Shown: positions 1 through 64,000 of the stretch, piece after piece | Layout: each line of letters opens with the position of its first letter | How positions within the stretch are numbered: the first letter of the stretch is position 1 | Assembly: GCA_026708685.1 (NCBI GenBank) | Contig: JAPOUL010000057.1 | Span: 1 to 64,000, forward strand | Direction of reading: 5' to 3' | Length of the DNA: 64,000 nucleotides | Source of the DNA: Bacteroidota bacterium | GTDB taxonomy: Bacteria > Bacteroidota > Rhodothermia > Rhodothermales > Bin80 | Notes under the pieces: model-generated | What the model saw: the letters and a program-made list of their open reading frames with translations, nothing else | Told to the model about the DNA's origin: nothing | Database searches by the model: none | Made by a program: the position numbers and the translations under genes

Positions 1-45
1 ACTCAATACGACCCGAAACCAAATGACCATTCGCAGGCATAGAGC

Positions 46-86
46 AAAAAAAAGGCGCCCAGCCCACATTACTGGACACTGGGCGC
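46..86 (-). terminator. Possible intrinsic terminator, minus strand
   Basis: A perfect 8-bp inverted repeat (55-62 GCGCCCAG with 79-86 CTGGGCGC, 16-nt loop) is followed on the minus strand by eight T residues (46-53). This is the classic rho-independent shape for a transcript running leftward. No convincing minus-strand gene lies just to its right, so it may be a leftover from a gene now decayed. Confidence 0.5.
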
Positions 87-310
87 ACGGACTTCACTCG
101 GTAAACTCCCCGAAAAGAAAAAGGGATCAAACCGCAACTAATCCAGCAGGGAAAATCGGCAAACAAACCTGCCCAAAAGGAACCTTTACACGGAGCACCA
201 ACCCCAGCATTACCCACAATCGCACAGAAACGGGGCAAATTTCAACGCGTAGCCCAAAAAGGGACACCAACCCTACCGAAAGCCCACATCGCAATACAGG
301 GACACTGTGA
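87..310. other. Decayed non-coding stretch with short direct repeats
   Basis: I see no credible gene here. The plus strand is rich in A and C. The phrase ACGGAGCACCAACCCC occurs near 189 and again near 362, and a CCAGCATT-type phrase recurs near 207, 352 and 440. This suggests partial duplications within an old coding region that continues into the LRR fragment downstream. Confidence 0.3.
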
Positions 311-912
311 GCACCCTACGGGCAAAAAAGGACAGAAAGCCCACCTGCCTCCCAGCATTTCACGGAGCACCAACCCCACAGCAACTGGAAGATCAAAAAA
401 GCAGGGAGCAACGGACTCAACCTGCAACGAACCTGCTCCCCAGCATTTGAGGATCACCTGCAAGACGGTTACCTGAGGGAGGAAGAAATTTCAGCATTCA
501 AAAAGAATGAAACCACCTTCAATGCCCTCAAAGCCTTCTACCGAGCAACCAACGGAGGCGGATGGAAAAACAGCACTGGATGGTACACAACCACGGCATC
601 AACCAGCATGGAAGCCTTCAGAGACTGGTACGGATTCACGGTTATGGGGGGAGACCTAACAGACCTCAGCCTGAACTTCAACGGACTAGCGGGAACTATC
701 CCCCCAGAGATAGACAACCTCACCAACCTTACATGGCTCTATCTGAACGGCAACGAACTAACGGAAAAACGCCCACAGGGACTGGTAGGAGCAACGGAGA
801 TGTTGAACCTGCATTTTCATACCAACGCAGTGCTTTGTCCCCCACAAACCAAGAGTTCCAAAGATGGCTTAACAGCATTGAACATAGAATAGGCCCCACC
901 TCCTCCAACTAA
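311..912 (+). pseudogene. LRR protein fragment, frameshifted
   Basis: One frame is open from 311 (just after a TGA at 308) but has no ATG before 608. It encodes a stretch typical of secreted bacterial leucine-rich-repeat proteins: an ATNGGGWKNSTGW cap followed by an LRR unit with GTIPPEIDNLTNLTWLYL. The expected end of such proteins (QEFQRWLNSIE) lies in a different frame, at about 845-890. The frames join if one C is added to the C5 run at 839-843, so this is a single-base frameshift, a sequencing error or a phase-variable tract. The 5' end of the gene is missing. It lies next to a Sel1-repeat gene of similar A/C-rich base use, so both may belong to one secreted-protein locus. Confidence 0.65.
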
Positions 913-1058
913 TCCAGTCAATGGATTTCAGAGCACGCCCCCCGGCCAACCAGCAAAGCCACAAAACCACACGGGCACCAACCCGAAAAACACCGACTAC
1001 TGAACCAACAAAAGAGAAAAGCTTACAACCACACTCAACAACGGAGGTATTAACCACC

Positions 1059-2063
1059 ATGACCCCAAAGAGAACAATCTACATTATTGCTCTACTCCTC
1101 ATTGCTCTGGGAGTAACCAAAACCCAAGGGCAAAGCATTGAGGAACTCAAAGAACAAGCAGAAGCGGGAAACCGTGAGGCCCAATTTGAATTGGGAACAA
1201 TCTATATCGAAGGGATTGAAGTGATTGAGAACTTTACGGAAGCAATCCACTGGTGGAAGAAAGCCGCCCTACAGGAACACGCAGAAGCACAATACCACCT
1301 CGGACGGGTCTATGATGAAGGGATGGGAGTAGAACAAGACTTAGTGGAGTCAACCCAATGGTGGAGGAAAGCCGCTAGACAAAGATACGCAGAAGCTCAA
1401 TACAAGCTCGCATTAGCCTACGCCGATGGAAGAGGAGAAGAACAAGACTTCGTTCAGGCATTATACTGGTTCAGACAAGCATCTGAACAAGGATTAGCAG
1501 AGGCCCAATATGAACTCGGATTCGCCTACGCCCAAGGGCATGGAATAGAAGAAAATCACGCTCTGGCAGCTCACTGGTACAGTAAAGCAGCCAGCCAGGG
1601 ACTCGTGGATGCACAATATGAACTTGGAAACGCCAGCAACGAAGGGATAGGAGTAGAGAAAAATCACTCGCAGGCAGCCCTCTGGTGGAAGAAAGCAGCC
1701 AGCCAGGGCCATATAAAGGCACAACACAATCTTGGAATGGCCTACGCTAATGGGAGTGGAGTAGATCAAGACTTCACACAGACAATATACTGGTACAGAA
1801 AAGCAGCCCTACAGGGACTCGCAGAGGCACAACACAATCTCGGAAGGATCTATGCTAATGGGAGTGGAGTAGAAAAAGACTTAACGGAAGCCTATTCATG
1901 GCACATCATTGCCAGAGCTACTGGTGGACTAACGGAGATGCAAGCCGAAATCCTTGAGGACTCAATCTTGAAACTAAGAAACGATCTAAGTCCTACACAG
2001 ATTATTAAAGCCCAACAGAGAGCAACCCAACTCCATGATGTCATTCAGGAACGCATGAAATAA
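1059..2063 (+). CDS. Secreted Sel1-like repeat protein
   Basis: This 334-aa protein starts with a basic-hydrophobic signal-peptide-like segment (MTPKRTIYIIALLLIALGV), followed by seven tandem 36-residue Sel1-like (TPR-related) repeats of the type AEAQYELGFAYAQG, and a short helical tail. The frame is open further upstream to 921, but I chose the ATG at 1059 because it directly precedes the signal peptide and has GGAGG at 1043-1047. Sel1 repeats form an alpha-solenoid used in protein binding; no catalytic domain is visible. The partner is unknown. The 108-bp period gives DNA-level repeats that could recombine. It sits beside the LRR remnant, and the strand is A/C-rich compared with core genes. 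Confidence 0.8.
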   Translation: MTPKRTIYIIALLLIALGVTKTQGQSIEELKEQAEAGNREAQFELGTIYIEGIEVIENFTEAIHWWKKAALQEHAEAQYHLGRVYDEGMGVEQDLVESTQWWRKAARQRYAEAQYKLALAYADGRGEEQDFVQALYWFRQASEQGLAEAQYELGFAYAQGHGIEENHALAAHWYSKAASQGLVDAQYELGNASNEGIGVEKNHSQAALWWKKAASQGHIKAQHNLGMAYANGSGVDQDFTQTIYWYRKAALQGLAEAQHNLGRIYANGSGVEKDLTEAYSWHIIARATGGLTEMQAEILEDSILKLRNDLSPTQIIKAQQRATQLHDVIQERMK

Positions 2064-3242
2064 GACCGAGCTACTAAGTATCGCCTTCCCAATTGAACTA
2101 ACTCATTCTACTAGAAATACTGAAGGCATCTGACATCTGCACTCGCAGGACAGGATGCCAACATTAACCACGTCTCAGCAGGGCAGGTAGTCAATAGTGA
2201 ACTACGTTGAGCAGAATGTTCGGGGCAAATGTGGTCCAACCCATCATGCAGATCCATCTTGCCCCTCCAACTCATCAAGTCGTTCGCATTGAGTATCAAA
2301 AAAGACAAACTCAAATACTACCACCGACCACAATGGATTCTGAATCATTGACTCCCCGCCTTTCTAAACCACCACCAGTAGGCACCATCCTTCCAAACCT
2401 TTTAATTACGCACTCCCACGCAATATATGGTTAACCTCGTTATATGACTCCCAAAGAACATCGGGTGTTTGGATGGTAATCAACGAAGACACATTGATGA
2501 CGTGTCGAAAAGATTTAGACGAGTGTCAAAACCAAGGTAGTAGAAGAATCTTAGGCCAAGATTGGATGACACCTGCTTACTGGCCAACTGGCACCTCTGC
2601 ATAAAGAAGACGAGAATTCGATCTGATTCCTTATATGGAATGTAGGAATCTGTCGGGATAATGTAAAGGGGACGTGTCAAGCGGGGGACATCCGTAAGAT
2701 AATAGCGTCATCAGTAACTGGTACAGTGAAATACAAAAAAAGACCAGAGTATCAAAAAGAACTTCGTGCTTCCATCGTTGCTGATCTTGGACAAGGTATG
2801 ACCATCCATGACGCATCATCCAATCTATTATAGTTCACATTGATGTAATTCGGTCTATCTGAAGACCCATCCTGAAAAATATCGAAAAGAATAATAAGCA
2901 AAATACAGACACTTAACTCCAAGATCAACAATACCTGCTAAGGGGAATGACCATCGAAAAGATCGCTTCCTAAGCACGGACTACATCGAAAGAAATTCAC
3001 AAGATCGGCGAAAACATCTCAAACAAAACAAAGAGCGAATTTGCATAGCATGGAAGAAAGTCATTGGTGCAGATATCCGTGCGGCCATGATAAGAAAGAC
3101 ATTGCCACAACTCGGCACAGAATTCTACGCCGTCAACAATACAGGATGGGGCATGCGAACCAAAAAAACGAATCCCGACACAAGATAGCACCATTGTTTC
3201 CAATCACGAATGGTATGAAATTCAACGATCAAGAGCAAACGC
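2064..3242. other. Gene-poor decayed region
   Basis: No complete gene is visible in this stretch. Short coding-like pieces survive. One plus-strand frame is open from 2898 to the TAG at 3186-3188 (about 96 codons, no start codon) and contains IAWKKVIGADIRAAMIRKT. Another plus-strand piece near 2660-2830 contains EYQKELRASIVADLGQG, faintly like the N-terminus of an IS630-type transposase, but I cannot confirm this. Stops interrupt all frames, so I read the stretch as gene remnants. Confidence 0.4.
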
Positions 3243-3693
3243 TTAGAAGCATTTTGAAGTCAGATCCATAGCAGGTTGAGATTCATAGAGGAAAGTCACC
3301 CAATACCCATAGTCATCACGCACGGAGTTCACGGCCAAACCTTCACGAGAGAAACGGCGGACACGAGGAGGATTCAACAAAAGATCATCCACCACCTCCA
3401 AATAGGAGGCAGCAACCCCACACCCACCAATGGCAGTAAAGTACTCAAATCGCTAATTCGCATGAAGATTCATTGAACGGAGTAGGAGCACATCAAAGGC
3501 ATCGCCCGAAGGACATGCAACTTCGAATGGCTTCCTCTCAACCGCGCACTCCTCACCAAACCGACCGCACAAGGCACGAACCAACTCAGTCTGAGCCTCT
3601 ATGAATTCTGATCAGCAGTAGGGAACTCAGGCGAAACGCCTCAGCATGGGCCATGGAAATGCTGTTAAAGGGAATGACGATGGGCATCATCAT
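3243..3693 (-). pseudogene. Unknown degenerate gene
   Basis: On the minus strand, ATG codons at 3693-3685 open a frame starting MMMPIVIPFNSISMAHAEAF. A frameshift near 3600 moves the coding signal to a second frame (EAQTELVRALCGRFGEE). That frame runs to a TAA at 3245-3243 but is broken by an in-frame TAG at 3455-3453. After the TAG the sequence stays protein-like (RFEYFTAIGGCGVAASYLEV, then VNSVRDDYGYWVTFLYES). The intact product would have been about 150 residues. I do not recognise the family. One frameshift plus one nonsense codon mark it as a pseudogene. Confidence 0.5.
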
Positions 3694-3815
3694 CGTTTAG
3701 GTTTCAGGGAACTAAGGCACTGAACTACCGTAAAAACCCTTTACTCCATGCGTACAATCGTAATGTAATCGCATGTCTTACCAATCAGCAAGAACAAAAC
3801 TATAGGTGATAGCTT

Positions 3816-5507
3816 ATGAAGATCAAATCATTGGAGATCCGAAACTTTCGAGGAGTCAAGAACCTCAAACTTGATTTAGATGAAACAACCGTTCTGATCG
3901 GTGAAAACAATACGGGGAAAACCTCCATCATGGACGCACTAAGGCTCTGCTTGAGTGAAATCAATCCTCAGCAGGAACTCGTTTTTGAACCACTGGATTT
4001 CCACCTTCCCGGGCATCTATCCGATCCTTCATCTTCGGATCCAATAGAGATCACCATTACATTTTCAGAGGAATTCTATGGAGAATGGAATGAGAAAGTA
4101 TCCGAGATATTGGAGGGACTGGGAATAATAGTACTTGATTCTGAATCAGGAAAATACATTTGCTTGCGTGTAACTTGTCAGTATGATTCTAGCATAAGAC
4201 AATTCGTTCAGGCTATAACATTTCTGAACCAAAAAGGAGAGATCATAGATAATATCTCTGACAGGTCATATTCTACACTCGCACACCAATTTGAGTATTA
4301 TTATCTGAAAGCACTTCGAGATGCAGGCTATCACTTTGATGGAACAGGCCCATTCTGGAGACCATTTCTTCAGGATTCCCAGCTGTCAGATGACAATAAA
4401 TCAGCTATCGAATCCAAGTTAAAAGAAATCAACGATCTCATTGTGTCTTCACATCATCGTTTTGACCAAGTGAAAACAAAACTTCAGGAGTTACAGAAGA
4501 TTGTTCTGGTTGCAAGCCAAGATGTCGTTGACATAGAGGCTGTACCAAATAGAACCTTGGATATTCTCTCCAAATCTCAGGTGCTCATTGGAACGAAAAC
4601 AGGATCCATGATCCCCCTTTTTCGCCATGGTGAAGGAACGCAAAGCCTTGCTGTTCTCATGCTCTTTTCAGCATTTCTGGAAACTCAAGATCAAGATGCA
4701 ACGATCTTGGCTCTGGAGGAACCAGAGGCACATTTGCATCCTTCCGCAGTACGCATACTATGGAGAATTGTACAGACGTTTGCACATCAGAGGATCATAT
4801 CAACGCATAGCGGAGAACTCTTATCCGAGGTTGATATCCATCATATTCGCCGATTAGCTCAAACACCCAAAGGTATTCAATCATTTCAATTGTTGCGTGG
4901 GCAGTTAACCGAGGAAGAAACCCGTAAATTTAATTATCATATTCAACGAAGCCGGGGCGAGTTATTATTTGCAAGATGCTGGTTACTGGTTGAGGGAGAG
5001 ACCGAAGTATGGGTGTATTCTGCAGCAGCTACTGCACTTGGTTGGAATCTTCATGATATAGGAGTGCGAATTGTGGAATATCAACAATCCGATGTGAGTA
5101 TGTTGGCCAAGGTTGCCAATGCTCTGGGGATATCTTGGTACTGTGTTGGTGATGATGACAATAATCGTCTCATCGTTGAAAGAAAACTCAAGCCCCTGCT
5201 CAAAGGTAGCAAGGAAGCCGAAAAAATGACTTTTCCATATCCGAATATAGAAACTAATTTGCTTCAAAACGGTTTTGGTGATGTATACGAGGTTTTCATG
5301 TCAAATCACGATCGAATCACAACATCAATAAATGACCCTGACTATTGGGAAGACTATGCAAAACACTTCCCAAAACGCTCTAAGGTCAAAGCTGCATTCA
5401 ATGTTGGCCTTGAGTTAGAGACTAGGGGAATGGAATCTGTATCCCCACAGATTCGTTCTGTATTAGACACAGTGAGAAGCATGTCAGACGGTAGTGATCA
5501 TGATTGA
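3816..5507 (+). CDS. gajA: Gabija-like GajA, OLD-family ATPase/TOPRIM nuclease
   Basis: This 563-aa protein has the architecture of a class 2 OLD nuclease. The N-terminal ABC/SMC-type ATPase has Walker A GENNTGKTS (residues 29-37), a signature-like GEGTQSLAVL, Walker B ALEEPEAHLHP (near 299) and an H-loop ISTHS. The C-terminal TOPRIM nuclease has the catalytic glutamate in LLVEGETE (near 390) and an acidic triplet D446-D448. All expected catalytic residues are present. In Gabija, GajA cleaves DNA during phage infection together with GajB. The next gene overlaps it by 14 nt and encodes a UvrD-like protein, which supports the assignment. The exact Gabija subtype is not certain; it could be another class 2 OLD pair. 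Confidence 0.85.
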   Translation: MKIKSLEIRNFRGVKNLKLDLDETTVLIGENNTGKTSIMDALRLCLSEINPQQELVFEPLDFHLPGHLSDPSSSDPIEITITFSEEFYGEWNEKVSEILEGLGIIVLDSESGKYICLRVTCQYDSSIRQFVQAITFLNQKGEIIDNISDRSYSTLAHQFEYYYLKALRDAGYHFDGTGPFWRPFLQDSQLSDDNKSAIESKLKEINDLIVSSHHRFDQVKTKLQELQKIVLVASQDVVDIEAVPNRTLDILSKSQVLIGTKTGSMIPLFRHGEGTQSLAVLMLFSAFLETQDQDATILALEEPEAHLHPSAVRILWRIVQTFAHQRIISTHSGELLSEVDIHHIRRLAQTPKGIQSFQLLRGQLTEEETRKFNYHIQRSRGELLFARCWLLVEGETEVWVYSAAATALGWNLHDIGVRIVEYQQSDVSMLAKVANALGISWYCVGDDDNNRLIVERKLKPLLKGSKEAEKMTFPYPNIETNLLQNGFGDVYEVFMSNHDRITTSINDPDYWEDYAKHFPKRSKVKAAFNVGLELETRGMESVSPQIRSVLDTVRSMSDGSDHD

Positions 5508-7437
5508 TACGAATCATCTCAACGCTAACCAACTTGAAGTTTTTGAATGGAGGGATGGACCGCTCTTGGTTTTGGGTGGACCTGATTCTGGAAAAATCAA
5601 GGTTCAGTCCATTCGGATGGTTGATATACTATATAAACAGAGAAGACGACCAGGAATACTATCTCTCAGCTCTGGCACTAAAGCGATCAATTCTTTGAAG
5701 AGGGCTGTCAAGACATTACTGATTGGTCGTTTTATAGGATACCGTGTTTGCACATTCCATACGTATGCCATGCAACTTTTGCGTCAGCATGGAAGCCATA
5801 TAGGAATTGAGCTAGATTTTGCCCTACTCACTCATCCAGAAGAGCGTGCCATCATTCTGGAGAAAGCATGTGAGAAGGTGATCGGCCATTCCAAATACAT
5901 TCAGGAAGATTATACTATTCTTCTCAGGCTTATAGATCAACTTTTTTCTGAGTCCTACAATCCAGAACACCCAGATGACCAAAAGGCTTGGCCAAATTGG
6001 GTAACAGATTTATTTATTGCATATTGTGACGCTCTTGAACAATACAATCGTCAAGATTATGGTAGCTTAATTTATTTCGCCAACCGATTGCTTAAAGAAA
6101 AAACATACTTAAGAACGAATGTAGTCAATATAACATGGAGGCAAATTTGTGTTTCCGATATCCATCTCATCGATCAAGCACAGTATGATCTTCTGCGACA
6201 TCTTGCACCAAACAGAAACAACCATCTTTTGGCATTTGCAGATCATACACAACTCGTCTACCAATGGAATGGAGCAAGTCAGAAGCGATTGTCTGATCTC
6301 AAACGCGATTACGATCTCACAGTCACCCAACTCCCCGAAAACAATCACTGTTCTCCAGAAATAACATGTCGTGCGAATCGCCTGATCGTGGTAAATTCTG
6401 GTATACAAAAAGAGATGGAAAAGGTGAAGCTAGTCAATGGGGCTCCATCGTCTACCATGAAGATCAACTACGAGATGCTCAATTCCTCCAGAGAGGAGTC
6501 TGAATATATTGCCGAGAGTATCTATTCTAACAATCTTCAGGCTGAAGATTGCGTGATCCTTGCACGGACGAATCAACTGATTCAAGCCATCGCCCATGAA
6601 CTTCAAAATGTAGGAATAGAGACCTTTGTGCCTCAACAAAAGATCCCATTTGATTCTCCAATCTTAGGAGTGATGAGTGCAGCTTTGGCACTTGCTGCGT
6701 CACCCAATGACCGGGTCATGTTAAAAACACTTTGCCGACAGTGGAATCTGGTCACGGGCATCATTGTTGAATCTCAATCAGTGGAGATGGATTCTATCTT
6801 CACCGATAGTGATTTTCTGAGAGCTTGGATCAATGTTGTCAGTCGTATCAAACCGGAACAGGATCATTATATATTCAACTTAATTCGTGAAAACCTCCAG
6901 GAATCTTTTGATTTTCTGCACACACTTGAGATGTTTTTTGATCATTTTGACCATGGATCAAATGGTCAGCATCAAGACGAATTTCTAAGCAGTGATCTGG
7001 AAATATGGCAGAAGAAGCATGCCGACATTCTTGATCAGCATGGTTCAGACCTTACTCTGAATACCTACATGAAGAACTTCTTCCCTTCAACGATTGGTCG
7101 CCCCACGCCTACTTCCATTCAATGCTTAACGGTTCATCTCGCGAAGGGACTTCAATTTAAGCATGTCTATCTTGCTGGCATGTCTCAGGGCATCTTTCCT
7201 GCGGTGACTGCCCTCCATCATGGAGTTCATAGCGATGAAATGGAGAGAGAACGTAGAAGCTGCTTTGTAGCACTCACAAGTGCACAAGAATCTGTAACCC
7301 TGACTCGCTCCAAAGAATACTTCGGTACTCCAAGAGATCCATCCCAATTCTTAGACGAAATGGGAATCACATCTACAACCGAAGATACTCTCCCCCACCA
7401 TTCTACATCACTTGAGAAAGAGGCTGCTACAGCGTAG
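5494..7437 (+). CDS. gajB: Gabija-like GajB, UvrD/Rep-type protein with degraded motifs
   Basis: This 647-aa protein aligns by eye with UvrD/PcrA/Rep helicases along its full length and overlaps gajA by 14 nt, so the two are probably co-translated. Key positions differ from active helicases. Walker A reads GPDSGKI, with Ile35 in place of Thr. Motif II reads LIDQAQ, with Gln228 in place of the catalytic Glu of DE. Motif IV reads NNHCS in place of NYRS. Motif V reads KGLQF in place of KGLEF. Motif VI reads ALTSAQ, with Ser596 in place of the arginine finger of TRA. Motif III keeps only part of its consensus (ADHTQLVYQWNGA). The reading frame is intact, so the protein is likely made but may not hydrolyse ATP or unwind DNA. 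It could act as a nucleic-acid sensor or scaffold for GajA. Confidence 0.8.
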   Translation: MIMIDTNHLNANQLEVFEWRDGPLLVLGGPDSGKIKVQSIRMVDILYKQRRRPGILSLSSGTKAINSLKRAVKTLLIGRFIGYRVCTFHTYAMQLLRQHGSHIGIELDFALLTHPEERAIILEKACEKVIGHSKYIQEDYTILLRLIDQLFSESYNPEHPDDQKAWPNWVTDLFIAYCDALEQYNRQDYGSLIYFANRLLKEKTYLRTNVVNITWRQICVSDIHLIDQAQYDLLRHLAPNRNNHLLAFADHTQLVYQWNGASQKRLSDLKRDYDLTVTQLPENNHCSPEITCRANRLIVVNSGIQKEMEKVKLVNGAPSSTMKINYEMLNSSREESEYIAESIYSNNLQAEDCVILARTNQLIQAIAHELQNVGIETFVPQQKIPFDSPILGVMSAALALAASPNDRVMLKTLCRQWNLVTGIIVESQSVEMDSIFTDSDFLRAWINVVSRIKPEQDHYIFNLIRENLQESFDFLHTLEMFFDHFDHGSNGQHQDEFLSSDLEIWQKKHADILDQHGSDLTLNTYMKNFFPSTIGRPTPTSIQCLTVHLAKGLQFKHVYLAGMSQGIFPAVTALHHGVHSDEMERERRSCFVALTSAQESVTLTRSKEYFGTPRDPSQFLDEMGITSTTEDTLPHHSTSLEKEAATA

Positions 7438-8013
7438 AAATAGTTTTGGAAAAAGGGTATGTCACACCAGAAGTTGGATGTGACGACTTGTGGAATGGAG
7501 ATTCTAATCTAATCGATATTGGCTCCTATTTTATGTTGTTGACCAAACTGTCTATATTCATTCCACCCAGCGAACATTCCCTTGATTCAACAACGATCAA
7601 CCACAATGAATGTGGATTCATTCGTTGGGTGATCAACCAACAGACAAAGCATGAAGTCTCAGCAACCACCCTTCTCGTTAAGTAACGCATCCATTGTAGA
7701 TTGTATCAGTGGATTCAAGAAGATCTCTGTCCAGAGCATCAACATCCAGTCTTGATGAATCAAACCAGCATATTTACCCTTGAGTCTACGTATGCTTTCA
7801 AAAAATTTGATACATTCATTCTTCCATCAGATCTGTGTGTCAATCATACATTGTACCATAGATCTTCAGATCTGAGGATGGATCACAGGCACATGAAGAT
7901 TATAGATGTTGATGGTTGTTGTCCACTCAGAGCAACTTTAATCATTCAATACAAAGAAGCAGTGAGATCTTTGTGCCACAGCTTAGAATTCTGCAGGATT
8001 TGTAGATTATCCA
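7438..8013. other. Long intergenic region after gajB
   Basis: About 575 nt separate gajB from the permease gene. Two short open frames occur here (7446-7685 and 7701-8024), but their translations look like noise, with no family signal and no start-site support. I see no RNA gene or clear terminator. Confidence 0.4.
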
Positions 8014-9243
8014 ATGGATTTTAAATTTTTCATAGCACGACGGCATTTGCATAGCCGGCAGAGGATTCCATTGATTACGATCATGTCGGGCATTTCCGTT
8101 ACTGGGATTACGGTAGGAGTCGCTGCACTCATCGTCGTGTTATCAGTGATGAATGGATTCTATGATGTCGTTCGTGATCTGCTTGTATCGATAGATCCCC
8201 ATGTGCGTATCGTTGCAGATGATGGAGAAACCCTTTCGCAACAGAAGGCACAGGCACTGGCCAATCAAGCGATGGAGTTGTCAGAAGTTGAGCGCGCTGA
8301 GCCTTACATTGAAGGCAAGGCACTGCTGCTGACCGCTCATCAGCCGGAAGTCAATCGCGTTGTCATGATTCGAGGGGTTGCCTCAGATTCCATGAACGAG
8401 GGTCTTGTCTCTGGTGAATTTGATACCCGTGAAAAAGGGATGGTGATGGGGTTAAGCCTGAGTCAGAGACTTCGTCTCTCTCCAGGCTCCGAGCAACGTC
8501 ATGCAATCCTATTTTCTGCCCAAGGGTTGGCACATATGCTCACACGTGTCTTCTCCCCACCTGCTCCTCAAACATTTGACCTGCGGGGGATCTACAAACT
8601 GGAGGAAACCTATGATAATACCCATGTATTCATAGGCATCAACGAAGCACAGTCGCTTTTTCACCTCACAAATCAGGTCTCTGGGATTGATCTACGTCTC
8701 TCTGATGTAGAAGACGCTGATCAGGTTCAGCAGCACTTAATGGAGATCTATCCTCAAGGACTCCAGATTCAGACATGGTACGAACTTCAGCAGTCCCTGT
8801 ATGATGTGATGCAGCTTGAAAAATGGGGAGCATCTTTGATCCTGATTCTCATTTGTGTCGTTGCCGCTTTCAATATTCTGGGATCTATGACGATGGTTGT
8901 CGTAGAAAAAAGGCGAAGCATAGGCGTGTTACAGGCCATGGGAGCAACAGTGAAAGATATACAACGGTTATTCTTGATGCAGGGTGGACTGATCGGGCTG
9001 ATCGGGGCAGGATGTGGATTTGTTCTTGGACTTGGGATCCTGTGGATCCAAAAGCAATATGAACTGATTCCTATTCTGGGTGCAGAGTCATTTGTCATTC
9101 AGGCCTATCCAGTGTCCATTCAAATGTTGGACTTACTTCTGATTGCTGGAATTTCTTTTGGACTGTGTTTACTGGCCGCATACGTTCCAGCACGGCGTGC
9201 CTCCCAAGAAGATCCGAGTCGTGCAGTGACACACGATCATTAA
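8014..9243 (+). CDS. LolC/LolE-type ABC transporter permease
   Basis: This 409-aa inner-membrane protein has the FtsX/LolCE layout. One N-terminal membrane helix (near residues 25-47, ITVGVAALIVVLSVMNGF) is followed by a large periplasmic MacB-type core domain and then three C-terminal helices (near 270-290, 320-345 and 370-395). Family members with an ATPase such as LolD extract lipoproteins for transfer to the outer membrane; others serve different exports. No ATPase gene is adjacent, so the partner must be encoded elsewhere. The N-terminal FIARRHL motif is typical of Bacteroidota LolE-like proteins. It is followed after 65 nt by rpmB. Confidence 0.85.
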   Translation: MDFKFFIARRHLHSRQRIPLITIMSGISVTGITVGVAALIVVLSVMNGFYDVVRDLLVSIDPHVRIVADDGETLSQQKAQALANQAMELSEVERAEPYIEGKALLLTAHQPEVNRVVMIRGVASDSMNEGLVSGEFDTREKGMVMGLSLSQRLRLSPGSEQRHAILFSAQGLAHMLTRVFSPPAPQTFDLRGIYKLEETYDNTHVFIGINEAQSLFHLTNQVSGIDLRLSDVEDADQVQQHLMEIYPQGLQIQTWYELQQSLYDVMQLEKWGASLILILICVVAAFNILGSMTMVVVEKRRSIGVLQAMGATVKDIQRLFLMQGGLIGLIGAGCGFVLGLGILWIQKQYELIPILGAESFVIQAYPVSIQMLDLLLIAGISFGLCLLAAYVPARRASQEDPSRAVTHDH

Positions 9244-9308
9244 AGTGAACCATTGGAGCAGCGGGATCGTACAAGCTTGCTACCCAAAATAAAAACGGGC
9301 ATTTCTTC

Positions 9309-9545
9309 ATGGCACGAAAAGATCAATTGACCGGAAAAGGTCCCATGTCAGGCAATCATGTCTCACATGCTCATAACAAGACGCGACGGCGTTTTGGAGT
9401 CAACTTGCAGACCAAGCGGTTCTATCTTCCAGAACAAAAACGTTGGGTCAAATTACGGGTTTCTGCGAATACCATTAAGACCATCAACAAGAAAGGAGTG
9501 GAGGAGGTATTACGTGAAGCGCGTAAGCAAGGTGTATCTGTATAA
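9309..9545 (+). CDS. rpmB: 50S ribosomal protein L28
   Basis: This 78-aa protein matches bacterial L28 in length and motifs: GKGPMSGNHVSHAHNKTRR near the N-terminus and WVKLRVSANTIKTINKKG later. L28 is a component of the large ribosomal subunit. It begins a tight cluster with rpmG and a DUF4295 gene, an order common in Bacteroidota. Confidence 0.97.
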   Translation: MARKDQLTGKGPMSGNHVSHAHNKTRRRFGVNLQTKRFYLPEQKRWVKLRVSANTIKTINKKGVEEVLREARKQGVSV

Positions 9546-9563
9546 CCTTTAACCTATCATCCC

Positions 9564-9737
9564 ATGGCACGTAAAGGAAAAGATGTGCGACATAATGTGA
9601 TTCTTGAATGCACGGAAGCACCGGGCACTAGCCGATATTCTACCGTGAAGAATCGTCGCAATACCGCTGGCAGGCTTGAGTTGAAAAAATATAACTCAAC
9701 GCTTCGTAAACACACTCTTCACAGAGAAATCAAATAA
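9564..9737 (+). CDS. rpmG: 50S ribosomal protein L33
   Basis: This 57-aa ORF starts [18 protein letters not shown] and contains [12 protein letters not shown] and [20 protein letters not shown], the full L33 pattern. It has a single cysteine, so it is the zinc-free form without the paired CxxC motifs. It lies 18 nt after rpmB and 1 nt before the next start codon. Confidence 0.96.
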
Positions 9738-9738
9738 C

Positions 9739-9906
9739 ATGGCCAAGAAACAATCGTTTGGAGATAAAGTGCTTAAGCGCCGCCAAGAGAGAAAAATCAT
9801 GGCGAAGTTGATTGTTGCGGAAAAAAAGCCGAATGGACAGTTTCGGTTCAAGGAGAAAATGGTTCCGCAACAGGATGTTGCAGCTGAGCTGAAAGCTTTG
9901 ACATAA
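9739..9906 (+). CDS. DUF4295 family small basic protein
   Basis: This 55-aa lysine-rich protein (MAKKQSFGDKVLKRRQERK at the start, then PNGQFRFKEKMVPQQDV) matches the DUF4295 family, small proteins found next to rpmG in Bacteroidota and thought to be ribosome-associated. The function is not established. The start codon follows the rpmG stop by one base, so the two are translationally linked. This gene is one of the better lineage markers in the window. Confidence 0.85.
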   Translation: MAKKQSFGDKVLKRRQERKIMAKLIVAEKKPNGQFRFKEKMVPQQDVAAELKALT

Positions 9907-9917
9907 ACAAGTCCCAT

Positions 9918-9991
9918 CGGGGCGTAGCTCAGCCCGGTAGAGCACTGCGTTTGGGACGCAGAAGTCGTCGGTTCAAATCCGGCCGCCCCGA
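9918..9991 (+). tRNA. tRNA-Pro (UGG)
   Basis: The cloverleaf is complete: acceptor stem CGGGGCG/CGCCCCG, anticodon stem CTGCG/CGCAG with loop TTTGGGA (anticodon TGG), and T arm with GTTCAAATC. CCA is not encoded. It lies 11 nt after the DUF4295 gene. Confidence 0.95.
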
Positions 9992-10020
9992 CACCTCATT
10001 GACGGTTCTTTTACATACAT

Positions 10021-10291
10021 GCGCCCGTAGCTCAACTGGATAGAGCAGCGGACTTCTGCAACAAGTGGGCCGCTATCTGGAAACGGATAGCGTGTAAGTG
10101 GTCAAATTCGGGGAAGCCTTCGGAACATGAGTTTACGGTAATCCCGAGCCAAGCCCTTCGGGGAAGGTGTAGAGACTAAACGGCCACCCCTTCCTTCATT
10201 TGAAGAAGGTGAAGAGATAGTCCAGGGAGTCGGGAAACTGGCACAAACCTGAATCCGCAGGCTGCAGGTTCGACTCCTGCCGGGCGTGCCA
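10021..10291 (+). tRNA. tRNA-Arg (UCU) interrupted by a group I intron
   Basis: The exons 10021-10057 and 10252-10291 join to a normal tRNA: acceptor GCGCCCG/CGGGCGT, D arm GCTC/GAGC, anticodon stem GCGGA/TCCGC with loop CTTCTAA (anticodon TCT, Arg), and T arm GCAGG/CCTGC. GCCA is encoded at the 3' end. A 194-nt insert follows the third anticodon base. It has group I intron core elements and ends in G. Without splicing the anticodon loop is destroyed, so the tRNA depends on intron removal. Confidence 0.93.
10058..10251 (+). mobile_element. Group I intron in tRNA-Arg, no ORF
   Basis: The intron contains all four conserved core segments in order: P (AAATTCGGGGAAG, 10104-10116), Q (TAATCCCGAGCCAAG, 10139-10153), R (GTGTAGAGACTAAACGGCC, 10167-10185) and S (AAGAGATAGTCC, 10212-10223). 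It follows a U at the 5' splice site and ends with the expected terminal G. At 194 nt it is in the size range of the smallest bacterial group I introns and has no room for a homing endonuclease. Self-splicing is expected but not shown by sequence alone. Confidence 0.92.
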
Positions 10292-10292
10292 A

Positions 10293-10363
10293 GGTGACGT
10301 GGCCGAGTGGCTAGGCAGAGGCCTGCAAAGCCTTGTACGGCGGTTCGAATCCGTCCGTCACCT
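10293..10363 (+). tRNA. tRNA-Cys (GCA)
   Basis: The acceptor stem is GGTGACG/CGTCACC, the anticodon stem GAGGC/GCCTT with loop CTGCAAA (anticodon GCA), and the T arm carries GGTTCGAATCC. CCA is not encoded. It starts one base after tRNA-Arg and ends two bases before the convergent dnaB stop codon. Confidence 0.93.
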
Positions 10364-10365
10364 CC

Positions 10366-12558
10366 TTAAATCGGTGATGAATCTTCATCATCAGAATCAA
10401 AGTATTCCTCCCGTGTAAGGTTCTCAAAACGTGCAAAATCTTTTCTGAAGAGAAGCTGGATATTTCCAGTTGGACCATTGCGATGCTTTCCGATGATGAT
10501 TTCCGCCTTCCCTTCCGTGGGTTGCCTATCCTTGTCTTCCGTAATTCCATAGTACTCTGGACGGTAGATAAATGCAACTACATCCGCGTCCTGTTCAATC
10601 GCACCACTTTCACGCAAGTCAGCTAATTGAGGGCGTCGATCTTTTCGATCCTCCGCATTTCTGTTGAGCTGACTCAATGCAATCACGGGAATATCCAGCT
10701 CCTTGGCAAGCTCCTTGAGGGATCGCGAGATGTTGGCAATTTCCTGCTCTCGGTTATCTTTGCTACGTCCCTGCATCAATTGAAGGTAATCTACCAGAAC
10801 AAGTCCGATCTGATGTTCAGACTTTAACCTACGGCATTTAGCACGGAGCTCCATGACCCCAAGTCCAGCAGAATCATCAATAAAAATTTGTGAGTGAAAA
10901 AATCTGTCGGCCGCCTTGACCACCTCCGAAAAATCATTATCATTCATCGTTCCGCTTCGTGCTTTCTGTGCATTGACTCTAGCTTCCGACATAATCATGC
11001 GTTGTGCCAATTGGCGCGAACTCATCTCTAAAGAGAAAATGGCGGTTGGAATCGGGTTGTCACGATCCATTGAAGCATTTCTTGCACAGTCAAGGGCAAA
11101 AGCTGTATTGTGGACGCATACATCAGAGGCAACAAAATTGTGTGTTTCATCAACCGTTAGATCGTAGACAGGCCGATCCCCCATGCATTCAATGTTAACA
11201 ATGTCATCAAAAAGGATATGATGAGGATGTCCGCATGTCTGATCAACTCTGATATGTGGAGTAACAGACCATCCAGTAGACCGCTCACGAAGTTGGCAGA
11301 GTATTCCGAGTCGTAGGCCGAGATGTGCGATTTGCTGGGCTAAATGGGCAGAGGAAACCACGATGGATGACGTTTCGCTTGGAAAGAGTTCAAAAAAGAA
11401 GAGGTCAAGACATTCCTTTTGGAGCGTAAATGCCCATTGAGGGAGCACTTGGATTCCTCGTGCTTTGATCGCCGTACCCCGAGTGGTAGGCATAGACCAT
11501 GTCACTTTGCGAGTATTGCGGATCGTATTGGCGAGTTGTTGAAGATCAAAATCGGGAACAGTGTGGGTGCCGAATACGGGTAACTCACGCGGTACAGCAA
11601 TGGACTGACCCAAGGAGAGTTCTCCCAAAGGCTGCCAGCCCTGATGGGTCAGAAACGGATGTGACAAAGTGGTGCTCACGCTTCGGCCTAACCGAGTCGT
11701 GACACGATATACGGGCTTGATTCCGTCATAGAGATATGCTGAGGGTTGTGTGATCGAAAAGCGTCGGTCTTCTGCAAGCGTTAGGATATGAGCGTTTCTG
11801 TGCTGATAGAGGTCAGAAATACGGATAAGTTGACCGTCAGACTGCAAGATCGGTGTATCGGCATCCACACATTTTCCCATAGAGGGTCGACCAGCGATGA
11901 TAATCAGGTCAGAATTCTGCCATCCCCCTGTAAGTTTGTCAAGGTCGTAGAAACCACTGGTGATACCAGAGAGCAGACGATCACGGTGGCTAATCGTTTG
12001 TAAATGCGAGATCGTTTCCTGAAGGATATCTTTGAGCATTTGGGTTGAACGACGAACTTGACTGTGAGAGATCTTAAAAAGATCGCTTTCTGCTTCATCA
12101 AGAAGATCAAAAGCATCCGTTGATGGATCATAGGCTTCAGTGATGCGCTTGGACATAGAGCCAATCACTTTGCGGAGCAGAGATTTTTCAATGATGATGC
12201 GTGCATGACGCTCCGTGTTCGCGGATGTTGATATTCGATCCGTCAACTCTGCTAGATAAGGGATTCCTCCGATCATTTCTAGCTGTTTCTGAGATCGCAA
12301 TCTCTCAGAAACAGTAATCAGATCTGTCGGCTGGTTTTTGTTAGAGAGATCCAGAAGGGCCTCATAAATTGCTGTATGCTTTGGAAGATAGAATGCATCA
12401 GCAGGCAAAATGGAGCTAGCAATACTTACAGACTTAGGATCCATCAGCATGGATCCTAGAACATACTGCTCCACATCAATCGCCTGAGGAGGAACTCTAC
12501 CCGATGAATCCTGCAACTGATGAACCTGAACGGATGATGAATGTCGAAATGCCTCCAT
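10366..12558 (-). CDS. dnaB: Replicative DNA helicase DnaB containing an intein
   Basis: The 730-aa precursor consists of a DnaB of about 475 aa interrupted by a 255-aa intein. The N-terminal domain (residues about 20-170) has the typical PPQAIDVEQYVLGSML start. The RecA-like helicase domain begins with SGFYDLDKLTGG and RPSMGK. The intein sits inside Walker A after GK, and the helicase resumes at TAFALDCARNA with LVLVDYLQLM (Walker B region), SQLNR and SGAIEQDADVV. DnaB unwinds DNA at the replication fork as a hexamer and cannot bind ATP until the intein is spliced out. The gene is convergent with the tRNA cluster and lies 22 nt downstream of the udg-like gene on the same strand. Confidence 0.95.
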   Translation of the reverse strand: MEAFRHSSSVQVHQLQDSSGRVPPQAIDVEQYVLGSMLMDPKSVSIASSILPADAFYLPKHTAIYEALLDLSNKNQPTDLITVSERLRSQKQLEMIGGIPYLAELTDRISTSANTERHARIIIEKSLLRKVIGSMSKRITEAYDPSTDAFDLLDEAESDLFKISHSQVRRSTQMLKDILQETISHLQTISHRDRLLSGITSGFYDLDKLTGGWQNSDLIIIAGRPSMGKCVDADTPILQSDGQLIRISDLYQHRNAHILTLAEDRRFSITQPSAYLYDGIKPVYRVTTRLGRSVSTTLSHPFLTHQGWQPLGELSLGQSIAVPRELPVFGTHTVPDFDLQQLANTIRNTRKVTWSMPTTRGTAIKARGIQVLPQWAFTLQKECLDLFFFELFPSETSSIVVSSAHLAQQIAHLGLRLGILCQLRERSTGWSVTPHIRVDQTCGHPHHILFDDIVNIECMGDRPVYDLTVDETHNFVASDVCVHNTAFALDCARNASMDRDNPIPTAIFSLEMSSRQLAQRMIMSEARVNAQKARSGTMNDNDFSEVVKAADRFFHSQIFIDDSAGLGVMELRAKCRRLKSEHQIGLVLVDYLQLMQGRSKDNREQEIANISRSLKELAKELDIPVIALSQLNRNAEDRKDRRPQLADLRESGAIEQDADVVAFIYRPEYYGITEDKDRQPTEGKAEIIIGKHRNGPTGNIQLLFRKDFARFENLTREEYFDSDDEDSSPI
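11107..11871 (-). mobile_element. DnaB intein at the Walker A site
   Basis: The intein spans residues 230-484 of the DnaB precursor. It starts with Cys (CVDADTPILQSDG, block A), has a block B-like segment (VSTTLSHPFLTHQGW), and ends with block F/G (VYDLTVDETHNFVAS, then VCVHN). The first residue after it is Thr, completing GK-T of Walker A. At 255 aa it is longer than a minimal splicing domain but too short for a full LAGLIDADG endonuclease, and I see no such motif, so the homing domain is likely degenerate. Confidence 0.93.
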
Positions 12559-12580
12559 CTATATGAGTGTAATGAATCCT

Positions 12581-13273
12581 CTATTTAGTTTGATAAAGAT
12601 AACGTAATTGTTTTAAATCTTCCCATGTAGGCCTTTTCCATGTTGCATTACGTAAAAGTGCCGCCGGGTGGTAGGTGACCAATAATGTAGCCCCGTAGAA
12701 AGAATGTGTGTGCTGTCGAAGCTTGGTGAGCGAATCATGGGAGCCCAAAAGGGTTTGGCTGGCCACGAGCCCAAGACACAAGATGAACCTCGGGTCAACG
12801 AGAGACATCTGTCGATAGAGGATAGGAAGATGTGCAGAGATTTCGTCAGGATTCGGATTACGATTCTTGGGTGGACGCGACTTTAGCGTATTCGCGATAT
12901 AAATATCCTGACGTGAAAGATCTATCGCGGCCAGCATTTTATCCAATAATTGTCCGGCACGGCCGACAAAAGGTTTTCCAGTGCGATCCTCCTCAGCCCC
13001 TGGTGCTTCTCCAACCAACATGATATCTGCGGAGGGATTCCCCTCTCCAAAAACAGCATTTGTGCGATCTTCATCAATCGGAGTAAGAACCGTTGAAGAG
13101 ACATAATCTCTCAGCTCATTCAGAGAATTCAACCCGTGAACAGGATGAGCGGGATCCACGATCTCCATGATCTTCTGCGTGAAGGATTTGGGAGGATCTA
13201 ACGGTACGATTGGTCCATGCATACGGATCTGATCGGAAAGAAAATTTTGGAGACTGCGAAGGGCCTCATTCAT
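12581..13273 (-). CDS. Family 4-like uracil-DNA glycosylase lacking Fe-S cysteines
   Basis: The 230-aa protein has the family 4 UDG motifs: GEAPG (88-92) with the GRAGQLL segment (105-110), and HPAALLR (202-208). These glycosylases remove uracil from DNA. Typical members bind a 4Fe-4S cluster through four cysteines. Here the aligned positions are Thr61, Thr64, Ser132 (KSRPP instead of KCRPP) and His148, and the whole protein has one cysteine (Cys166). The cluster is therefore absent while the active-site motifs are kept. It lies directly upstream of dnaB on the same strand, so the two may be cotranscribed. Confidence 0.85.
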   Translation of the reverse strand: MNEALRSLQNFLSDQIRMHGPIVPLDPPKSFTQKIMEIVDPAHPVHGLNSLNELRDYVSSTVLTPIDEDRTNAVFGEGNPSADIMLVGEAPGAEEDRTGKPFVGRAGQLLDKMLAAIDLSRQDIYIANTLKSRPPKNRNPNPDEISAHLPILYRQMSLVDPRFILCLGLVASQTLLGSHDSLTKLRQHTHSFYGATLLVTYHPAALLRNATWKRPTWEDLKQLRYLYQTK

Positions 13274-13507
13274 GGATTAGATAGATAAAACGGGAAGGAT
13301 TTCCCTAGGTGTAAAGATCCTAACAGCAGAACTCTATCATGATCACCAGTCTTTTCAAAGACGATAGCGGAGAACATCGTCAACAAAATGCACCCACAAT
13401 CAGATGGTGTTAAGAAAAGTAAATGTTAGATGGTCAGGATAACAAGAATATACTACCAAACCATTGAACTCACACCTCACAACATAAATTGCAACCAAAT
13501 TCACAAA

Positions 13508-13538
13508 TTATGCACAAGAGATTCATATTTTATTCACA
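13508..13538 (+). promoter_or_regulatory. Pair of consensus DnaA boxes outside oriC
   Basis: TTATGCACA at 13508-13516 and TTATTCACA at 13530-13538 both match the TTATNCACA DnaA box exactly and lie in the same orientation with 13 nt between them. They sit between the 3' end of coaBC and the udg-like gene, about 8.7 kb from the probable oriC. They could bind DnaA to regulate udg/dnaB or titrate DnaA. Chance occurrence is not excluded. Confidence 0.45.
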
Positions 13539-14747
13539 GTGAACCAGGATGTGATCCAATAACGCAGATGCTACTTCCTGTTTTGGCATCGTTTCCATGG
13601 GATAGCATGCACCGTCTTTGGAAATCAAGGTCACCCGATTAGTCTCCGTACCAAATCCAGCCCCCTCGTCGTGCAAGTCATTGAGGACAATCCAGTCCAG
13701 ATTCTTTTGCTCAAGCTTTTTCTGGGCATGTTCCAGTCCATTACCAGTTTCCATGGCAAAGCCGACCAAGAGTTGATCATCGCTACGTAGTTGCCCAAGT
13801 TGGGCGAGGATATCCGTGGTTTTCTGGAGATGCACGACGATCTCATCTTTCTGTTTTTTGAGTTTCAGTGCATGCGTCTTCACAGGGGTATAGTCAGCCA
13901 CTGCGGCAGCCATAAAAATATAGTCTGCGTCTTTATGTGACAGTACGGACTGAAGCATCTCGGCACTGGTGGTGACATTGACGCGATCAACGCCCACTGG
14001 AGTAGAGAGCAGTGTCGGACCGGCGATGAGGGTGACCTGTGCTCCGCGGTGTGCAAGTTCCTGTGCAAGTGCAAATCCCATGGTTCCAGTTGAAGGATTG
14101 GTCAATACTCGTACAGGATCAATGGGCTCTTGAGTAGGACCAGCCGTCACAAGAGCCCGTTTCCCATCTAGGGTCTTCTTTAGATGCATAGAAACATGTT
14201 CTACGATGGTTTCTACATTGGGTAGGCGACCCATGCCAACCATGCCGCTGGCCAGTTCTCCATGCTCAGGTGGCAGGATATGATATCCCAGTTCGGCAAG
14301 ACGTTCAATATTTGAGACAACAGCTGGATGCAGATACATATCATGATCCATCGCCGGGCAAACCAGCACAGGGCATCGGGCTGCCAAAGCGGTTGCTGTC
14401 AGCATGTTATCCGAAAAACCGGATGCCAGTTTTGCCAATGTCTGAGCTGTTGTTGGTGCAATCAGAAAGAGGTCAGCCCAATGGCCTAAGGTGATATGTT
14501 TTGTCCAAGCCTTTGTATCACCTGATTCAAAAAGATCATTCAGAACGCTTTGCCCCGAAAGGGTAGCCAGTGTAATTTCTGGAATAAACTTTGTCGCGTA
14601 ATCGGTCATTAAGACCTGTACTTCCGCCCCTGCCTTTTTCAATTGACGAACCAAGTCAGCCGCCTTGTAGGCTGCAATACTTCCAGTGACACCTAGGAGT
14701 ATCCGTTTACCGCGTAATGTGGTAACAGGTGATGACTCACTCATCAT
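13530..14747 (-). CDS. coaBC: Bifunctional CoaBC (PPC synthetase/decarboxylase)
   Basis: This 405-aa enzyme performs two steps of coenzyme A synthesis: joining cysteine to 4'-phosphopantothenate (CoaB, C-terminal half) and decarboxylating the product (CoaC, N-terminal flavoprotein half). Visible motifs are GVTGSIAAYKAADL, the HITLGHWADLFLIAPTTA histidine region, CPAMDHDMYLHP, ASGMVGMGRLPN, and in CoaB VTAGPTQEPIDPVR and NPSTGTMGFALA. The E. coli Asn of PAMN and Cys of ACG are Asp and Ser here; I recall the same form in Bacteroidota enzymes. The start overlaps the end of gmk by 11 nt. Confidence 0.95.
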   Translation of the reverse strand: MMSESSPVTTLRGKRILLGVTGSIAAYKAADLVRQLKKAGAEVQVLMTDYATKFIPEITLATLSGQSVLNDLFESGDTKAWTKHITLGHWADLFLIAPTTAQTLAKLASGFSDNMLTATALAARCPVLVCPAMDHDMYLHPAVVSNIERLAELGYHILPPEHGELASGMVGMGRLPNVETIVEHVSMHLKKTLDGKRALVTAGPTQEPIDPVRVLTNPSTGTMGFALAQELAHRGAQVTLIAGPTLLSTPVGVDRVNVTTSAEMLQSVLSHKDADYIFMAAAVADYTPVKTHALKLKKQKDEIVVHLQKTTDILAQLGQLRSDDQLLVGFAMETGNGLEHAQKKLEQKNLDWIVLNDLHDEGAGFGTETNRVTLISKDGACYPMETMPKQEVASALLDHILVHCE

Positions 14748-15303
14748 TCAGGTGCGTTTTGATGAGGGAGATCGTCTGCTGAGCAGCTGTTTCAAGAGAG
14801 TCATTGATGACCACAGCATCAAACTGATCAGAATACGTAAGTTCAAGCTCTGCACGCTTCAGTCGCTGGTTGAGTGTATCGGTGGATTCCGTTCCCCGCT
14901 GAATCAGCCGGCGCTCTAGCTCCTCTATGGAAGGTGGAGCAATAAAAACAAAAAAACCTCCATAATGCATACGTACATTGGCAGCGCCTTTGACATCAAG
15001 ATCAAGAAGGACAGGGGTGGTAGTGTCCATCAACTCCGACAGAGGAGTTCCGTAGAAACAATTGGGGTAAACCTCTTCGTATTCCAGTAATGCATCCTCG
15101 GCAATGAGACGCTTGAATTCCGGTGTGGAAACGAAATAATACTCTCGACCGTGACGTTCGTAGGATCTTGGGGGGCGTGTCGTGACAGAAACCGACAGCC
15201 TCATGGACGAAAATTCGTCAAGAACTCGTTTGGCAATCGTAGATTTTCCAGCACCACTGGGAGCGGTCACGCCAATGAGTTTGTATTGATTCAAGATCGT
15301 CAT
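14737..15303 (-). CDS. gmk: Guanylate kinase
   Basis: This 188-aa enzyme phosphorylates GMP to GDP with ATP. Visible features are the P-loop APSGAGKST (residues about 14-22), the GMP-binding TTRPPRSYERHGREYYFVS, EYEEVYPNCFYGTP, and the LLDLDVKGAANVR Walker B-like strand. The length is typical. It lies upstream of coaBC with an 11-nt overlap, as in many bacterial gmk-coaBC clusters, although no rpoZ gene lies between them. Confidence 0.96.
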   Translation of the reverse strand: MTILNQYKLIGVTAPSGAGKSTIAKRVLDEFSSMRLSVSVTTRPPRSYERHGREYYFVSTPEFKRLIAEDALLEYEEVYPNCFYGTPLSELMDTTTPVLLDLDVKGAANVRMHYGGFFVFIAPPSIEELERRLIQRGTESTDTLNQRLKRAELELTYSDQFDAVVINDSLETAAQQTISLIKTHLNDE

Positions 15304-15398
15304 GCTATTGGTTCAGATGGAAAGTGGAAGAGCAATATGCATAGGGAACCATCATCCAAAGGTGACGCATCCAATCTGATGATGAAAGACAACAACTG

Positions 15399-15486
15399 CG
15401 GAGAGGGAGGGATTCGAACCCCCGGTACCCGGTTAGGGCACACTCGCTTTCCAGGCGAGCCCGTTCGACCGCTCCGGCACCTCTCC
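15399..15486 (-). tRNA. tRNA-Ser (GGA)
   Basis: On the minus strand the gene has acceptor stem GGAGAGG/CCTCTCC, anticodon stem CTCGC/GCGAG with loop CTGGAAA (anticodon GGA), a long serine-type variable arm, and T-arm GGGTTCGAATCCC. CCA is not encoded. It lies between gmk and frr. Confidence 0.95.
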
Positions 15487-15489
15487 GTG

Positions 15490-16059
15490 TTACACTTCCA
15501 TGATGTCCGCTTCTTTCTGACGTAGGGTTTTATCAATGGATTCTACAAAACGATCGGTTTCCTTTTGGAGCAAATCTTCGGCATGATATCGCATGTCTTC
15601 CGAAAGATTTTCTTCCTCCTGCGTAGACTTGAGTTCAAATTTTGTTGCACGACGAATATTGCGGATGGATATTTTTGTCTGTTCACCCACATGACGAACA
15701 TGTTTGCAGAGTTCAACCCTTCGCTCTTCAGTCAGAGGAGGAATGGGTACCCTGACGATCGTGCCATCATTGGATGGATTCAGCCCTATATTTGCAGACA
15801 GAATTGCTTTTTCAATGGCAGAGATGGATGATTTGTCCCATGGGGTAACAACAACCAAGTCTGGCTGAGGTGCACTGACAGTGGCGAGTTGATTTAATGG
15901 AGAAACACTGCCATAAAACTCTACACGCACATTTTCCAGCATCGCTGGCGAGGATCGCCCAGCACGAATGGAGAGCAGCTCCTTGTTCAAATGTTGCAAA
16001 GAGCGGTCCATCTGATCGGTGCTGTCGGACAGGATGAGTTGAAAAAGTTCGTCAAGCAT
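15490..16059 (-). CDS. frr: Ribosome recycling factor
   Basis: RRF releases ribosomes from mRNA after termination together with EF-G. The sequence has LNKELLSIRAGRSSPAML, VVTPWDKSSISAIEKAI, NDGTIVRVPIPPLTEERR and the C-terminal helical arm. I start at the ATG at 16059, giving 189 aa and MLDELFQLI, because the nine extra residues from an upstream ATG at 16086 (MGLGTFFFK) overlap the pyrH stop and are unlike RRF. It is downstream of pyrH, the normal order tsf-pyrH-frr. Confidence 0.95.
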   Translation of the reverse strand: MLDELFQLILSDSTDQMDRSLQHLNKELLSIRAGRSSPAMLENVRVEFYGSVSPLNQLATVSAPQPDLVVVTPWDKSSISAIEKAILSANIGLNPSNDGTIVRVPIPPLTEERRVELCKHVRHVGEQTKISIRNIRRATKFELKSTQEEENLSEDMRYHAEDLLQKETDRFVESIDKTLRQKEADIMEV

Positions 16060-16076
16060 CTTGAAAAAGAAAGTGC

Positions 16077-16817
16077 CTAGTCCCAATGTACGGTAGATCC
16101 AACATTTTCTCCAAAGATAATTCTTTGCAGGTTGCCCCGTGTATTCATGTTGAAAACGACAATGGGCATCTTTGACTCCTCACAGAGTGTAAAGGCCGTC
16201 TTGTCCATGACCCGAAGTCCTCTCTGAATCACTTCTGCCCCCGTGATGTCTGAATAAAGTTCGGCCTGCTGGGTGATTTCAGGATCTGCCGAGTAGATCC
16301 CGTCCACGCGCGTTGCTTTCAGCAGCACCTCGGCATCAATTTCCAGAGCACGCAGAGCTGCAGCGGTATCGGTCGTAAAATACGGATTTCCCGTTCCCGC
16401 TCCAAAAATAACCACTCGGCCCTTTTCTAGATGCCGGATAGCACGACGACGAATGAAGGGCTCTGCAATTTCTGCCATCTTAATACTTGAAAGGAGTCTT
16501 GTTTTCAACTCAAGTTGCTCCAGAGCGTCCTGCAGGGCCATCGCATTGATCATGGTTGCCAGCATACCCATATAATCACCGTGAGCACGTGTCATCCCAT
16601 GCGTGGTTGTTTGTACACCACGAAAAATATTTCCACCCCCGATGACAATAGCTAGTTCAATCCCTTGATCAACGACCGTCTTGAGATCGCCGGCCCAAGC
16701 TGTCAGAACCTGAGCATCAATCCCATAGGACTGATCTCCAAGGAGTGATTCTCCGCTCAGTTTGACCAGAACTCGTTTATAGACTGGACGTTTGGCTTGA
16801 TCGGGTTGCAGGGGCAT
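16077..16817 (-). CDS. pyrH: UMP kinase
   Basis: This 246-aa enzyme of the amino acid kinase fold phosphorylates UMP to UDP in pyrimidine synthesis. Visible motifs are [14 protein letters not shown] at the N-terminus, [27 protein letters not shown] and the C-terminal [14 protein letters not shown]. It lies 18 nt downstream of tsf, matching the widely conserved rpsB-tsf-pyrH-frr cluster. Confidence 0.97.
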
Positions 16818-16835
16818 GGACGAAGAGCAGACAGG

Positions 16836-17675
16836 TCATTCACCTAAGGCACACCGAACAAAGCCCTCTACATCTGCTCCAGCCTGTTTCAAGACATCCT
16901 TGACCCGTTTGGAAGCATCTTTCACAAAAGGCTGTTCAACAAGAACATTGTCCTTGAAAAAACGCTCAAGTTTGCCTTGTGCAATTCGGTCAAGAATCTT
17001 CTCAGGCTTCCCTTCCAGTCGTGCGGCTTCACGGCCAATCTCCAGTTCTTTCTCCTGGATCTCATCGGAGACATCACGGCGGTGGGCAGCCACTGGATTA
17101 AGGGCAGCAACTTGCATAGCTACATCACGGCCAGTGGACGTAAGATCTCCACTCCCCTTGAGGGCAACCAGAACCCCTAGTCGTGCTCCAGGATGAACAT
17201 AGTCAACCACGATTCCGTTACTTGAAGAGAGAGTGTGAAATCGGCGCACGCCAAGTTTTTCACCAATTTTTCCCGTGAGATCAAGAACCGTTTCCGCAAC
17301 GGTCCGATCATTGACAAGCGGCAGGGCCAGTAGCTGCTCAAGAGTGGATGGCTGAGCTGCAAGGATGAGATCCGCTACCGCTTCAGAAAAGGAAACGAAC
17401 TCCTGATTGCGTGCGACAAAATCAGTCTCGCAATTGACCTCTACAATGATTCCAGTCTTTGCAGAGTCATCCATTCGCGTTAGAACAAGGCCCTGCAGTG
17501 CTTCTCGGTCAGCACGCTTTGCGGCAACCTTCTGCCCTTTCTTGCGCAACAGGTCAATGGCAGTATTGATATCGCCATTGGAATCAAGCAAAGCTTGCTT
17601 GCAGTCCATCATGCCTGCCCCCGTCTGATCCCGGAGTTGTTTTACATCTTTTGCTGAAATGGACACTTGAGTCAT
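16836..17675 (-). CDS. tsf: Elongation factor Ts
   Basis: This 279-aa protein is the guanine-nucleotide exchange factor for EF-Tu. The N-terminal UBA-like signature LRDQTGAGMMDCKQAL is clear, followed by IVEVNCETDFVARN and the core domain with MQVAALNPVA. The start ATG follows a short leader after rpsB (121-nt gap). Confidence 0.97.
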   Translation of the reverse strand: MTQVSISAKDVKQLRDQTGAGMMDCKQALLDSNGDINTAIDLLRKKGQKVAAKRADREALQGLVLTRMDDSAKTGIIVEVNCETDFVARNQEFVSFSEAVADLILAAQPSTLEQLLALPLVNDRTVAETVLDLTGKIGEKLGVRRFHTLSSSNGIVVDYVHPGARLGVLVALKGSGDLTSTGRDVAMQVAALNPVAAHRRDVSDEIQEKELEIGREAARLEGKPEKILDRIAQGKLERFFKDNVLVEQPFVKDASKRVKDVLKQAGADVEGFVRCALGE

Positions 17676-17796
17676 AGAGATATGGTCTTATTGAAGGGTT
17701 GTTAGAATCAAAGTACAAGAAATTCACTGAGATAGACAGCGAAGAATGCGATGACCATCCACAGAGATCAACCAATGAGATAATAGACTGGGGTGG

Positions 17797-18573
17797 TCAC
17801 TTTTTGTTTTCTTTACGCTTCTCCCGTTCGGCCTTTTTATTGGCAGCTTGTACTTCAGCCGCCTTGCGTCCTTCATTGACCGCCTGAGCAATCGTATTGG
17901 TAATGATCTCAATGGATTTAAATGCATCATCATTACAGGGGATCACATAGTTGACCAGATCGGGGTCACAGTTGGAATCAACCATGGCAATGATCGGAAT
18001 TCCAAGTTTCCGAGCCTCATCCACGGCAATCCGTTCACGCCGAATATCAACGATAAAGAGGCAGCCAGGAGTTCGGGGCATTTTTGCAATTCCACCAAGG
18101 TTTCGCTGCAACTTGTCCAACTCTCGGGACTTCATCAGGCGCTCTTTCTTCTTGAGTTGATCAAGCGTGCCGTCTTTACCCAGCTTGGCCAGATCTTCCA
18201 TACGACGAATGCTATTTCGGATGGTCTGAAAATTCGTGAGGGTTCCACCCAGCCAACGCTCCACAACAAAGGGCGATTCACAGGATTCGGCCGCTTGTCG
18301 AACCGTGTCTTTGGCCTGTTTTTTCGTTCCTACAAACAGGACCGTTTTTCCCTGTTTTGCAAAACGTGCGGCGGTAGAGGCAGCATGAGAGAGCATTTTT
18401 TGGGTTTGTAACAGATCAATGATATGAATCCCGTTGCGCTGCATAAAGATGTAATCGCGCATCTTGGGATTCCACCTGCTGGTCAAATGACCAAAATGCG
18501 TCCCAGCCTTGAGAAGATCTTCAACAGAAACCACAGGTTCTGTTGAGTCTGAAGTGTGAAGAGATGTTGACAT
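17797..18573 (-). CDS. rpsB: 30S ribosomal protein S2
   Basis: S2 (258 aa) belongs to the small ribosomal subunit. Motifs include LLKAGTHFGHLTSRWNPKM, IFMQRNGIHIIDL, RWLGGTLTNFQTI and GIPIIAMVDSNCDPDLVNY. A lysine-rich tail (KKAEREKRKENKK) extends the C-terminus. It starts 96 nt after rpsI and heads the rpsB-tsf-pyrH-frr set. Confidence 0.97.
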   Translation of the reverse strand: MSTSLHTSDSTEPVVSVEDLLKAGTHFGHLTSRWNPKMRDYIFMQRNGIHIIDLLQTQKMLSHAASTAARFAKQGKTVLFVGTKKQAKDTVRQAAESCESPFVVERWLGGTLTNFQTIRNSIRRMEDLAKLGKDGTLDQLKKKERLMKSRELDKLQRNLGGIAKMPRTPGCLFIVDIRRERIAVDEARKLGIPIIAMVDSNCDPDLVNYVIPCNDDAFKSIEIITNTIAQAVNEGRKAAEVQAANKKAEREKRKENKK

Positions 18574-18669
18574 GTAATGTGAAGTGGGTTAAGCCGCCGG
18601 GGTAATCGCCTGCAGTGACCAACCAGAAAGGCACCCGGCCACGCATCAAATCCCGTGCGAAATGAGAGG

Positions 18670-19065
18670 TTATCGTTTGGAGAACTGGAAACGTTTGCGT
18701 GCCTTGGGACGACCGTATTTTTTTCGCTCCACCATTCGAGGATCGCGCGTCAAAAATCCAGCATCCCTTAAAGCCTTGCGGTGGTCTTCGTCTGCCTTGA
18801 CCAGTGCACGTGAAGCACCGAGTCGAATCGCTTCAGACTGACCAGTGAGACCACCACCCTTGACATTCACAACTAGGTCAAATTGTCCAACGGTGTCAGT
18901 CACTTCAAAAGGTGACAGTAATGCCTGACGACGAGTTTCAATTTTAAAATAGTCCTCAAGCGGTCGTCGGTTAATCAAAACCTGACCAGTGCCTGGCCGT
19001 AAATAGACACGGGCCGTAGACGTTTTTCTGCGACCCAGTGCAATAAATTCAGTAAGGTTTGCCAT
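18670..19065 (-). CDS. rpsI: 30S ribosomal protein S9
   Basis: The 131-aa S9 protein has the ALGRRKTSTARVYLRPG start, the VKGGGLTGQSEAIRLGASRA core, and the basic C-terminal RPKARKRFQFSKR that reaches the ribosomal P site. It lies 27 nt downstream of rplM, the universal rplM-rpsI pair. Confidence 0.97.
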   Translation of the reverse strand: MANLTEFIALGRRKTSTARVYLRPGTGQVLINRRPLEDYFKIETRRQALLSPFEVTDTVGQFDLVVNVKGGGLTGQSEAIRLGASRALVKADEDHRKALRDAGFLTRDPRMVERKKYGRPKARKRFQFSKR

Positions 19066-19092
19066 GAAGGGCAGTTAGTATGTGTGTACGAT

Positions 19093-19542
19093 TCAGGATG
19101 AAAATGAGAGATCTTCGGGGGCTTGAGCAGTATGCGGATGCTCTGGACCGGCATAGACCTTGAGTTTCGTCAGCATCTGCCGCCCAAGGGGGCCTTTTGG
19201 CAACATCCCTTTTACCGCATGGCGGACCAAGAACTCAGGTTTTTTACTTCGCATTACCCGTGCGGAACGCGTCTTGAGTCCGCCCGGATATCCACTGTAA
19301 CTGTAATACAGCTTGTCATCCTCCTTTGACCCAGTGAAGCGGACCTGATCAGCATTGATGATGATCACATAGTCTCCCGTATCCACATGAGGAGTGTAAG
19401 TAGGCTTGTGTTTACCGCGAAGAATCGTTGCAACACGGGAGGCCAGACGGCCCACCACTGCCTGCTGGGCATCAATCACAAACCACTTGCGTTGCACCTC
19501 TGCAGGTTTAGCACTGCGGGTCTTATAACTTTGGGTGTCCAT
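19093..19542 (-). CDS. rplM: 50S ribosomal protein L13
   Basis: The 149-aa L13 protein has [39 protein letters not shown] and the [16 protein letters not shown] signature. The first 15 residues are slightly longer than usual. It lies 79 nt downstream of dnaN on the same strand. Confidence 0.97.
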
Positions 19543-19621
19543 TGCTTTGCAATAGGGAATTTTTCGAAAATAGCACAGTGGTACGCACTACCATATTGCA
19601 AAGTTCACGCATGACAAAAAA

Positions 19622-20749
19622 TCACAGTTTATTGAGCATGATCGGCATGATCAAGAAGGTCAGGTGAATGCTGTCACTCTGAGGAACGGGTTTTAGCAGA
19701 GCCGCACGGTTTGGAATACCCATGGATAGCGTGATTTCATCGGATGGCAAATATCGTAGCAAGTCCAAAAGGTATTGAGCATTGAAACCAATTTGTGTAG
19801 GCTCACCACTGTACACACAGGAGACCGTTTCCGCCCCCTTGGAGGAGCGCTCAATATCGACTGCATTGATGGAGATCACATTGTCCTGACAGTCCAACAC
19901 AATGTGGTTTGAATTTTCAGAAGCAAAAATATTCACCCGCTGAATGCTTTCAAGAAGTTCCTTGCGTGCAACATGAACAATCTTGTCATTCTCGGTAGGA
20001 ATGGCACGTTCATAATTGGGGAAGGAGGCGTTGATGAGTCTGCTGATCACCTGAGTGTATCCAAAATCAAACGAAAGATGGTTTTCGGTAATTTCAATTT
20101 TACATTCATCCAGGCCTTCAATGCGTGCCGCCTGCATAAAGGCCTTTGAGGGGGCCAATGCTCTGACATCAAGATCACCTTCATAATTTTTGAAGATGCA
20201 ACGTGCGAGGCGGTGTCCATCGGTGGAAACAAGCCTTGCAGAGCCCTCTAGAACCTCAAAGAGGATTCCCATCATTCCAGGACGGGAGATATCCTTTGCA
20301 ACAGAAAATCCGATGAGCCCAAATCCGGTTTTCAATTGATTGCGGTCAAACTGAATGGATTGCCCATCGGTGATGGATGGGAATTCAGGGAAGGCATCTC
20401 CTTTAAATGCCATCCAGTCGTACTGTCCTCGATCGTGAGACAGGAGGACACCGAAATTTGGGTTGACCTCAAAGGTAATAGGGATCTCGGGCAGGGATCT
20501 GCATGTTTCAAGAAACTGCTCAGAGGGTACGGCAATCAGGTCAAGTTCGGGATCTGGTTCGCTTAAAAACTGGACAGGGATACGGTGGCGTATCGAAATT
20601 TCCATGTCGGTGGCACGTAGTTCAAGGAAATCTTCCTTGCGTTCCAGAAGGATGGACTTGAGAATTTCTTTATCGGGTTTTGCCGCAACAGCACCACTTA
20701 CGGTATCTAGTGCTCGATAAAGATCCGTATTAACAGTTGTAAATTTCAT
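19622..20749 (-). CDS. dnaN: DNA polymerase III beta subunit (sliding clamp)
   Basis: This 375-aa protein is the ring clamp that holds DNA polymerase III on DNA. Three clamp domains of about 120 residues each are recognisable, with FSVAKDISRPGMMGILFEV and LVSTDGHRLARC in the second. The C-terminal peptide-binding region has LTFLIMPIML in place of the usual MPMR/LV/L ending. It starts 13 nt after dnaA, the standard origin-proximal order. Confidence 0.97.
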   Translation of the reverse strand: MKFTTVNTDLYRALDTVSGAVAAKPDKEILKSILLERKEDFLELRATDMEISIRHRIPVQFLSEPDPELDLIAVPSEQFLETCRSLPEIPITFEVNPNFGVLLSHDRGQYDWMAFKGDAFPEFPSITDGQSIQFDRNQLKTGFGLIGFSVAKDISRPGMMGILFEVLEGSARLVSTDGHRLARCIFKNYEGDLDVRALAPSKAFMQAARIEGLDECKIEITENHLSFDFGYTQVISRLINASFPNYERAIPTENDKIVHVARKELLESIQRVNIFASENSNHIVLDCQDNVISINAVDIERSSKGAETVSCVYSGEPTQIGFNAQYLLDLLRYLPSDEITLSMGIPNRAALLKPVPQSDSIHLTFLIMPIMLNKL

Positions 20750-20762
20750 GGAAAAGGGTTAG

Positions 20763-22196
20763 TTAATCATGAGAGAGATGAACCCGACGACGAATTTCGT
20801 CGACGCGGTTTCGATAATTTGGATCAGTCTCTATGAGGTCGTTCACGCTTTTGACTGCATGTACGACGGTAGAATGATCTCGCCCCCCAAACTGGAGTCC
20901 GATGGCTTTGTGGGTATAATCCAATTCCCGGCAAAAGTACATGGCGATTTGCCGAACTGCGACAACTTCGCGCTTTTTTGTTTTTTGCTGCAGTCGATCT
21001 TGGTCAATGCCAAAAAACTCACAGACTAGCTTCTGAACTCGATCAATGGAAAGGGTCGTAAGGGGGCGCTGGATAAAATCTTTCAACGCATTCTTGGCTA
21101 GTTCTTCGTTGATGTCGTTGTGTGTATAGGTAGCCTGGGCAAGAAGACGAACCAGTGCACCTTCAAGTTCACGAACGTTTTTTGTAATGTGATGTGCGAT
21201 ATAATCAATCACAGCAGGGGGAAGCGACAGCCCATACTCCTCTGATTTTCGGAGAAGGATGGCCGTCCGAGTCTCAAGGTCAGGAGGTTGCAGGTCTGCC
21301 TGCAGTCCCCAACAAAATCTGGAGAGCAGACGTTCTTCAATGCCACTGATTTCTTTGGGAGGTCTGTCTGCACTCAATACAATCTGGTTGCCATGCTGCT
21401 GAAGCTCATTGAAGATGCAGAAAAATTCTTCCTGCGTTTTTTCCTTTCCCCCAAAAAATTGTACATCATCAATGATGAGTAGGTCAATTTTACGATAGAG
21501 GCTTGAAAATTTTGGGACCTGTTTTTCCTGAATGGCCCGAACGAAATCATTGGTGAATCTCTCACTTGAAACGTAGAGTATTTTCTTGGATGGATTCCAC
21601 TGACGGACTTGATTGCCGATCGCCTGCATGAGGTGTGTTTTGCCAAGCCCTACACCCCCGTAGATCAAAAAGGGGTTGTATGCAGTACCTCCAGGTGAAT
21701 CAGCAATGGCTTTTGAAGCACTGTAGGCTAGGTTGTTACAATCACCAACGATAAATTTATCAAAGGTATAACTGTCAACCAGATTGCTCTTGATCTTCTG
21801 GTCGCCCGAACTTTGGGGAGTAGTGGCAACGTGTTTGGAAGGATTGGTTGATGCAGGAACCTGATAGGACCGCTGAGATGTGTGATCGGTTTGAGTCTCA
21901 GCATCGGGAGTGACTACAACTTCATAGAACAGAATGCAACGGTCACCAAGGACACGAGACAGTGTTTTCTGAAGTAAAGAATTGTACTGCCCCTCAAGGT
22001 ACTCATAATGAAATGGGGCAGGCACTCGAATGATAAGCTTGGAACGATCACTCTCAAAGACCAAATCGACTGGGTCAATCTTGCTAAACCAAGTTTGAAA
22101 ACATTGAGGAGTTACGTTGTTCTGAATGATTTTGAGGCATTCACTCCAAGCAGATTCCGCAGTGTGGGGCATTAAGGACAAACTCGTTGAAGGCAA
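20763..22196 (-). CDS. dnaA: Chromosomal replication initiator DnaA
   Basis: The 477-aa initiator has all four domains. Domain I (residues 10-95) contains WFSKIDPVDL. A variable linker follows. The AAA+ domain has NPFLIYGGVGLGKTHLMQA (Walker A), LLIIDDVQFFGGKEKTQEE (Walker B) and LLSRFCWGL. Domain IV has GGRDHSTVVHAVK, the DnaA-box-binding signature. DnaA opens oriC and may repress its own gene. The region upstream carries DnaA boxes, so autoregulation is likely. Confidence 0.98.
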   Translation of the reverse strand: MPSTSLSLMPHTAESAWSECLKIIQNNVTPQCFQTWFSKIDPVDLVFESDRSKLIIRVPAPFHYEYLEGQYNSLLQKTLSRVLGDRCILFYEVVVTPDAETQTDHTSQRSYQVPASTNPSKHVATTPQSSGDQKIKSNLVDSYTFDKFIVGDCNNLAYSASKAIADSPGGTAYNPFLIYGGVGLGKTHLMQAIGNQVRQWNPSKKILYVSSERFTNDFVRAIQEKQVPKFSSLYRKIDLLIIDDVQFFGGKEKTQEEFFCIFNELQQHGNQIVLSADRPPKEISGIEERLLSRFCWGLQADLQPPDLETRTAILLRKSEEYGLSLPPAVIDYIAHHITKNVRELEGALVRLLAQATYTHNDINEELAKNALKDFIQRPLTTLSIDRVQKLVCEFFGIDQDRLQQKTKKREVVAVRQIAMYFCRELDYTHKAIGLQFGGRDHSTVVHAVKSVNDLIETDPNYRNRVDEIRRRVHLSHD

Positions 22197-22510
22197 GACA
22201 CAGAAGAACCGTTAATCGGGAAAACAAAGTGATGATAAGATACGCATTAAAATCGTACGAGATAAACAATGTTGCATGAGTTATCCACAACTTGTTCACA
22301 AAAAACTACCGAAACAAAGAATTGGCAATTCATCCAAAAGAAAGAAATATTCGTACAAAGACAATGTTTTAGGGATAAAAATGACAGAAAAAGCACAAAA
22401 TTCGCCTATTTTCTGCTTACAATCTAAATTACGACATACAATGTAAAATCTTTCCCAAAATCATCAAAAGAAATCCACAACTTATCCACACTGAAAAAGA
22501 TTATGTGAAT
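22197..22510. other. Probable oriC
   Basis: The DNA upstream of dnaA is AT-rich and carries exact DnaA boxes TTATCCACA at 22281-22289 and 22482-22490, plus near matches TTGTTCACA (22292-22300) and AAATCCACA (22471-22479). About 170 nt of A/T-rich DNA between the box groups could be the unwinding element. Gene direction switches here from minus (dnaA side) to plus (DUF177 side), as expected for divergent forks. The call rests on these features; no skew was computed. Confidence 0.75.
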
Positions 22511-22904
22511 TGAGTGGTTCCATCATACAAAGTACCAGTGATTTTGCAAGAGAGAACTTTGAGAAAAAGAACATCATTCTCAGTAGAAATGACACTAATC
22601 TGCACCTGCATTTGACGACGTGTCGTCATTTTGAACGGCATCATGACCATTACCGTTTACTTCCTAATCAAATGCCCCCACTGAAAACCCTCATTGGATA
22701 CGATTCCACTCGCAAACCAAATATATCTTGAAGTTCTCAATGGACCAGTTTAGCTGTCATGTACGGATGACGAATCATGGTTCCAGTTCATCGTTTCATT
22801 TGATTAGGTTTGCACTTGATGCACCTAATCACGAAGAGTCAGATGAAGACCTCTGAGAAACTATCCTGTCTTTACAGTGTACACCCGACAGAACCCATGG
22901 TGCA
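22511..22904. other. Intergenic region between oriC and the DUF177 gene
   Basis: I see no credible gene here. It includes a 7-bp perfect inverted repeat, listed separately, and probably the promoter of the DUF177-rpmF-fab set. Confidence 0.4.
22613..22628. repeat. Near-palindrome, possible operator
   Basis: TGACGAC and GTCGTCA form perfect 7-bp arms around a 2-bp centre. The site lies about 280 nt upstream of the DUF177 start, in the non-coding space between oriC and the rpmF-fatty acid gene set. It has the size of a dimeric repressor operator, but I do not recognise the factor. Confidence 0.35.
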
Positions 22905-23381
22905 ATGGTACGAATCGATATATCTGCAACAGCAGAGTTCACGTTCAATATCTCTGCTTCGGATTTGGATTTGGACGGAGATCTTTTTTCTGACATTCAC
23001 CTTGAAGCCTCTGTCAAACATCTCAAGAATGGAATTCAGGTTGTACTGGACATTGTAGCCAATGCCGTACTTGAATGTGATCGTACCCTTGAAAAATTTG
23101 TGGCACCTCTATCCAATTCATACGAACTATTGCTACTGAGCACCATGCCTCAGATTGATGATGAGGATTTGATTGAGTACATTCAACTTGATCCACAACA
23201 ACGGGTCTTTGACGCAAAAGATGTCATCAGGGATATACTTTTGCTGGCAGTTCCACCTCGGAAAGTCGCGCCAGATGCAGAGGATGCAAGCATTCAAATG
23301 ATCTATGGTGCACCGTCCATGGAGGTTGACCATCGCTGGTCTCCATTACTTGCTGTCCGGGATGAACTGAACCAACAGTAG
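22905..23381 (+). CDS. YceD/DUF177 family protein
   Basis: This 158-aa acidic protein lies directly upstream of rpmF, the hallmark position of YceD/DUF177, a family linked to 23S rRNA maturation. Segments such as VLECDRTLEKFVAPL and DAKDVIRDILLLAVPP fit the family. The C-terminal cysteine motifs of proteobacterial members are absent, as is common in Bacteroidota. The start is uncertain, since there is no strong ribosome binding site. Confidence 0.8.
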   Translation: MVRIDISATAEFTFNISASDLDLDGDLFSDIHLEASVKHLKNGIQVVLDIVANAVLECDRTLEKFVAPLSNSYELLLLSTMPQIDDEDLIEYIQLDPQQRVFDAKDVIRDILLLAVPPRKVAPDAEDASIQMIYGAPSMEVDHRWSPLLAVRDELNQQ

Positions 23382-23521
23382 TCCAAGCTATGAAACATCA
23401 CGTTTACGGAACACTTCAATGACCTATGGGTAAACCGTCCGTTCTGTTGATAATACTCCCCCTCAAGGTGGAATGCGTCTCAGCAGTTGATCTTATTGTA
23501 CAACAACCTTAATCTTTGATT

Positions 23522-23719
23522 ATGGCGAATCCAAGAAGAAAACATTCAAAGTCCCGTACGCGAAAGCGCCGGAGCGTTTATTACGGAAGTCTTAGCAAAC
23601 CAACCATGTCAATTGGCGAATGTGGGCTGGAAGACTGTGCCAAGTTACGCCATCGGATTTGCCCGCTGTGTGGCAAATACCGTGGGCGGCAGATTGTAGC
23701 GGCAGCTGAGGACGTGTAG
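23522..23719 (+). CDS. rpmF: 50S ribosomal protein L32
   Basis: This 65-aa protein begins MANPRRKHSKSRTRKRRS and has a zinc-binding pattern in the second half (CGLEDCAKLRHRICPLCGKY). I chose the ATG at 23522 rather than 23516 because L32 normally starts MANPRR or MAVPK. It sits between DUF177 and plsX, a conserved order in bacteria. Confidence 0.97.
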   Translation: MANPRRKHSKSRTRKRRSVYYGSLSKPTMSIGECGLEDCAKLRHRICPLCGKYRGRQIVAAAEDV

Positions 23720-23751
23720 TCCGATGGATCTGCCCCAAACATAGAGGGGAT

Positions 23752-24753
23752 ATGGCCATTCGTGTAGCCGTAGACGCAATGGGTGGAGACCATGCCCCCA
23801 ATGTGATCATTGAAGGGGCTGTCCGTGCGATCAAGTCTTCTGGGGGCAGAATACAAGTTCAGCTCTGTGGTTCAGAAAAGGTCATCAAGCCTATGCTTGA
23901 ATCCCATGGATCACCTGCCGAAATTGAGGTTTTTGATGCTCCGCAGGTCATTGGCATGGGAGATTCTCCAGTTGCTGCGGTTCGCTCCAAGCGGAACTCC
24001 TCTATCCATGTTGGGCTCAACAATCATAAAGAAAGCCTCGCAGATGCCTTTATCAGTGCTGGAAATACCGGTGCTGTTGGGGCAGCCTCTCTGTTTGTCC
24101 TGGGACGCTTGCCAGGTGTCTTTCGTCCCTCAATTCCGACCCCCTTCCCTACGACTGATGGGGTCTGCACCATTCTGGATGTTGGATCCAATATGGACAG
24201 TCGGCCTGAACATCTTTTGCAATTCGCAAAAATGGGGTCTGTATATGCCCGCACCATGCTGGATATTGCTCACCCGCGAATTGGACTTCTCAGTGTCGGG
24301 GAAGAGCCTGCCAAGGGCAATGAACTGGTTCGATCAGCTCATGAACTCTTGGTCAATGCACTGGAACTGAATTTTATCGGAAACATTGAGGGTCGTGATA
24401 TTCTTCATCAAGCAGCTGATGTCGTCGTGTGCGATGGCTTTGTTGGGAATGTCATCCTAAAACTTGCAGAAAGTTTGATGACTGCACTGCCAGTCATGAT
24501 TGAGCGTGAATTAGTTGAGATCAAGGCCAAATCATCTTCTGCGAATCTCATCAAAAAAATGCTTACTGGCCTTGCACGACGGTTTGACCCTGAACACTAT
24601 GGGGGAGGCAGTCCACTTTTGGGGGTTGAGGGTGAGGTGTTGATCATGCATGGCTCTACCACTGCAGGTGCAGTGGAACAGTGCATCAAATTGGCTACTC
24701 GTGCTGCCAAGATGAACTTAACCAGTGAGATCCAGCGTGCACTATCTCCTTAA
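23752..24753 (+). CDS. plsX: Phosphate acyltransferase PlsX
   Basis: This 333-aa enzyme makes acyl-phosphate from acyl-ACP, the first step of phospholipid synthesis in the PlsX/PlsY route. Motifs include VAVDAMGGDHAPNVI, FISAGNTGAVGAASL and VVVCDGFVGNVILK. It is the first enzyme gene of a plsX-fabH-fabD-fabG cluster, 15 nt upstream of fabH. Confidence 0.97.
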   Translation: MAIRVAVDAMGGDHAPNVIIEGAVRAIKSSGGRIQVQLCGSEKVIKPMLESHGSPAEIEVFDAPQVIGMGDSPVAAVRSKRNSSIHVGLNNHKESLADAFISAGNTGAVGAASLFVLGRLPGVFRPSIPTPFPTTDGVCTILDVGSNMDSRPEHLLQFAKMGSVYARTMLDIAHPRIGLLSVGEEPAKGNELVRSAHELLVNALELNFIGNIEGRDILHQAADVVVCDGFVGNVILKLAESLMTALPVMIERELVEIKAKSSSANLIKKMLTGLARRFDPEHYGGGSPLLGVEGEVLIMHGSTTAGAVEQCIKLATRAAKMNLTSEIQRALSP

Positions 24754-24768
24754 AGTTCAGGTCTAATC

Positions 24769-25782
24769 ATGCGACGATCCACGCGAGCAGCGGTTACCGC
24801 CGTTGGCCATTTCTTGCCCGAAACGCGTCTCACCAATCAAGACCTGACCCAGATGGTTGACACCACGGATGAGTGGATTAAATCAAGAACGGGCATTGAG
24901 GAGAGGCGCATCCTCAAAGGTGAGTCTATGGGTGTTTCTTACATGGCCTCCCGTGCAGCTCAGGAAATCTTAAAAAAACGCGGAATGACCGCTGACGAGA
25001 TTGATGTCATCATTGTGGCAACCGTGACCGCCGACATGTCTTTTCCTGCAACAGCATGTCTGGTCCAAGCCGAGATTGGCGCGACCAATGCGTGGGGGTT
25101 TGATTTATCCGCAGCATGTAGCGGATTCCTGTTTGCCCTCAATACGGGTGCTGGTTTCATTGAAAGTGGACGTGCAGAAAAAGTGCTCGTCATTGGCTCG
25201 GACAAGATGAGTAGTATCACTGACTACACCGACCGCAAAACATGTGTCCTGTTTGGTGATGCTGCGGCTGCCGTATTACTGGAGCCTGATTCCCAAGGAT
25301 ATGGATTGATGGATTCAGTCCTTCGAGTAGATGGTAAGGGATGGGAAGCTTTGTGTATGTTGGGTGGAGGCAGCTTGCATCCCCCCACGCATGAGACCGT
25401 GGATCAAAAAATGCACTATATCCATCAGGATGGAAAAACTGTTTTTCGGATTGCGGTGAAAGGGATGGCAGATGTAGCCGTGGAACTCATGGAGCGCAAC
25501 GATCTCACGGGCGATGATATACGATACCTTGTTCCCCATCAGGCAAACCAGCGTATCATAGATGCTGTTGCCCGAAGAATGGATCTTGATCCTCAACGGG
25601 TTATGCTGAATATATCCCGATACGGGAACACGACCGCCGCTACGATCCCGTTATGTCTTCACGATTGGGAGGAGCAGCTCAAGCGGGGTGATAACCTTGT
25701 GATCGCTGCCTTTGGAGGTGGATATACATGGGGAGCGACTTATTTGCGCTGGGGCTATGATTACGCTGTCTCGCCCTCTTAG
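24769..25782 (+). CDS. fabH: 3-oxoacyl-ACP synthase III
   Basis: FabH (337 aa) condenses acetyl-CoA with malonyl-ACP to start fatty acid synthesis. The catalytic triad is visible: Cys in [14 protein letters not shown], His in [11 protein letters not shown] and Asn in [15 protein letters not shown]. The C-terminal [15 protein letters not shown] is typical. It lies between plsX and fabD with gaps of 15 nt or less. Confidence 0.97.
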
Positions 25783-25788
25783 AAATCC

Positions 25789-26739
25789 ATGAACCTCATG
25801 GCTGAACAACAACTTGCACTTTTATTTCCTGGACAGGGATCTCAGGTCTCTGGAATGGGCAAGGATTTGTTTGACAGCATTCCCAGATCACGGGAGATCT
25901 TTGAGGTGGCTGACGAGATTCTTGGATTTCCTTTGACGCAGCTATGTTTTACGACGATGGAGGAGGATCCACGGGCACTGAAGAAGTTGACCAATACTGC
26001 GGTCTGCCAGCCTGCTATTTTCACCCACTCTATTGCTGTGCTTGCGGCTCTGGATCTTGCACCAGATCTGGTTGCGGGTCACAGTGTAGGCGAATACACA
26101 GCACTGCATGCCTGCGGTGCACTTTCTTTTGAGGATGGATTGCGCTTGGTGCGTTTTCGAGGGGAATTGATGGCTATGGCTGGCACGGGACGCCCGGCGG
26201 GCATGACGGCGGTGCTTGGACTGGCGGGCGAACTAGTTGACCGAGTGTGTAAAGAGGTGAGTACATCTGAGAGTACGGTTGTATGTGCCAACTACAATGC
26301 ACCACAGCAGACGGTGATCTCTGGAGATGCCCATACGCTCCAGTCCATTGAGGAACGCCTCAAACAGGTTGGAGCTCGAAAACTGGTTCCCTTGCCTGTA
26401 AGTGGTGCCTTTCATTCTCCTCTTGTCTCTGAGGCACGTGAAGCGTTAGCAGAGGAACTGGCAAGCGTAATCATCAAGCCACCGATTTGTCCGATTTATT
26501 TGAATGTTACGGCCCAACCCGCGTTGGACCCAGAAAACATTCGCACTCGAATGCTGGAGCAGCTCACAAGCCCTGTTCGCTGGGTTCAGTCCCTTCAAAA
26601 TATGCCTGAACACCTTACCATTATAGAAGCTGGTCCGGGTCGGGTGCTCAACGGCTTGGTGCGCCAAACGCTTGGGCGTGCAACCGATGTACGCTCTATT
26701 TCATCAGCCACCGATGTGTCTGAGTTTCTACAAGATTGA
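25789..26739 (+). CDS. fabD: Malonyl CoA-acyl carrier protein transacylase
   Basis: FabD (316 aa) loads malonate from CoA onto ACP. It has the FPGQGSQVSGMGKDL start, the serine nucleophile in VAGHSVGEYTALHA, and the catalytic His in SGAFHSPLVSEA. Two starts are possible, at 25789 and 25798 (MAEQQLALLFPG); the second fits the family better but neither has a strong ribosome binding site. Confidence 0.96.
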   Translation: MNLMAEQQLALLFPGQGSQVSGMGKDLFDSIPRSREIFEVADEILGFPLTQLCFTTMEEDPRALKKLTNTAVCQPAIFTHSIAVLAALDLAPDLVAGHSVGEYTALHACGALSFEDGLRLVRFRGELMAMAGTGRPAGMTAVLGLAGELVDRVCKEVSTSESTVVCANYNAPQQTVISGDAHTLQSIEERLKQVGARKLVPLPVSGAFHSPLVSEAREALAEELASVIIKPPICPIYLNVTAQPALDPENIRTRMLEQLTSPVRWVQSLQNMPEHLTIIEAGPGRVLNGLVRQTLGRATDVRSISSATDVSEFLQD

Positions 26740-26748
26740 AAACGAAAC

Positions 26749-27477
26749 ATGAATTACAAAGAAGTGAGAGTTTTGGTCACTGGTGGTAGCCGTGGCATTG
26801 GACGGGCCATCGTTGAGGCCTTCGCGGAACATGGTGCAAGGGTTGCCTTCACCTACAGAAGCAGTACAGAGGAGGCAGAAGCATTGAAGATGCGGGTCAA
26901 TGGATTGTCTTTTCAGTGTGATGCTGCGGATTTTCAGAGTGCTGAGCAAACGGTAAATGAGATTGTTGAGCAATGGGGGGGATTGGATGTTTTAGTGAAT
27001 AACGCTGGGATTACCCGTGATGGTCTTGTTATGCGCATGAGTGAATCTGATTGGGACTTGGTCCTTAATACCAACCTCAAGGGTGCTTTTAATTACAGCA
27101 GGGCAGCCAGTCGTGCCATGGCACGCCAGCGTTTTGGGCGTATCATTAATATTTCTTCTGTGATTGCAGATTCAGGCAACTTTGGACAAGCCAATTATGC
27201 TGCCTCAAAATCGGGCATGGTGGGTCTTTCAAAAAGTTTAGCTAAGGAGTTAGCTACTCGCGGAGTGACGGTTAATGTCATTGCACCTGGCTATGTCGAA
27301 ACCGACATGACCGATGCCATCCATGAAAAGATCAAAGAGAAAATCATCAAATCGATTCCAGTTCAGCGCACTGCCACCCCCGATGAGATTGCATCGTCCG
27401 TCCTGTTTTTGGCCTCCAAGGAAGCGTCCTATATTACTGGGCAGATTCTCGGGGTTGATGGCGGCCTATCTATGTAG
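26749..27477 (+). CDS. fabG: 3-oxoacyl-ACP reductase
   Basis: FabG (242 aa) is an NADPH-dependent short-chain dehydrogenase of fatty acid elongation. Visible are the VTGGSRGIGRAI nucleotide-binding loop, VNNAGITRD, the catalytic Ser in INISSVIA, and YAASKSGMVG with the Tyr-Lys pair. It is 10 nt downstream of fabD. Genes for ACP and FabF, which commonly follow fabG, are not here. Confidence 0.96.
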   Translation: MNYKEVRVLVTGGSRGIGRAIVEAFAEHGARVAFTYRSSTEEAEALKMRVNGLSFQCDAADFQSAEQTVNEIVEQWGGLDVLVNNAGITRDGLVMRMSESDWDLVLNTNLKGAFNYSRAASRAMARQRFGRIINISSVIADSGNFGQANYAASKSGMVGLSKSLAKELATRGVTVNVIAPGYVETDMTDAIHEKIKEKIIKSIPVQRTATPDEIASSVLFLASKEASYITGQILGVDGGLSM

Positions 27478-27479
27478 TT

Positions 27480-28952
27480 GTGAGCAAGCCTTTTACTACA
27501 AATCTGGATTTTTCATCGCGTGCCCAGCAAGTCAGTAGCGAGTCTGAGGCTGAGCGTACCTTTGCGACGGATCATTCTGAAATGGAGGTAGCGACTCCAG
27601 ACTCGCTTGGCACTAGAGCTAGATCTGCATTTGAAAAGAGCGGTTGGCCAGGACTCATGCCCGTGCAGGCCAGCTCCATTCCGTGGATGGTATCAGGAGA
27701 TGATTTAATTGTTCAATCTCGTACGGGCTCTGGCAAGACGGGTGCCTTTCTATTGCCTCTTTTTGATCTTTTAGATGTCAATCTTCCAGCAGCTCAAGCA
27801 CTGGTTTTAACGCCAACTAGGGAGTTGGCTGGCCAGATCAACGATGAGTTCAAGCGAATCAACCCACTTCCAGAAAAGATTCGAAGTGTACTGGTGTATG
27901 GCGGGGTAGGATATAAACGGCAATCAGACGGACTGAAGAGAGGGGATCAGATCATCATTGGTACACCTGGCAGGATCCTGGACCATTTGGAGCGGGGTAC
28001 ATTCAATCTTTCAAAGCTCAAGTCTCTCATCCTTGATGAAGCCGATGAGATGCTTTCCATGGGCTTCTATCCTGCGATGGTGTCCTTGAAGTCCTTTCTG
28101 CCAGCGAAGCGGCAGTCTTGTATGTTCAGTGCAACCATGCCTCCCAAAGTGCGACATTTGGGTAAGGAGTTTTTGTCCGATCCTCGGTTTTTAGGGTTGA
28201 GTGCAGATGGGATAGGCGTGGCTACCATCCATCACCGTTATTCCATAGTGATGGATCCCATGGATCGTGCTCGCGGGCTGTCCAGATTACTTGAATTTGA
28301 AAATCCTGATTCAGCCATTATTTTCACGAATACCCGCAGAGATGTTTCTTTTCTTTCGGACTTTCTTCGAAATTACGGATTTCAGGTAGGAGCCATGAGC
28401 GGGGATTTTTCACAGGGGGCTCGTGAGAGAGTCATGGATCGATTGAGAAAGGGGAGCATCCGTCTTCTTATCGCAACCGACGTCGCGGCTCGTGGGATTG
28501 ACATTTCGGAGCTGAGTCATGTCATTCAGTATGATGTTCCCTTGGAGCCTGAGCTGTATATTCACCGTACTGGCCGAACTGCTCGTGCAGGCAAGGCTGG
28601 TGTGGCCATCACGCTTGCCAGTTGGGAAGAGGAATCCAAGCTAAAAGCCATTGCACACAGATATGATATTGACATGGAAAAACGACCATTACCTGAACCT
28701 GAAGAAGTAGCCGTCCGCACTTCTGATCGAATTACCGTTGTGTTGGAACAACAATTACGGGGCAAAACCAATCTTGAGCGGGAACGTCTGTCTCAGTTCG
28801 TGCCTATGGTAAAAACTTTGGCCGAGGAAGAACCCGAGTTGATCGCCATGCTCGTTGATGAGCTCAATCAGACACGCATGAACCCCCAAAAGCAGCAACA
28901 ACCCAACCAGCAACCGAAGCGCAAGCAACACAGGCATCGCAAGCGTAGATAG
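27480..28952 (+). CDS. DEAD-box RNA helicase
   Basis: This 490-aa helicase starts with GTG two bases after the fabG stop, so it is likely coupled to the fab set. Motifs appear in order: Q motif region (PVQASSIPWM), RTGSGKTGAF (I), PTRELAG (Ia), TPGRILDHLE (Ib), LDEADEML (II), FSATMP (III), IIFTNTRRDV (IV), LLIATDVAARGIDI (V) and HRTGRTARAGK (VI). The C-terminus ends in a Gln/Lys/Arg-rich tail that probably binds RNA. It resembles DeaD/CsdA-type helicases of ribosome assembly and cold adaptation; the exact member is not resolved. Confidence 0.93.
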   Translation: MSKPFTTNLDFSSRAQQVSSESEAERTFATDHSEMEVATPDSLGTRARSAFEKSGWPGLMPVQASSIPWMVSGDDLIVQSRTGSGKTGAFLLPLFDLLDVNLPAAQALVLTPTRELAGQINDEFKRINPLPEKIRSVLVYGGVGYKRQSDGLKRGDQIIIGTPGRILDHLERGTFNLSKLKSLILDEADEMLSMGFYPAMVSLKSFLPAKRQSCMFSATMPPKVRHLGKEFLSDPRFLGLSADGIGVATIHHRYSIVMDPMDRARGLSRLLEFENPDSAIIFTNTRRDVSFLSDFLRNYGFQVGAMSGDFSQGARERVMDRLRKGSIRLLIATDVAARGIDISELSHVIQYDVPLEPELYIHRTGRTARAGKAGVAITLASWEEESKLKAIAHRYDIDMEKRPLPEPEEVAVRTSDRITVVLEQQLRGKTNLERERLSQFVPMVKTLAEEEPELIAMLVDELNQTRMNPQKQQQPNQQPKRKQHRHRKRR

Positions 28953-28990
28953 CCGGTATTCAGGTCATTCTGATCCAGTTGCTACTAGGG

Positions 28991-29029
28991 TACCCTGATC
29001 ATCTCTGGCAGGCATATTTTGTCAGGGTA
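28991..29029. terminator. Inverted repeat between convergent genes
   Basis: TACCCTGA at 28991-28998 pairs with TCAGGGTA at 29022-29029 across a 23-nt loop, between the ends of the DEAD-box helicase gene and mcrC. It could terminate transcription from both sides, but neither strand has a clean T tract after the stem. Confidence 0.35.
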
Positions 29030-29060
29030 GGGAATTCAACTCAGAGAACGGGTGATCCTA

Positions 29061-30137
29061 CTATCTTTTATTTTCGGCTCTGTTATTGAGCAACTCAATC
29101 AGGTTCTTTTCAATGATTTTCCAGTTCTGTGATAAATCAATAGAGCACACGCGGAACTGTTTATCCGAAAGTTGAAACCGGTAGTCAAATACCTCGTCAA
29201 CTGCTGCATAAAGGAGCCAAGTCTCTTGTTGATGATCCGCCACTGCATGATCCTCTACCCAGTTCATGGCATAGGCATAAATTTGATACAAATTTTCTGA
29301 GCGAACCTTTGAATCACTATCACGATGCCGCGGTTCGGCTAATGGTTTTTGATAAAATTTCGTGTCAATGATGATGGTGTGCTCTGGTGACGTTAAGACG
29401 ATGTCAGTTTTCATGATTGGAAGATGGGGGTTGTCCGTTTCGTGTTCATTTTTTTCCAGCCAATCAATGTGGGGCGAACTCACTTCGCAAGAAGTATGGT
29501 GTTCACTGAACTTTTTCACAAACGTTTCAAAGAGTTTTCCCATCTGGTCTTCTTCAAAGTCCCAAAACGTGACAGGCCCTTTGTTTTCATTCATTAATTG
29601 ATGCTCAAAAATGAAGCGGCAGATATCAATTAGAAACCGATAGAACCGATTGTTTCGATGGATTCGTACGCTTCGAAAGAGATTGGATGAGAGAGATACA
29701 TCCGATACTCCGACGAACTTTTTATACAAGCGAGCACATTGTTGTTTGTGCTCCGTGCTGACCGACTCAACCCAGGTTAAATTCCTCATCGTTGCCTTAA
29801 GAATCTGATTCTGAGGAATATCATAGCTCAGTTCATCAAAGGAACAATTCGTCTTGCCATTATGAAGCAGGAAACGTTTCAAGGTTGGTTCAAAATTCAA
29901 CTTTCCTTTGATTCCCCTGATGTCTTCCTGAATTACGACATAATCACGATCCAGCCCGCGGGAGAGTAGACGAGTGGTACCTTGATTGAGGACTTTGGCA
30001 AACAGATCAAGTAAGCCATTGTAATTTTCTGTTCCAACCCCAATCGTTTCGGCCTCGTTGATATAGTCCCAAGCATAACTGAGCAGATAGTAGATATTCT
30101 GAACTGGAATGCTCAACTCAGTAGGTTTTTTCGCCAT
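29061..30137 (-). CDS. mcrC: McrC-type 5-methylcytosine restriction nuclease subunit
   Basis: This 358-aa protein has the McrC family layout. An N-terminal region (IPVQNIYYLLSYAWDYINE, RGLDRDYVVIQEDIRGIKGK) contacts McrB, and a C-terminal PD-(D/E)xK nuclease domain has the acidic Asp of MKTDIVLTSPE and the DTKFYQ strand. Together with McrB it forms a type IV restriction enzyme that cuts modified, usually methylated, foreign DNA. Its start overlaps the 3' end of mcrB by 25 nt, so translation is coupled. Confidence 0.92.
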   Translation of the reverse strand: MAKKPTELSIPVQNIYYLLSYAWDYINEAETIGVGTENYNGLLDLFAKVLNQGTTRLLSRGLDRDYVVIQEDIRGIKGKLNFEPTLKRFLLHNGKTNCSFDELSYDIPQNQILKATMRNLTWVESVSTEHKQQCARLYKKFVGVSDVSLSSNLFRSVRIHRNNRFYRFLIDICRFIFEHQLMNENKGPVTFWDFEEDQMGKLFETFVKKFSEHHTSCEVSSPHIDWLEKNEHETDNPHLPIMKTDIVLTSPEHTIIIDTKFYQKPLAEPRHRDSDSKVRSENLYQIYAYAMNWVEDHAVADHQQETWLLYAAVDEVFDYRFQLSDKQFRVCSIDLSQNWKIIEKNLIELLNNRAENKR

Positions 30138-32371
30138 TGGTCTACCTTTTTAGAATCCTCAAACCAGTATTCCGAAAGAAGTGGTTCAATCTCTTGTTGA
30201 ATCACAGCCTCATACCACGACATGTCAAGAACTTCTAAGTCTCCTTCAGGACAGAAATAGCTGTGCCCAATTTCAAATCCTGGTCCAAGATGTTGAACAT
30301 CTTCCCGAATCGCTTGATTGAGTTTAGAGAGCCGAGAGGTAATGATCTTGACGAGTTTGTTGTCAACCTGTTTGGTATCTGTGAGATATTTCTTGAATTT
30401 TTCAGAATGGTAAGCTGGCTTGAGGGAATGGAATGCAAATCGCCGTCGTAGTGCATAGTCTACAATAGCAAGCGATCGGTCTGCAGTATTCATCATCCCG
30501 ATAAAAAAGAGATTCGGCGGGATATAGAAGGGATCGGACGAGTAGGTCAGGCGTACTGCCTCTTGATGACTTCGTTTGTCTGCTTCAATGAGCATCATGA
30601 CTTCACCAAAGATCTTACTGAGATTTCCTCGATTGATCTCGTCAATGATGAAGACATACTGTTGATCTGGATCTTCTTCTGCCTTTTTACAGAACGAGTA
30701 GAAGACACCATTACGTAGTTTAAACTCACCCCCTTCACTGGGGCGAAATCCTTGGATAAAGTCTTCATAAGCATAGCTTTGGTGGAACTGGATCATCTGC
30801 ACCCTATCGGGTGCTATCTCTCCGATTGCACAATAAGCCAGTCGCCTTGCAATAAAGGTTTTCCCAACTCCAGGTGGCCCCTGTAACACAATATTCTTTT
30901 TTCGTTTCAAAGAGTCAAGGATTCCATGAAAGTCTGATTTACCAATGAAAAGATTCTTCAGTGCATTTTCACAGATGTCAGGCCGAGAGGTGTCTGGATA
31001 CATGTTTCTATAAAGAAACATGAGCCATTTCTTCCAGTCGCTGGCATGGGTCAGCACTTTTGCAGCTACCCTTCCAATACCGATAAATACATCTTCGGGG
31101 AAACTACGGGATATCCATTTGACTTGGCGTATATGTTTGAATTCGGATTGAGAGTCATCAAATTCATAATCAGAGTCAACCACTCCATGGGCAATGACAG
31201 TTTTTCCGTTTTCCATGACAATGATACGATCCCCTGGCATCAATCCCTTTCCAAACTCAAAACATGCAAGAGTATGGTTATTAGGGTTTTTTGAAAAGCC
31301 GGGTTTCTTGCTGAGTTGTTCATGGATATCGTCTTTTTCTTTAAATAAACGGATATCACCCAGATCGTAGTTGATGGCTATGAATCCTTGATCACTGAGA
31401 TCAACTTTTCCATAAGTCCCACAAGTAAACAGCCACACTCTTGCCGCCCCTAAATGCTTTTTGTACCACTCACTGGCCTCTTTCCATGTAGGGTGTGGAG
31501 GGGTCCAAATCTTTACATAAGGCTCATCATGGAAGTCAAAGTCGGTGGGAAGACCTTCTTCCTTGATGAGCTGTTTCCGACGGGACAGTAATGATTTATC
31601 GACCAAAAAGGGGTCATCGTACTTGTCTGCAGATACACTGTTGTGAAAGTGAGTATTAAATGATCTGCAAATTTCTTGCTTCTGACTAGTTGATGAAATA
31701 GGTTCAAAGTTCCCAGGAAAAAGAAGATAAAGTAGAATATGTCGGAGTTGGCGATTTCTGCTGTCCTCCTGTTGATCCAGCCATTGAGCAAATTCCCAAG
31801 GATCAGAGAGAAGAGATTTTGTTTCGGTATCGGGTAACTGCTTCCATGAGTGAATCGCTTCACTAAAAAATAAAAGCTCTTTCCAACGAAGAGTTTTGTA
31901 TGCAATACCTGTACGTCCAAGACCAGTATTTAGAGACAGAGAGAGGTCAAAAGAGCTCGGAAAAGATTCGCCAGACCATTCCCATACCTTACGAATATCT
32001 TCTTCTTTTTTCTTTTGGGAGATTTTGGTAGGGTACAGATGCATGACCCACAGCATTTCGGAGGCCAACTGCTTGACCTCAGGAGGAGGAATCTTGGGTT
32101 CTGGATCAGGTCCCCGTTCCCCGATAAACAGTATTTCGGAGATCAACTGCTTGGCCTCAGGAGGGGGATCATTCAACTGTTTCTTCAATTTTTTTATGAA
32201 AGAAAGCTTAGGAGTATAGATCAAAAATCTGAGACAGATAACAAGTGAATGTGCATTTTCAGGAGTCCACAAGTTTTTGTCAGAGAACACAGAGCCATTG
32301 TCTGCTAGGCATTGTTTACGCCAGAGAGCTGCCGCTTGTAGAGCAGGATGATCAAGGGAAGGTATGGGCAT
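30113..32371 (-). CDS. mcrB: McrB-type GTPase with EVE-like domain
   Basis: The 752-aa protein has three parts. An N-terminal helical region of about 300 residues matches no domain I know and contains an internal near-duplication (PPPEAKQLISEILFI and PPPEVKQLASEML). A middle part (about 310-440, ARVWLFTCGTYGK then DRIIVMENGKTVIAHGVVD) resembles an EVE-type modified-base reader. The C-terminal AAA+ motor has Walker A QGPPGVGKT (near 497-505), FIIDEINRGN (Walker B) and the GTP-specific MNTADRS (near 627). McrB recognises modified DNA, hydrolyses GTP and translocates with McrC. It lies directly upstream of mcrC on the same strand. Confidence 0.92.
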   Translation of the reverse strand: MPIPSLDHPALQAAALWRKQCLADNGSVFSDKNLWTPENAHSLVICLRFLIYTPKLSFIKKLKKQLNDPPPEAKQLISEILFIGERGPDPEPKIPPPEVKQLASEMLWVMHLYPTKISQKKKEEDIRKVWEWSGESFPSSFDLSLSLNTGLGRTGIAYKTLRWKELLFFSEAIHSWKQLPDTETKSLLSDPWEFAQWLDQQEDSRNRQLRHILLYLLFPGNFEPISSTSQKQEICRSFNTHFHNSVSADKYDDPFLVDKSLLSRRKQLIKEEGLPTDFDFHDEPYVKIWTPPHPTWKEASEWYKKHLGAARVWLFTCGTYGKVDLSDQGFIAINYDLGDIRLFKEKDDIHEQLSKKPGFSKNPNNHTLACFEFGKGLMPGDRIIVMENGKTVIAHGVVDSDYEFDDSQSEFKHIRQVKWISRSFPEDVFIGIGRVAAKVLTHASDWKKWLMFLYRNMYPDTSRPDICENALKNLFIGKSDFHGILDSLKRKKNIVLQGPPGVGKTFIARRLAYCAIGEIAPDRVQMIQFHQSYAYEDFIQGFRPSEGGEFKLRNGVFYSFCKKAEEDPDQQYVFIIDEINRGNLSKIFGEVMMLIEADKRSHQEAVRLTYSSDPFYIPPNLFFIGMMNTADRSLAIVDYALRRRFAFHSLKPAYHSEKFKKYLTDTKQVDNKLVKIITSRLSKLNQAIREDVQHLGPGFEIGHSYFCPEGDLEVLDMSWYEAVIQQEIEPLLSEYWFEDSKKVDQWRKNLLS

Positions 32372-32957
32372 AATTAAATTTGGAAAAGATCAGTAATTAA
32401 ATAATCAACGGATTCCTTGGTTTTCAAGAAATGGTGTTGAATTGTGATTGTGTTGGCAAGCCATTTGACAATTCAAGTGACACAATCTAAACACTAAACG
32501 AATAGGGAATGTTGCCGACAGAATAAATTTAGAGTAAGGTGAACGACAGCGTCAAGAAGTACTCGGTAGGAGCGTCTAGAATTCATTACATTGTCCAAGA
32601 GATTGAGTTACCGAAAAAAAGTTCAACGACAACTTGTAGTTGAACGTAGATACAAGTGATTCAAGATAATATGGATTAGAACGAGGTAATTTGAAGTCGG
32701 TGTGGATGATTTCAATTCAATATAGTTCACGTATTAGGCAAAAAATCTTGCTCAGAAAGGGCTACCCCCATTTTTGTATTGAACAAAGTTCAAGCAAAAC
32801 ACACATTCAGAAGTTGATCATGAAGTGTTATAGACATAGTGGACTTGCATGATGATAAGGGGACACCCGAAGTATCATCATTTATATTGACAGATGAAAG
32901 TTAAGTCTCTTCAAGTGCCATAAGGAGCAACTAAAGGCACTGATAGAAAACATCATG
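32372..32957. other. Long AT-rich intergenic region
   Basis: About 585 nt between the mcrB start and the tRNA pair hold no ORF or RNA gene I can support. The mcrB promoter presumably lies next to 32372. This may be spacer left by insertion of the restriction locus. Confidence 0.4.
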
Positions 32958-33032
32958 TGGGCGGTGAGGGATTTGAACCCCCGGCCTCCTGCTTGTAAGG
33001 CAGGCGCTCTAAACCAACTGAGCTAACCGCCC
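32958..33032 (-). tRNA. tRNA-Val (UAC)
   Basis: The gene has acceptor stem GGGCGGT/ACCGCCC, anticodon stem CCTGC/GCAGG with loop CTTACAA (anticodon TAC) and T arm GGGTTCAAATCCC. CCA is not encoded. It is 2 nt from tRNA-Gly on the same strand. Confidence 0.95.
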
Positions 33033-33034
33033 AG

Positions 33035-33107
33035 AGCGGGAAACGGGAATCGAACCCGCGACCTTCAGCTTGGGAAGCTGACGCTCTACCGATTGAGCTA
33101 TTCCCGC
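33035..33107 (-). tRNA. tRNA-Gly (CCC)
   Basis: The acceptor stem is GCGGGAA/TTCCCGC, the anticodon stem TCAGC/GCTGA with loop TTCCCAA (anticodon CCC), and the T arm carries GGGTTCGATTCCC. CCA is not encoded. It is probably cotranscribed with tRNA-Val, which lies 2 nt downstream. Confidence 0.94.
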
Positions 33108-33239
33108 AAAGGAAGCAAACTACTGATAAAGTGCGTAAAAGGTAAATATACGGTTTATTGATAACTGTGTTACCACTTAGAGGTGTTAGATTCTTCGTAA
33201 TCAAGCACTTTTTGATCCGATTCAACCAAATTTTCAGTA

Positions 33240-33395
33240 ATGAAACGCACATACCAGCCCAGTCGACGAAAACGGCGTAACAAACACGGGTTTCGTTCAC
33301 GAATGGCCGACAAGGATGGTCGTAATGTACTGTCTCGCCGCCGCCGCAAAGGACGTAAGAGCCTTACAGTAAGCGACCGCTATATTGGTAAATAG
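33240..33395 (+). CDS. rpmH: 50S ribosomal protein L34
   Basis: This 51-aa basic protein starts [20 protein letters not shown] and continues [13 protein letters not shown], the complete L34 sequence type. It lies 3 nt before rnpA, the universal rpmH-rnpA pair that is usually next to the replication origin. Confidence 0.97.
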
Positions 33396-33398
33396 TAT

Positions 33399-33809
33399 AT
33401 GACGATTGTTGCGGGGCAACGCTTTCCGCGTTCAATGCGACTCAAGCGTCGCCGCTTGATTGCACCACTGTTCAAGCGTAATGATACAACGACGAAGTCG
33501 CTGTCCAAAGGATGCATTCGTATTCTCTACCGTTTTGTTCATCGTGACATGACAGGAGTGGACTCCCCCATTCAGGTGGGCTTCGCCCCCGGCAAGTGTA
33601 AGAATGCAGTTGAACGTAATCGACGTAAACGGCAGATGCGTGAACTATGGAGACGGAATCAACACATTGTGAATCTCCAATCTATTTCTGCTACCTCAAC
33701 ACTGACTCTCATGGTTCTTACATCTAAACATTCTGGGACCAGAGATCTCGAAAATGACTTCATACAGGGGATGCACCTCTTGCATCAATCAATAAATAAA
33801 GGGTACTAA
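33399..33809 (+). CDS. rnpA: Ribonuclease P protein component
   Basis: This 136-aa protein is the protein subunit of RNase P, which trims the 5' end of precursor tRNAs. The RNR motif region is present as NAVERNRRKRQMRELWR. The start ATG lies 3 nt after rpmH; an internal Met13 is an alternative start. The next gene, yidC, begins with GTG 3 nt after the stop. No yidD gene lies between them. Confidence 0.92.
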   Translation: MTIVAGQRFPRSMRLKRRRLIAPLFKRNDTTTKSLSKGCIRILYRFVHRDMTGVDSPIQVGFAPGKCKNAVERNRRKRQMRELWRRNQHIVNLQSISATSTLTLMVLTSKHSGTRDLENDFIQGMHLLHQSINKGY

Positions 33810-33812
33810 CCC

Positions 33813-35594
33813 GTGGATCGAAATACAGTTGTCGGAGTAATCCTCATTACAGGTATCATGATCGTTTGGATGATGATGATGCCTCCTCCCCAAGTTGATG
33901 AACCGGTGGAACCGTTGCCTCAGCAGCAACCCGCAGAAGAGCAGGTGGGTGCACCACCTGCTACTGAATTCGAGATACCTGCGGATGTAGAACCAGTCAA
34001 TCTTGCTCCTGCTCGCACCGCCCGTAACATCGTAGTGGAAACAGACCTCTACTCCGCACATCTGTCGGACATGGGTGCGACACTAACCTCTTTTGAGCTA
34101 AAAAAATACTTCAAGTATGATCAAATCAGCAGGGTTCAGATCATTGATAGCACAACCTCAGGAGCCATCAGCATCGGTTTTCAATCGCTTGGGGCCCGAA
34201 ACATTGATACTCGAACCATTTTCTTTGTCCAGCGTGATTCCACGGATACAATAGATGCAACCACGAATCCAGCAACCGTCATCTTTGATGCCGCGATCGA
34301 ATCTGGCAGGCTACAGCTCACATATACTTTCACGCCTGGGGTGTACGAGATAGGACTGGCGATTGCTCACTACAATTCGGCTGGTTTTCAGACGGCAGAA
34401 GGGTATGAATTAGCGTGGAATGGTGCGATTCCATTTAGTGAAGATGTAGACTACAGAAAAGAGGAAGTCAATACAGTTGGTGCATATGCCCGTAGCGGCA
34501 ATGATGTGGAGGGCATTAACCTGCAAAGAGAAGAATTTGCTGATCAAACACTACGAGGCAATATCTCTTGGATTGGTGTTAAGAACAAGTATTTTGGAGC
34601 GGTGGTTTTGGCGGATGATCCAGTGAGAGAGGCTGAATTAATTGGAGAGCGCTTTGGGGATGTAGATGATCCAGAGGTGGAAGTTGACTTTAGAGCCAGT
34701 ATGTTTGTTGGCCAGCCAGATGAGTCTCCAGATACCTTCCGTCTGTATTTGGGGCCCCTTGAATATCGGAATATCAGCGGTTACGATGGTGTCTATGGAA
34801 TGGTGGACTATGGATGGGATGCGTTTGAATGGATGACACGTCCCCTTGCCATTGCTGTATTTATTCCAACATTTGGTTTCCTAAGTAGCATCATTGATAG
34901 TTATGGTTTGGTGATCATTGTCTTTTGTCTGTTGATCAAGATCGTTCTGCTACCATTGACCCTCAGTTCCTACAAGAGTATGGCGAAGATGCGGGAATTA
35001 CAGCCGAAGATGATGGAAATCAAAGAAAAATACGCTGACAACCCGCAGAAACAGCAACAAGCCACGATCAAGATGTATCGGGAGTCAGGTACGAATCCTC
35101 TTGGAGCATGCATGCCGATGCTATTGCAATACCCCATCATCATTGCATTATGGCAGTTTTTACAACAGTCTATTGAAATTAGACAGCAGGGATTCCTGTG
35201 GGCACCAGATCTTTCGGCACCAGATGTCATCTTGAATCTTCCCTTTACGATACCTTTCTATGGTGATTTTGTAGCTGGATTCACTATTCTCATGGGCTTA
35301 TCTATGATTCTTCAAATGCGTTTGCAGGCGACCCCTGCGTCGGGTCCACAGGCGAAGATCTTTATGTACATGATGCCAGCCATGATTTTCGTGATCTTTA
35401 ACCGATTGCCGTCTGGGCTGAGTTTATATTATTTCTGCTACAATGTATTTTCCGCTGTTTCACAGCAGTTTATTAACAGATCCATGAAGAAAAAATCAGA
35501 AGAAAAAACTGCTTCCGTCAAAAAGCCTAGTGGAACCAAGCCTGTGAAAAGTGCAGTACAGAAAAAGCCGCGGTCAAGCAATAAACGCAAGTAG
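33813..35594 (+). CDS. yidC: Membrane protein insertase YidC
   Basis: This 593-aa insertase starts with GTG. It has an N-terminal membrane anchor (VVGVILITGIMIVWMMM), a proline/glutamine-rich linker, a large periplasmic beta domain (about residues 60-340), and the conserved five-helix core from about residue 345 onward (LPLTLSSYKSMAKMRELQPK, then NPLGACMPMLLQYPIIIALW). The C-terminus is a lysine-rich tail. YidC inserts and folds inner-membrane proteins alone or with SecYEG. It closes the rpmH-rnpA-yidC set. Confidence 0.97.
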   Translation: MDRNTVVGVILITGIMIVWMMMMPPPQVDEPVEPLPQQQPAEEQVGAPPATEFEIPADVEPVNLAPARTARNIVVETDLYSAHLSDMGATLTSFELKKYFKYDQISRVQIIDSTTSGAISIGFQSLGARNIDTRTIFFVQRDSTDTIDATTNPATVIFDAAIESGRLQLTYTFTPGVYEIGLAIAHYNSAGFQTAEGYELAWNGAIPFSEDVDYRKEEVNTVGAYARSGNDVEGINLQREEFADQTLRGNISWIGVKNKYFGAVVLADDPVREAELIGERFGDVDDPEVEVDFRASMFVGQPDESPDTFRLYLGPLEYRNISGYDGVYGMVDYGWDAFEWMTRPLAIAVFIPTFGFLSSIIDSYGLVIIVFCLLIKIVLLPLTLSSYKSMAKMRELQPKMMEIKEKYADNPQKQQQATIKMYRESGTNPLGACMPMLLQYPIIIALWQFLQQSIEIRQQGFLWAPDLSAPDVILNLPFTIPFYGDFVAGFTILMGLSMILQMRLQATPASGPQAKIFMYMMPAMIFVIFNRLPSGLSLYYFCYNVFSAVSQQFINRSMKKKSEEKTASVKKPSGTKPVKSAVQKKPRSSNKRK

Positions 35595-35636
35595 AAAGAT
35601 TCTCGGATCTTAGAGATCTATATAGAAGGAGTGTAT

Positions 35637-36335
35637 TCAATGGGTGGCATAGGCGAGTGCATCCTCAACCCCTGCAAGAGCAATTCCATACCCTGCAGCT
35701 ATATCTCTCAGCGATTCTCCCCCCTCAGATCTCTCTTGCACGATCTCAACGGTTATTCCAGTCCCAGTGATTGAGGGTTGCCCAAACCGTATTCAAGGGT
35801 CTATTTTGATACTCCTCTTCTCTTTTTGGTCTTTAATCCAAGGATATAGTACATCTGGTAAACTCCCATCGTTGAATTCAAACCTGTTGATATATTCTCC
35901 AATTAAATCAAGGAATGCTGATTGTCCAATACGGGTCTCAATCAGTAAAATATCTTGGGCATGTTTGAAGTATTCATCAGATCCAATGCAGATCCCATAA
36001 TCAATGAGTGGATAGGAGATGTTCAAATTTTCTCGGAGATAATCGGAAGCTTCGCGTATCTTGGAGAGGGGAATTCCAAGGCTTTTTCTCATATAATTGA
36101 TTGCAAAGGCTTCTGAGAGTTGAAGAAAATTCAGTGTTTGATCGGAATGAGTATTTGATATCAAAGATCCCCGCGTCTGGTTGTTGATCCAAGAATACAG
36201 GGTAGAATAAGGTATTCTAAGTATCTGGGAGACACCTTGACAGGAGTATAATGGAAACTCCCGAGGATGAACACCTCCATAAATTGACTTGGTGTTATTA
36301 AAAACGAGTAGTAAGTTAACCGATATGGTGTACAC
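35637..36335 (-). pseudogene. DUF433-type antitoxin/regulator broken by an in-frame TGA
   Basis: The minus-strand reading frame has a MerR-like helix-turn-helix region near the N-terminus (VSQILRIPYSTLYSWINNQ) and a C-terminal DUF433 domain. It is cut by one TGA at 35795-35793. Past the TGA the same frame continues for 51 codons as good DUF433 sequence (IRFGQPSITGTGITVEIVQE, then DIAAGYGIALAGVEDALAY) to a TGA at 35639-35637. DUF433 members usually read DPRIRFG at this point, so a CGA-to-TGA change fits. DUF433 proteins are often antitoxins with a PIN-like DUF5615 toxin; no such partner is adjacent. The upstream 180-aa product would keep the helix-turn-helix. Confidence 0.75.
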
Positions 36336-36667
36336 AACTGAAGGCTTTTCGTTTCCAACGACAGGTCAAATCAAACATTGATTTTAAATCCGAACAAAAG
36401 ATGCAAAACATAATGTTAATTCGATTTAACACCTAATATGTAGGATCTGAGGCCCTGCCAATGGGGGATAAGGGTCAAGCCCCAAAAACGAGAAGTTCAC
36501 AAAACACCAAAGTTAGAAGAAATCCTGTCAGGATGCTTGCAAACAACTAGCAGTTCATCAGTGAGTTTTTTCAGGAGAATTGACATCATCAAGAGTAATG
36601 ATACTCATCTACTTCACTTGCCCACATTTCCAGAGATGATGGTATACATATCCATCATAAACGCTTT
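36336..36667. other. Intergenic region with possible coding remnants
   Basis: No complete gene is visible. Short minus-strand stretches such as SIITLDDVNSPEKTH (near 36570-36612) look coding-like but are cut by stops. They might be the rest of the small ORF at 36668-36769. Confidence 0.3.
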
Positions 36668-36769
36668 TTACTCATCATGACTCAGGGCAGATTCAAGTCG
36701 GGAAATGTCTTGCAAACTTGATGGTTTTTTCTTTGTCTCAGAAAGAGCGTTAGTTCGAAATTCACTCAT
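36668..36769 (-). CDS. Short ORF coupled to the STAND-like NTPase gene
   Basis: This 33-aa ORF (MSEFRTNALSETKKKPSSLQ at the start, ending LESALSHDE) begins with ATG immediately after the TGA of the large NTPase gene, so it could be translated by coupling. It is polar and unlike anything I recognise. It may be a small third component, the start of a longer gene lost to frameshift, or chance. Confidence 0.3.
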   Translation of the reverse strand: MSEFRTNALSETKKKPSSLQDISRLESALSHDE

Positions 36770-39700
36770 TCAATCAGTAATGGTTTCTTCATTAATAGAC
36801 GATGTGTTGTGTAGAATTTTTTGAACCTGTTGGAGACTGATATCCTGAGCTGGAATCACAACATGACTCTTCAACTGTGTCCTGTAAATTCTTTGAATCT
36901 CTTTCTTCCATGCTATTAACTCAGGATCAGATGCAAGTGAAGTCAGCATATGACTTACTTGGTCAATACCGTATTGGGTGAGTGATTGTACGCATACCTC
37001 AAGGACGAGAGAATATCGCCTCAAAACCAATCTATGATGACTCTTTAAGAGCACATCGTCTTCAAACCTTGATCGGTGAACATGCCTTCCCATTGCTTTG
37101 ATCAGACGGGACACTTCATCAATACTCCACTGATTCAAATTGTGCAGGATAAGGCTTTGTGTTGGATTAAGAACAAGAAAATCGAGAATGTCATATGCCC
37201 TAGAATCTCGACCAATTGAGAGAAATTCTTCCAAGAGTTTCAAGGAATGATTTCTATCAACGACTAGCCCAACACACAACCAGTAAGCACGTTGTGCTCT
37301 ATCCAAATTCTTACGCTGTAGACGGTTGAATACCAGTTTCTTTAATTCAGAAACGGAGATACTACCATGGAGAATAGCTCCCCATAGGATATAACGTAGA
37401 GATTCTAACTGTCGCCTGTTGCATCGGGTAGGAAAAACAGGGATCAATCTATGAACAGCCTGCGAGGCAATCTGGATGTATTCATGATCTATAGCCATCT
37501 TGATTAGATGTTCATTTGGCAAATTCTTAGCACGAATACTGGCCTTATAAATAGCAACGAATACATCTGCGACGGTCTTCGGGTCTTCTTTCATGGCATA
37601 GATATACCACTTAGGGAGATAGTTAAAATCTCTGTGAATGAATGTCCCTGTTGATCCTTCAGGAAACCCCTGAATATCTGCTGTTAAATAAAACCCTAAG
37701 GCCCTCTGAAGCAATTTACCTTTGAGTTGATGCAGTATCTGATCTTGTTCTTCTTCCATTGCCGCAAGAAAGGGAAATGTGTAATTGGATAGTTGCCCAT
37801 CCTCGTAAAGTTGGCAGATCTGATGGAGATCTGGTAGATCATCCTGATATAATAGAGTACGGAACCCTTTGATTGCCGATTGGGCAAGTTTTTGGTCACC
37901 ATCTAGATAAGATGTCAAGTAGGTTTTTGGATCCTCCCCTGAGGTTGTCAAGCCATCAAAATAAATAGAAGCGATATGATGAAGCAAAGTTGTAGAACAG
38001 TTTCCAGTAGAAAGATCATTTTGTTGTTGGCGTATCAGATCAAGTTCGTGATGTTTGTGTTTTTTGAAGTTATACCCAGCGAAGATCTCCCGTTGTTGCT
38101 CAGACTTCTCTGGATCAATATGATGCTGAGCACTTAAACGTATTTCATTCCATTCCATCAACTTGGGGTTGCCATTGATGGCAAGAGCCACTTCTCGGTC
38201 AGATATTGGATCCCCCCAGCCATGTTGCTTTACAATAGAGTACAGGAAAAGGTTTTCGGCTACCGTGGGGTTTGAATTGCAGAGTTGAATAGCACGCGAA
38301 AGACACCAGTGCCGGAAGGTTTGTGAGGCACTTACACCTGTATATTTTAGTGCAGACTCTATCCCACCACTACGAGAGTTCATCAGCTCATACTCAATGA
38401 GAGCATTCTGGATATGGGCTCGTTTATTGAGCCAAATATGAATAGACCTACTAGCTTTTTCATGATAGCGTCCACACGATTGACCAGATGTGTTAACAGT
38501 GACAAGTTGAGATGATGGAAGATCAAATTCAACCAGACCAAACCAACGATTTAGATCTTTAACAGATAGATGTTCACCATAGAGATCCAAATTTCTTGCA
38601 AGGAGGGTGACCACAAGATTCGTTATCCGATGGTTCACTAACCTTTGAATGACTTCATCAGAGCAATCACAAAGGGAGTCAAGTAATTCCCTGACATGAT
38701 GGTCATCAGATTGATCCATAAGACTGCACCAAAACTCCATGTAAGAATTATGGTGGAATCCAACAGGCCCATCAATCAAAAAATCCAATAACTCTGAGGG
38801 AGATACATTATCTGGATATAATAGATGAAGTAGTGTACCGAGAAGATAATTCTTGGTATCCAACAGCCTTTCTTCTTTCAGATCTTTCAGGATCCCACGA
38901 AAGAGAAATTCAAAGTTTGATGCATCCTTTAAGATTCTGTGTCCTTCTTTGAGAGCAAGGTAGCGTATATTGTCATTCCAAGTAGCATCGTAAACAATGG
39001 TTAACCAGTTTTCTTGATACCGATCCGATAGATTATCTTGGGTATCAAGTGATACATGAGACTTTTGATGGGGGAACTGCTGGACACCACTCATAAGGTC
39101 ATAGGCCAGTAGTTGTCTTTTGTCTGAGCGATCAGAAGAAAGATGGATCACCGATACCAGTGAAGATAAGTGGTGGTGAGCCATAGATCTGAGAATCTTT
39201 CGGGAAGGCGATCTGCGATTTAGATCAATACTCCGTGCAATATTTTTCAGCAAACTTTCTCGTTCACCAATTGTCAGGTGATTGATTTGACCGTAGAAAG
39301 CTGTTGCAAATGGATCTTTTTCCAATAAGATTTTCCTCATATAAGGGTTCAATGTGACAAGCCATCCAGTGATTCCCTGCAGATCAAGGAAAGGGGATTG
39401 ATGCTTCCCTGTTAGAAGTAAAAGAATCTGGTGAGCTATTTTTTCATGGCATATCTGCTCATTTAAATAGTAGGCAGCCAAAAATTCCGCATACATTCGG
39501 TGAGATGGAACTCGACAATCAGGGCTTCCCCAAAAGAGATTGGAACTCAGGGCTTTGCTTAAAATTTTAGGATTATCGGTCGATATATCATTGATTGAGA
39601 GTATCTGAGAATGATTTGAAGACTCAAAAGACCATCCTTTATGATTAGTGATCAGCATCAGAGAACTAAGGAGCCCCGCACATCTGAACACTGCATCTAT

Positions 39701-40414
39701 TTCCGATACTGAACATGAAGATTGAACGGGGTAGTCCTCGCTTTGACGATGTTTCTTCATTATTTGCGTACATGCCATTTTGAAGGCCTCTGTCCGATTA
39801 GAAGGCCAAGACTTGTGTTCAACCAGATCAAGAAGTGTAATCAGCAGGAATGGATTGAAGAGAAAGGAACGTATGTTTCGCTCTTCAGCCTGCGGAATCA
39901 ATGTTGTAGGGTTGAGCCCCTTCGTGGAAATAAATTCACAGACTTCATCCATTGTTGGTGGATTCAAGAGTAGAATTTGAATCTTCTCTGTCTGAATCCA
40001 TAAATGAAGATCTGTTAAATCTTCTGCACTAAGCCAAGAAGCTGTTCGGCATGAAACTCGAAAAGCAGGATTTCCTAATTCCTGAAGACATGAAGCGATT
40101 TGCTTCAGAACGGATCCTAGGCTCCTATCGTTGGTACGGACTTGATCAATGTCCTCAATGAATACCACGCCATTTTTCCACTTAGGATAAAACTCCTGAC
40201 CGCGATGGATCAGATCATGTGCGCTTACAGGGGCGTTCCCTCCTACGCGTTTTGCCTCTCTATGAAACTCGCTACTCTTGCCCATCCCAGGCTCACCCAA
40301 TAACACATATCCGGGTACATTCTCAAAATCACTGAGTTGGTATCCACCCTGATTAGAAGGTGTACCCTCATCGGGGTAAATGAGGCTCACTAAATGTTGA
40401 CGCTTCAAGTACAT
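36770..40414 (-). CDS. Large STAND/NACHT-like NTPase with helical repeats
   Basis: This 1,214-aa protein begins almost at once with a P-loop NTPase: Walker A GEPGMGKSS (residues 40-48), Walker B VVFIEDID (83-90) and an arginine motif RVSCRTASW (119-127), followed by a winged-helix-like region up to about 330. The remaining 850 or so residues are leucine-rich helical segments resembling HEAT/ARM-type repeats. This NTPase-plus-solenoid layout is typical of STAND proteins, which sense phage or other ligands and then activate an effector. No N-terminal effector domain is present, so the effector may be the neighbouring nuclease-like protein. The start overlaps the end of the upstream AAA/DUF4143 gene by 10 nt. 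No family member is known to me by name. Confidence 0.7.
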   Translation of the reverse strand: MYLKRQHLVSLIYPDEGTPSNQGGYQLSDFENVPGYVLLGEPGMGKSSEFHREAKRVGGNAPVSAHDLIHRGQEFYPKWKNGVVFIEDIDQVRTNDRSLGSVLKQIASCLQELGNPAFRVSCRTASWLSAEDLTDLHLWIQTEKIQILLLNPPTMDEVCEFISTKGLNPTTLIPQAEERNIRSFLFNPFLLITLLDLVEHKSWPSNRTEAFKMACTQIMKKHRQSEDYPVQSSCSVSEIDAVFRCAGLLSSLMLITNHKGWSFESSNHSQILSINDISTDNPKILSKALSSNLFWGSPDCRVPSHRMYAEFLAAYYLNEQICHEKIAHQILLLLTGKHQSPFLDLQGITGWLVTLNPYMRKILLEKDPFATAFYGQINHLTIGERESLLKNIARSIDLNRRSPSRKILRSMAHHHLSSLVSVIHLSSDRSDKRQLLAYDLMSGVQQFPHQKSHVSLDTQDNLSDRYQENWLTIVYDATWNDNIRYLALKEGHRILKDASNFEFLFRGILKDLKEERLLDTKNYLLGTLLHLLYPDNVSPSELLDFLIDGPVGFHHNSYMEFWCSLMDQSDDHHVRELLDSLCDCSDEVIQRLVNHRITNLVVTLLARNLDLYGEHLSVKDLNRWFGLVEFDLPSSQLVTVNTSGQSCGRYHEKASRSIHIWLNKRAHIQNALIEYELMNSRSGGIESALKYTGVSASQTFRHWCLSRAIQLCNSNPTVAENLFLYSIVKQHGWGDPISDREVALAINGNPKLMEWNEIRLSAQHHIDPEKSEQQREIFAGYNFKKHKHHELDLIRQQQNDLSTGNCSTTLLHHIASIYFDGLTTSGEDPKTYLTSYLDGDQKLAQSAIKGFRTLLYQDDLPDLHQICQLYEDGQLSNYTFPFLAAMEEEQDQILHQLKGKLLQRALGFYLTADIQGFPEGSTGTFIHRDFNYLPKWYIYAMKEDPKTVADVFVAIYKASIRAKNLPNEHLIKMAIDHEYIQIASQAVHRLIPVFPTRCNRRQLESLRYILWGAILHGSISVSELKKLVFNRLQRKNLDRAQRAYWLCVGLVVDRNHSLKLLEEFLSIGRDSRAYDILDFLVLNPTQSLILHNLNQWSIDEVSRLIKAMGRHVHRSRFEDDVLLKSHHRLVLRRYSLVLEVCVQSLTQYGIDQVSHMLTSLASDPELIAWKKEIQRIYRTQLKSHVVIPAQDISLQQVQKILHNTSSINEETITD

Positions 40415-41700
40415 AATTGATCAATCCAGTCGTCTGCTGTACCTGATAAGAAAACATCTAACGGAATTCCATTTGGCCCTACAACAGTGGTTTTTGCATG
40501 CGGGAACCGCTCCTTGAATGCGATGCAGCCATGAAGCGATCTGATTTCCCCACTTTTGACCTCAATGCCCAAGAGATGCGGTCCTCGAGCGACAACATAG
40601 TCCACTTCGTTATCTCCATTCTTGTCCCGCCAGTAACAGATTCTAGTTGAAATCTCTTTTGAGTTGTATAAATGAGCTCCTACTGCACTTTCTACAATCC
40701 GCCCCCAGAATGATTGGTCATTCTTCGCCTCCTGTAATGTGTACCCACACATATAGGTCATCAACGCGGAATTCAAAACATTTATCTTTGGCGGTGTAGA
40801 CTTCATCTTATGCGGTGTAGATGAGTATCCGTACATTGTTGCGAGGATTCCGGCATCCGAAAGCAAGTTGAGGTAGTCTGCAATACTTGTAACATTGCCT
40901 TTGTCTTGGAGTATCCCCAACAATTTATTTAATGAAATGATTTGACCAGAGTAACTCGGTGCTATGTCAATGATCTGACTCATCAGCCCCGGTTTATCAA
41001 TACGTTTATGTCCCATGATATCACGATCGATGATCGGAGTCATAATGGAACTGGCTACATAATTTTTCCATTCAGAGAGAGAGATACCTGGGTGCCATTG
41101 ATCTGAGAACGGACCTGGATATCCACCGAAAAAGATGTATTCATCCAGTGTTAATCTGAACACTTGCTTCATTTCGTCAAAGGACCAATGGGTGACAGGC
41201 ACGGCATCAAAACGGCCAGCAAGGCTTTCATTCCGTCCGATCAGCATTCTCCAAGCGGCAGATCCTAAAATCACGACACGAAGCGGATAGCCATCCACTT
41301 TGTCGGCATCCCATAAGCCCTTAACGATGTTAGACCAACGAGGAACGGTCTGAATTTCATCAAGAAATAAAACCAAACCATGCTCTGACATCAAAGAGGC
41401 CTTCCGGGCCTTTTCCCATATGCTCACAAGCGTCTGTTCGGTAGGTTGTGGTGAAATTTGAAGATCGCTAGCAATGTTTTGCAATGTAATCCAATCCGAT
41501 CTTGAAGAGCCTAATCTATCCATAGGCAGGTACCAACATGGAATGCACGATTGAATTAAATGCTGACGAACTTGATGAGCAATCGTTGTTTTTCCAACCT
41601 GACGGGGGCCAGTAATGGCAACAAGACGCATGTGTTTTACTCGCGATACCCGTTGAACAATGCGTTGCACGGCAGTGCGTTCATATTTTTCAACCATCAT
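40405..41700 (-). CDS. AAA ATPase with C-terminal DUF4143 nuclease-like domain
   Basis: This 431-aa protein has an N-terminal AAA_14 ATPase (Walker A GPRQVGKTT at 31-39, Walker B LVLFLDE at 109-115, sensor-like LGSAAWRML) and a C-terminal DUF4143 domain of the PD-(D/E)xK fold. The nuclease-type signature is intact: Asp367 in EVDYVV and GIEVKSG with Glu380 and Lys382. Such proteins are common and mostly uncharacterised. Here the stop codon overlaps the start of the giant NTPase gene, which makes a two-gene operon and suggests they act together. Start at Met1 or Met2. Confidence 0.85.
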   Translation of the reverse strand: MMVEKYERTAVQRIVQRVSRVKHMRLVAITGPRQVGKTTIAHQVRQHLIQSCIPCWYLPMDRLGSSRSDWITLQNIASDLQISPQPTEQTLVSIWEKARKASLMSEHGLVLFLDEIQTVPRWSNIVKGLWDADKVDGYPLRVVILGSAAWRMLIGRNESLAGRFDAVPVTHWSFDEMKQVFRLTLDEYIFFGGYPGPFSDQWHPGISLSEWKNYVASSIMTPIIDRDIMGHKRIDKPGLMSQIIDIAPSYSGQIISLNKLLGILQDKGNVTSIADYLNLLSDAGILATMYGYSSTPHKMKSTPPKINVLNSALMTYMCGYTLQEAKNDQSFWGRIVESAVGAHLYNSKEISTRICYWRDKNGDNEVDYVVARGPHLLGIEVKSGEIRSLHGCIAFKERFPHAKTTVVGPNGIPLDVFLSGTADDWIDQLCT

Positions 41701-42036
41701 AGGTACGATTTGTATAATTTAATTACGAATAGTACATTAACTGATACTTAATGTTCAATAATTGTAAATTTTCAAATTGGATCTTTGTAAATTTCTGTGA
41801 TTTTACGATGAATCGGAAGGTTCCAAAGATGTGAAATTGTCCTTATGAAGCAGTCAATATCTTATGCTTGAACAAGAGATTTTTCACTTTTCTTTAATCA
41901 ATGGTTTGGACTCCCCACATCCATAGTCCATCGCTGAAGACAGCATCATTATAGGATGTATATTTCAATCATTTTCGTGAACAATCTTTTCGTTCAAGGT
42001 ATTCAAGGGTTACAATCTTATTCAGGATAATAGAAA
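41701..42036. other. AT-rich divergent intergenic region
   Basis: This 336-nt spacer separates the minus-strand NTPase operon from the plus-strand PIN locus. It should hold promoters for both directions; a TATAAT-like string occurs near 41713. No gene or RNA is visible. Confidence 0.4.
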
Positions 42037-42870
42037 GTGAAAAAATCCGTTAAAATATCAATCATCCCAAGTCAATCAGAATTTGGGAGACTTTCAATTC
42101 AAGATACCATGCACCAAGTATGGGATTTTTTTGATTTGCTGTCCGATGAAAACAATCAGCATGTAAAGTGGGTGTTAGAAAATGCAAGTTTTAACTCGCC
42201 TTTTGTGGTTACAGCTCAACCAGTGGACATGCGAACGAATACACCTGCAAATGAAAGTGTCTCTCCTATCGTAAGAGATATCGCCATCGTGATGCAGAAT
42301 CTTTCTTTGAATCAACCAGATCAAATTAATCTCTCTAATAAGAAGATGAAGACGATTGAGCAACTATTAGAACGAAATACCAACGGAATTGATAAGACGC
42401 TATATGATTTTGGACATGGGATTGAACCTATAGTTATGGATCAAAATCATGCTGAGGTAGGACTCAAACTATTGAGTGCCCCCAATGAGCTGGATCAATT
42501 ATTGGCTACATTTGCAGTACAAGGATACGGTTCCATCAACGGTTCACTTATTCAGGTAGGTACGCACCATAACAAGCCGGCCGTTCATGTCAAGGAATTT
42601 AATACTGGCAAAAAGATATGGTGTCAAGTAGATCAGCAAACGCTTGAAGAGGTGGAGGAAAAGATTCGTGCGAAAGATGTTTGGAAAAGACGGGATATCT
42701 GTGTCCAAGGCATGCTATATTTTGATGATGTCGGAAAACTTATTCGTATAATTGATGGCAATGTTACTTATCTGAATCGCAGACAAGTATCCATTCAAGA
42801 GTTGCATGACCCTGAATTTTCCGAAGGACTTTCATCTGAAGAGTACATCAATCGATTGCGAGAAGATTAG
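42037..42870 (+). CDS. Hypothetical protein, probable antitoxin partner of a PIN protein
   Basis: This 277-aa protein starts with GTG and ends 2 nt before the PIN-domain gene, so they form a pair. It has no motif I recognise. It is mostly polar with no membrane segment. Residues 165-200 (ATFAVQGYGSINGSLIQVG) and 230-260 look like beta-rich folds. Its place suggests that it regulates or neutralises the PIN nuclease, but it is much larger than usual VapB antitoxins. Confidence 0.7.
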   Translation: MKKSVKISIIPSQSEFGRLSIQDTMHQVWDFFDLLSDENNQHVKWVLENASFNSPFVVTAQPVDMRTNTPANESVSPIVRDIAIVMQNLSLNQPDQINLSNKKMKTIEQLLERNTNGIDKTLYDFGHGIEPIVMDQNHAEVGLKLLSAPNELDQLLATFAVQGYGSINGSLIQVGTHHNKPAVHVKEFNTGKKIWCQVDQQTLEEVEEKIRAKDVWKRRDICVQGMLYFDDVGKLIRIIDGNVTYLNRRQVSIQELHDPEFSEGLSSEEYINRLRED

Positions 42871-42872
42871 TT

Positions 42873-43364
42873 GTGGCATATTTAAGCAAATATTATTGGG
42901 ATGCCTGCGTATGGATTGATTTGATTACTCAATCTAATCTAGACAGATTTTGGAAATGCCAAAATGTATTCGTGCAAGCTCAAAAAGGCGAAGTTGAATT
43001 GTGGACTTCGTCTTTTACTCTTACTGAAGTATACAAAAGAAAATGTGACGGCGATCTAACATCAATGCCAGAAGATCAAGACGATGAATTTGAATCATTT
43101 TTTGAGTCAGGTTTAGTGAAACCTATTCTGGTAGATTTGCAGTTAGCAAAAGTTGCTTGACGACTCTGCAGAAAACACCCCATATTACGTAAGCCCCAAG
43201 ATGCAGTCCATGTTGCATCATGTATTGTCGCAAATATTGACGAACTACAGACCTTTGATGTTCAGGATTTAATACGGTTAGATGGTCAAATTATGTTAAA
43301 AAATGGCACCCCTTTAAAGATTTCAGAACCACCTGCACCTCTACCAAAATTATTTGATCCTTAG
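42873..43364 (+). pseudogene. PIN-domain toxin gene with in-frame TGA
   Basis: A GTG start (MAYLSKYYWDACVWIDLI) opens a PIN-domain frame with the first acidic Asp and the Glu of SSFTLTEVYKRK. A TGA at 43158-43160 stops it after 95 codons. The same frame continues without another stop to the TAG at 43362-43364, with the remaining conserved residues RKPQDAVHVASCIVANIDEL and TFD. The full-length protein would have 163 residues and all PIN acidic positions; the truncated product lacks the later ones and should be inactive as an RNase. The interrupted codon is followed by CGA and could itself derive from CGA. Confidence 0.8.
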
Positions 43365-43648
43365 GATGTGCGTTGGTTTTATTGGGTGTGTTTTGCCAGA
43401 CTCTTGCGTGAAAATTACATTGCGTTAAAACTTCAGTCGCAAACGGAGATTTGATCTATAATTATGATTGAAGTGTGTATTGCGACCATTTCTTCATCTG
43501 AGGCGTTTGCAAAACCTCCGAGTTTTAGTAGAAATTAATGATCAGGAGCACCTCTGGCACATTTTTTGGAGTTGACCCATAGGTTTTGCAACCGGCTCAT
43601 CTCAAAATAGTTTTATCTACTTGATTCTTCAATTGAAAATATTTCCAA

Positions 43649-44218
43649 ATGAGTACTAGAAAATCCACAATAGATGACTTTGTTGTCATTGTATATCTGC
43701 TACAAAAGGCAGCTGAAGAGGGAAGAGGGCTAACGCCTCTCCAAATAAATAAGCTCGTATATATCTGTCATGGTTGGACATTAGCACTACTGGACCGTCC
43801 ATTGATTAATAATAACGTTAATCAAATCCAGGCATGGAAATATGGACCAGTTGTTCAAAAAGTGTATGCCTTATTAAAAGATTTCGGATCTCAGGAAGTA
43901 ACCTACACGTCTTTTTGCCAGAAATTTGGGTCAATAGGGATAGGTGAAGACACCGCTCGCGAGATTTTCTCAAGTAAACTGGATACCCTCGCTACGGAAG
44001 ACCGAAAACTATACAAGGTATTAGACATGGCTTGGTATGTGTATAAAGATTTATCAGGAGGACAGCTAATTACGATTACTCATAAGAATGAAACTCCTTG
44101 GACTCAACATGTCAAGAAAAACATGTTAGGTAGAGTAGTTCATGGTGTTCACATCCCCGATCATACAATTTCTGCACACTACAAGGAGAAATTGAAGGAC
44201 CTGAAAAGCGAGGATTAA
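43649..44218 (+). CDS. Panacea (DUF4065) domain antitoxin-like protein
   Basis: This 189-aa protein carries the Panacea/DUF4065 domain: LTPLQINKLVYICHGWTLAL (residues about 28-47), IQAWKYGPVVQKVYALLK and a helical C-terminal part. Panacea proteins are antitoxins that pair with many unrelated toxins, including membrane proteins, and relatives such as SocA act as adaptors. The stop overlaps the next start (TAATG), where a small membrane-protein frame begins, the usual antitoxin-toxin arrangement. Confidence 0.85.
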   Translation: MSTRKSTIDDFVVIVYLLQKAAEEGRGLTPLQINKLVYICHGWTLALLDRPLINNNVNQIQAWKYGPVVQKVYALLKDFGSQEVTYTSFCQKFGSIGIGEDTAREIFSSKLDTLATEDRKLYKVLDMAWYVYKDLSGGQLITITHKNETPWTQHVKKNMLGRVVHGVHIPDHTISAHYKEKLKDLKSED

Positions 44219-44526
44219 TGGCTCAAATAGAACATCTTGAAGTTAAAGAAGAGGCGGCATTAAATAAATGACGAGAAAATCTATCATCCGAACAATCTGG
44301 AGATGTAAAGATCAGACGTTGGGATACAGTGCCCCAGGATTGGGCTACCCAAATTTATGAAGATAAGTATAAGCCCTTCCCAAGATGGATTAAACTATTC
44401 GTGAGATACGGCATTCTCATTGTCGCTTTTTGTATGGCACTAAATTATGGGTCCATGCACCTGCAAAACTTCTTTTTCCAATGGGCTTGGACACATTTCT
44501 ACAAAACGGAACAGCCTCAAGAGTGA
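44218..44526 (+). pseudogene. Small membrane protein (possible Panacea-linked toxin) with in-frame TGA
   Basis: The ATG at 44218 overlaps the stop of the Panacea gene. The frame reads 17 codons (MAQIEHLEVKEEAALNK), meets TGA at 44269-44271 and then stays open for 84 codons to a TGA at 44524-44526. The distal part has a basic region (KPFPRWIKLFVRYG) and one membrane helix (GILIVAFCMALNYGS). If whole it would be 102 residues, the size of small toxic membrane proteins that accompany Panacea antitoxins. The early TGA would prevent its production unless read through or restarted internally. Toxin identity is inferred from position only. Confidence 0.6.
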
Positions 44527-44965
44527 AACCAACTTCATTATCATGTTTCATTCTGCTGTATATCAAGTCAATGTTTTCCAGTAGTGGCCCAATCACAACT
44601 CAAGGATATTGACCTATGTTATTGTGATCTGGCTTCAGCTAACAAAATGCGAAAATTTACAACAGTAGTGGATGTAGGTGCTCTGGATATCACTTTTGGG
44701 GATCTTGAGAAGAAATTAACATTAGGCAAAAAACCGTAGACATAACAAATCTGTTATATGTTGCTTATTGATCAAATGATCAAAGTCTATTAACGCTTGA
44801 GAAAATCAGTATACCATGAGTGTAGATTCGTGCTGTATACAATTGATTTTGAACAAATCATTAGTCATTATCATCACCGCGTGTTTTTCAGATCAATCTC
44901 ACCGATTATTGATGAACCGAAAAATTAATCACAGATCAGATTAATTTTCTCTCAGAACTCTTAGC
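44527..44965. other. Intergenic with a short coding-like remnant
   Basis: The frame of the small membrane protein continues past its final TGA to a TAG at 44737-44739. The last 40 codons (ANKMRKFTTVVDVGALDITF, then GDLEKKLTLGKKP) look protein-like, but the part before is Cys-rich and unlikely to be coding. I read it as a gene remnant. The rest, up to the mnmE start, shows nothing. Confidence 0.35.
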
Positions 44966-46315
44966 ATGTACTCTCAGGATACGATTGCGGCAATTTCCAC
45001 AGCCCCAGGCATAGCGGCTCTATCCATTGTGCGACTTTCTGGACCAGAGGCATGTCAAATTGCTTCTTCCTGCTTTAAGGGACACAATCTATCTGAGGTT
45101 GGATCACATACCGCCCATGTTGGCAAATGGATTCATCCGAAGGGATCCTCTATTGATCGGGTTGTTGTTACAGTATTTCAAGGTCCAAGTACGGCAACAG
45201 GTGAGGATGTAGTTGAAGTGATATGTCATGGAGGCGATTATGTGGCAGCTCTGATTCTTGAGAGTTTACTGGACCAAGGAGCAAGGCTCGCAACTCCTGG
45301 TGAATTTACTCAGCGAGCCTTTCTATCTGGGAAGATGGATTTGGCTCAAGCTGAAGCTGTTGCAGAGTTAATTCATGCAAGTAGTCAGCAATCTCACAAG
45401 ATCTCACTAGCAGCTTATGAGGGACATTACTCTAAAGAGTTAGAGCGTTTGAGATCAGCCATCTTAAAACTGTGTGCCCTCGCTGAACTTGAAATTGACT
45501 TTACGGACGAGGATGTTGAATTTGCAGACCGATCAACGCTTAAAAACATAGTAGAAACTACACTTTCTCAGATCAGCGATCTTCTTACCAGCGTACGGCT
45601 TGGAACCATTGTCCGTGAAGGGGTGCGGGTGGTCATTGCTGGTCGTCCAAATGCTGGGAAATCTACACTTCTCAATAGTCTTTCGGGGCGTGAGCGGGCA
45701 ATTGTAAGTGCATATCCAGGTACGACGAGAGATTTTTTGGAGGTTGACTGTGAGTTTGGGGGATTACGGTTCCGCTTTATTGATACGGCTGGATTGAGAC
45801 AAAGCATGAATACCATAGAGCAGGAGGGCGTAGACCGAGCCCATAAAATGATAAAAAATGCCGACATATTAGTATATGTATACGACATCGCTGAAGGCTT
45901 AAACAGCGATGATACATCCGTATTAGAGACGGTCAAGAGTGTGCCATCAATCATCGTAGGTAATAAAGTTGATCTGGTTTCCGAAACGACTTCAAGCGTT
46001 GGACTACAATTGTGTGCAAAAGACGGTCCTAAGGCAATAGAGCCACTTGTGGATCAACTGTTGGAACTGGCGAAGGAAGTCTATGGAACTGCAGATGTGG
46101 CAAAAACAGTGACCAATGCAAGACACCAATCCCATCTCAAGAATGCACATAAGTCATTGTCACGAGCACTGAAAGCACTTCATGATGATCAGCCACCAGA
46201 TATTTTTTCAATGGACTTACATGCAGCGGCCAAAGAACTTGGAATGATCACGGGTGCGATCACGAACGAAACCATCTTGGGAGAAATCTTTTCAAGGTTC
46301 TGCATAGGGAAATAA
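44966..46315 (+). CDS. mnmE: tRNA modification GTPase MnmE
   Basis: MnmE (449 aa) works with MnmG to add a carboxymethylaminomethyl group to wobble U34 of certain tRNAs. The N-terminal tetrahydrofolate-binding domain contains [20 protein letters not shown]. The inserted GTPase domain has G1 [15 protein letters not shown]2/G3 GTTRDFLE and DTAGLR, and G4 VGNKVDL. The conserved C-terminal FCIGK is present. It is 4 nt upstream of mnmG. Confidence 0.97.
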
Positions 46316-46319
46316 CAGT

Positions 46320-48188
46320 ATGTATAGCCGTTTTGATGTGATTGTTGTAGGGGGCGGACATGCCGGGACGGAAGCTGCCGCAGCTGCCGCTCGCATGGGA
46401 GCAAAAACCCTGTTGATTACCATGAGTCTTGAAGCGATCGGGCGCATGTCATGCAATCCAGCCATTGGTGGGATTGGCAAAGGTCACATTGTACGGGAGA
46501 TTGATGCTTTGGGCGGGATTATGGGATCCGCCGCAGATGCGGCTGGGATTCAGTTCAGAATGCTCAACCGACGAAAGGGACCTGCAGTATGGGGGCCAAG
46601 GGCTCAATCAGACCGAATAGAGTATGCAACTTTCGTGCGGGAAGCCCTAGAAGACACACCCAATCTCTACATGCGGGCAGATATGGTCACCAACCTCCAG
46701 GTGTCCAACGATAGAATATGCGGAGTTGAAACAAGGCTTGGGCAATCTTTCGGGGCTCCTACCGTGATTCTTACCAATGGGACATTTATGAATGGACGCA
46801 TTCATGTTGGTGAGAATCAGTTTGGAGGGGGGCGCATGGGTGAACGACAGAGTACAGGACTCACAGGACAACTTCATCAACTTGGCTTTGAAAGTGGCCG
46901 ATTGAAAACAGGTACCCCACCTCGAATTGACGGAAGAACCATTAATATGGAGGCGGTAACAGAGCAGCCTGGTGACGACATTCCCATGCCCTTTTCGTTT
47001 ATGACCGATCGACTTACCGACCATCAGTTGAGTTGTTATCTCACATGGACCAACCCAGCAGTCCATCAAATACTACGTCAAGGGTTTGAGCAAAGTCCCA
47101 TGTTCGCTGGGCGGATTGAAGGGACGGGTCCACGATATTGTCCATCCATAGAAGACAAGATTGACCGCTTTGCAACCAAAGACCAGCATCAACTGTTTTT
47201 GGAGCCCGAAGGACGAAGAACAACAGAAGTATATGTGAATGGCTTTTCAACAAGCTTGCCCGAAAAGATACAAGAGGCGGCGTTACGCTTAGTGCCGGGT
47301 TTAGAAAAAGTCCATATGCTACGACCTGGATATGCAATAGAGTATGACTATTTCCCCCCACATCAACTTCAGTATTCACTGGAAACCAAAAACATACGAG
47401 GATTGTTTTTCGCTGGGCAAATCAATGGAACCACTGGTTATGAAGAAGCGGCAGCCCAGGGACTCATGGCGGGAATTAATGCAGCATGTTATCTATCTAA
47501 GGATGCACCAATCGTACTCCGACGCTCTGAGGCATATATTGGGGTGTTGATTGATGATCTGATTGCAAAGGGGACCGAAGAGCCCTACCGGATGTTCACA
47601 TCTCGGGCAGAACACAGGATGCTTCTTCGTCAGGACAATGCAGATCAGAGATTGACTCCACTCGGAAAAAGACTTGGCTTAGTTACTGAAAAACGTTATC
47701 AACGCATGAAGACGCGTTTAGAAGCCGTTAGGACAACGATGAATCAACTATCGGAATGGACCCTAAGACCCGAAATGTGTAACTCATATCTTGAAAAAGT
47801 AGGGACCGCACCTATTCGACAACCCCTCAAGGCGATCCAAATTACACGCAGGCCTCAGGTCAACCTGAAAGATCTACTGGAAGCCGCCGGGGTGTACGAT
47901 CAGATCATTACCCCAGCTCCAGGAATGGAGCCAGTGGAACAACTCGTCGAAATTTCAATCAAATATGCTGGCTATATTACCCGACAGGAAGAAGAAGCTC
48001 AACGAATGCTTAGAATGGAAAACCATTCCATTCCCCCGACCTTTGACTTTGCAGAAGTCAAAAATATTACTATGGAAGCACGCGAAAAATTAACCAAGAT
48101 ACAACCACAGACCATCGGACAGGCATCAAGAATCAGCGGCGTTAGCCCTGCAGACATTGCCGTATTAACGGTACTCCTAAAGGGGTGA
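46320..48188 (+). CDS. mnmG: tRNA uridine-5-carboxymethylaminomethyl enzyme MnmG
   Basis: MnmG (622 aa, formerly GidA) is the FAD-binding partner of MnmE. The FAD motif [19 protein letters not shown] is at residues 9-27, followed by [29 protein letters not shown] and [20 protein letters not shown]. The C-terminal helical region ends with [19 protein letters not shown]. The mnmE-mnmG-rsmG order is typical of origin-proximal DNA. Confidence 0.97.
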
Positions 48189-48218
48189 CTCTATGAGGGG
48201 ATATAGAATCGATATGCA

Positions 48219-48827
48219 ATGTTTCACGTGAAACATATTTCTGTCCAATCCTGCCAAAACGAAAAACTGACGGCCTATGCAAAGCTTTTGCAAAAATATA
48301 ATCAACGCATCAATTTACTCTCTCGACGTACAGTTGATTTGGGATTTGAAGAGCACATTCAGGAATGTTTGGCATTCGCTGGCCTGCAATTTTCTACTCA
48401 TGACGTGATTGTAGATTGGGGTACTGGTGGTGGCTTACCAGCGATACCACTTGCAATCATATGGCCAGAGGTGAAGATCTATGCCGTGGATGCCGTTGAA
48501 AAAAAGATTTTGGCAGTCAGAGCTTTCAAGCGAGCATTGGATCTACCTAATTTACACCCATGGCATGGCAGGGCAGAAAAATTCACCGTTCCCATCCATT
48601 GTAGCGTTTCAAGAGCTACGACTTCATTGGTGAACCTGTGGGAATGGCATTCACGGGTAGCTCCTCCAGATGGAGGAGTGCTCTACTGCATGAAGGGGGG
48701 CGATATTACAGAGGAAAAGAAAGATTTAAAGGTAAAATATCCACAAGCAGAGATTACTGAGATGCCGTTGCAGCAGAAGTGTCGGGTTGTACTTCGTGTG
48801 AAGTGCCCCTCGGTTGAACACCGCTGA
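48219..48827 (+). CDS. rsmG: 16S rRNA (guanine527-N7)-methyltransferase RsmG
   Basis: RsmG (202 aa, formerly GidB) methylates G527 of 16S rRNA using S-adenosylmethionine. The SAM motif is VDWGTGGGLPAIPLAI, with DAVEKKILAVRAFKRALDL after it. The protein starts MFHVKHISVQ, the sequence produced when a parS site covers the start codon. Its 3' end overlaps the convergent mfd gene by 74 nt. Confidence 0.95.
   Translation: MFHVKHISVQSCQNEKLTAYAKLLQKYNQRINLLSRRTVDLGFEEHIQECLAFAGLQFSTHDVIVDWGTGGGLPAIPLAIIWPEVKIYAVDAVEKKILAVRAFKRALDLPNLHPWHGRAEKFTVPIHCSVSRATTSLVNLWEWHSRVAPPDGGVLYCMKGGDITEEKKDLKVKYPQAEITEMPLQQKCRVVLRVKCPSVEHR
48220..48235. promoter_or_regulatory. parS site, ParB binding
   Basis: TGTTTCACGTGAAACA is a perfect 16-bp palindrome identical to the canonical bacterial parS. 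It overlaps the rsmG start codon, which explains the MFHVKH beginning of the protein. parS sites near the origin load ParB and help segregate the chromosome. It lies about 26 kb from the probable oriC; parA and parB are not in this window. Confidence 0.95.
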
Positions 48828-51800
48828 GAATTTCATAAGCAGATTCCGTTGTTTCAACGCCCTGAATGATTGCCCGCATCTTCCCAGATTTGGACTCTTT
48901 GATGACATAAGAGAGAGACAAGCGATCCAGCGTGCTTAAGATTTGATCAAAAAGTTCTGTATAAAATTGCTGATCACTGCTATTTGAAGGAAGTTGAAGA
49001 AAGAGACGTTGGTTACGGAATGATATTCTCGGAAGATGTAAGGTTTGGCCAATCAGGCGCATGCGTGCTCCAAGGAAGAGTTGATGAGCAGGATCAGGAA
49101 TCGGACCAAATCGATCACGCAGCTCCTCCTCCAATTCATCAAGAGCAGGATTATCCATAGATTCTCCGATCCTACGGTATAGAGATAAACGTTCAAGATC
49201 GCTAGATACGTAAGTTTTTGGAATGGAGGCATTCACATCCAGATCAATCGTTGTGTCTTGAGTATAGGGCAAGTCAACATCTTTGAAAAATTCGGAAAAG
49301 TCTTCATTTCTCAATTCACGTACGGCTTCATCAAGCATCTGGTAATACGTATTTAGACCTAAATCTGCGATAAACCCGCTCTGCTCACCCCCTAAAATAT
49401 TTCCTGCACCACGGATATCAAGATCCCTCATTGCAATGTGGAATCCACTTCCCAAGTCACTGAACTGCTCCACGGCTTTAAGTCGCTGGCGGGCATCTCG
49501 AGTCAGGGAATGAATGGAAGGTACCAGTAAATAACAGAATGCTTTTCGGTCACTACGACCTACGCGCCCACGCAGTTGATGAATTTCTGCTAAGCCAAAT
49601 AAATGAGCACGATCAATAATGATGGTATTGGCATTGGCAATATCAAGTCCATTCTCTACGATAGATGTGCTTAAGAGAACATCAAATTTATGATCTACAA
49701 AGTCGGTCATCACTCGTTCAAGATCAGCAGGAGGCATTCTCCCATGACCGATTTTGATACGGACACTAGGCAGCAGAGATTGAAGCTTGGTCAGCAAGTT
49801 TTCAATGGAAGCAATCCGATTGTGAATAAAGAAAACCTGCCCCCCGCGATTGATTTCATACAGAATCGCATCACGAATGACTTTCATGTCAGCCGAATGA
49901 ATTTGTGTATCAATGGGCTGTCGGTTTGGTGGTGGAGTTCCAATGATGGAAAGATCGCGCGCACCAATGAGTGAAAATTGAAGGGTACGAGGGATAGGAG
50001 TAGCAGTCAGGGTCAAGGTATCCACATTTACTCTGAATTGACGAAGTTTTTCTTTGATTCTAACACCAAATCTCTGCTCTTCATCAATGATCAACAGTCC
50101 CAGATCACGAAAGGATACATCTTTAGAAACCAACCGCTGGGTTCCAATCAGGAGGTCAACTTTCCCGTTCTTAAGATCTTCAAGGAGTGCTCGTGCGGGA
50201 GATCCATAAATACGTCTTGAAAGCACTTCAACCCGAACGGGAAAGGCCTCTAAACGCTTCCGAAAGGTCAGATAATGTTGCTGGGCAAGGATGGTTGTAG
50301 GCACTAAAAGTGCGACTTGCTTTCCATCCTGAATCGCCTTGAATGCTGCACGGACTGCAACTTCAGTTTTTCCAAACCCAACATCTCCACAAACGAGGCG
50401 ATCCATAGGAGTGATGGACTCCATGTCACGTTTGACCGCCTCTGCTGCTTCATACTGATCAGGAGTGTCTTGCCAAGGAAAAGAAGCCTCCAGTTCTTTT
50501 TGCCAGACCGAATCCCCCGAAAAAGCATGTCCAGTTGCGGACTTTCGTTTTGCGTAGAGGCGAATCAAATCCCGTGCAATATCCTTAATGCGTTTTTTTG
50601 CACGGTTTTTCGCTTTCTCCCACTGCTCAGACCCCAATCGTGTCAGAGAGGGGACCTGGCCATCCTTCCCAGCATATTTGCTGAGTTTATGGAGGGCATT
50701 CACGTTCACAAAGAGAACATCATCATTGGCATAGAGAAGTCGTACCGATTCCTGATTCCGTCCTCTGACCTTGATGGTTTTAAATCCAGCAAATTTGCCA
50801 ATTCCATACTCTTTGTGAACGACAAAATCTCCAGGCTTAAAGTTTTTCAGTTCCTGAAGGCGGATTCCGCCCGTCCGAGAAACTTTCCGTGCACGAGGGC
50901 GAAAATATCGTCCAAAGATCTCATGATCAGTATAGGCAGCTATGCCAATTTCAGGGAGAGAAAACCCTTGATGAATGGATGCAACGATGAAGGAAGGCTT
51001 GCGAGAATCTTGAACTTCGTCAAGTAGAGATTCAATGCGGTTCTGTTGCCCCGTGCTATCACAGATGATATACGTATGCTGTCGCCCTGGCTCACACAGA
51101 TCTGATCGGACTAGATCCATTTGTCCACCAAAAGGCGGTTGTGGGCGACCGCCTACTTGAAAGAGTTTCACAGAACGCGAAAGGGATGCGTGAAAATGTA
51201 CTCTGGTTTTGGTTGAACAGACACGAGAAAATACATCTGGTGAGAGATAGCGAGATTCTGGTGCAGGGCAGTCAGGATCGGACTTGAGCCTCTTTGAGTA
51301 TTCTTCTTGAATTTCTTCCCACTTTGCGTGACCGTCTTCGTTCAGGCGAGGTTCTTCAAACAGAACCAGGATACATTTCTGATCGACAAGTTCTAAGAGA
51401 GAAAGCCAGTTTGATTCTTTTGCGGCATGTGCGGGTTGAGGGACAATGCGAGCCTTTTCCAGTCGACTCACCGATCGCTGGCTGATGGCATCAAACTCCC
51501 GAATGGATTCCAGTTCGTTGCCAAAAAATTCAAGGCGCAGTGGAAATCCGCCAGAGTATGGGTAGATATCAACAATTCCACCACGCCATGCGATTTCGCC
51601 GGGTTCCTGAACAAATGCCACGCGAGCGAACCCCTTGGCCGCAAGCTGGTCCATCAGCTTGTCCGGTGGAATTCTATCTTGGATACGAACAGTGACAGAT
51701 TCAGAGAGAGTTTTTTCGGGGGCAGGCATGCGTTCCATAATGGCCTGCAGCCCTGCGACAACCACGGTTTGATCGTCGCCATGTACATGCTGAAGGATAT

Positions 51801-52134
51801 CATGACGGCGTACCATTGGAGCTGAATCCTCAACCTGTTCGTCGTTGTAGGGTGAGGAGCCAAATGGGGGATACAAGAGGCTGTGGAGCCCCAATTCAAT
51901 GAGATCCCCATGCAACAGCCGTGCATCTTCTGAATCAGGCACGATACAGACGATTGATCGATCTGAATGAGATGCATGGTGGATCAAAAAAGAGGGTAGA
52001 GATCCCGATGCGTTCTGCAAAAGGCATTCCTCATTTGCTTGACTATCTTTACACCAAGCGAGGAATGCCTGAAAAGAGGATGCACGAACGATCCGAGACG
52101 ATAGTCTCTGAAGTGGAGTGTTACTCACCGACAA
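48754..52134 (-). CDS. mfd: Transcription-repair coupling factor Mfd
   Basis: Mfd (1,126 aa) removes RNA polymerase stalled at DNA damage and recruits UvrAB. The N-terminal UvrB-like domains are followed by the RNA polymerase interaction domain (FKPGDFVVHKEYGIGKFAGF), and then RecG-like helicase domains with CGDVGFGKTEVAVRAAFKAI, DEEQRFG, TATPIPRTL and QLRGRVGRSDRKAFCYLLV. The TRCF C-terminal domain (SDLERLSLYRRI) and an extended variable tail end the protein. The tail overlaps the 3' end of rsmG. murQ lies 60 nt upstream on the same strand. Confidence 0.96.
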   Translation of the reverse strand: MSVSNTPLQRLSSRIVRASSFQAFLAWCKDSQANEECLLQNASGSLPSFLIHHASHSDRSIVCIVPDSEDARLLHGDLIELGLHSLLYPPFGSSPYNDEQVEDSAPMVRRHDILQHVHGDDQTVVVAGLQAIMERMPAPEKTLSESVTVRIQDRIPPDKLMDQLAAKGFARVAFVQEPGEIAWRGGIVDIYPYSGGFPLRLEFFGNELESIREFDAISQRSVSRLEKARIVPQPAHAAKESNWLSLLELVDQKCILVLFEEPRLNEDGHAKWEEIQEEYSKRLKSDPDCPAPESRYLSPDVFSRVCSTKTRVHFHASLSRSVKLFQVGGRPQPPFGGQMDLVRSDLCEPGRQHTYIICDSTGQQNRIESLLDEVQDSRKPSFIVASIHQGFSLPEIGIAAYTDHEIFGRYFRPRARKVSRTGGIRLQELKNFKPGDFVVHKEYGIGKFAGFKTIKVRGRNQESVRLLYANDDVLFVNVNALHKLSKYAGKDGQVPSLTRLGSEQWEKAKNRAKKRIKDIARDLIRLYAKRKSATGHAFSGDSVWQKELEASFPWQDTPDQYEAAEAVKRDMESITPMDRLVCGDVGFGKTEVAVRAAFKAIQDGKQVALLVPTTILAQQHYLTFRKRLEAFPVRVEVLSRRIYGSPARALLEDLKNGKVDLLIGTQRLVSKDVSFRDLGLLIIDEEQRFGVRIKEKLRQFRVNVDTLTLTATPIPRTLQFSLIGARDLSIIGTPPPNRQPIDTQIHSADMKVIRDAILYEINRGGQVFFIHNRIASIENLLTKLQSLLPSVRIKIGHGRMPPADLERVMTDFVDHKFDVLLSTSIVENGLDIANANTIIIDRAHLFGLAEIHQLRGRVGRSDRKAFCYLLVPSIHSLTRDARQRLKAVEQFSDLGSGFHIAMRDLDIRGAGNILGGEQSGFIADLGLNTYYQMLDEAVRELRNEDFSEFFKDVDLPYTQDTTIDLDVNASIPKTYVSSDLERLSLYRRIGESMDNPALDELEEELRDRFGPIPDPAHQLFLGARMRLIGQTLHLPRISFRNQRLFLQLPSNSSDQQFYTELFDQILSTLDRLSLSYVIKESKSGKMRAIIQGVETTESAYEILSGVQPRGTSHEVQPDTSAATASQ

Positions 52135-52194
52135 AAAACACTACTGAGTTTCAGATGAAACAACCATGGAGGAATCTACAAGAACGGAAAACAG

Positions 52195-53112
52195 CTAAAC
52201 CAATGCACCTCGTACAAAACCATCAGATTTTTCCAAACGCTGCATTGCCTCCTCTTTAGAAACCTCTGCCAGAGTCATCACAAGTGCAGTTTTTACATGC
52301 CCTTCCGCAGCGGCAAGTACTGTCGTGGCTTCATCATAGCTCAGTCCAGTCACAGTCATCACCGTTCTTCTGGAGCGTTGCGTAAGTTTTTCAGCAGTCA
52401 TCTGTAAGTCTACCATCATATTCTGATAGACTTTTCCAAGTCGGATCATGGAGGCAGTTGTGATCATGTTGAGGACTAACTTTTGGGCTGTTCCGCTTTT
52501 CATGCGGGTAGAACCCATGATGACTTCAGGGCCGACAACCACACATACTGCAACATCAACTTCTGCAATGTTGAAGGCAGACCGAGGGTTACAGGTGATA
52601 AATAGCGTTTTGCAACCGATCTCTTTGGCTTTAGCAACGGCTCCAACGACAAAAGGAGTGCGCCGACTGGCTGCGATCCCACACACAACATCTTCTGAAG
52701 TGACTCCAGCGGAAGCGATGGCATCTGCACCATCGGATGCGATATCTTCTGCTCCCTCCTGAGCTCGGAAAACAGCCTCTTTCCCTCCAGCTATGATTCC
52801 CTGTACATCTTCTGGAGACGAGCCAAATGTGGGCGGACATTCGGAAGCATCAAGGATTCCAAGCCGGCCGCTGGTTCCAGCCCCTACATAAAAGAGTCGT
52901 CCTCCTTTCTTGAGGGCATGGGTGACAATTTCTACGGCTTGGGCAATATATGGAAGTTCCTGTTTCACCGCAAGAGGCACAGTTTGATCTTCAGTATTGA
53001 TAATCGTAAGAATTTCTTCAACGGAGGCATCATCTATATGTAACGAGTTGGGATTCCGTTGCTCTGTAACGAGGCTTTGGAGCTCGTCAAATAAAGGAGG
53101 GGGATTAGGCAT
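52195..53112 (-). CDS. murQ: N-acetylmuramic acid 6-phosphate etherase
   Basis: MurQ (305 aa) splits the lactyl ether of MurNAc-6-phosphate during cell wall recycling. The SIS domain motif VGAGTSGRLGILDASECPPT (residues about 77-96) is exact for the family, followed by DVVCGIAASRRTPFV and GSTRMKSGTAQKL. No other recycling gene is adjacent. It ends 60 nt before mfd, so the two may share a transcript. Confidence 0.96.
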   Translation of the reverse strand: MPNPPPLFDELQSLVTEQRNPNSLHIDDASVEEILTIINTEDQTVPLAVKQELPYIAQAVEIVTHALKKGGRLFYVGAGTSGRLGILDASECPPTFGSSPEDVQGIIAGGKEAVFRAQEGAEDIASDGADAIASAGVTSEDVVCGIAASRRTPFVVGAVAKAKEIGCKTLFITCNPRSAFNIAEVDVAVCVVVGPEVIMGSTRMKSGTAQKLVLNMITTASMIRLGKVYQNMMVDLQMTAEKLTQRSRRTVMTVTGLSYDEATTVLAAAEGHVKTALVMTLAEVSKEEAMQRLEKSDGFVRGALV

Positions 53113-53779
53113 AGATTAGATTTTAAGGGGAAACGCGTATACGCATGAAACCAAGAAGAGGTTGAATACGGTTTCCAATGATGGAAGGAATTATAAATCG
53201 TATGAGATCAACAATAAGTTGGCTCGTAACATTTTCTTGTGATTACGTTATAGAAAATCATATAAAAAAATGTCGCCAATTAAAAATTATTTTAATCATA
53301 CATGTAAAATTGAATATTGATGAAACAAAATACGTCGTTGACATGCTGACCTATGTTATCCTAAAATCCAACTTTTCGTTGGGTGCGGGTTCAGAGCGTA
53401 TCATGTGTGATGGTTCACATGTACCTCTACCATGCTCAATACAAACGCTATTAGTTCAAGGAAACTCGCCCTATTCTGTGGGGCAAAATTTGGGAATTAT
53501 ATGCGTGTGTACACAAGATCAAACTATTCTCATTTGAAAAGAAAAATTTCAAAGGCAGGTCTCCCATCAACAAAAATGAGAAATTTTTGAGGTGCGTAGT
53601 GCAATCAAGATGAATTTTGACAAGAACAGTGATGTCTGTAGTGGATTGCTTGGCGTATCTGGATGCGAATTATTAAGGCCAATGTCATTCAACAAGCTAA
53701 TCTCATTTAGGAAAGTCCTACGTTGGTAGGCTTATCATCTTATGGGACATGAAGGTCAGACTGCTATCCTATTGCTTGA
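53113..53779. other. AT-rich gene-poor region
   Basis: No credible gene is visible. A 9-bp inverted repeat (AAAAATTTC at 53542-53550, GAAATTTTT at 53580-53588) is present without a clear role. The region leads into a decayed transposase. Confidence 0.4.
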
Positions 53780-54375
53780 TCTTCCATTAAATATGAGGTA
53801 AGATTAGTTAGAGCATATGAGACGATTGCAAAGCTCGGTGAAGTTGGCGTATGGGATGTTCAGATTCCAGAGAGTTCTCCTGTTTCTGGATGTGTTTGTA
53901 TATTACGAAAAACAGAGGAGGCAGCTCAGAAATCCCTGAATCAGATCTTACAAAATGCAAAGCGAAAAGGGAACAAACCTCGTGAAGAAACTCTCCGATA
54001 TGCACGATATGAATCCTATTCACCACTTTTCCTTCAAATGAATTTACCGCGTGCGAGGTACTTGAATGGTATCTTCTGCGATGGCAGGAGGAACTTGTGT
54101 CTAAAAGATTCAAGTCATTGCCACAGTTCGGACATCTTCCCAAAATTGATGACGATAGCTCAAAAGCATCACTGTATGGAAAACCTTAGTCGCACTTATC
54201 ACCGAAAAGATTGTTCTTTATGCACGAACTTTCCCTCTGGGGGCTACCACTGTTCAGAAAAGACCATAGAATGACTTCCAGTTTGCCCTAGATGAGGAGG
54301 TGTACGAAGTCATCAAACTTTATTGTGGGCTGTCCAATATGTTCCATAAATGGGGTTCAATCTCTGAGGGAATCT
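53780..54375 (+). pseudogene. IS4-family transposase remnant, multiple frameshifts
   Basis: Coding signal passes through several frames. The first (from 53780) has ETIAKLGEVGVWDVQIPESS and QKSLNQILQNAKRKGN. The second (from about 54010) has VLEWYLLRWQEELVSKRFKS, which carries the IS4-type Y-2-R-3-E-6-K signature, then LPQFGHLPKIDDDSSKASLY. Near 54180 a shift leads to TLVALITEKIVLYARTFPLG, and a last shift to ALDEEVYEVIKLYCGL. Only the C-terminal half of a transposase is left, and I find no clear terminal inverted repeats. Confidence 0.75.
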
Positions 54376-54583
54376 GAGACAAATATCGTCGTAGAAACCC
54401 GCAAATTGAAAAATATTTCAAAAAAAAATAAACAAGTTATCGCTTATGAGCAGGCTTCCCCGCCCCCTTTACCCGCGTCAAAGTGCGTCCCAAAACGAGG
54501 CGTGGAATACGCCATATTCATTCCGCGAGTCCTGTATTCACGCGAGCACCCGAAACACATCTAATCGGCTGTATTCATCTACC
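54376..54583. other. Short intergenic tail after the transposase remnant
   Basis: I see no gene here. The stretch near 54450-54520 is more GC-rich than its surroundings. Confidence 0.3.
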
Positions 54584-55318
54584 CTATCTGCTGGACTTGT
54601 ATCCATCCAGCGTCTCCATCCCCTCTACGGTAAGCCCGTAGGCGTGGTATTCTTCAAAATAAGGGTTCTGGATTGGATAGATCATTTGCTTCCTCTCCAA
54701 GTGCTCTAGCAACCTGTATACATCGCCTGGTTTTTGTAGCTGCAGTGCATGAAAGAGTGCCTCGTAATCCGACTCATGGTCTTCGCGGGCGGCAAACGAT
54801 TGACCATCTTGGGTCTTCGGTAGCGGGCAGTGCCACACGCCCACATCATCCAATTCTGCTTCAATAAACACGAGTGCCTCCATGGGCAACTTGCCCAATG
54901 GTGGCATCAATATAAATAAGTGTGCATTGATCGATTGCAAGGCACCCACGATCCATCGGTTGTCACTCCACCATCGCCATGGCCAGTATATCCCCAGCGT
55001 AAATATCCCTGCCAGTATTTCAGCGATGAATTTGCCAGCGGAGATACGCTCACCTATCCGAGAATTGCTATGTGGCTTGCATACCATATCATCGTAGTCG
55101 AGGTAACACGGAGTAGGGTCTGCGTATGCACCCGCCTGCCCGGTCAACTGCTCTACGAGTTCGCGGGCACGGGCACTACGATCATCTGCTTGGCGGAGCC
55201 AGTACAGAGCAGAGTCGGTGTTGTTGTGCTCCAGATAGTACTCTCCGAGCCTGAGCAGTGATTCTACATCACCACCCTTTGCACGGTGTAACAGCCTGTC
55301 AAACGTCTTTTTATTCAT
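54584..55318 (-). CDS. Sel1-like/membrane hypothetical protein
   Basis: This 244-aa protein has an N-terminal helical repeat of the Sel1/TPR type (DVESLLRLGEYYLEHNNTDS, ALYWLRQADD), one hydrophobic segment (FIAEILAGIFTLGIYWPWRW, about residues 98-117), and another short hydrophobic stretch (LFILMPPL). The C-terminal part (EALFHALQLQKPGDVYRLL) could be a winged-helix-like fold. I do not recognise the family. It follows a frameshifted gene by 27 nt on the same strand. Confidence 0.6.
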   Translation of the reverse strand: MNKKTFDRLLHRAKGGDVESLLRLGEYYLEHNNTDSALYWLRQADDRSARARELVEQLTGQAGAYADPTPCYLDYDDMVCKPHSNSRIGERISAGKFIAEILAGIFTLGIYWPWRWWSDNRWIVGALQSINAHLFILMPPLGKLPMEALVFIEAELDDVGVWHCPLPKTQDGQSFAAREDHESDYEALFHALQLQKPGDVYRLLEHLERKQMIYPIQNPYFEEYHAYGLTVEGMETLDGYKSSR

Positions 55319-55345
55319 TAGGAGCGGAAATGGACTTGTAATTCG

Positions 55346-55710
55346 CTAAACATAACGTAAATTTTTGGTTCTACCACCATTTGTATGGAGTCGTTCTATG
55401 TCCTCATATTTCATCTCTTCGGGAATTCTCACAGTTTCTTCTATCGATAGTGGGTCTTCATCTGGCAGTGCAGTTTCAAGGTCTTTGTCTAAATGAGATC
55501 AAGGAGTTGGAATAGTCCTGTGAGCACTTCGCGGATATGGGCTGGTTGATCAATGACCCACCCTGTGAACTCATCCATGCCAAGAGAAAGATGTTTTCCA
55601 GTTACCTTTCGGTAACCTGTGATCAAACCTATGAGTGCGATAGCACTGGGTGATATGTCTCTGGGGATATATGGCCAGATATTGCGATCAAGTTTATGGA
55701 GTGGTTTCAT
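55346..55710 (-). pseudogene. Small unknown gene with a frameshift
   Basis: The ATG at 55710 opens 73 codons (starting MKPLHKLDRNIWPYIPRDIS) that end in TAG near 55489. Just before this, another frame becomes open and continues as polar protein-like sequence (HLDKDLETALPDEDPLSIEE, then GGRTKNLRYV) to the TAG at 55348-55346. A one- or two-base shift near 55490-55500 would join them into about 120 residues. I do not recognise the family. It probably formed an operon with the downstream Sel1-like membrane protein. Confidence 0.5.
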
Positions 55711-56374
55711 TGAAGGATCTTACTGGATCCATGCATAGAAGAGTGGTAAGAAAAGTGGTTTTCTATACAAGCTGATCTTAGTATCAATACCGTAAAAGAT
55801 ACGACATTACTTAATGAGATTCCATTGATAGAATGAATTGCTGATCCATAGAGGCAAGATACATATGGGAATGCACTCTGGGTATCATCTTACCCACTTT
55901 CCAGAAGATGCTATACCTGTTGAATGTCTACGGTTTTTAACCTTATTTGCGACTTAATTCTCATCAAATTTCCGTAATATAGTCACATGTATATGTATTT
56001 TTCTACACTGGTAGAGGCATCGGTACATTGCATTGATTTTTATGCCAGACTGCTTCTTTCCTCATTGGTGTTTTGCCTAGACAGATAGCGTCCAGAGAGT
56101 GAATGAGAGAAATCCTAACTTATTTTAATGAAACGGGTGATCTCGCCAGACACAATGAGTAGCACATCAAGTGTCGTTTTGTGTACATGTCAATGGTGAT
56201 GATTAGGGGTGCTAATGATCTAATAAATTGGATAGTGGATTCTCGTATAGGCAAAAATTTTTCAACCATTGAGGTTTAGTTCGGAGAATTCCGGTGGAGT
56301 ATAGGCATTTTTTCTGGACTACTTACAATGGATAAGAGAATCCGTACGCCATGAATACTCAGTACGATATCTGA
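55711..56374. other. Gene-poor intergenic region
   Basis: About 660 nt hold no gene or RNA that I can support on either strand. Confidence 0.4.
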
Positions 56375-57640
56375 TTAATGATAAAGAAAAAAGAGAAATC
56401 CAAAAAACCCTAAAAACAATGCTAGTCCTCCAAGTCCAGATATTTTCCGAGATCGGAGGGTCCACAGGAGAGGCAAAGTTAATGCAACGGCCGTCACAAT
56501 GGAAATCTTTGACGAACCTGTAGCGACCTCAGGTAATGGGACAATAAATCCACAAATCGCCAAGATCAAGAATATATCGAAAATATTGGATTGAAAAATG
56601 TGACCAACCAAGAGGCGGTGTCTCCCACGCCGTATGACATTGAGGGCAACGACAATATCTGGGAGAGAAGTTCCTATCGCTAATGCACTGGCTGCAAGTG
56701 CTCCAGAATTGATTCCAAGATCTTCGGCAAGCTTTACAAGAGATCCGACCACAATAACACCACTGGAATATAAAATTGCAATGATAAACCCAAAAAATAC
56801 AAGTCCAAGTGATATAGGTATGTTGGCGATATTGGATAATTCAGGCCCTCCTTTAAATGTCAGTTCGGGGCCGAAGTCCCAAATCTGTAATCCTAATAGA
56901 AGTCCCAATCCGATGAAGAAAAAGATGAGTGGGAATATTCCTTCCGATACCGCAAGAAATTCTCCGCGAGTCTGGACATTCGTGAATAAGACTACAGCAA
57001 CAATTAAAGCTAATAGAGGGGGGAGCAACTCCCATGTAAGTGCTTGACGGAACAGATCTTTGGCAGAGGATTTTTTGACAAGTTCTTTATATGAGGGATG
57101 CTGGGTGTCAGGAGGGGACTCTTGACGGCTTTGATAAAATTGCCAGACCATGAAGGCTATGTAGCAAAGAAAAAAGATCGCCGCGTCAAATCGACCGAAA
57201 ACACCGTCGAGACAAAGCAGTAATGCCAGAAGAACAGAAAGGGACGCGATAATGACTGGGCTGGCGTTGGTATGGTTAAAATCTAAGTATCCATTGGATA
57301 AAGCATACTTGGTGGTGAAGAGTCGCAAACGCCCATTCTCTGAACGGACAAAAAAGAATAAAGAAAGTACCCCCAATCCAAATCCTGCCCCTAGATTCGC
57401 AACAACCGTCCCGAAAACATTTGGACTCACCAACTCAGGAGATCCAGAGTTCGCAGCTGCAATAGAAGTGAAAAGTTCAGGGAGGGAGGTGCCAATGCCT
57501 ACGAGGAAGCTTCCGATGAAAAAATCACTCAGCTTCGCTCTATACCCTATTCCACTGGCTAAATCTACCAGAGAGTCACTTGATTTAACAATGACGTACA
57601 CCGATAGAAGCAGTAAGAGGAAGTGCGTCAGTAGGATCAA
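56375..57640 (-). CDS. Sodium/calcium exchanger family (CaCA) protein
   Basis: This 421-aa polytopic membrane protein has the two inverted alpha repeats of cation/Ca2+ antiporters: GTSLPELFTSIAAANSGSPE with NVFGTVVANL near the N-terminus, and GTSLPDIVVALNVIRRGRHR with QSNIFDI near residue 350. The middle is a set of hydrophobic helices with a charged loop (residues about 170-200). It is most like YrbG-type exchangers. The substrate ion is not certain. It is 45 nt downstream of sdhB on the same strand. Confidence 0.88.
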   Translation of the reverse strand: MILLTHFLLLLLSVYVIVKSSDSLVDLASGIGYRAKLSDFFIGSFLVGIGTSLPELFTSIAAANSGSPELVSPNVFGTVVANLGAGFGLGVLSLFFFVRSENGRLRLFTTKYALSNGYLDFNHTNASPVIIASLSVLLALLLCLDGVFGRFDAAIFFLCYIAFMVWQFYQSRQESPPDTQHPSYKELVKKSSAKDLFRQALTWELLPPLLALIVAVVLFTNVQTRGEFLAVSEGIFPLIFFFIGLGLLLGLQIWDFGPELTFKGGPELSNIANIPISLGLVFFGFIIAILYSSGVIVVGSLVKLAEDLGINSGALAASALAIGTSLPDIVVALNVIRRGRHRLLVGHIFQSNIFDIFLILAICGFIVPLPEVATGSSKISIVTAVALTLPLLWTLRSRKISGLGGLALFLGFFGFLFFLYH

Positions 57641-57685
57641 GAAATTACCTCAGCAATGAATCAGGAGGTGGGCAGGAGAGTGTGG

Positions 57686-58429
57686 TCATGCGGAGAGCAC
57701 GCCTTTCATGTAGGCACGCCGCATGCGGGCAATTCCCTGAATGGAAATTCCTTTCGGACAAACGGCTTCACATTCTGCGTAATTGGAACAGTCACCAAAT
57801 CCTTCAGCATCCATCTGATCTACCATCGAAATGACTCGTTGAGATGCTTCCACCTGACCCTGAGGAAGAAGGCCCAAATGGGAAATCTTGGCAGCTGTAA
57901 AGAGAGATGCACTGCCGTTCGGGCACGCGGCAACACATGCACCACAGCCAATGCAGGCTGCATAATCCATCGCATCATCAACGGTCTCCTTTGGAATAGG
58001 GATGGCATTGGCATCTGGAGCAGACCCCGTTGTCACGGACACGTAGCCATGTGCCTCAATAATCCGATCAAATGCAGAACGATCGACAACAAGGTCGCGG
58101 ATGATAGGAAATGCCTTGGCACGGAAAGGTTCAACGGTGATGGTGTCTCCGTCATTGAAACTACGCATATGGAGCTGACACACAGCCGTACGCTTTTGAG
58201 GTCCATGGGCTATACCAGCAACCATCAATCCGCATGAACCACAAATACCCTCTCTACAGTCACTATCAAACTCAACGGGTTCGTCACCACTCTGCAGTAA
58301 CTGCTCGTTGAGAACATCCAACAATTCAAGAAAGGACATGTGCTCACTAGCTTCGTTGACGGTATAGTCTACAAGCCGCCCTTTAGAAGTACGATCCTCT
58401 TGTCTCCAAATGCGCAGGTGAATGATCAT
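57686..58429 (-). CDS. sdhB: Succinate dehydrogenase iron-sulfur subunit
   Basis: SdhB (247 aa from this start) carries electrons from SdhA to quinone. All three clusters are visible: 2Fe-2S in [15 protein letters not shown] with a later CQLHM, 4Fe-4S in [15 protein letters not shown], and 3Fe-4S in [17 protein letters not shown] start at the ATG at 58429 ([12 protein letters not shown]), 4 nt after sdhA. The longer frame from 58486 adds 19 residues that overlap sdhA and do not look like SdhB. Confidence 0.95.
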
Positions 58430-58433
58430 GGGA

Positions 58434-60377
58434 TTATTTGTAGCTACGTTGTGATGGATGGACGTTTTCAAAGGTGAGCTGCTCAAGATGCAGCTTTGGA
58501 TCTCGGCCGTTATACTCCCATGCGGCTACATCCGCATAGTCCTCATCATTACGAGCCGCTTCTCCTTCGGGAGTCTGGTACTCCTCACGAAAATGGCCTC
58601 CGCAGGATTCCTCGCGGCGGAGTGCATCACGGGCCATGAGAGCTCCTAATTCAATAAAGTCTGCCACACGCCCTGCAAATTCAAGATTCTTGTTGTAGCG
58701 ATTGGCAGAACCAGGGACACAGACACGCTCCCAGAATTCGTCTTCAAGGCGATGGATAGCTTCAAGGGATGACTGTAAGCCACTACTGGTCCGTGACATT
58801 CCAACATGATCCCATAACAGGTGACCGAGTTCTCTATGAAACTCCGTCGGTGATTTATCACCTTTGTTCTTGAGGATCCGGTCAATTCGATCACTCGCCT
58901 CCTGCTCAGTAGCATCAAAGCTGTCATCATCCAGCGGGATGGGGTCAGATGAGCCAAGCCCGGCAACATAGGCCCCAAGAGTGTATGGAATCACGAAGTA
59001 ACCGTCGGCCAGCCCCTGCATCAAGGCACTCGCACCAAGTCGATTAGCACCATGGTCGCTGAAATTGGCCTCCCCAAGTACAAAGAGACCAGGGATGGTA
59101 CTCTGTAATTCATAATCAACCCACAATCCCCCCATCGTATAATGGACAGCAGGATAGATCCGCATGGGCGTATGGTACGGATCATCACCTGTGATGCGCT
59201 GATACATTTCAAACAGATTTCCGTACCGCTCCCGAATGGTTTGCTCTCCAAGGCGTTCAATGGAATGGCGAAAGTCAAGATAGACGGCAAGGCGGGTTTC
59301 ACCCACTCCCCGTCCTTCGTCGCATTCTTTCTTAGAGGCACGGGAGGCTACATCTCTGGGAACAAGGTTCCCAAAACTCGGGTAACGACGTTCCAGATAG
59401 TAATCACGAGCATCCTCTGGAATCAATTCAGGTGCACGCTTGTCTTCGGGATCTTTGGGAACCCATACGCGTCCATCATTACGAAGACTCTCACTCATCA
59501 ACGTCAGCTTAGACTGATAGTCTCCAGATACGGGAATACAGGTGGGATGAATCTGGGTATAGCAGGGATTGGCAAAAAAAGCACCTCGCTTATGACACCG
59601 CCAGGCAGCGGTTACATTGGAGTTTTTTGCATTCGTGGACAGGTAGTACGCATTCCCATATCCACCCGTGCATAGCAAGACGGCATCGCCAGCATAACGC
59701 TCCAGTTCGCCAGTGAGAAGATTTCGAGTGATGACACCACAAGCTCGGCCATTGGCAACGACGAGGTCAACCATTTCTCTGCGGGGAAGCATCTTCACTC
59801 GACCAGCAGCAATCTGATGGCTTAATGCCTGATAAGCACCAAGCAGAAGTTGTTGACCAGTTTGCCCCCTCGCATAAAAAGTACGCGACACTTGGGCTCC
59901 ACCAAAAGATCGGTTAGAAAGGACTCCTCCATATTCACGGGCAAAAGGAACGCCCTGAGCAACGGCCTGATCAATAATATTATTGGATACTTGGGCGAGG
60001 CGGTAGACATTCGCCTCGCGGGAACGGTAATCCCCCCCTTTGATGGTGTCGTAAAAGAGTCGCCAGACGGTATCGCCGTCATTGGGATAGTTCTTGGCAG
60101 CATTGATCCCGCCTTGGGCCGCAATGGAATGAGCTCTGCGCGGAGAGTCCTGTATACAGAAACACGTAACATTATAGCCTAATCCAGCTAAGGTCGCTGC
60201 CGCAGACGCACCAGCAAGTCCAGATCCAACAATCAGAATGTGGTGAGATCGCTTGTTGGCAGGACTCACCAGGGAAACCGCATTTTTATAAATATCCCAT
60301 TTTTCCTGTAGCCGGCCAGAGGGCACCTTTGAATCAAGGCGGGGACTCTGAGATGGATCGGATGCTCTTGATGCCAT
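58434..60377 (-). CDS. sdhA: Succinate dehydrogenase flavoprotein subunit
   Basis: SdhA (647 aa) oxidises succinate to fumarate in the TCA cycle. It has the FAD-binding [18 protein letters not shown], the flavin-linking His region [18 protein letters not shown], the active-site HPTCIPV, and [19 protein letters not shown] start at the ATG at 60377 (MASRASDPS), 7 nt after the sdhC stop, because the 30 residues before it overlap sdhC in another frame. The order is sdhC-sdhA-sdhB, as in Bacteroidota. Confidence 0.96.
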
Positions 60378-60384
60378 AGTCCTA

Positions 60385-61071
60385 TTACCAGAAGTAGATA
60401 TAAAGAGGTACAAACAAAAACCCAATCGCCACCAGAATTCCCAGAATTGCAGCGAGTGTATATACAAGGGGGGACAGACGTCGGCTCATCACCCCTAGAG
60501 ATTGAAGAGCACTCCATACGCCATGACGCATATGCATTCCAAGCAAAATCATGATGATTGGATAGCCGAAGGCATACAGAGGTTCATGAAATTTTTCGGT
60601 CATCAGTCGGCGAAGATCACGTACTTCTTCACCCGTTGAAAGGGTTGCAATATACCCCTCTGCCTCGCCGGGTCCGTATTTAAAGGAGATCAAATGAAGA
60701 ACCAGAAACACCAGGAGAATGATACCAGTAAAGATCATCGATCGTGCACTGTATCCCTGAAGACTTGGGGATCCAGCAGATGTATAGTTTTTGTACCCAA
60801 TGGGGCGTGCTTGACGGCGGCGAACTTGGATCGTAATTCCAACAACGGCATGCAGGATAAAACAGAGTGCAAGAAGAATTTCTATGGTATAGAAAATCCA
60901 GCCAAGACTCATCAGCTTGTAGGCATAAGCATTGTAAGCTGTTGGATCGGGAGAGAGATAGGTCAGGTTTCCAATCATATGGGCAATCACGAACGCAACC
61001 AAACCAATCCCAGTCACTCCGGTCAAGACTTTACGGCCAACCGGCGACATTAAAGCACTCATCATTTTCAT
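60385..61071 (-). CDS. sdhC: Succinate dehydrogenase cytochrome b subunit
   Basis: This 228-aa membrane anchor has about five hydrophobic helices and conserved heme-ligand-type histidines ([45 protein letters not shown]). It is the single-subunit type B anchor used in Bacteroidota, which explains the lack of sdhD. It heads the sdhCAB genes 86 nt downstream of citrate synthase. Confidence 0.94.
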
Positions 61072-61157
61072 AACGAAACGACCATGTTGTTTCAGGTGTC
61101 TACCATGGAGTGTAACTTCATGCTGTTAAAAATGATACATCCACTGAGCCTAATGGT

Positions 61158-62297
61158 TTAGAGTTTGAGTCCCATTGGGCCCGTGTACGCTGCCCGTGGC
61201 CGGATCAGGCGATTATCTTCCCACTGCTCCAGAAGGTGGGCTGTCCATCCAGTGATTCTGCCCATCACAAAAAGAGTCGTATAAAAATCAGGCTCTAACC
61301 CAAGAATATGCAAAACAGGAGCGCTGTAAAAATCTACATTGGCACGTATTCCCTTTTGTTCATCCATCGTTCGGCTCAAGGATGAGCATAGGTCAATCCA
61401 TCGTTTTGCATCCACTTCATTACCCAGTTCAACAAGCATGTTGCGCAGGATACCAGCACGTGGATCAAGTGTTTTGTAGACTCGATGCCCAAATCCCATG
61501 ATTCGCTCTTTTGCGGCAAGTTTACGCAATACAAATTCTCGTGGATCCTCACCACTCTGTTGCAGCTCCAGGAGCATCAGCATGACCCGAGTACTCGCTC
61601 CACCATGCAAAGCACCCTTGAGAGCACCAATCGCTCCGGTAATGGCAGAGTGCATATCGCTGAGTGTGGCACCAATGACCCGTGAAGTAAAGGTTGAAGC
61701 ATTGAGACCGTGTTCTGCATGGAGAACTAAAAATGCGTCCAAAGCCTGAATCGCATTCTTGGTTGGTTGATCCCCAGTGAGCATATACAAAAAGTTTTCA
61801 GCAGTTGTACCAGTGATCAGTGGTGCAATGGGAGGCTTACCATGACGATGCCGTGCAAGTGCAGCGACTAAGACAGGAATCTGTGCGGTCAAACGGAGAG
61901 CCTTGCGGTAATTGACCTCAGGTGAAGAGGCGTTGGCTTCAGGGTCATAATGTGAAAGGAGAGACACCCCCGTTCGTAGAGCCGCCATAGGATCAAAATC
62001 CGAGGGAAGCTTACCGAGGATTTCCAGAACCGCTTTCGGTACATCACGAACATGTGCTAATTCCTGGTGAAGATACTCGTTTTCCAGAGGAAGATGCCCG
62101 TGCCATAAAAGATAGGCTACATCCTCAAAATTACTGTTGCTCGCCAGATCTTCAATGGAGTACCCACGGTAGACCAAAGCACCTTTTCCCCCATCAATAT
62201 AACAGATAGATGAGTTGAGTGCGATGACACCTTCAAGCCCTTTTACATGACGTTGCTGGCTATCTGAAACAATATCTGACGGTTTCATATGGATCAA
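61158..62297 (-). CDS. gltA: Citrate synthase
   Basis: This 379-aa enzyme condenses oxaloacetate and acetyl-CoA. The catalytic residues are visible: His in LHAEHGLNAST, His in MGFGHRVYKTLDPRA and Asp in NVDFYSAPVLHIL. The length fits the short dimeric form found in Bacillus and Thermus rather than the long proteobacterial form. The true start may be Met4 (62288). It sits directly upstream of sdhCAB, a TCA cycle cluster probably on one transcript. Confidence 0.95.
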   Translation of the reverse strand: MIHMKPSDIVSDSQQRHVKGLEGVIALNSSICYIDGGKGALVYRGYSIEDLASNSNFEDVAYLLWHGHLPLENEYLHQELAHVRDVPKAVLEILGKLPSDFDPMAALRTGVSLLSHYDPEANASSPEVNYRKALRLTAQIPVLVAALARHRHGKPPIAPLITGTTAENFLYMLTGDQPTKNAIQALDAFLVLHAEHGLNASTFTSRVIGATLSDMHSAITGAIGALKGALHGGASTRVMLMLLELQQSGEDPREFVLRKLAAKERIMGFGHRVYKTLDPRAGILRNMLVELGNEVDAKRWIDLCSSLSRTMDEQKGIRANVDFYSAPVLHILGLEPDFYTTLFVMGRITGWTAHLLEQWEDNRLIRPRAAYTGPMGLKL

Positions 62298-62559
62298 TTA
62301 AAACTGTAGCAATGAGTGATGAAGCCCATTGTACTTGATAGATTCAATCATGTGCCTACAATGGATCAAAGATTCAATAAATTTGTTTCAGTAGAATCTG
62401 ATCAATTCAGATCACTAGGAAGAGATTGTCTATGTGTCGTCTGCGAAATTTGAGTAAACCATGCATTTCGATGCAATCAGGCTGGCTTGAGTTTCGTACC
62501 ACACTCGTCTTTAATGGCATTGATCAAGGCAATCATATCAAAGAATTATCATTCTCTAT

Positions 62560-64000
62560 ATGCCAAAAGAAATTATTATCAACACAACTTCCGATGAAAC
62601 GAGAATAGCGATCGTTGAAGAAGGGAAGTTGGTGGAGTTTCATATCGAGAGTCCTGAAAGTGAACGAACCTTAGGAGATATTTTTCTTGGTCGTATTGAG
62701 GCGTTTCGATCTGGACTTCAAGCTGCATTTGTAAGTATTGGAGAGGATCAGCAGGGCTTTTTACATTTTTCGGATCTCGCTGCGAACCTTGAGCAGCAGC
62801 TTGCTTTTGTGCAACAAAAGAAGCCTCAGGTCTCAAGAGTTATGGAGGAGTGGGCGAATGCCCACCCACCGGAAAAGAGTGATCCCCAACGTAGAAGATG
62901 GGGCGATGCGAATTTGCTAAAGCCCAAACAGAACATTCTGGTTACGATCACGAAGGAACCCCACCACAGTAAAAATCCTCGTCTTTCCACGGATATTTCA
63001 CTTGCTGGACGGTTCCTTGTATTAATTCCTCTGTCGGAATCAAGTGCTGTCTCAAGAAGAATCGTCGATCGTAAAGAACGCAATCGGCTTCGCACCATTC
63101 TAAAAAAAATCCGTCCCGCTGGATTTGGGTTGATTGCCCGAACGGTAGCCGAGGGAAGAGATGAGAAAGCACTGGATAAGGATCTTCAATTTTTACTTGA
63201 TCGGTGGCAGAACATTGAAAAATCACTGCAGGGGCATCCGAGTGCACCGATCCGAGTCTATGAGGATGTCAGCCTGGCCTCGTCGATCATCCGTGATTTA
63301 TTCTCTGATGATTTCTCACGAATTCTTGTGGACAATTATCGTATGTATCGGGCCATTCGAGGCTATATTCTGGCCGTAGCTCCTCACTTGATAGAAACTG
63401 TCAAACAGCATAAAGGGAAAAAGCCTGTTTTTGCAGTCGCAGGGGTTCAGGAGCAGATCAATGAGGTCTTTGATACCCAGGTCCAATTACCATCTGGCGG
63501 GTCTATTGTTATTGAAGCTACGGAGGCGATGCATGTCATTGATGTTAATTCAGGGCGTACGCGTACGAAGAAAAACCATGAAACCCTAGCCCTGCAGGTG
63601 AACTTAGAGGCCGTTGAATCAATTGCCCGTCAAATACGATTGCGCAATTTGAGCGGACTTATTGTGATAGATTTTATTGATTTACGGTTTGAGAAGAACC
63701 GTCAAAAAATTGATACAGCTCTCTCGGCTGAGTTACAATCTGACCGAATTCAAGCCGAGAATCTTCCCATGAGTGAACTGGGAATTGTTCAGATGACTCG
63801 TGAGCGACAGCGTGATAGTGTTACGTCCACTCATCAACTGGCAAAAAAATCTCAAGTCAATAGAATTCCATCACCTGATCCAGACTTCATGACCAAGAAA
63901 ATAGGGCAGTGGCTGGAAAAACATAGTGGTGGGAGTGTATATTTAAAAGTGCATCCATTTACGGCTGCGTGGATGGAGAGGGGATTGTTGGGTAGCAGTC
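62560..64000 (+). CDS. rng: Ribonuclease G/E, partial (runs off the right edge)
   Basis: The first 480 codons of an RNase G/E-family endoribonuclease are present. An S1-like RNA-binding part lies at residues 38-150 (GDIFLGRIEAFRSGLQAAFV). The catalytic domain has the Mg-binding Asp residues in HVIDVNSGR and GLIVIDFIDLRFEKN. The zinc-link cysteine motif normally found after the TRxR segment (CPxCxGxG) is absent; the sequence reads MTRERQRDSVTSTHQL. The protein has an inserted charged stretch after the S1 part (EEWANAHPPEKSDPQRRRW). The stop codon lies beyond the window. Confidence 0.93.
   Translation, partial: MPKEIIINTTSDETRIAIVEEGKLVEFHIESPESERTLGDIFLGRIEAFRSGLQAAFVSIGEDQQGFLHFSDLAANLEQQLAFVQQKKPQVSRVMEEWANAHPPEKSDPQRRRWGDANLLKPKQNILVTITKEPHHSKNPRLSTDISLAGRFLVLIPLSESSAVSRRIVDRKERNRLRTILKKIRPAGFGLIARTVAEGRDEKALDKDLQFLLDRWQNIEKSLQGHPSAPIRVYEDVSLASSIIRDLFSDDFSRILVDNYRMYRAIRGYILAVAPHLIETVKQHKGKKPVFAVAGVQEQINEVFDTQVQLPSGGSIVIEATEAMHVIDVNSGRTRTKKNHETLALQVNLEAVESIARQIRLRNLSGLIVIDFIDLRFEKNRQKIDTALSAELQSDRIQAENLPMSELGIVQMTRERQRDSVTSTHQLAKKSQVNRIPSPDPDFMTKKIGQWLEKHSGGSVYLKVHPFTAAWMERGLLGSS

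What the first reader, a model, noticed from the sequence alone, without database searches (positions are those of the whole stretch)
5494..7437. Gabija-like helicase partner with motif residues lost across the ATPase core
Seen directly: Walker A T-to-I (GPDSGKI), motif II DE-to-DQ (LIDQAQ), motif IV NYRS-to-NNHCS, motif V GLEF-to-GLQF, and motif VI TRA-to-TSA (arginine finger lost). The frame is intact and the partner GajA keeps all its ATPase and TOPRIM residues. Known: GajB homologues normally carry functional superfamily 1 helicase motifs. Inference: this GajB may act as a non-hydrolysing sensor, scaffold or inhibitor, which would be a variant Gabija mechanism, or the gene is in early decay.
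Basis: partly seen in the sequence, partly recalled or inferred. Interest (0 to 1): 0.75.

Follow-up and report, generated by a model that had tools for sequence, protein, structure and literature searches.

The report
Gabija defence with dead helicase subunit
A bacterial anti-virus system called Gabija here carries a helicase subunit that has lost the residues needed to burn ATP, yet the gene is kept open and its DNA-cutting partner is intact, which suggests the dead subunit does a different, non-motor job.

Summary
Window 3816-7437 holds a two-gene Gabija operon in a Rhodothermales MAG. GajA is ordinary: 4 of 87 conserved positions changed. GajB keeps an open 647-codon frame and a UvrD-type fold but departs at 45 of 136 positions conserved in its homologues. 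The losses include Walker A Thr (T35I), both motif II acidic residues (D221S, E222D), the motif IV Arg (R285H) and the motif VI Arg (R596S).

Neutral decay is disfavoured. The sister operon of the same genome shares the GajB acceleration, which began before the two split. A joint GajA+GajB codon model rejects neutrality (p about 1e-7). That many neutral losses should bring about 11 stop codons. Truly decaying relatives show stops with intact motifs. The acceleration centres on the ATP-binding domain, and a third, independent operon repeats it.

Best reading: GajB retained as an ATPase-dead pseudo-helicase subunit, comparable to AddB and RecC. This is inferred; nothing was assayed. Mutating GajB's catalytic residues abolishes defence in two studied Gabijas, so the mechanism here would differ.

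The parts
3816..5507 (+). gajA: OLD-family ABC ATPase plus TOPRIM nuclease, 563 aa, catalytic motifs intact (GENNTGKT, EEPEAHLHP, STHS, LLVEGETE, GDDDNN)
   Evidence: PADLOC GajA PDLC00094 E 2e-180; Pfam OLD-like_TOPRIM; 4/87 conserved columns changed; motif strings
5494..7437 (+). gajB: UvrD-like SF1A helicase homologue, 647 aa (or 645 from ATG 5500), ATPase-motif-degenerate
   Evidence: PADLOC GajB PDLC00114 E 4e-139; Pfam UvrD-helicase; AF2 model pLDDT 87; 45/136 conserved columns changed
5578..5598 (+). GajB motif I (Walker A), residues 29-35 GPDSGKI; canonical GPGSGKT (G31D, T35I; Lys34 kept)
5662..5688 (+). GajB motif Ia, residues 57-65 SLSSGTKAI; canonical ALTFTNKAA
6151..6174 (+). GajB motif II (Walker B), residues 220-227 VSDIHLID; canonical VDEFQDTN (D221S, E222D)
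6238..6276 (+). GajB motif III, residues 249-261 ADHTQLVYQWNGA; canonical ADDDQIIYQWNGA
6337..6360 (+). GajB motif IV, residues 282-289 ENNHCSPE; canonical E(N/S)YRCPPE (R285H)
7129..7158 (+). GajB motif V, residues 546-555 TVHLAKGLQF; normal for the clade
7270..7293 (+). GajB motif VI, residues 593-600 ALTSAQES; canonical AITRAQE(T/S) (R596S)

Best explanation
The window encodes a Gabija variant whose GajB is a retained pseudo-helicase. Shown from sequence: the GajB catalytic residues are lost, GajA is intact, the frame is kept under purifying selection, and the loss of constraint is focused on the ATP-binding domain 1A and shared with the sister operon. Inferred: GajB still folds and docks on the GajA tetramer through its 1A/1B face but does not hydrolyse ATP. 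ATP sensing and triggering then fall to GajA's own ABC ATPase, with GajB acting as a structural or DNA-discriminating subunit, as the inactivated helicase domains of AddB and RecC do in their nuclease complexes.
For: Catalytic columns canonical in 85-87/87 homologues are lost here. GajA has 4/87 conserved-column changes against 45/136 in GajB. GajB/GajA distance ratio is 2.02 for window versus sister operon and mostly 1.4-1.7 against close relatives; background median 0.88, 99th percentile 1.34. The two operons are sisters in both gene trees, and the GajB stem is already long (0.63 against 0.26). The joint codon model gives omega 0.15 on the window GajB branch; omega 1 rejected, 2dlnL 28, p 1e-7, robust to taxa and topology. 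Neutral simulation predicts about 11 stops for 45 losses, P(0) about 1e-5. Acceleration is 3.0-3.7x in domain 1A against 1.7-2.2x elsewhere. The C111 operon repeats the pattern in another Gabija subfamily. Changed hydrophobic core positions stay hydrophobic more often than the neutral expectation. AF2 gives a full UvrD fold, PcrA Z 32.9, BcGajB Z 19.1.
Against: No assay exists. In B. cereus, GajB D162A/E163A abolishes defence (PMC10822852), and in PA14 GajB ATPase and DExx mutations do too (PMC12407980), so the operon could be non-protective. Lys34, Gln13 and Gln253 remain, so ATP binding is not excluded. Codon third positions are saturated, and GajB alone rejects neutrality only weakly (2dlnL 4.0, p about 0.046). 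The AF2 alignment contained canonical homologues, which biases the model towards the normal fold. Enrichment of changes in motifs over other conserved columns is weak (p 0.046 for the window, not significant for the other two).
Confidence: 0.6

Rival explanations
1. GajB is in neutral decay, while GajA persists under its own selection or by inertia.
For: Related genomes carry truly decayed Gabija copies (L114, L115) and this genome has a broken GajA remnant on C39. Published catalytic mutants do not defend.
Against: Open 647-codon frame despite 45 conserved losses, P about 1e-5 under neutrality. Omega well below 1. Acceleration predates the sister split. Decayed relatives show stops with intact motifs, the reverse pattern.
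Confidence: 0.17
2. The degenerate GajB acts as a decoy or regulator: it forms mixed complexes with a canonical GajB of the same genome (C112, C1), or it escapes phage inhibitors that target the GajB ATP site.
For: The genome has five GajA-GajB pairs, three with degenerate and at least one with canonical GajB. Phages encode the anti-Gabija protein Gad1 (PMC10781630).
Against: GajA of C112 is only 29% identical to the window GajA, so cross-assembly is doubtful. Gad1 contacts mostly GajA. No direct evidence.
Confidence: 0.13
3. GajB remains an active ATPase through compensating residues or a changed active site.
For: Lys34, Gln13, Gln253 and Trp258 are kept; an Asp (222) stands at the catalytic Glu position.
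Against: The Walker B Asp, the Args of motifs IV and VI (phosphate contacts in UvrD-type helicases, established knowledge) and the Walker A Thr are all lost together, and acceleration peaks in the ATP-binding domain.
Confidence: 0.1

Closest known systems
Gabija (GajA-GajB), Bacillus cereus VD045 and Pseudomonas aeruginosa PA14
   Same: Two-gene operon, OLD-family ATPase-TOPRIM nuclease followed by a UvrD-like protein; model matches BcGajB 8sm3_B at Z 19.1
   Different: The published GajB keeps all helicase motifs and needs them for defence (PMC10781630, PMC10822852, PMC12407980); here they are lost
Gabija operons of Gemmatimonadota, Acidobacteriota and Rhodothermales (L035-L050, L009-L011)
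   Same: Closest homologues: GajA about 50-56%, GajB about 37-43% identical
   Different: Their GajB catalytic motifs are canonical
AddB and RecC inactivated helicase domains
   Same: SF1 fold without most ATPase motifs, part of a nuclease complex (PMC4824097)
   Different: Different families and partners; an analogy of working principle, not membership; the loop-helix latch was not looked for
UvrD/PcrA/Rep helicases
   Same: Four-subdomain SF1A fold (PcrA 1qhg Z 32.9)
   Different: ATPase residues lost; partnered with GajA

Membership tests
Gabija system | gajA next to gajB in one operon | tested here: met
   3816-5507 and 5494-7437, same strand, overlapping by 14 nt
Gabija system | GajA with ABC ATPase and OLD-type TOPRIM, catalytic residues intact | tested here: met
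Gabija system | GajB of the UvrD-like family by sequence and fold | tested here: met
   PDLC00114 E 4e-139; model Z 19.1 to BcGajB
Gabija system | GajB with functional SF1 ATPase motifs (shown essential in two systems) | tested here: not met
   T35I, D221S, E222D, R285H, R596S; so filed as a Gabija-family variant, not a canonical Gabija
Gabija system | 4:4 GajA-GajB complex and phage protection | not testable with these tools
   needs protein and phage assays
SF1A DNA helicase (active) | Walker A GKT/S, DE in motif II, Arg in motifs IV and VI | tested here: not met
AddB/RecC-type inactivated helicase | sequence membership of the AddB or RecC families | tested here: not met
   best families are GajB and UvrD/PcrA; no AddB or RecC family among the hits listed

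The most novel reading that the evidence does not exclude
A distinct Gabija mode in which GajB is an ATPase-dead pseudo-helicase, evolved at least twice within one genome (C52/C124 lineage and C111), with nucleotide sensing and triggering moved wholly to GajA and GajB reduced to a docking or DNA-discriminating subunit.
Probability: 0.4. Interest if true: 0.75.

Novelty: new variant of a known kind. Interest (0 to 1): 0.58.

Why it matters
What GajB's ATPase does in Gabija is an open question: BcGajB can hydrolyse ATP (PMC10822852) but shows no unwinding or DNA binding (PMC10681800), yet catalytic mutants lose defence. A natural GajB without the catalytic residues, paired with an intact GajA, separates the structural role of GajB from its ATPase role and can be tested directly against canonical relatives of about 40% identity.

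Tried and rejected
GLQF as a loss: rejected, normal in L009 and L011. dN/dS on GajB alone: third positions saturated, p only about 0.046; replaced by a joint GajA+GajB model with shared neutral time. Search for close copies: single-protein scan of genome contigs found none, viral contigs none, plasmids no better than about 29% identity over the full length in the listed rows; a draw of 394 genomes of the phylum gave only canonical-family matches outside the own genome at lower scores, whose motifs were not all inspected. The 80 homologue loci were found through patterns in motifs III and V, so copies lacking both would be missed. Helicases L017 and L018 were first taken as Gabija relatives but have no GajA and sit beside polA and transporter genes. 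Mapping the BcGajA-GajB contact residues (GajB V147, Q150) was not done, as the BcGajB sequence was not at hand. IQ-TREE did not run (thread setting); FastTree was used.

Full report
WHAT IS THERE. The window holds gajA at 3816-5507 and gajB at 5494-7437 on the + strand, overlapping by 14 bases. PADLOC models name them GajA (E 2e-180) and GajB (E 4e-139); Pfam gives OLD-like TOPRIM and UvrD-helicase.

CHECK OF THE OBSERVATION. Alignment with homologues and with PcrA confirms losses in Walker A (T35I), motif IV (R285H) and motif VI (R596S). It corrects motif II: the true segment is CVSDIHLID against CVDEFQDTN, so the Walker B Asp is Ser and the catalytic Glu is Asp. LIDQAQ is the tail of that motif. 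Motif V GLQF is normal in close canonical relatives. Lys34, Gln13, Gln253 and Trp258 are kept. Among 87 homologues the key catalytic columns are canonical in 85-87; the exceptions at these columns come from the same genus: L004 (same genome) and L016 (G009, Walker A Lys to Thr). L002 (same genome) keeps these residues but has lost motifs Ia and III.

GAJA AGAINST GAJB. At columns at least 90% conserved, window GajA departs at 4 of 87 and GajB at 45 of 136; background medians are 1 and 3. The sister operon on contig C124 (GajA 59%, GajB 39% identical) shows 6 of 87 and 55 of 136. The GajB/GajA distance ratio is 2.02 between the two operons and mostly 1.4-1.7 between the window and its close relatives, against a background median of 0.88 and 99th percentile of 1.34. 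The two operons are sisters in both gene trees, and the GajB stem is already long, 0.63 against 0.26 in GajA. The relaxation therefore started before they split.

DECAY OR RETENTION. With neutral time shared between the linked genes, omega for GajB is 0.15 on the window branch, 0.38 on the stem and 0.18 on the sister branch, against 0.115 in the background. Omega 1 on the window branch is rejected (2dlnL 28.2, p 1e-7), and this holds with only taxa of similar GC3 and with the GajA topology. GajB alone gives only p about 0.046 because third positions are saturated. A late neutral tail long enough to change 45 conserved positions would bring about 11 stops, P(0) about 1e-5. Decaying copies in related genomes (L114 in G005, L115 in G012) carry stops but keep motifs where the sequence survives, the opposite pattern. 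Changed hydrophobic core positions stay hydrophobic in 14 of 18 cases against half expected (p 0.015).

WHERE CONSTRAINT WAS LOST. Relative to canonical pairs, window GajB distance is raised 3.7-fold in the N-terminal part of domain 1A (motifs Q, I, Ia, Ib), 3.0-fold around motifs II-III, and 1.7-2.2-fold elsewhere. The third degenerate GajB, on contig C111 in a different Gabija subfamily, shows 2.9- and 4.2-fold in the same places and 1.4-2.0 elsewhere, with a raised GajB/GajA ratio (1.15-1.43 against 0.74-0.96 for L003 and L015). Its GajA N terminus runs off the contig, so its Walker A could not be seen. The release of the ATP site therefore appears to have happened at least twice in this genome. 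Counting columns alone, motif columns are only modestly enriched among the window's changes (31/77 against 14/59, p 0.046).

STRUCTURE. An AF2 model (66 sequences, mean pLDDT 87.1, pTM 0.74) is a complete UvrD-like fold, closest to PcrA (1qhg Z 32.9) and matching BcGajB (8sm3_B Z 19.1; 1A-1B alone 2.5 A over 207 residues, 8tjy_B). Because canonical homologues were in the alignment, this shows compatibility with the fold, not proof.

MECHANISM. In B. cereus the GajA tetramer carries two GajB dimers, contacts lie in GajB 1A/1B, and complex formation is essential (PMC10781630; PMC10822852). BcGajB shows no unwinding or DNA binding (PMC10681800), and its motif II double mutant loses defence and cuts linear DNA more actively (PMC10822852). 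PA14 GajB motif mutants also fail to defend (PMC12407980). The window GajB naturally lacks the equivalent residues. The most likely reading is a retained pseudo-helicase that docks on GajA without hydrolysing ATP, comparable in principle to the inactivated helicase domains of AddB and RecC (PMC4824097). Folding, docking and the absence of ATPase are inferences.

NOVELTY AND LIMITS. It is a Gabija-family operon failing one functional feature of canonical Gabija, hence a variant. No report of a natural motif-degenerate GajB was found in the open library, which is not exhaustive. Only one genome of the species was available, so within-species selection could not be measured.

Noticed in passing
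window 10021-10291 (+): tRNA-Arg(UCU) interrupted in the anticodon loop by a 194-nt group I intron (Rfam RF00028, 74 bits), between tRNA-Pro and tRNA-Cys.
   Followed up: partly
window 10366-12558 (-): DnaB helicase with an intein (Pfam Intein_splicing, residues 237-484).
   Followed up: partly
G000 contigs C52, C124, C112, C111, C1, C39: One genome carries five GajA-GajB pairs and a broken GajA remnant, a heavy Gabija load.
   Followed up: partly
L016 / L126 (G009:C77): GajB with intact frame and mostly canonical motifs but Walker A Lys34 to Thr and motif V Lys551 to Arg, beside an intact GajA.
   Followed up: partly
L120 4089-6113, L121 4698-6674: Orphan GajB-like helicase without GajA, beside an Exo_endo_phos nuclease, an AcrB-type transporter and polA in two genomes; PADLOC scores it as GajB, so GajB-only calls can mislead.
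   Followed up: partly
window 562-912 and 2063-3816: Leucine-rich-repeat-like remnant in two frames and a long stretch without sizeable ORFs upstream of gajA, suggesting pseudogene debris.
   Followed up: no
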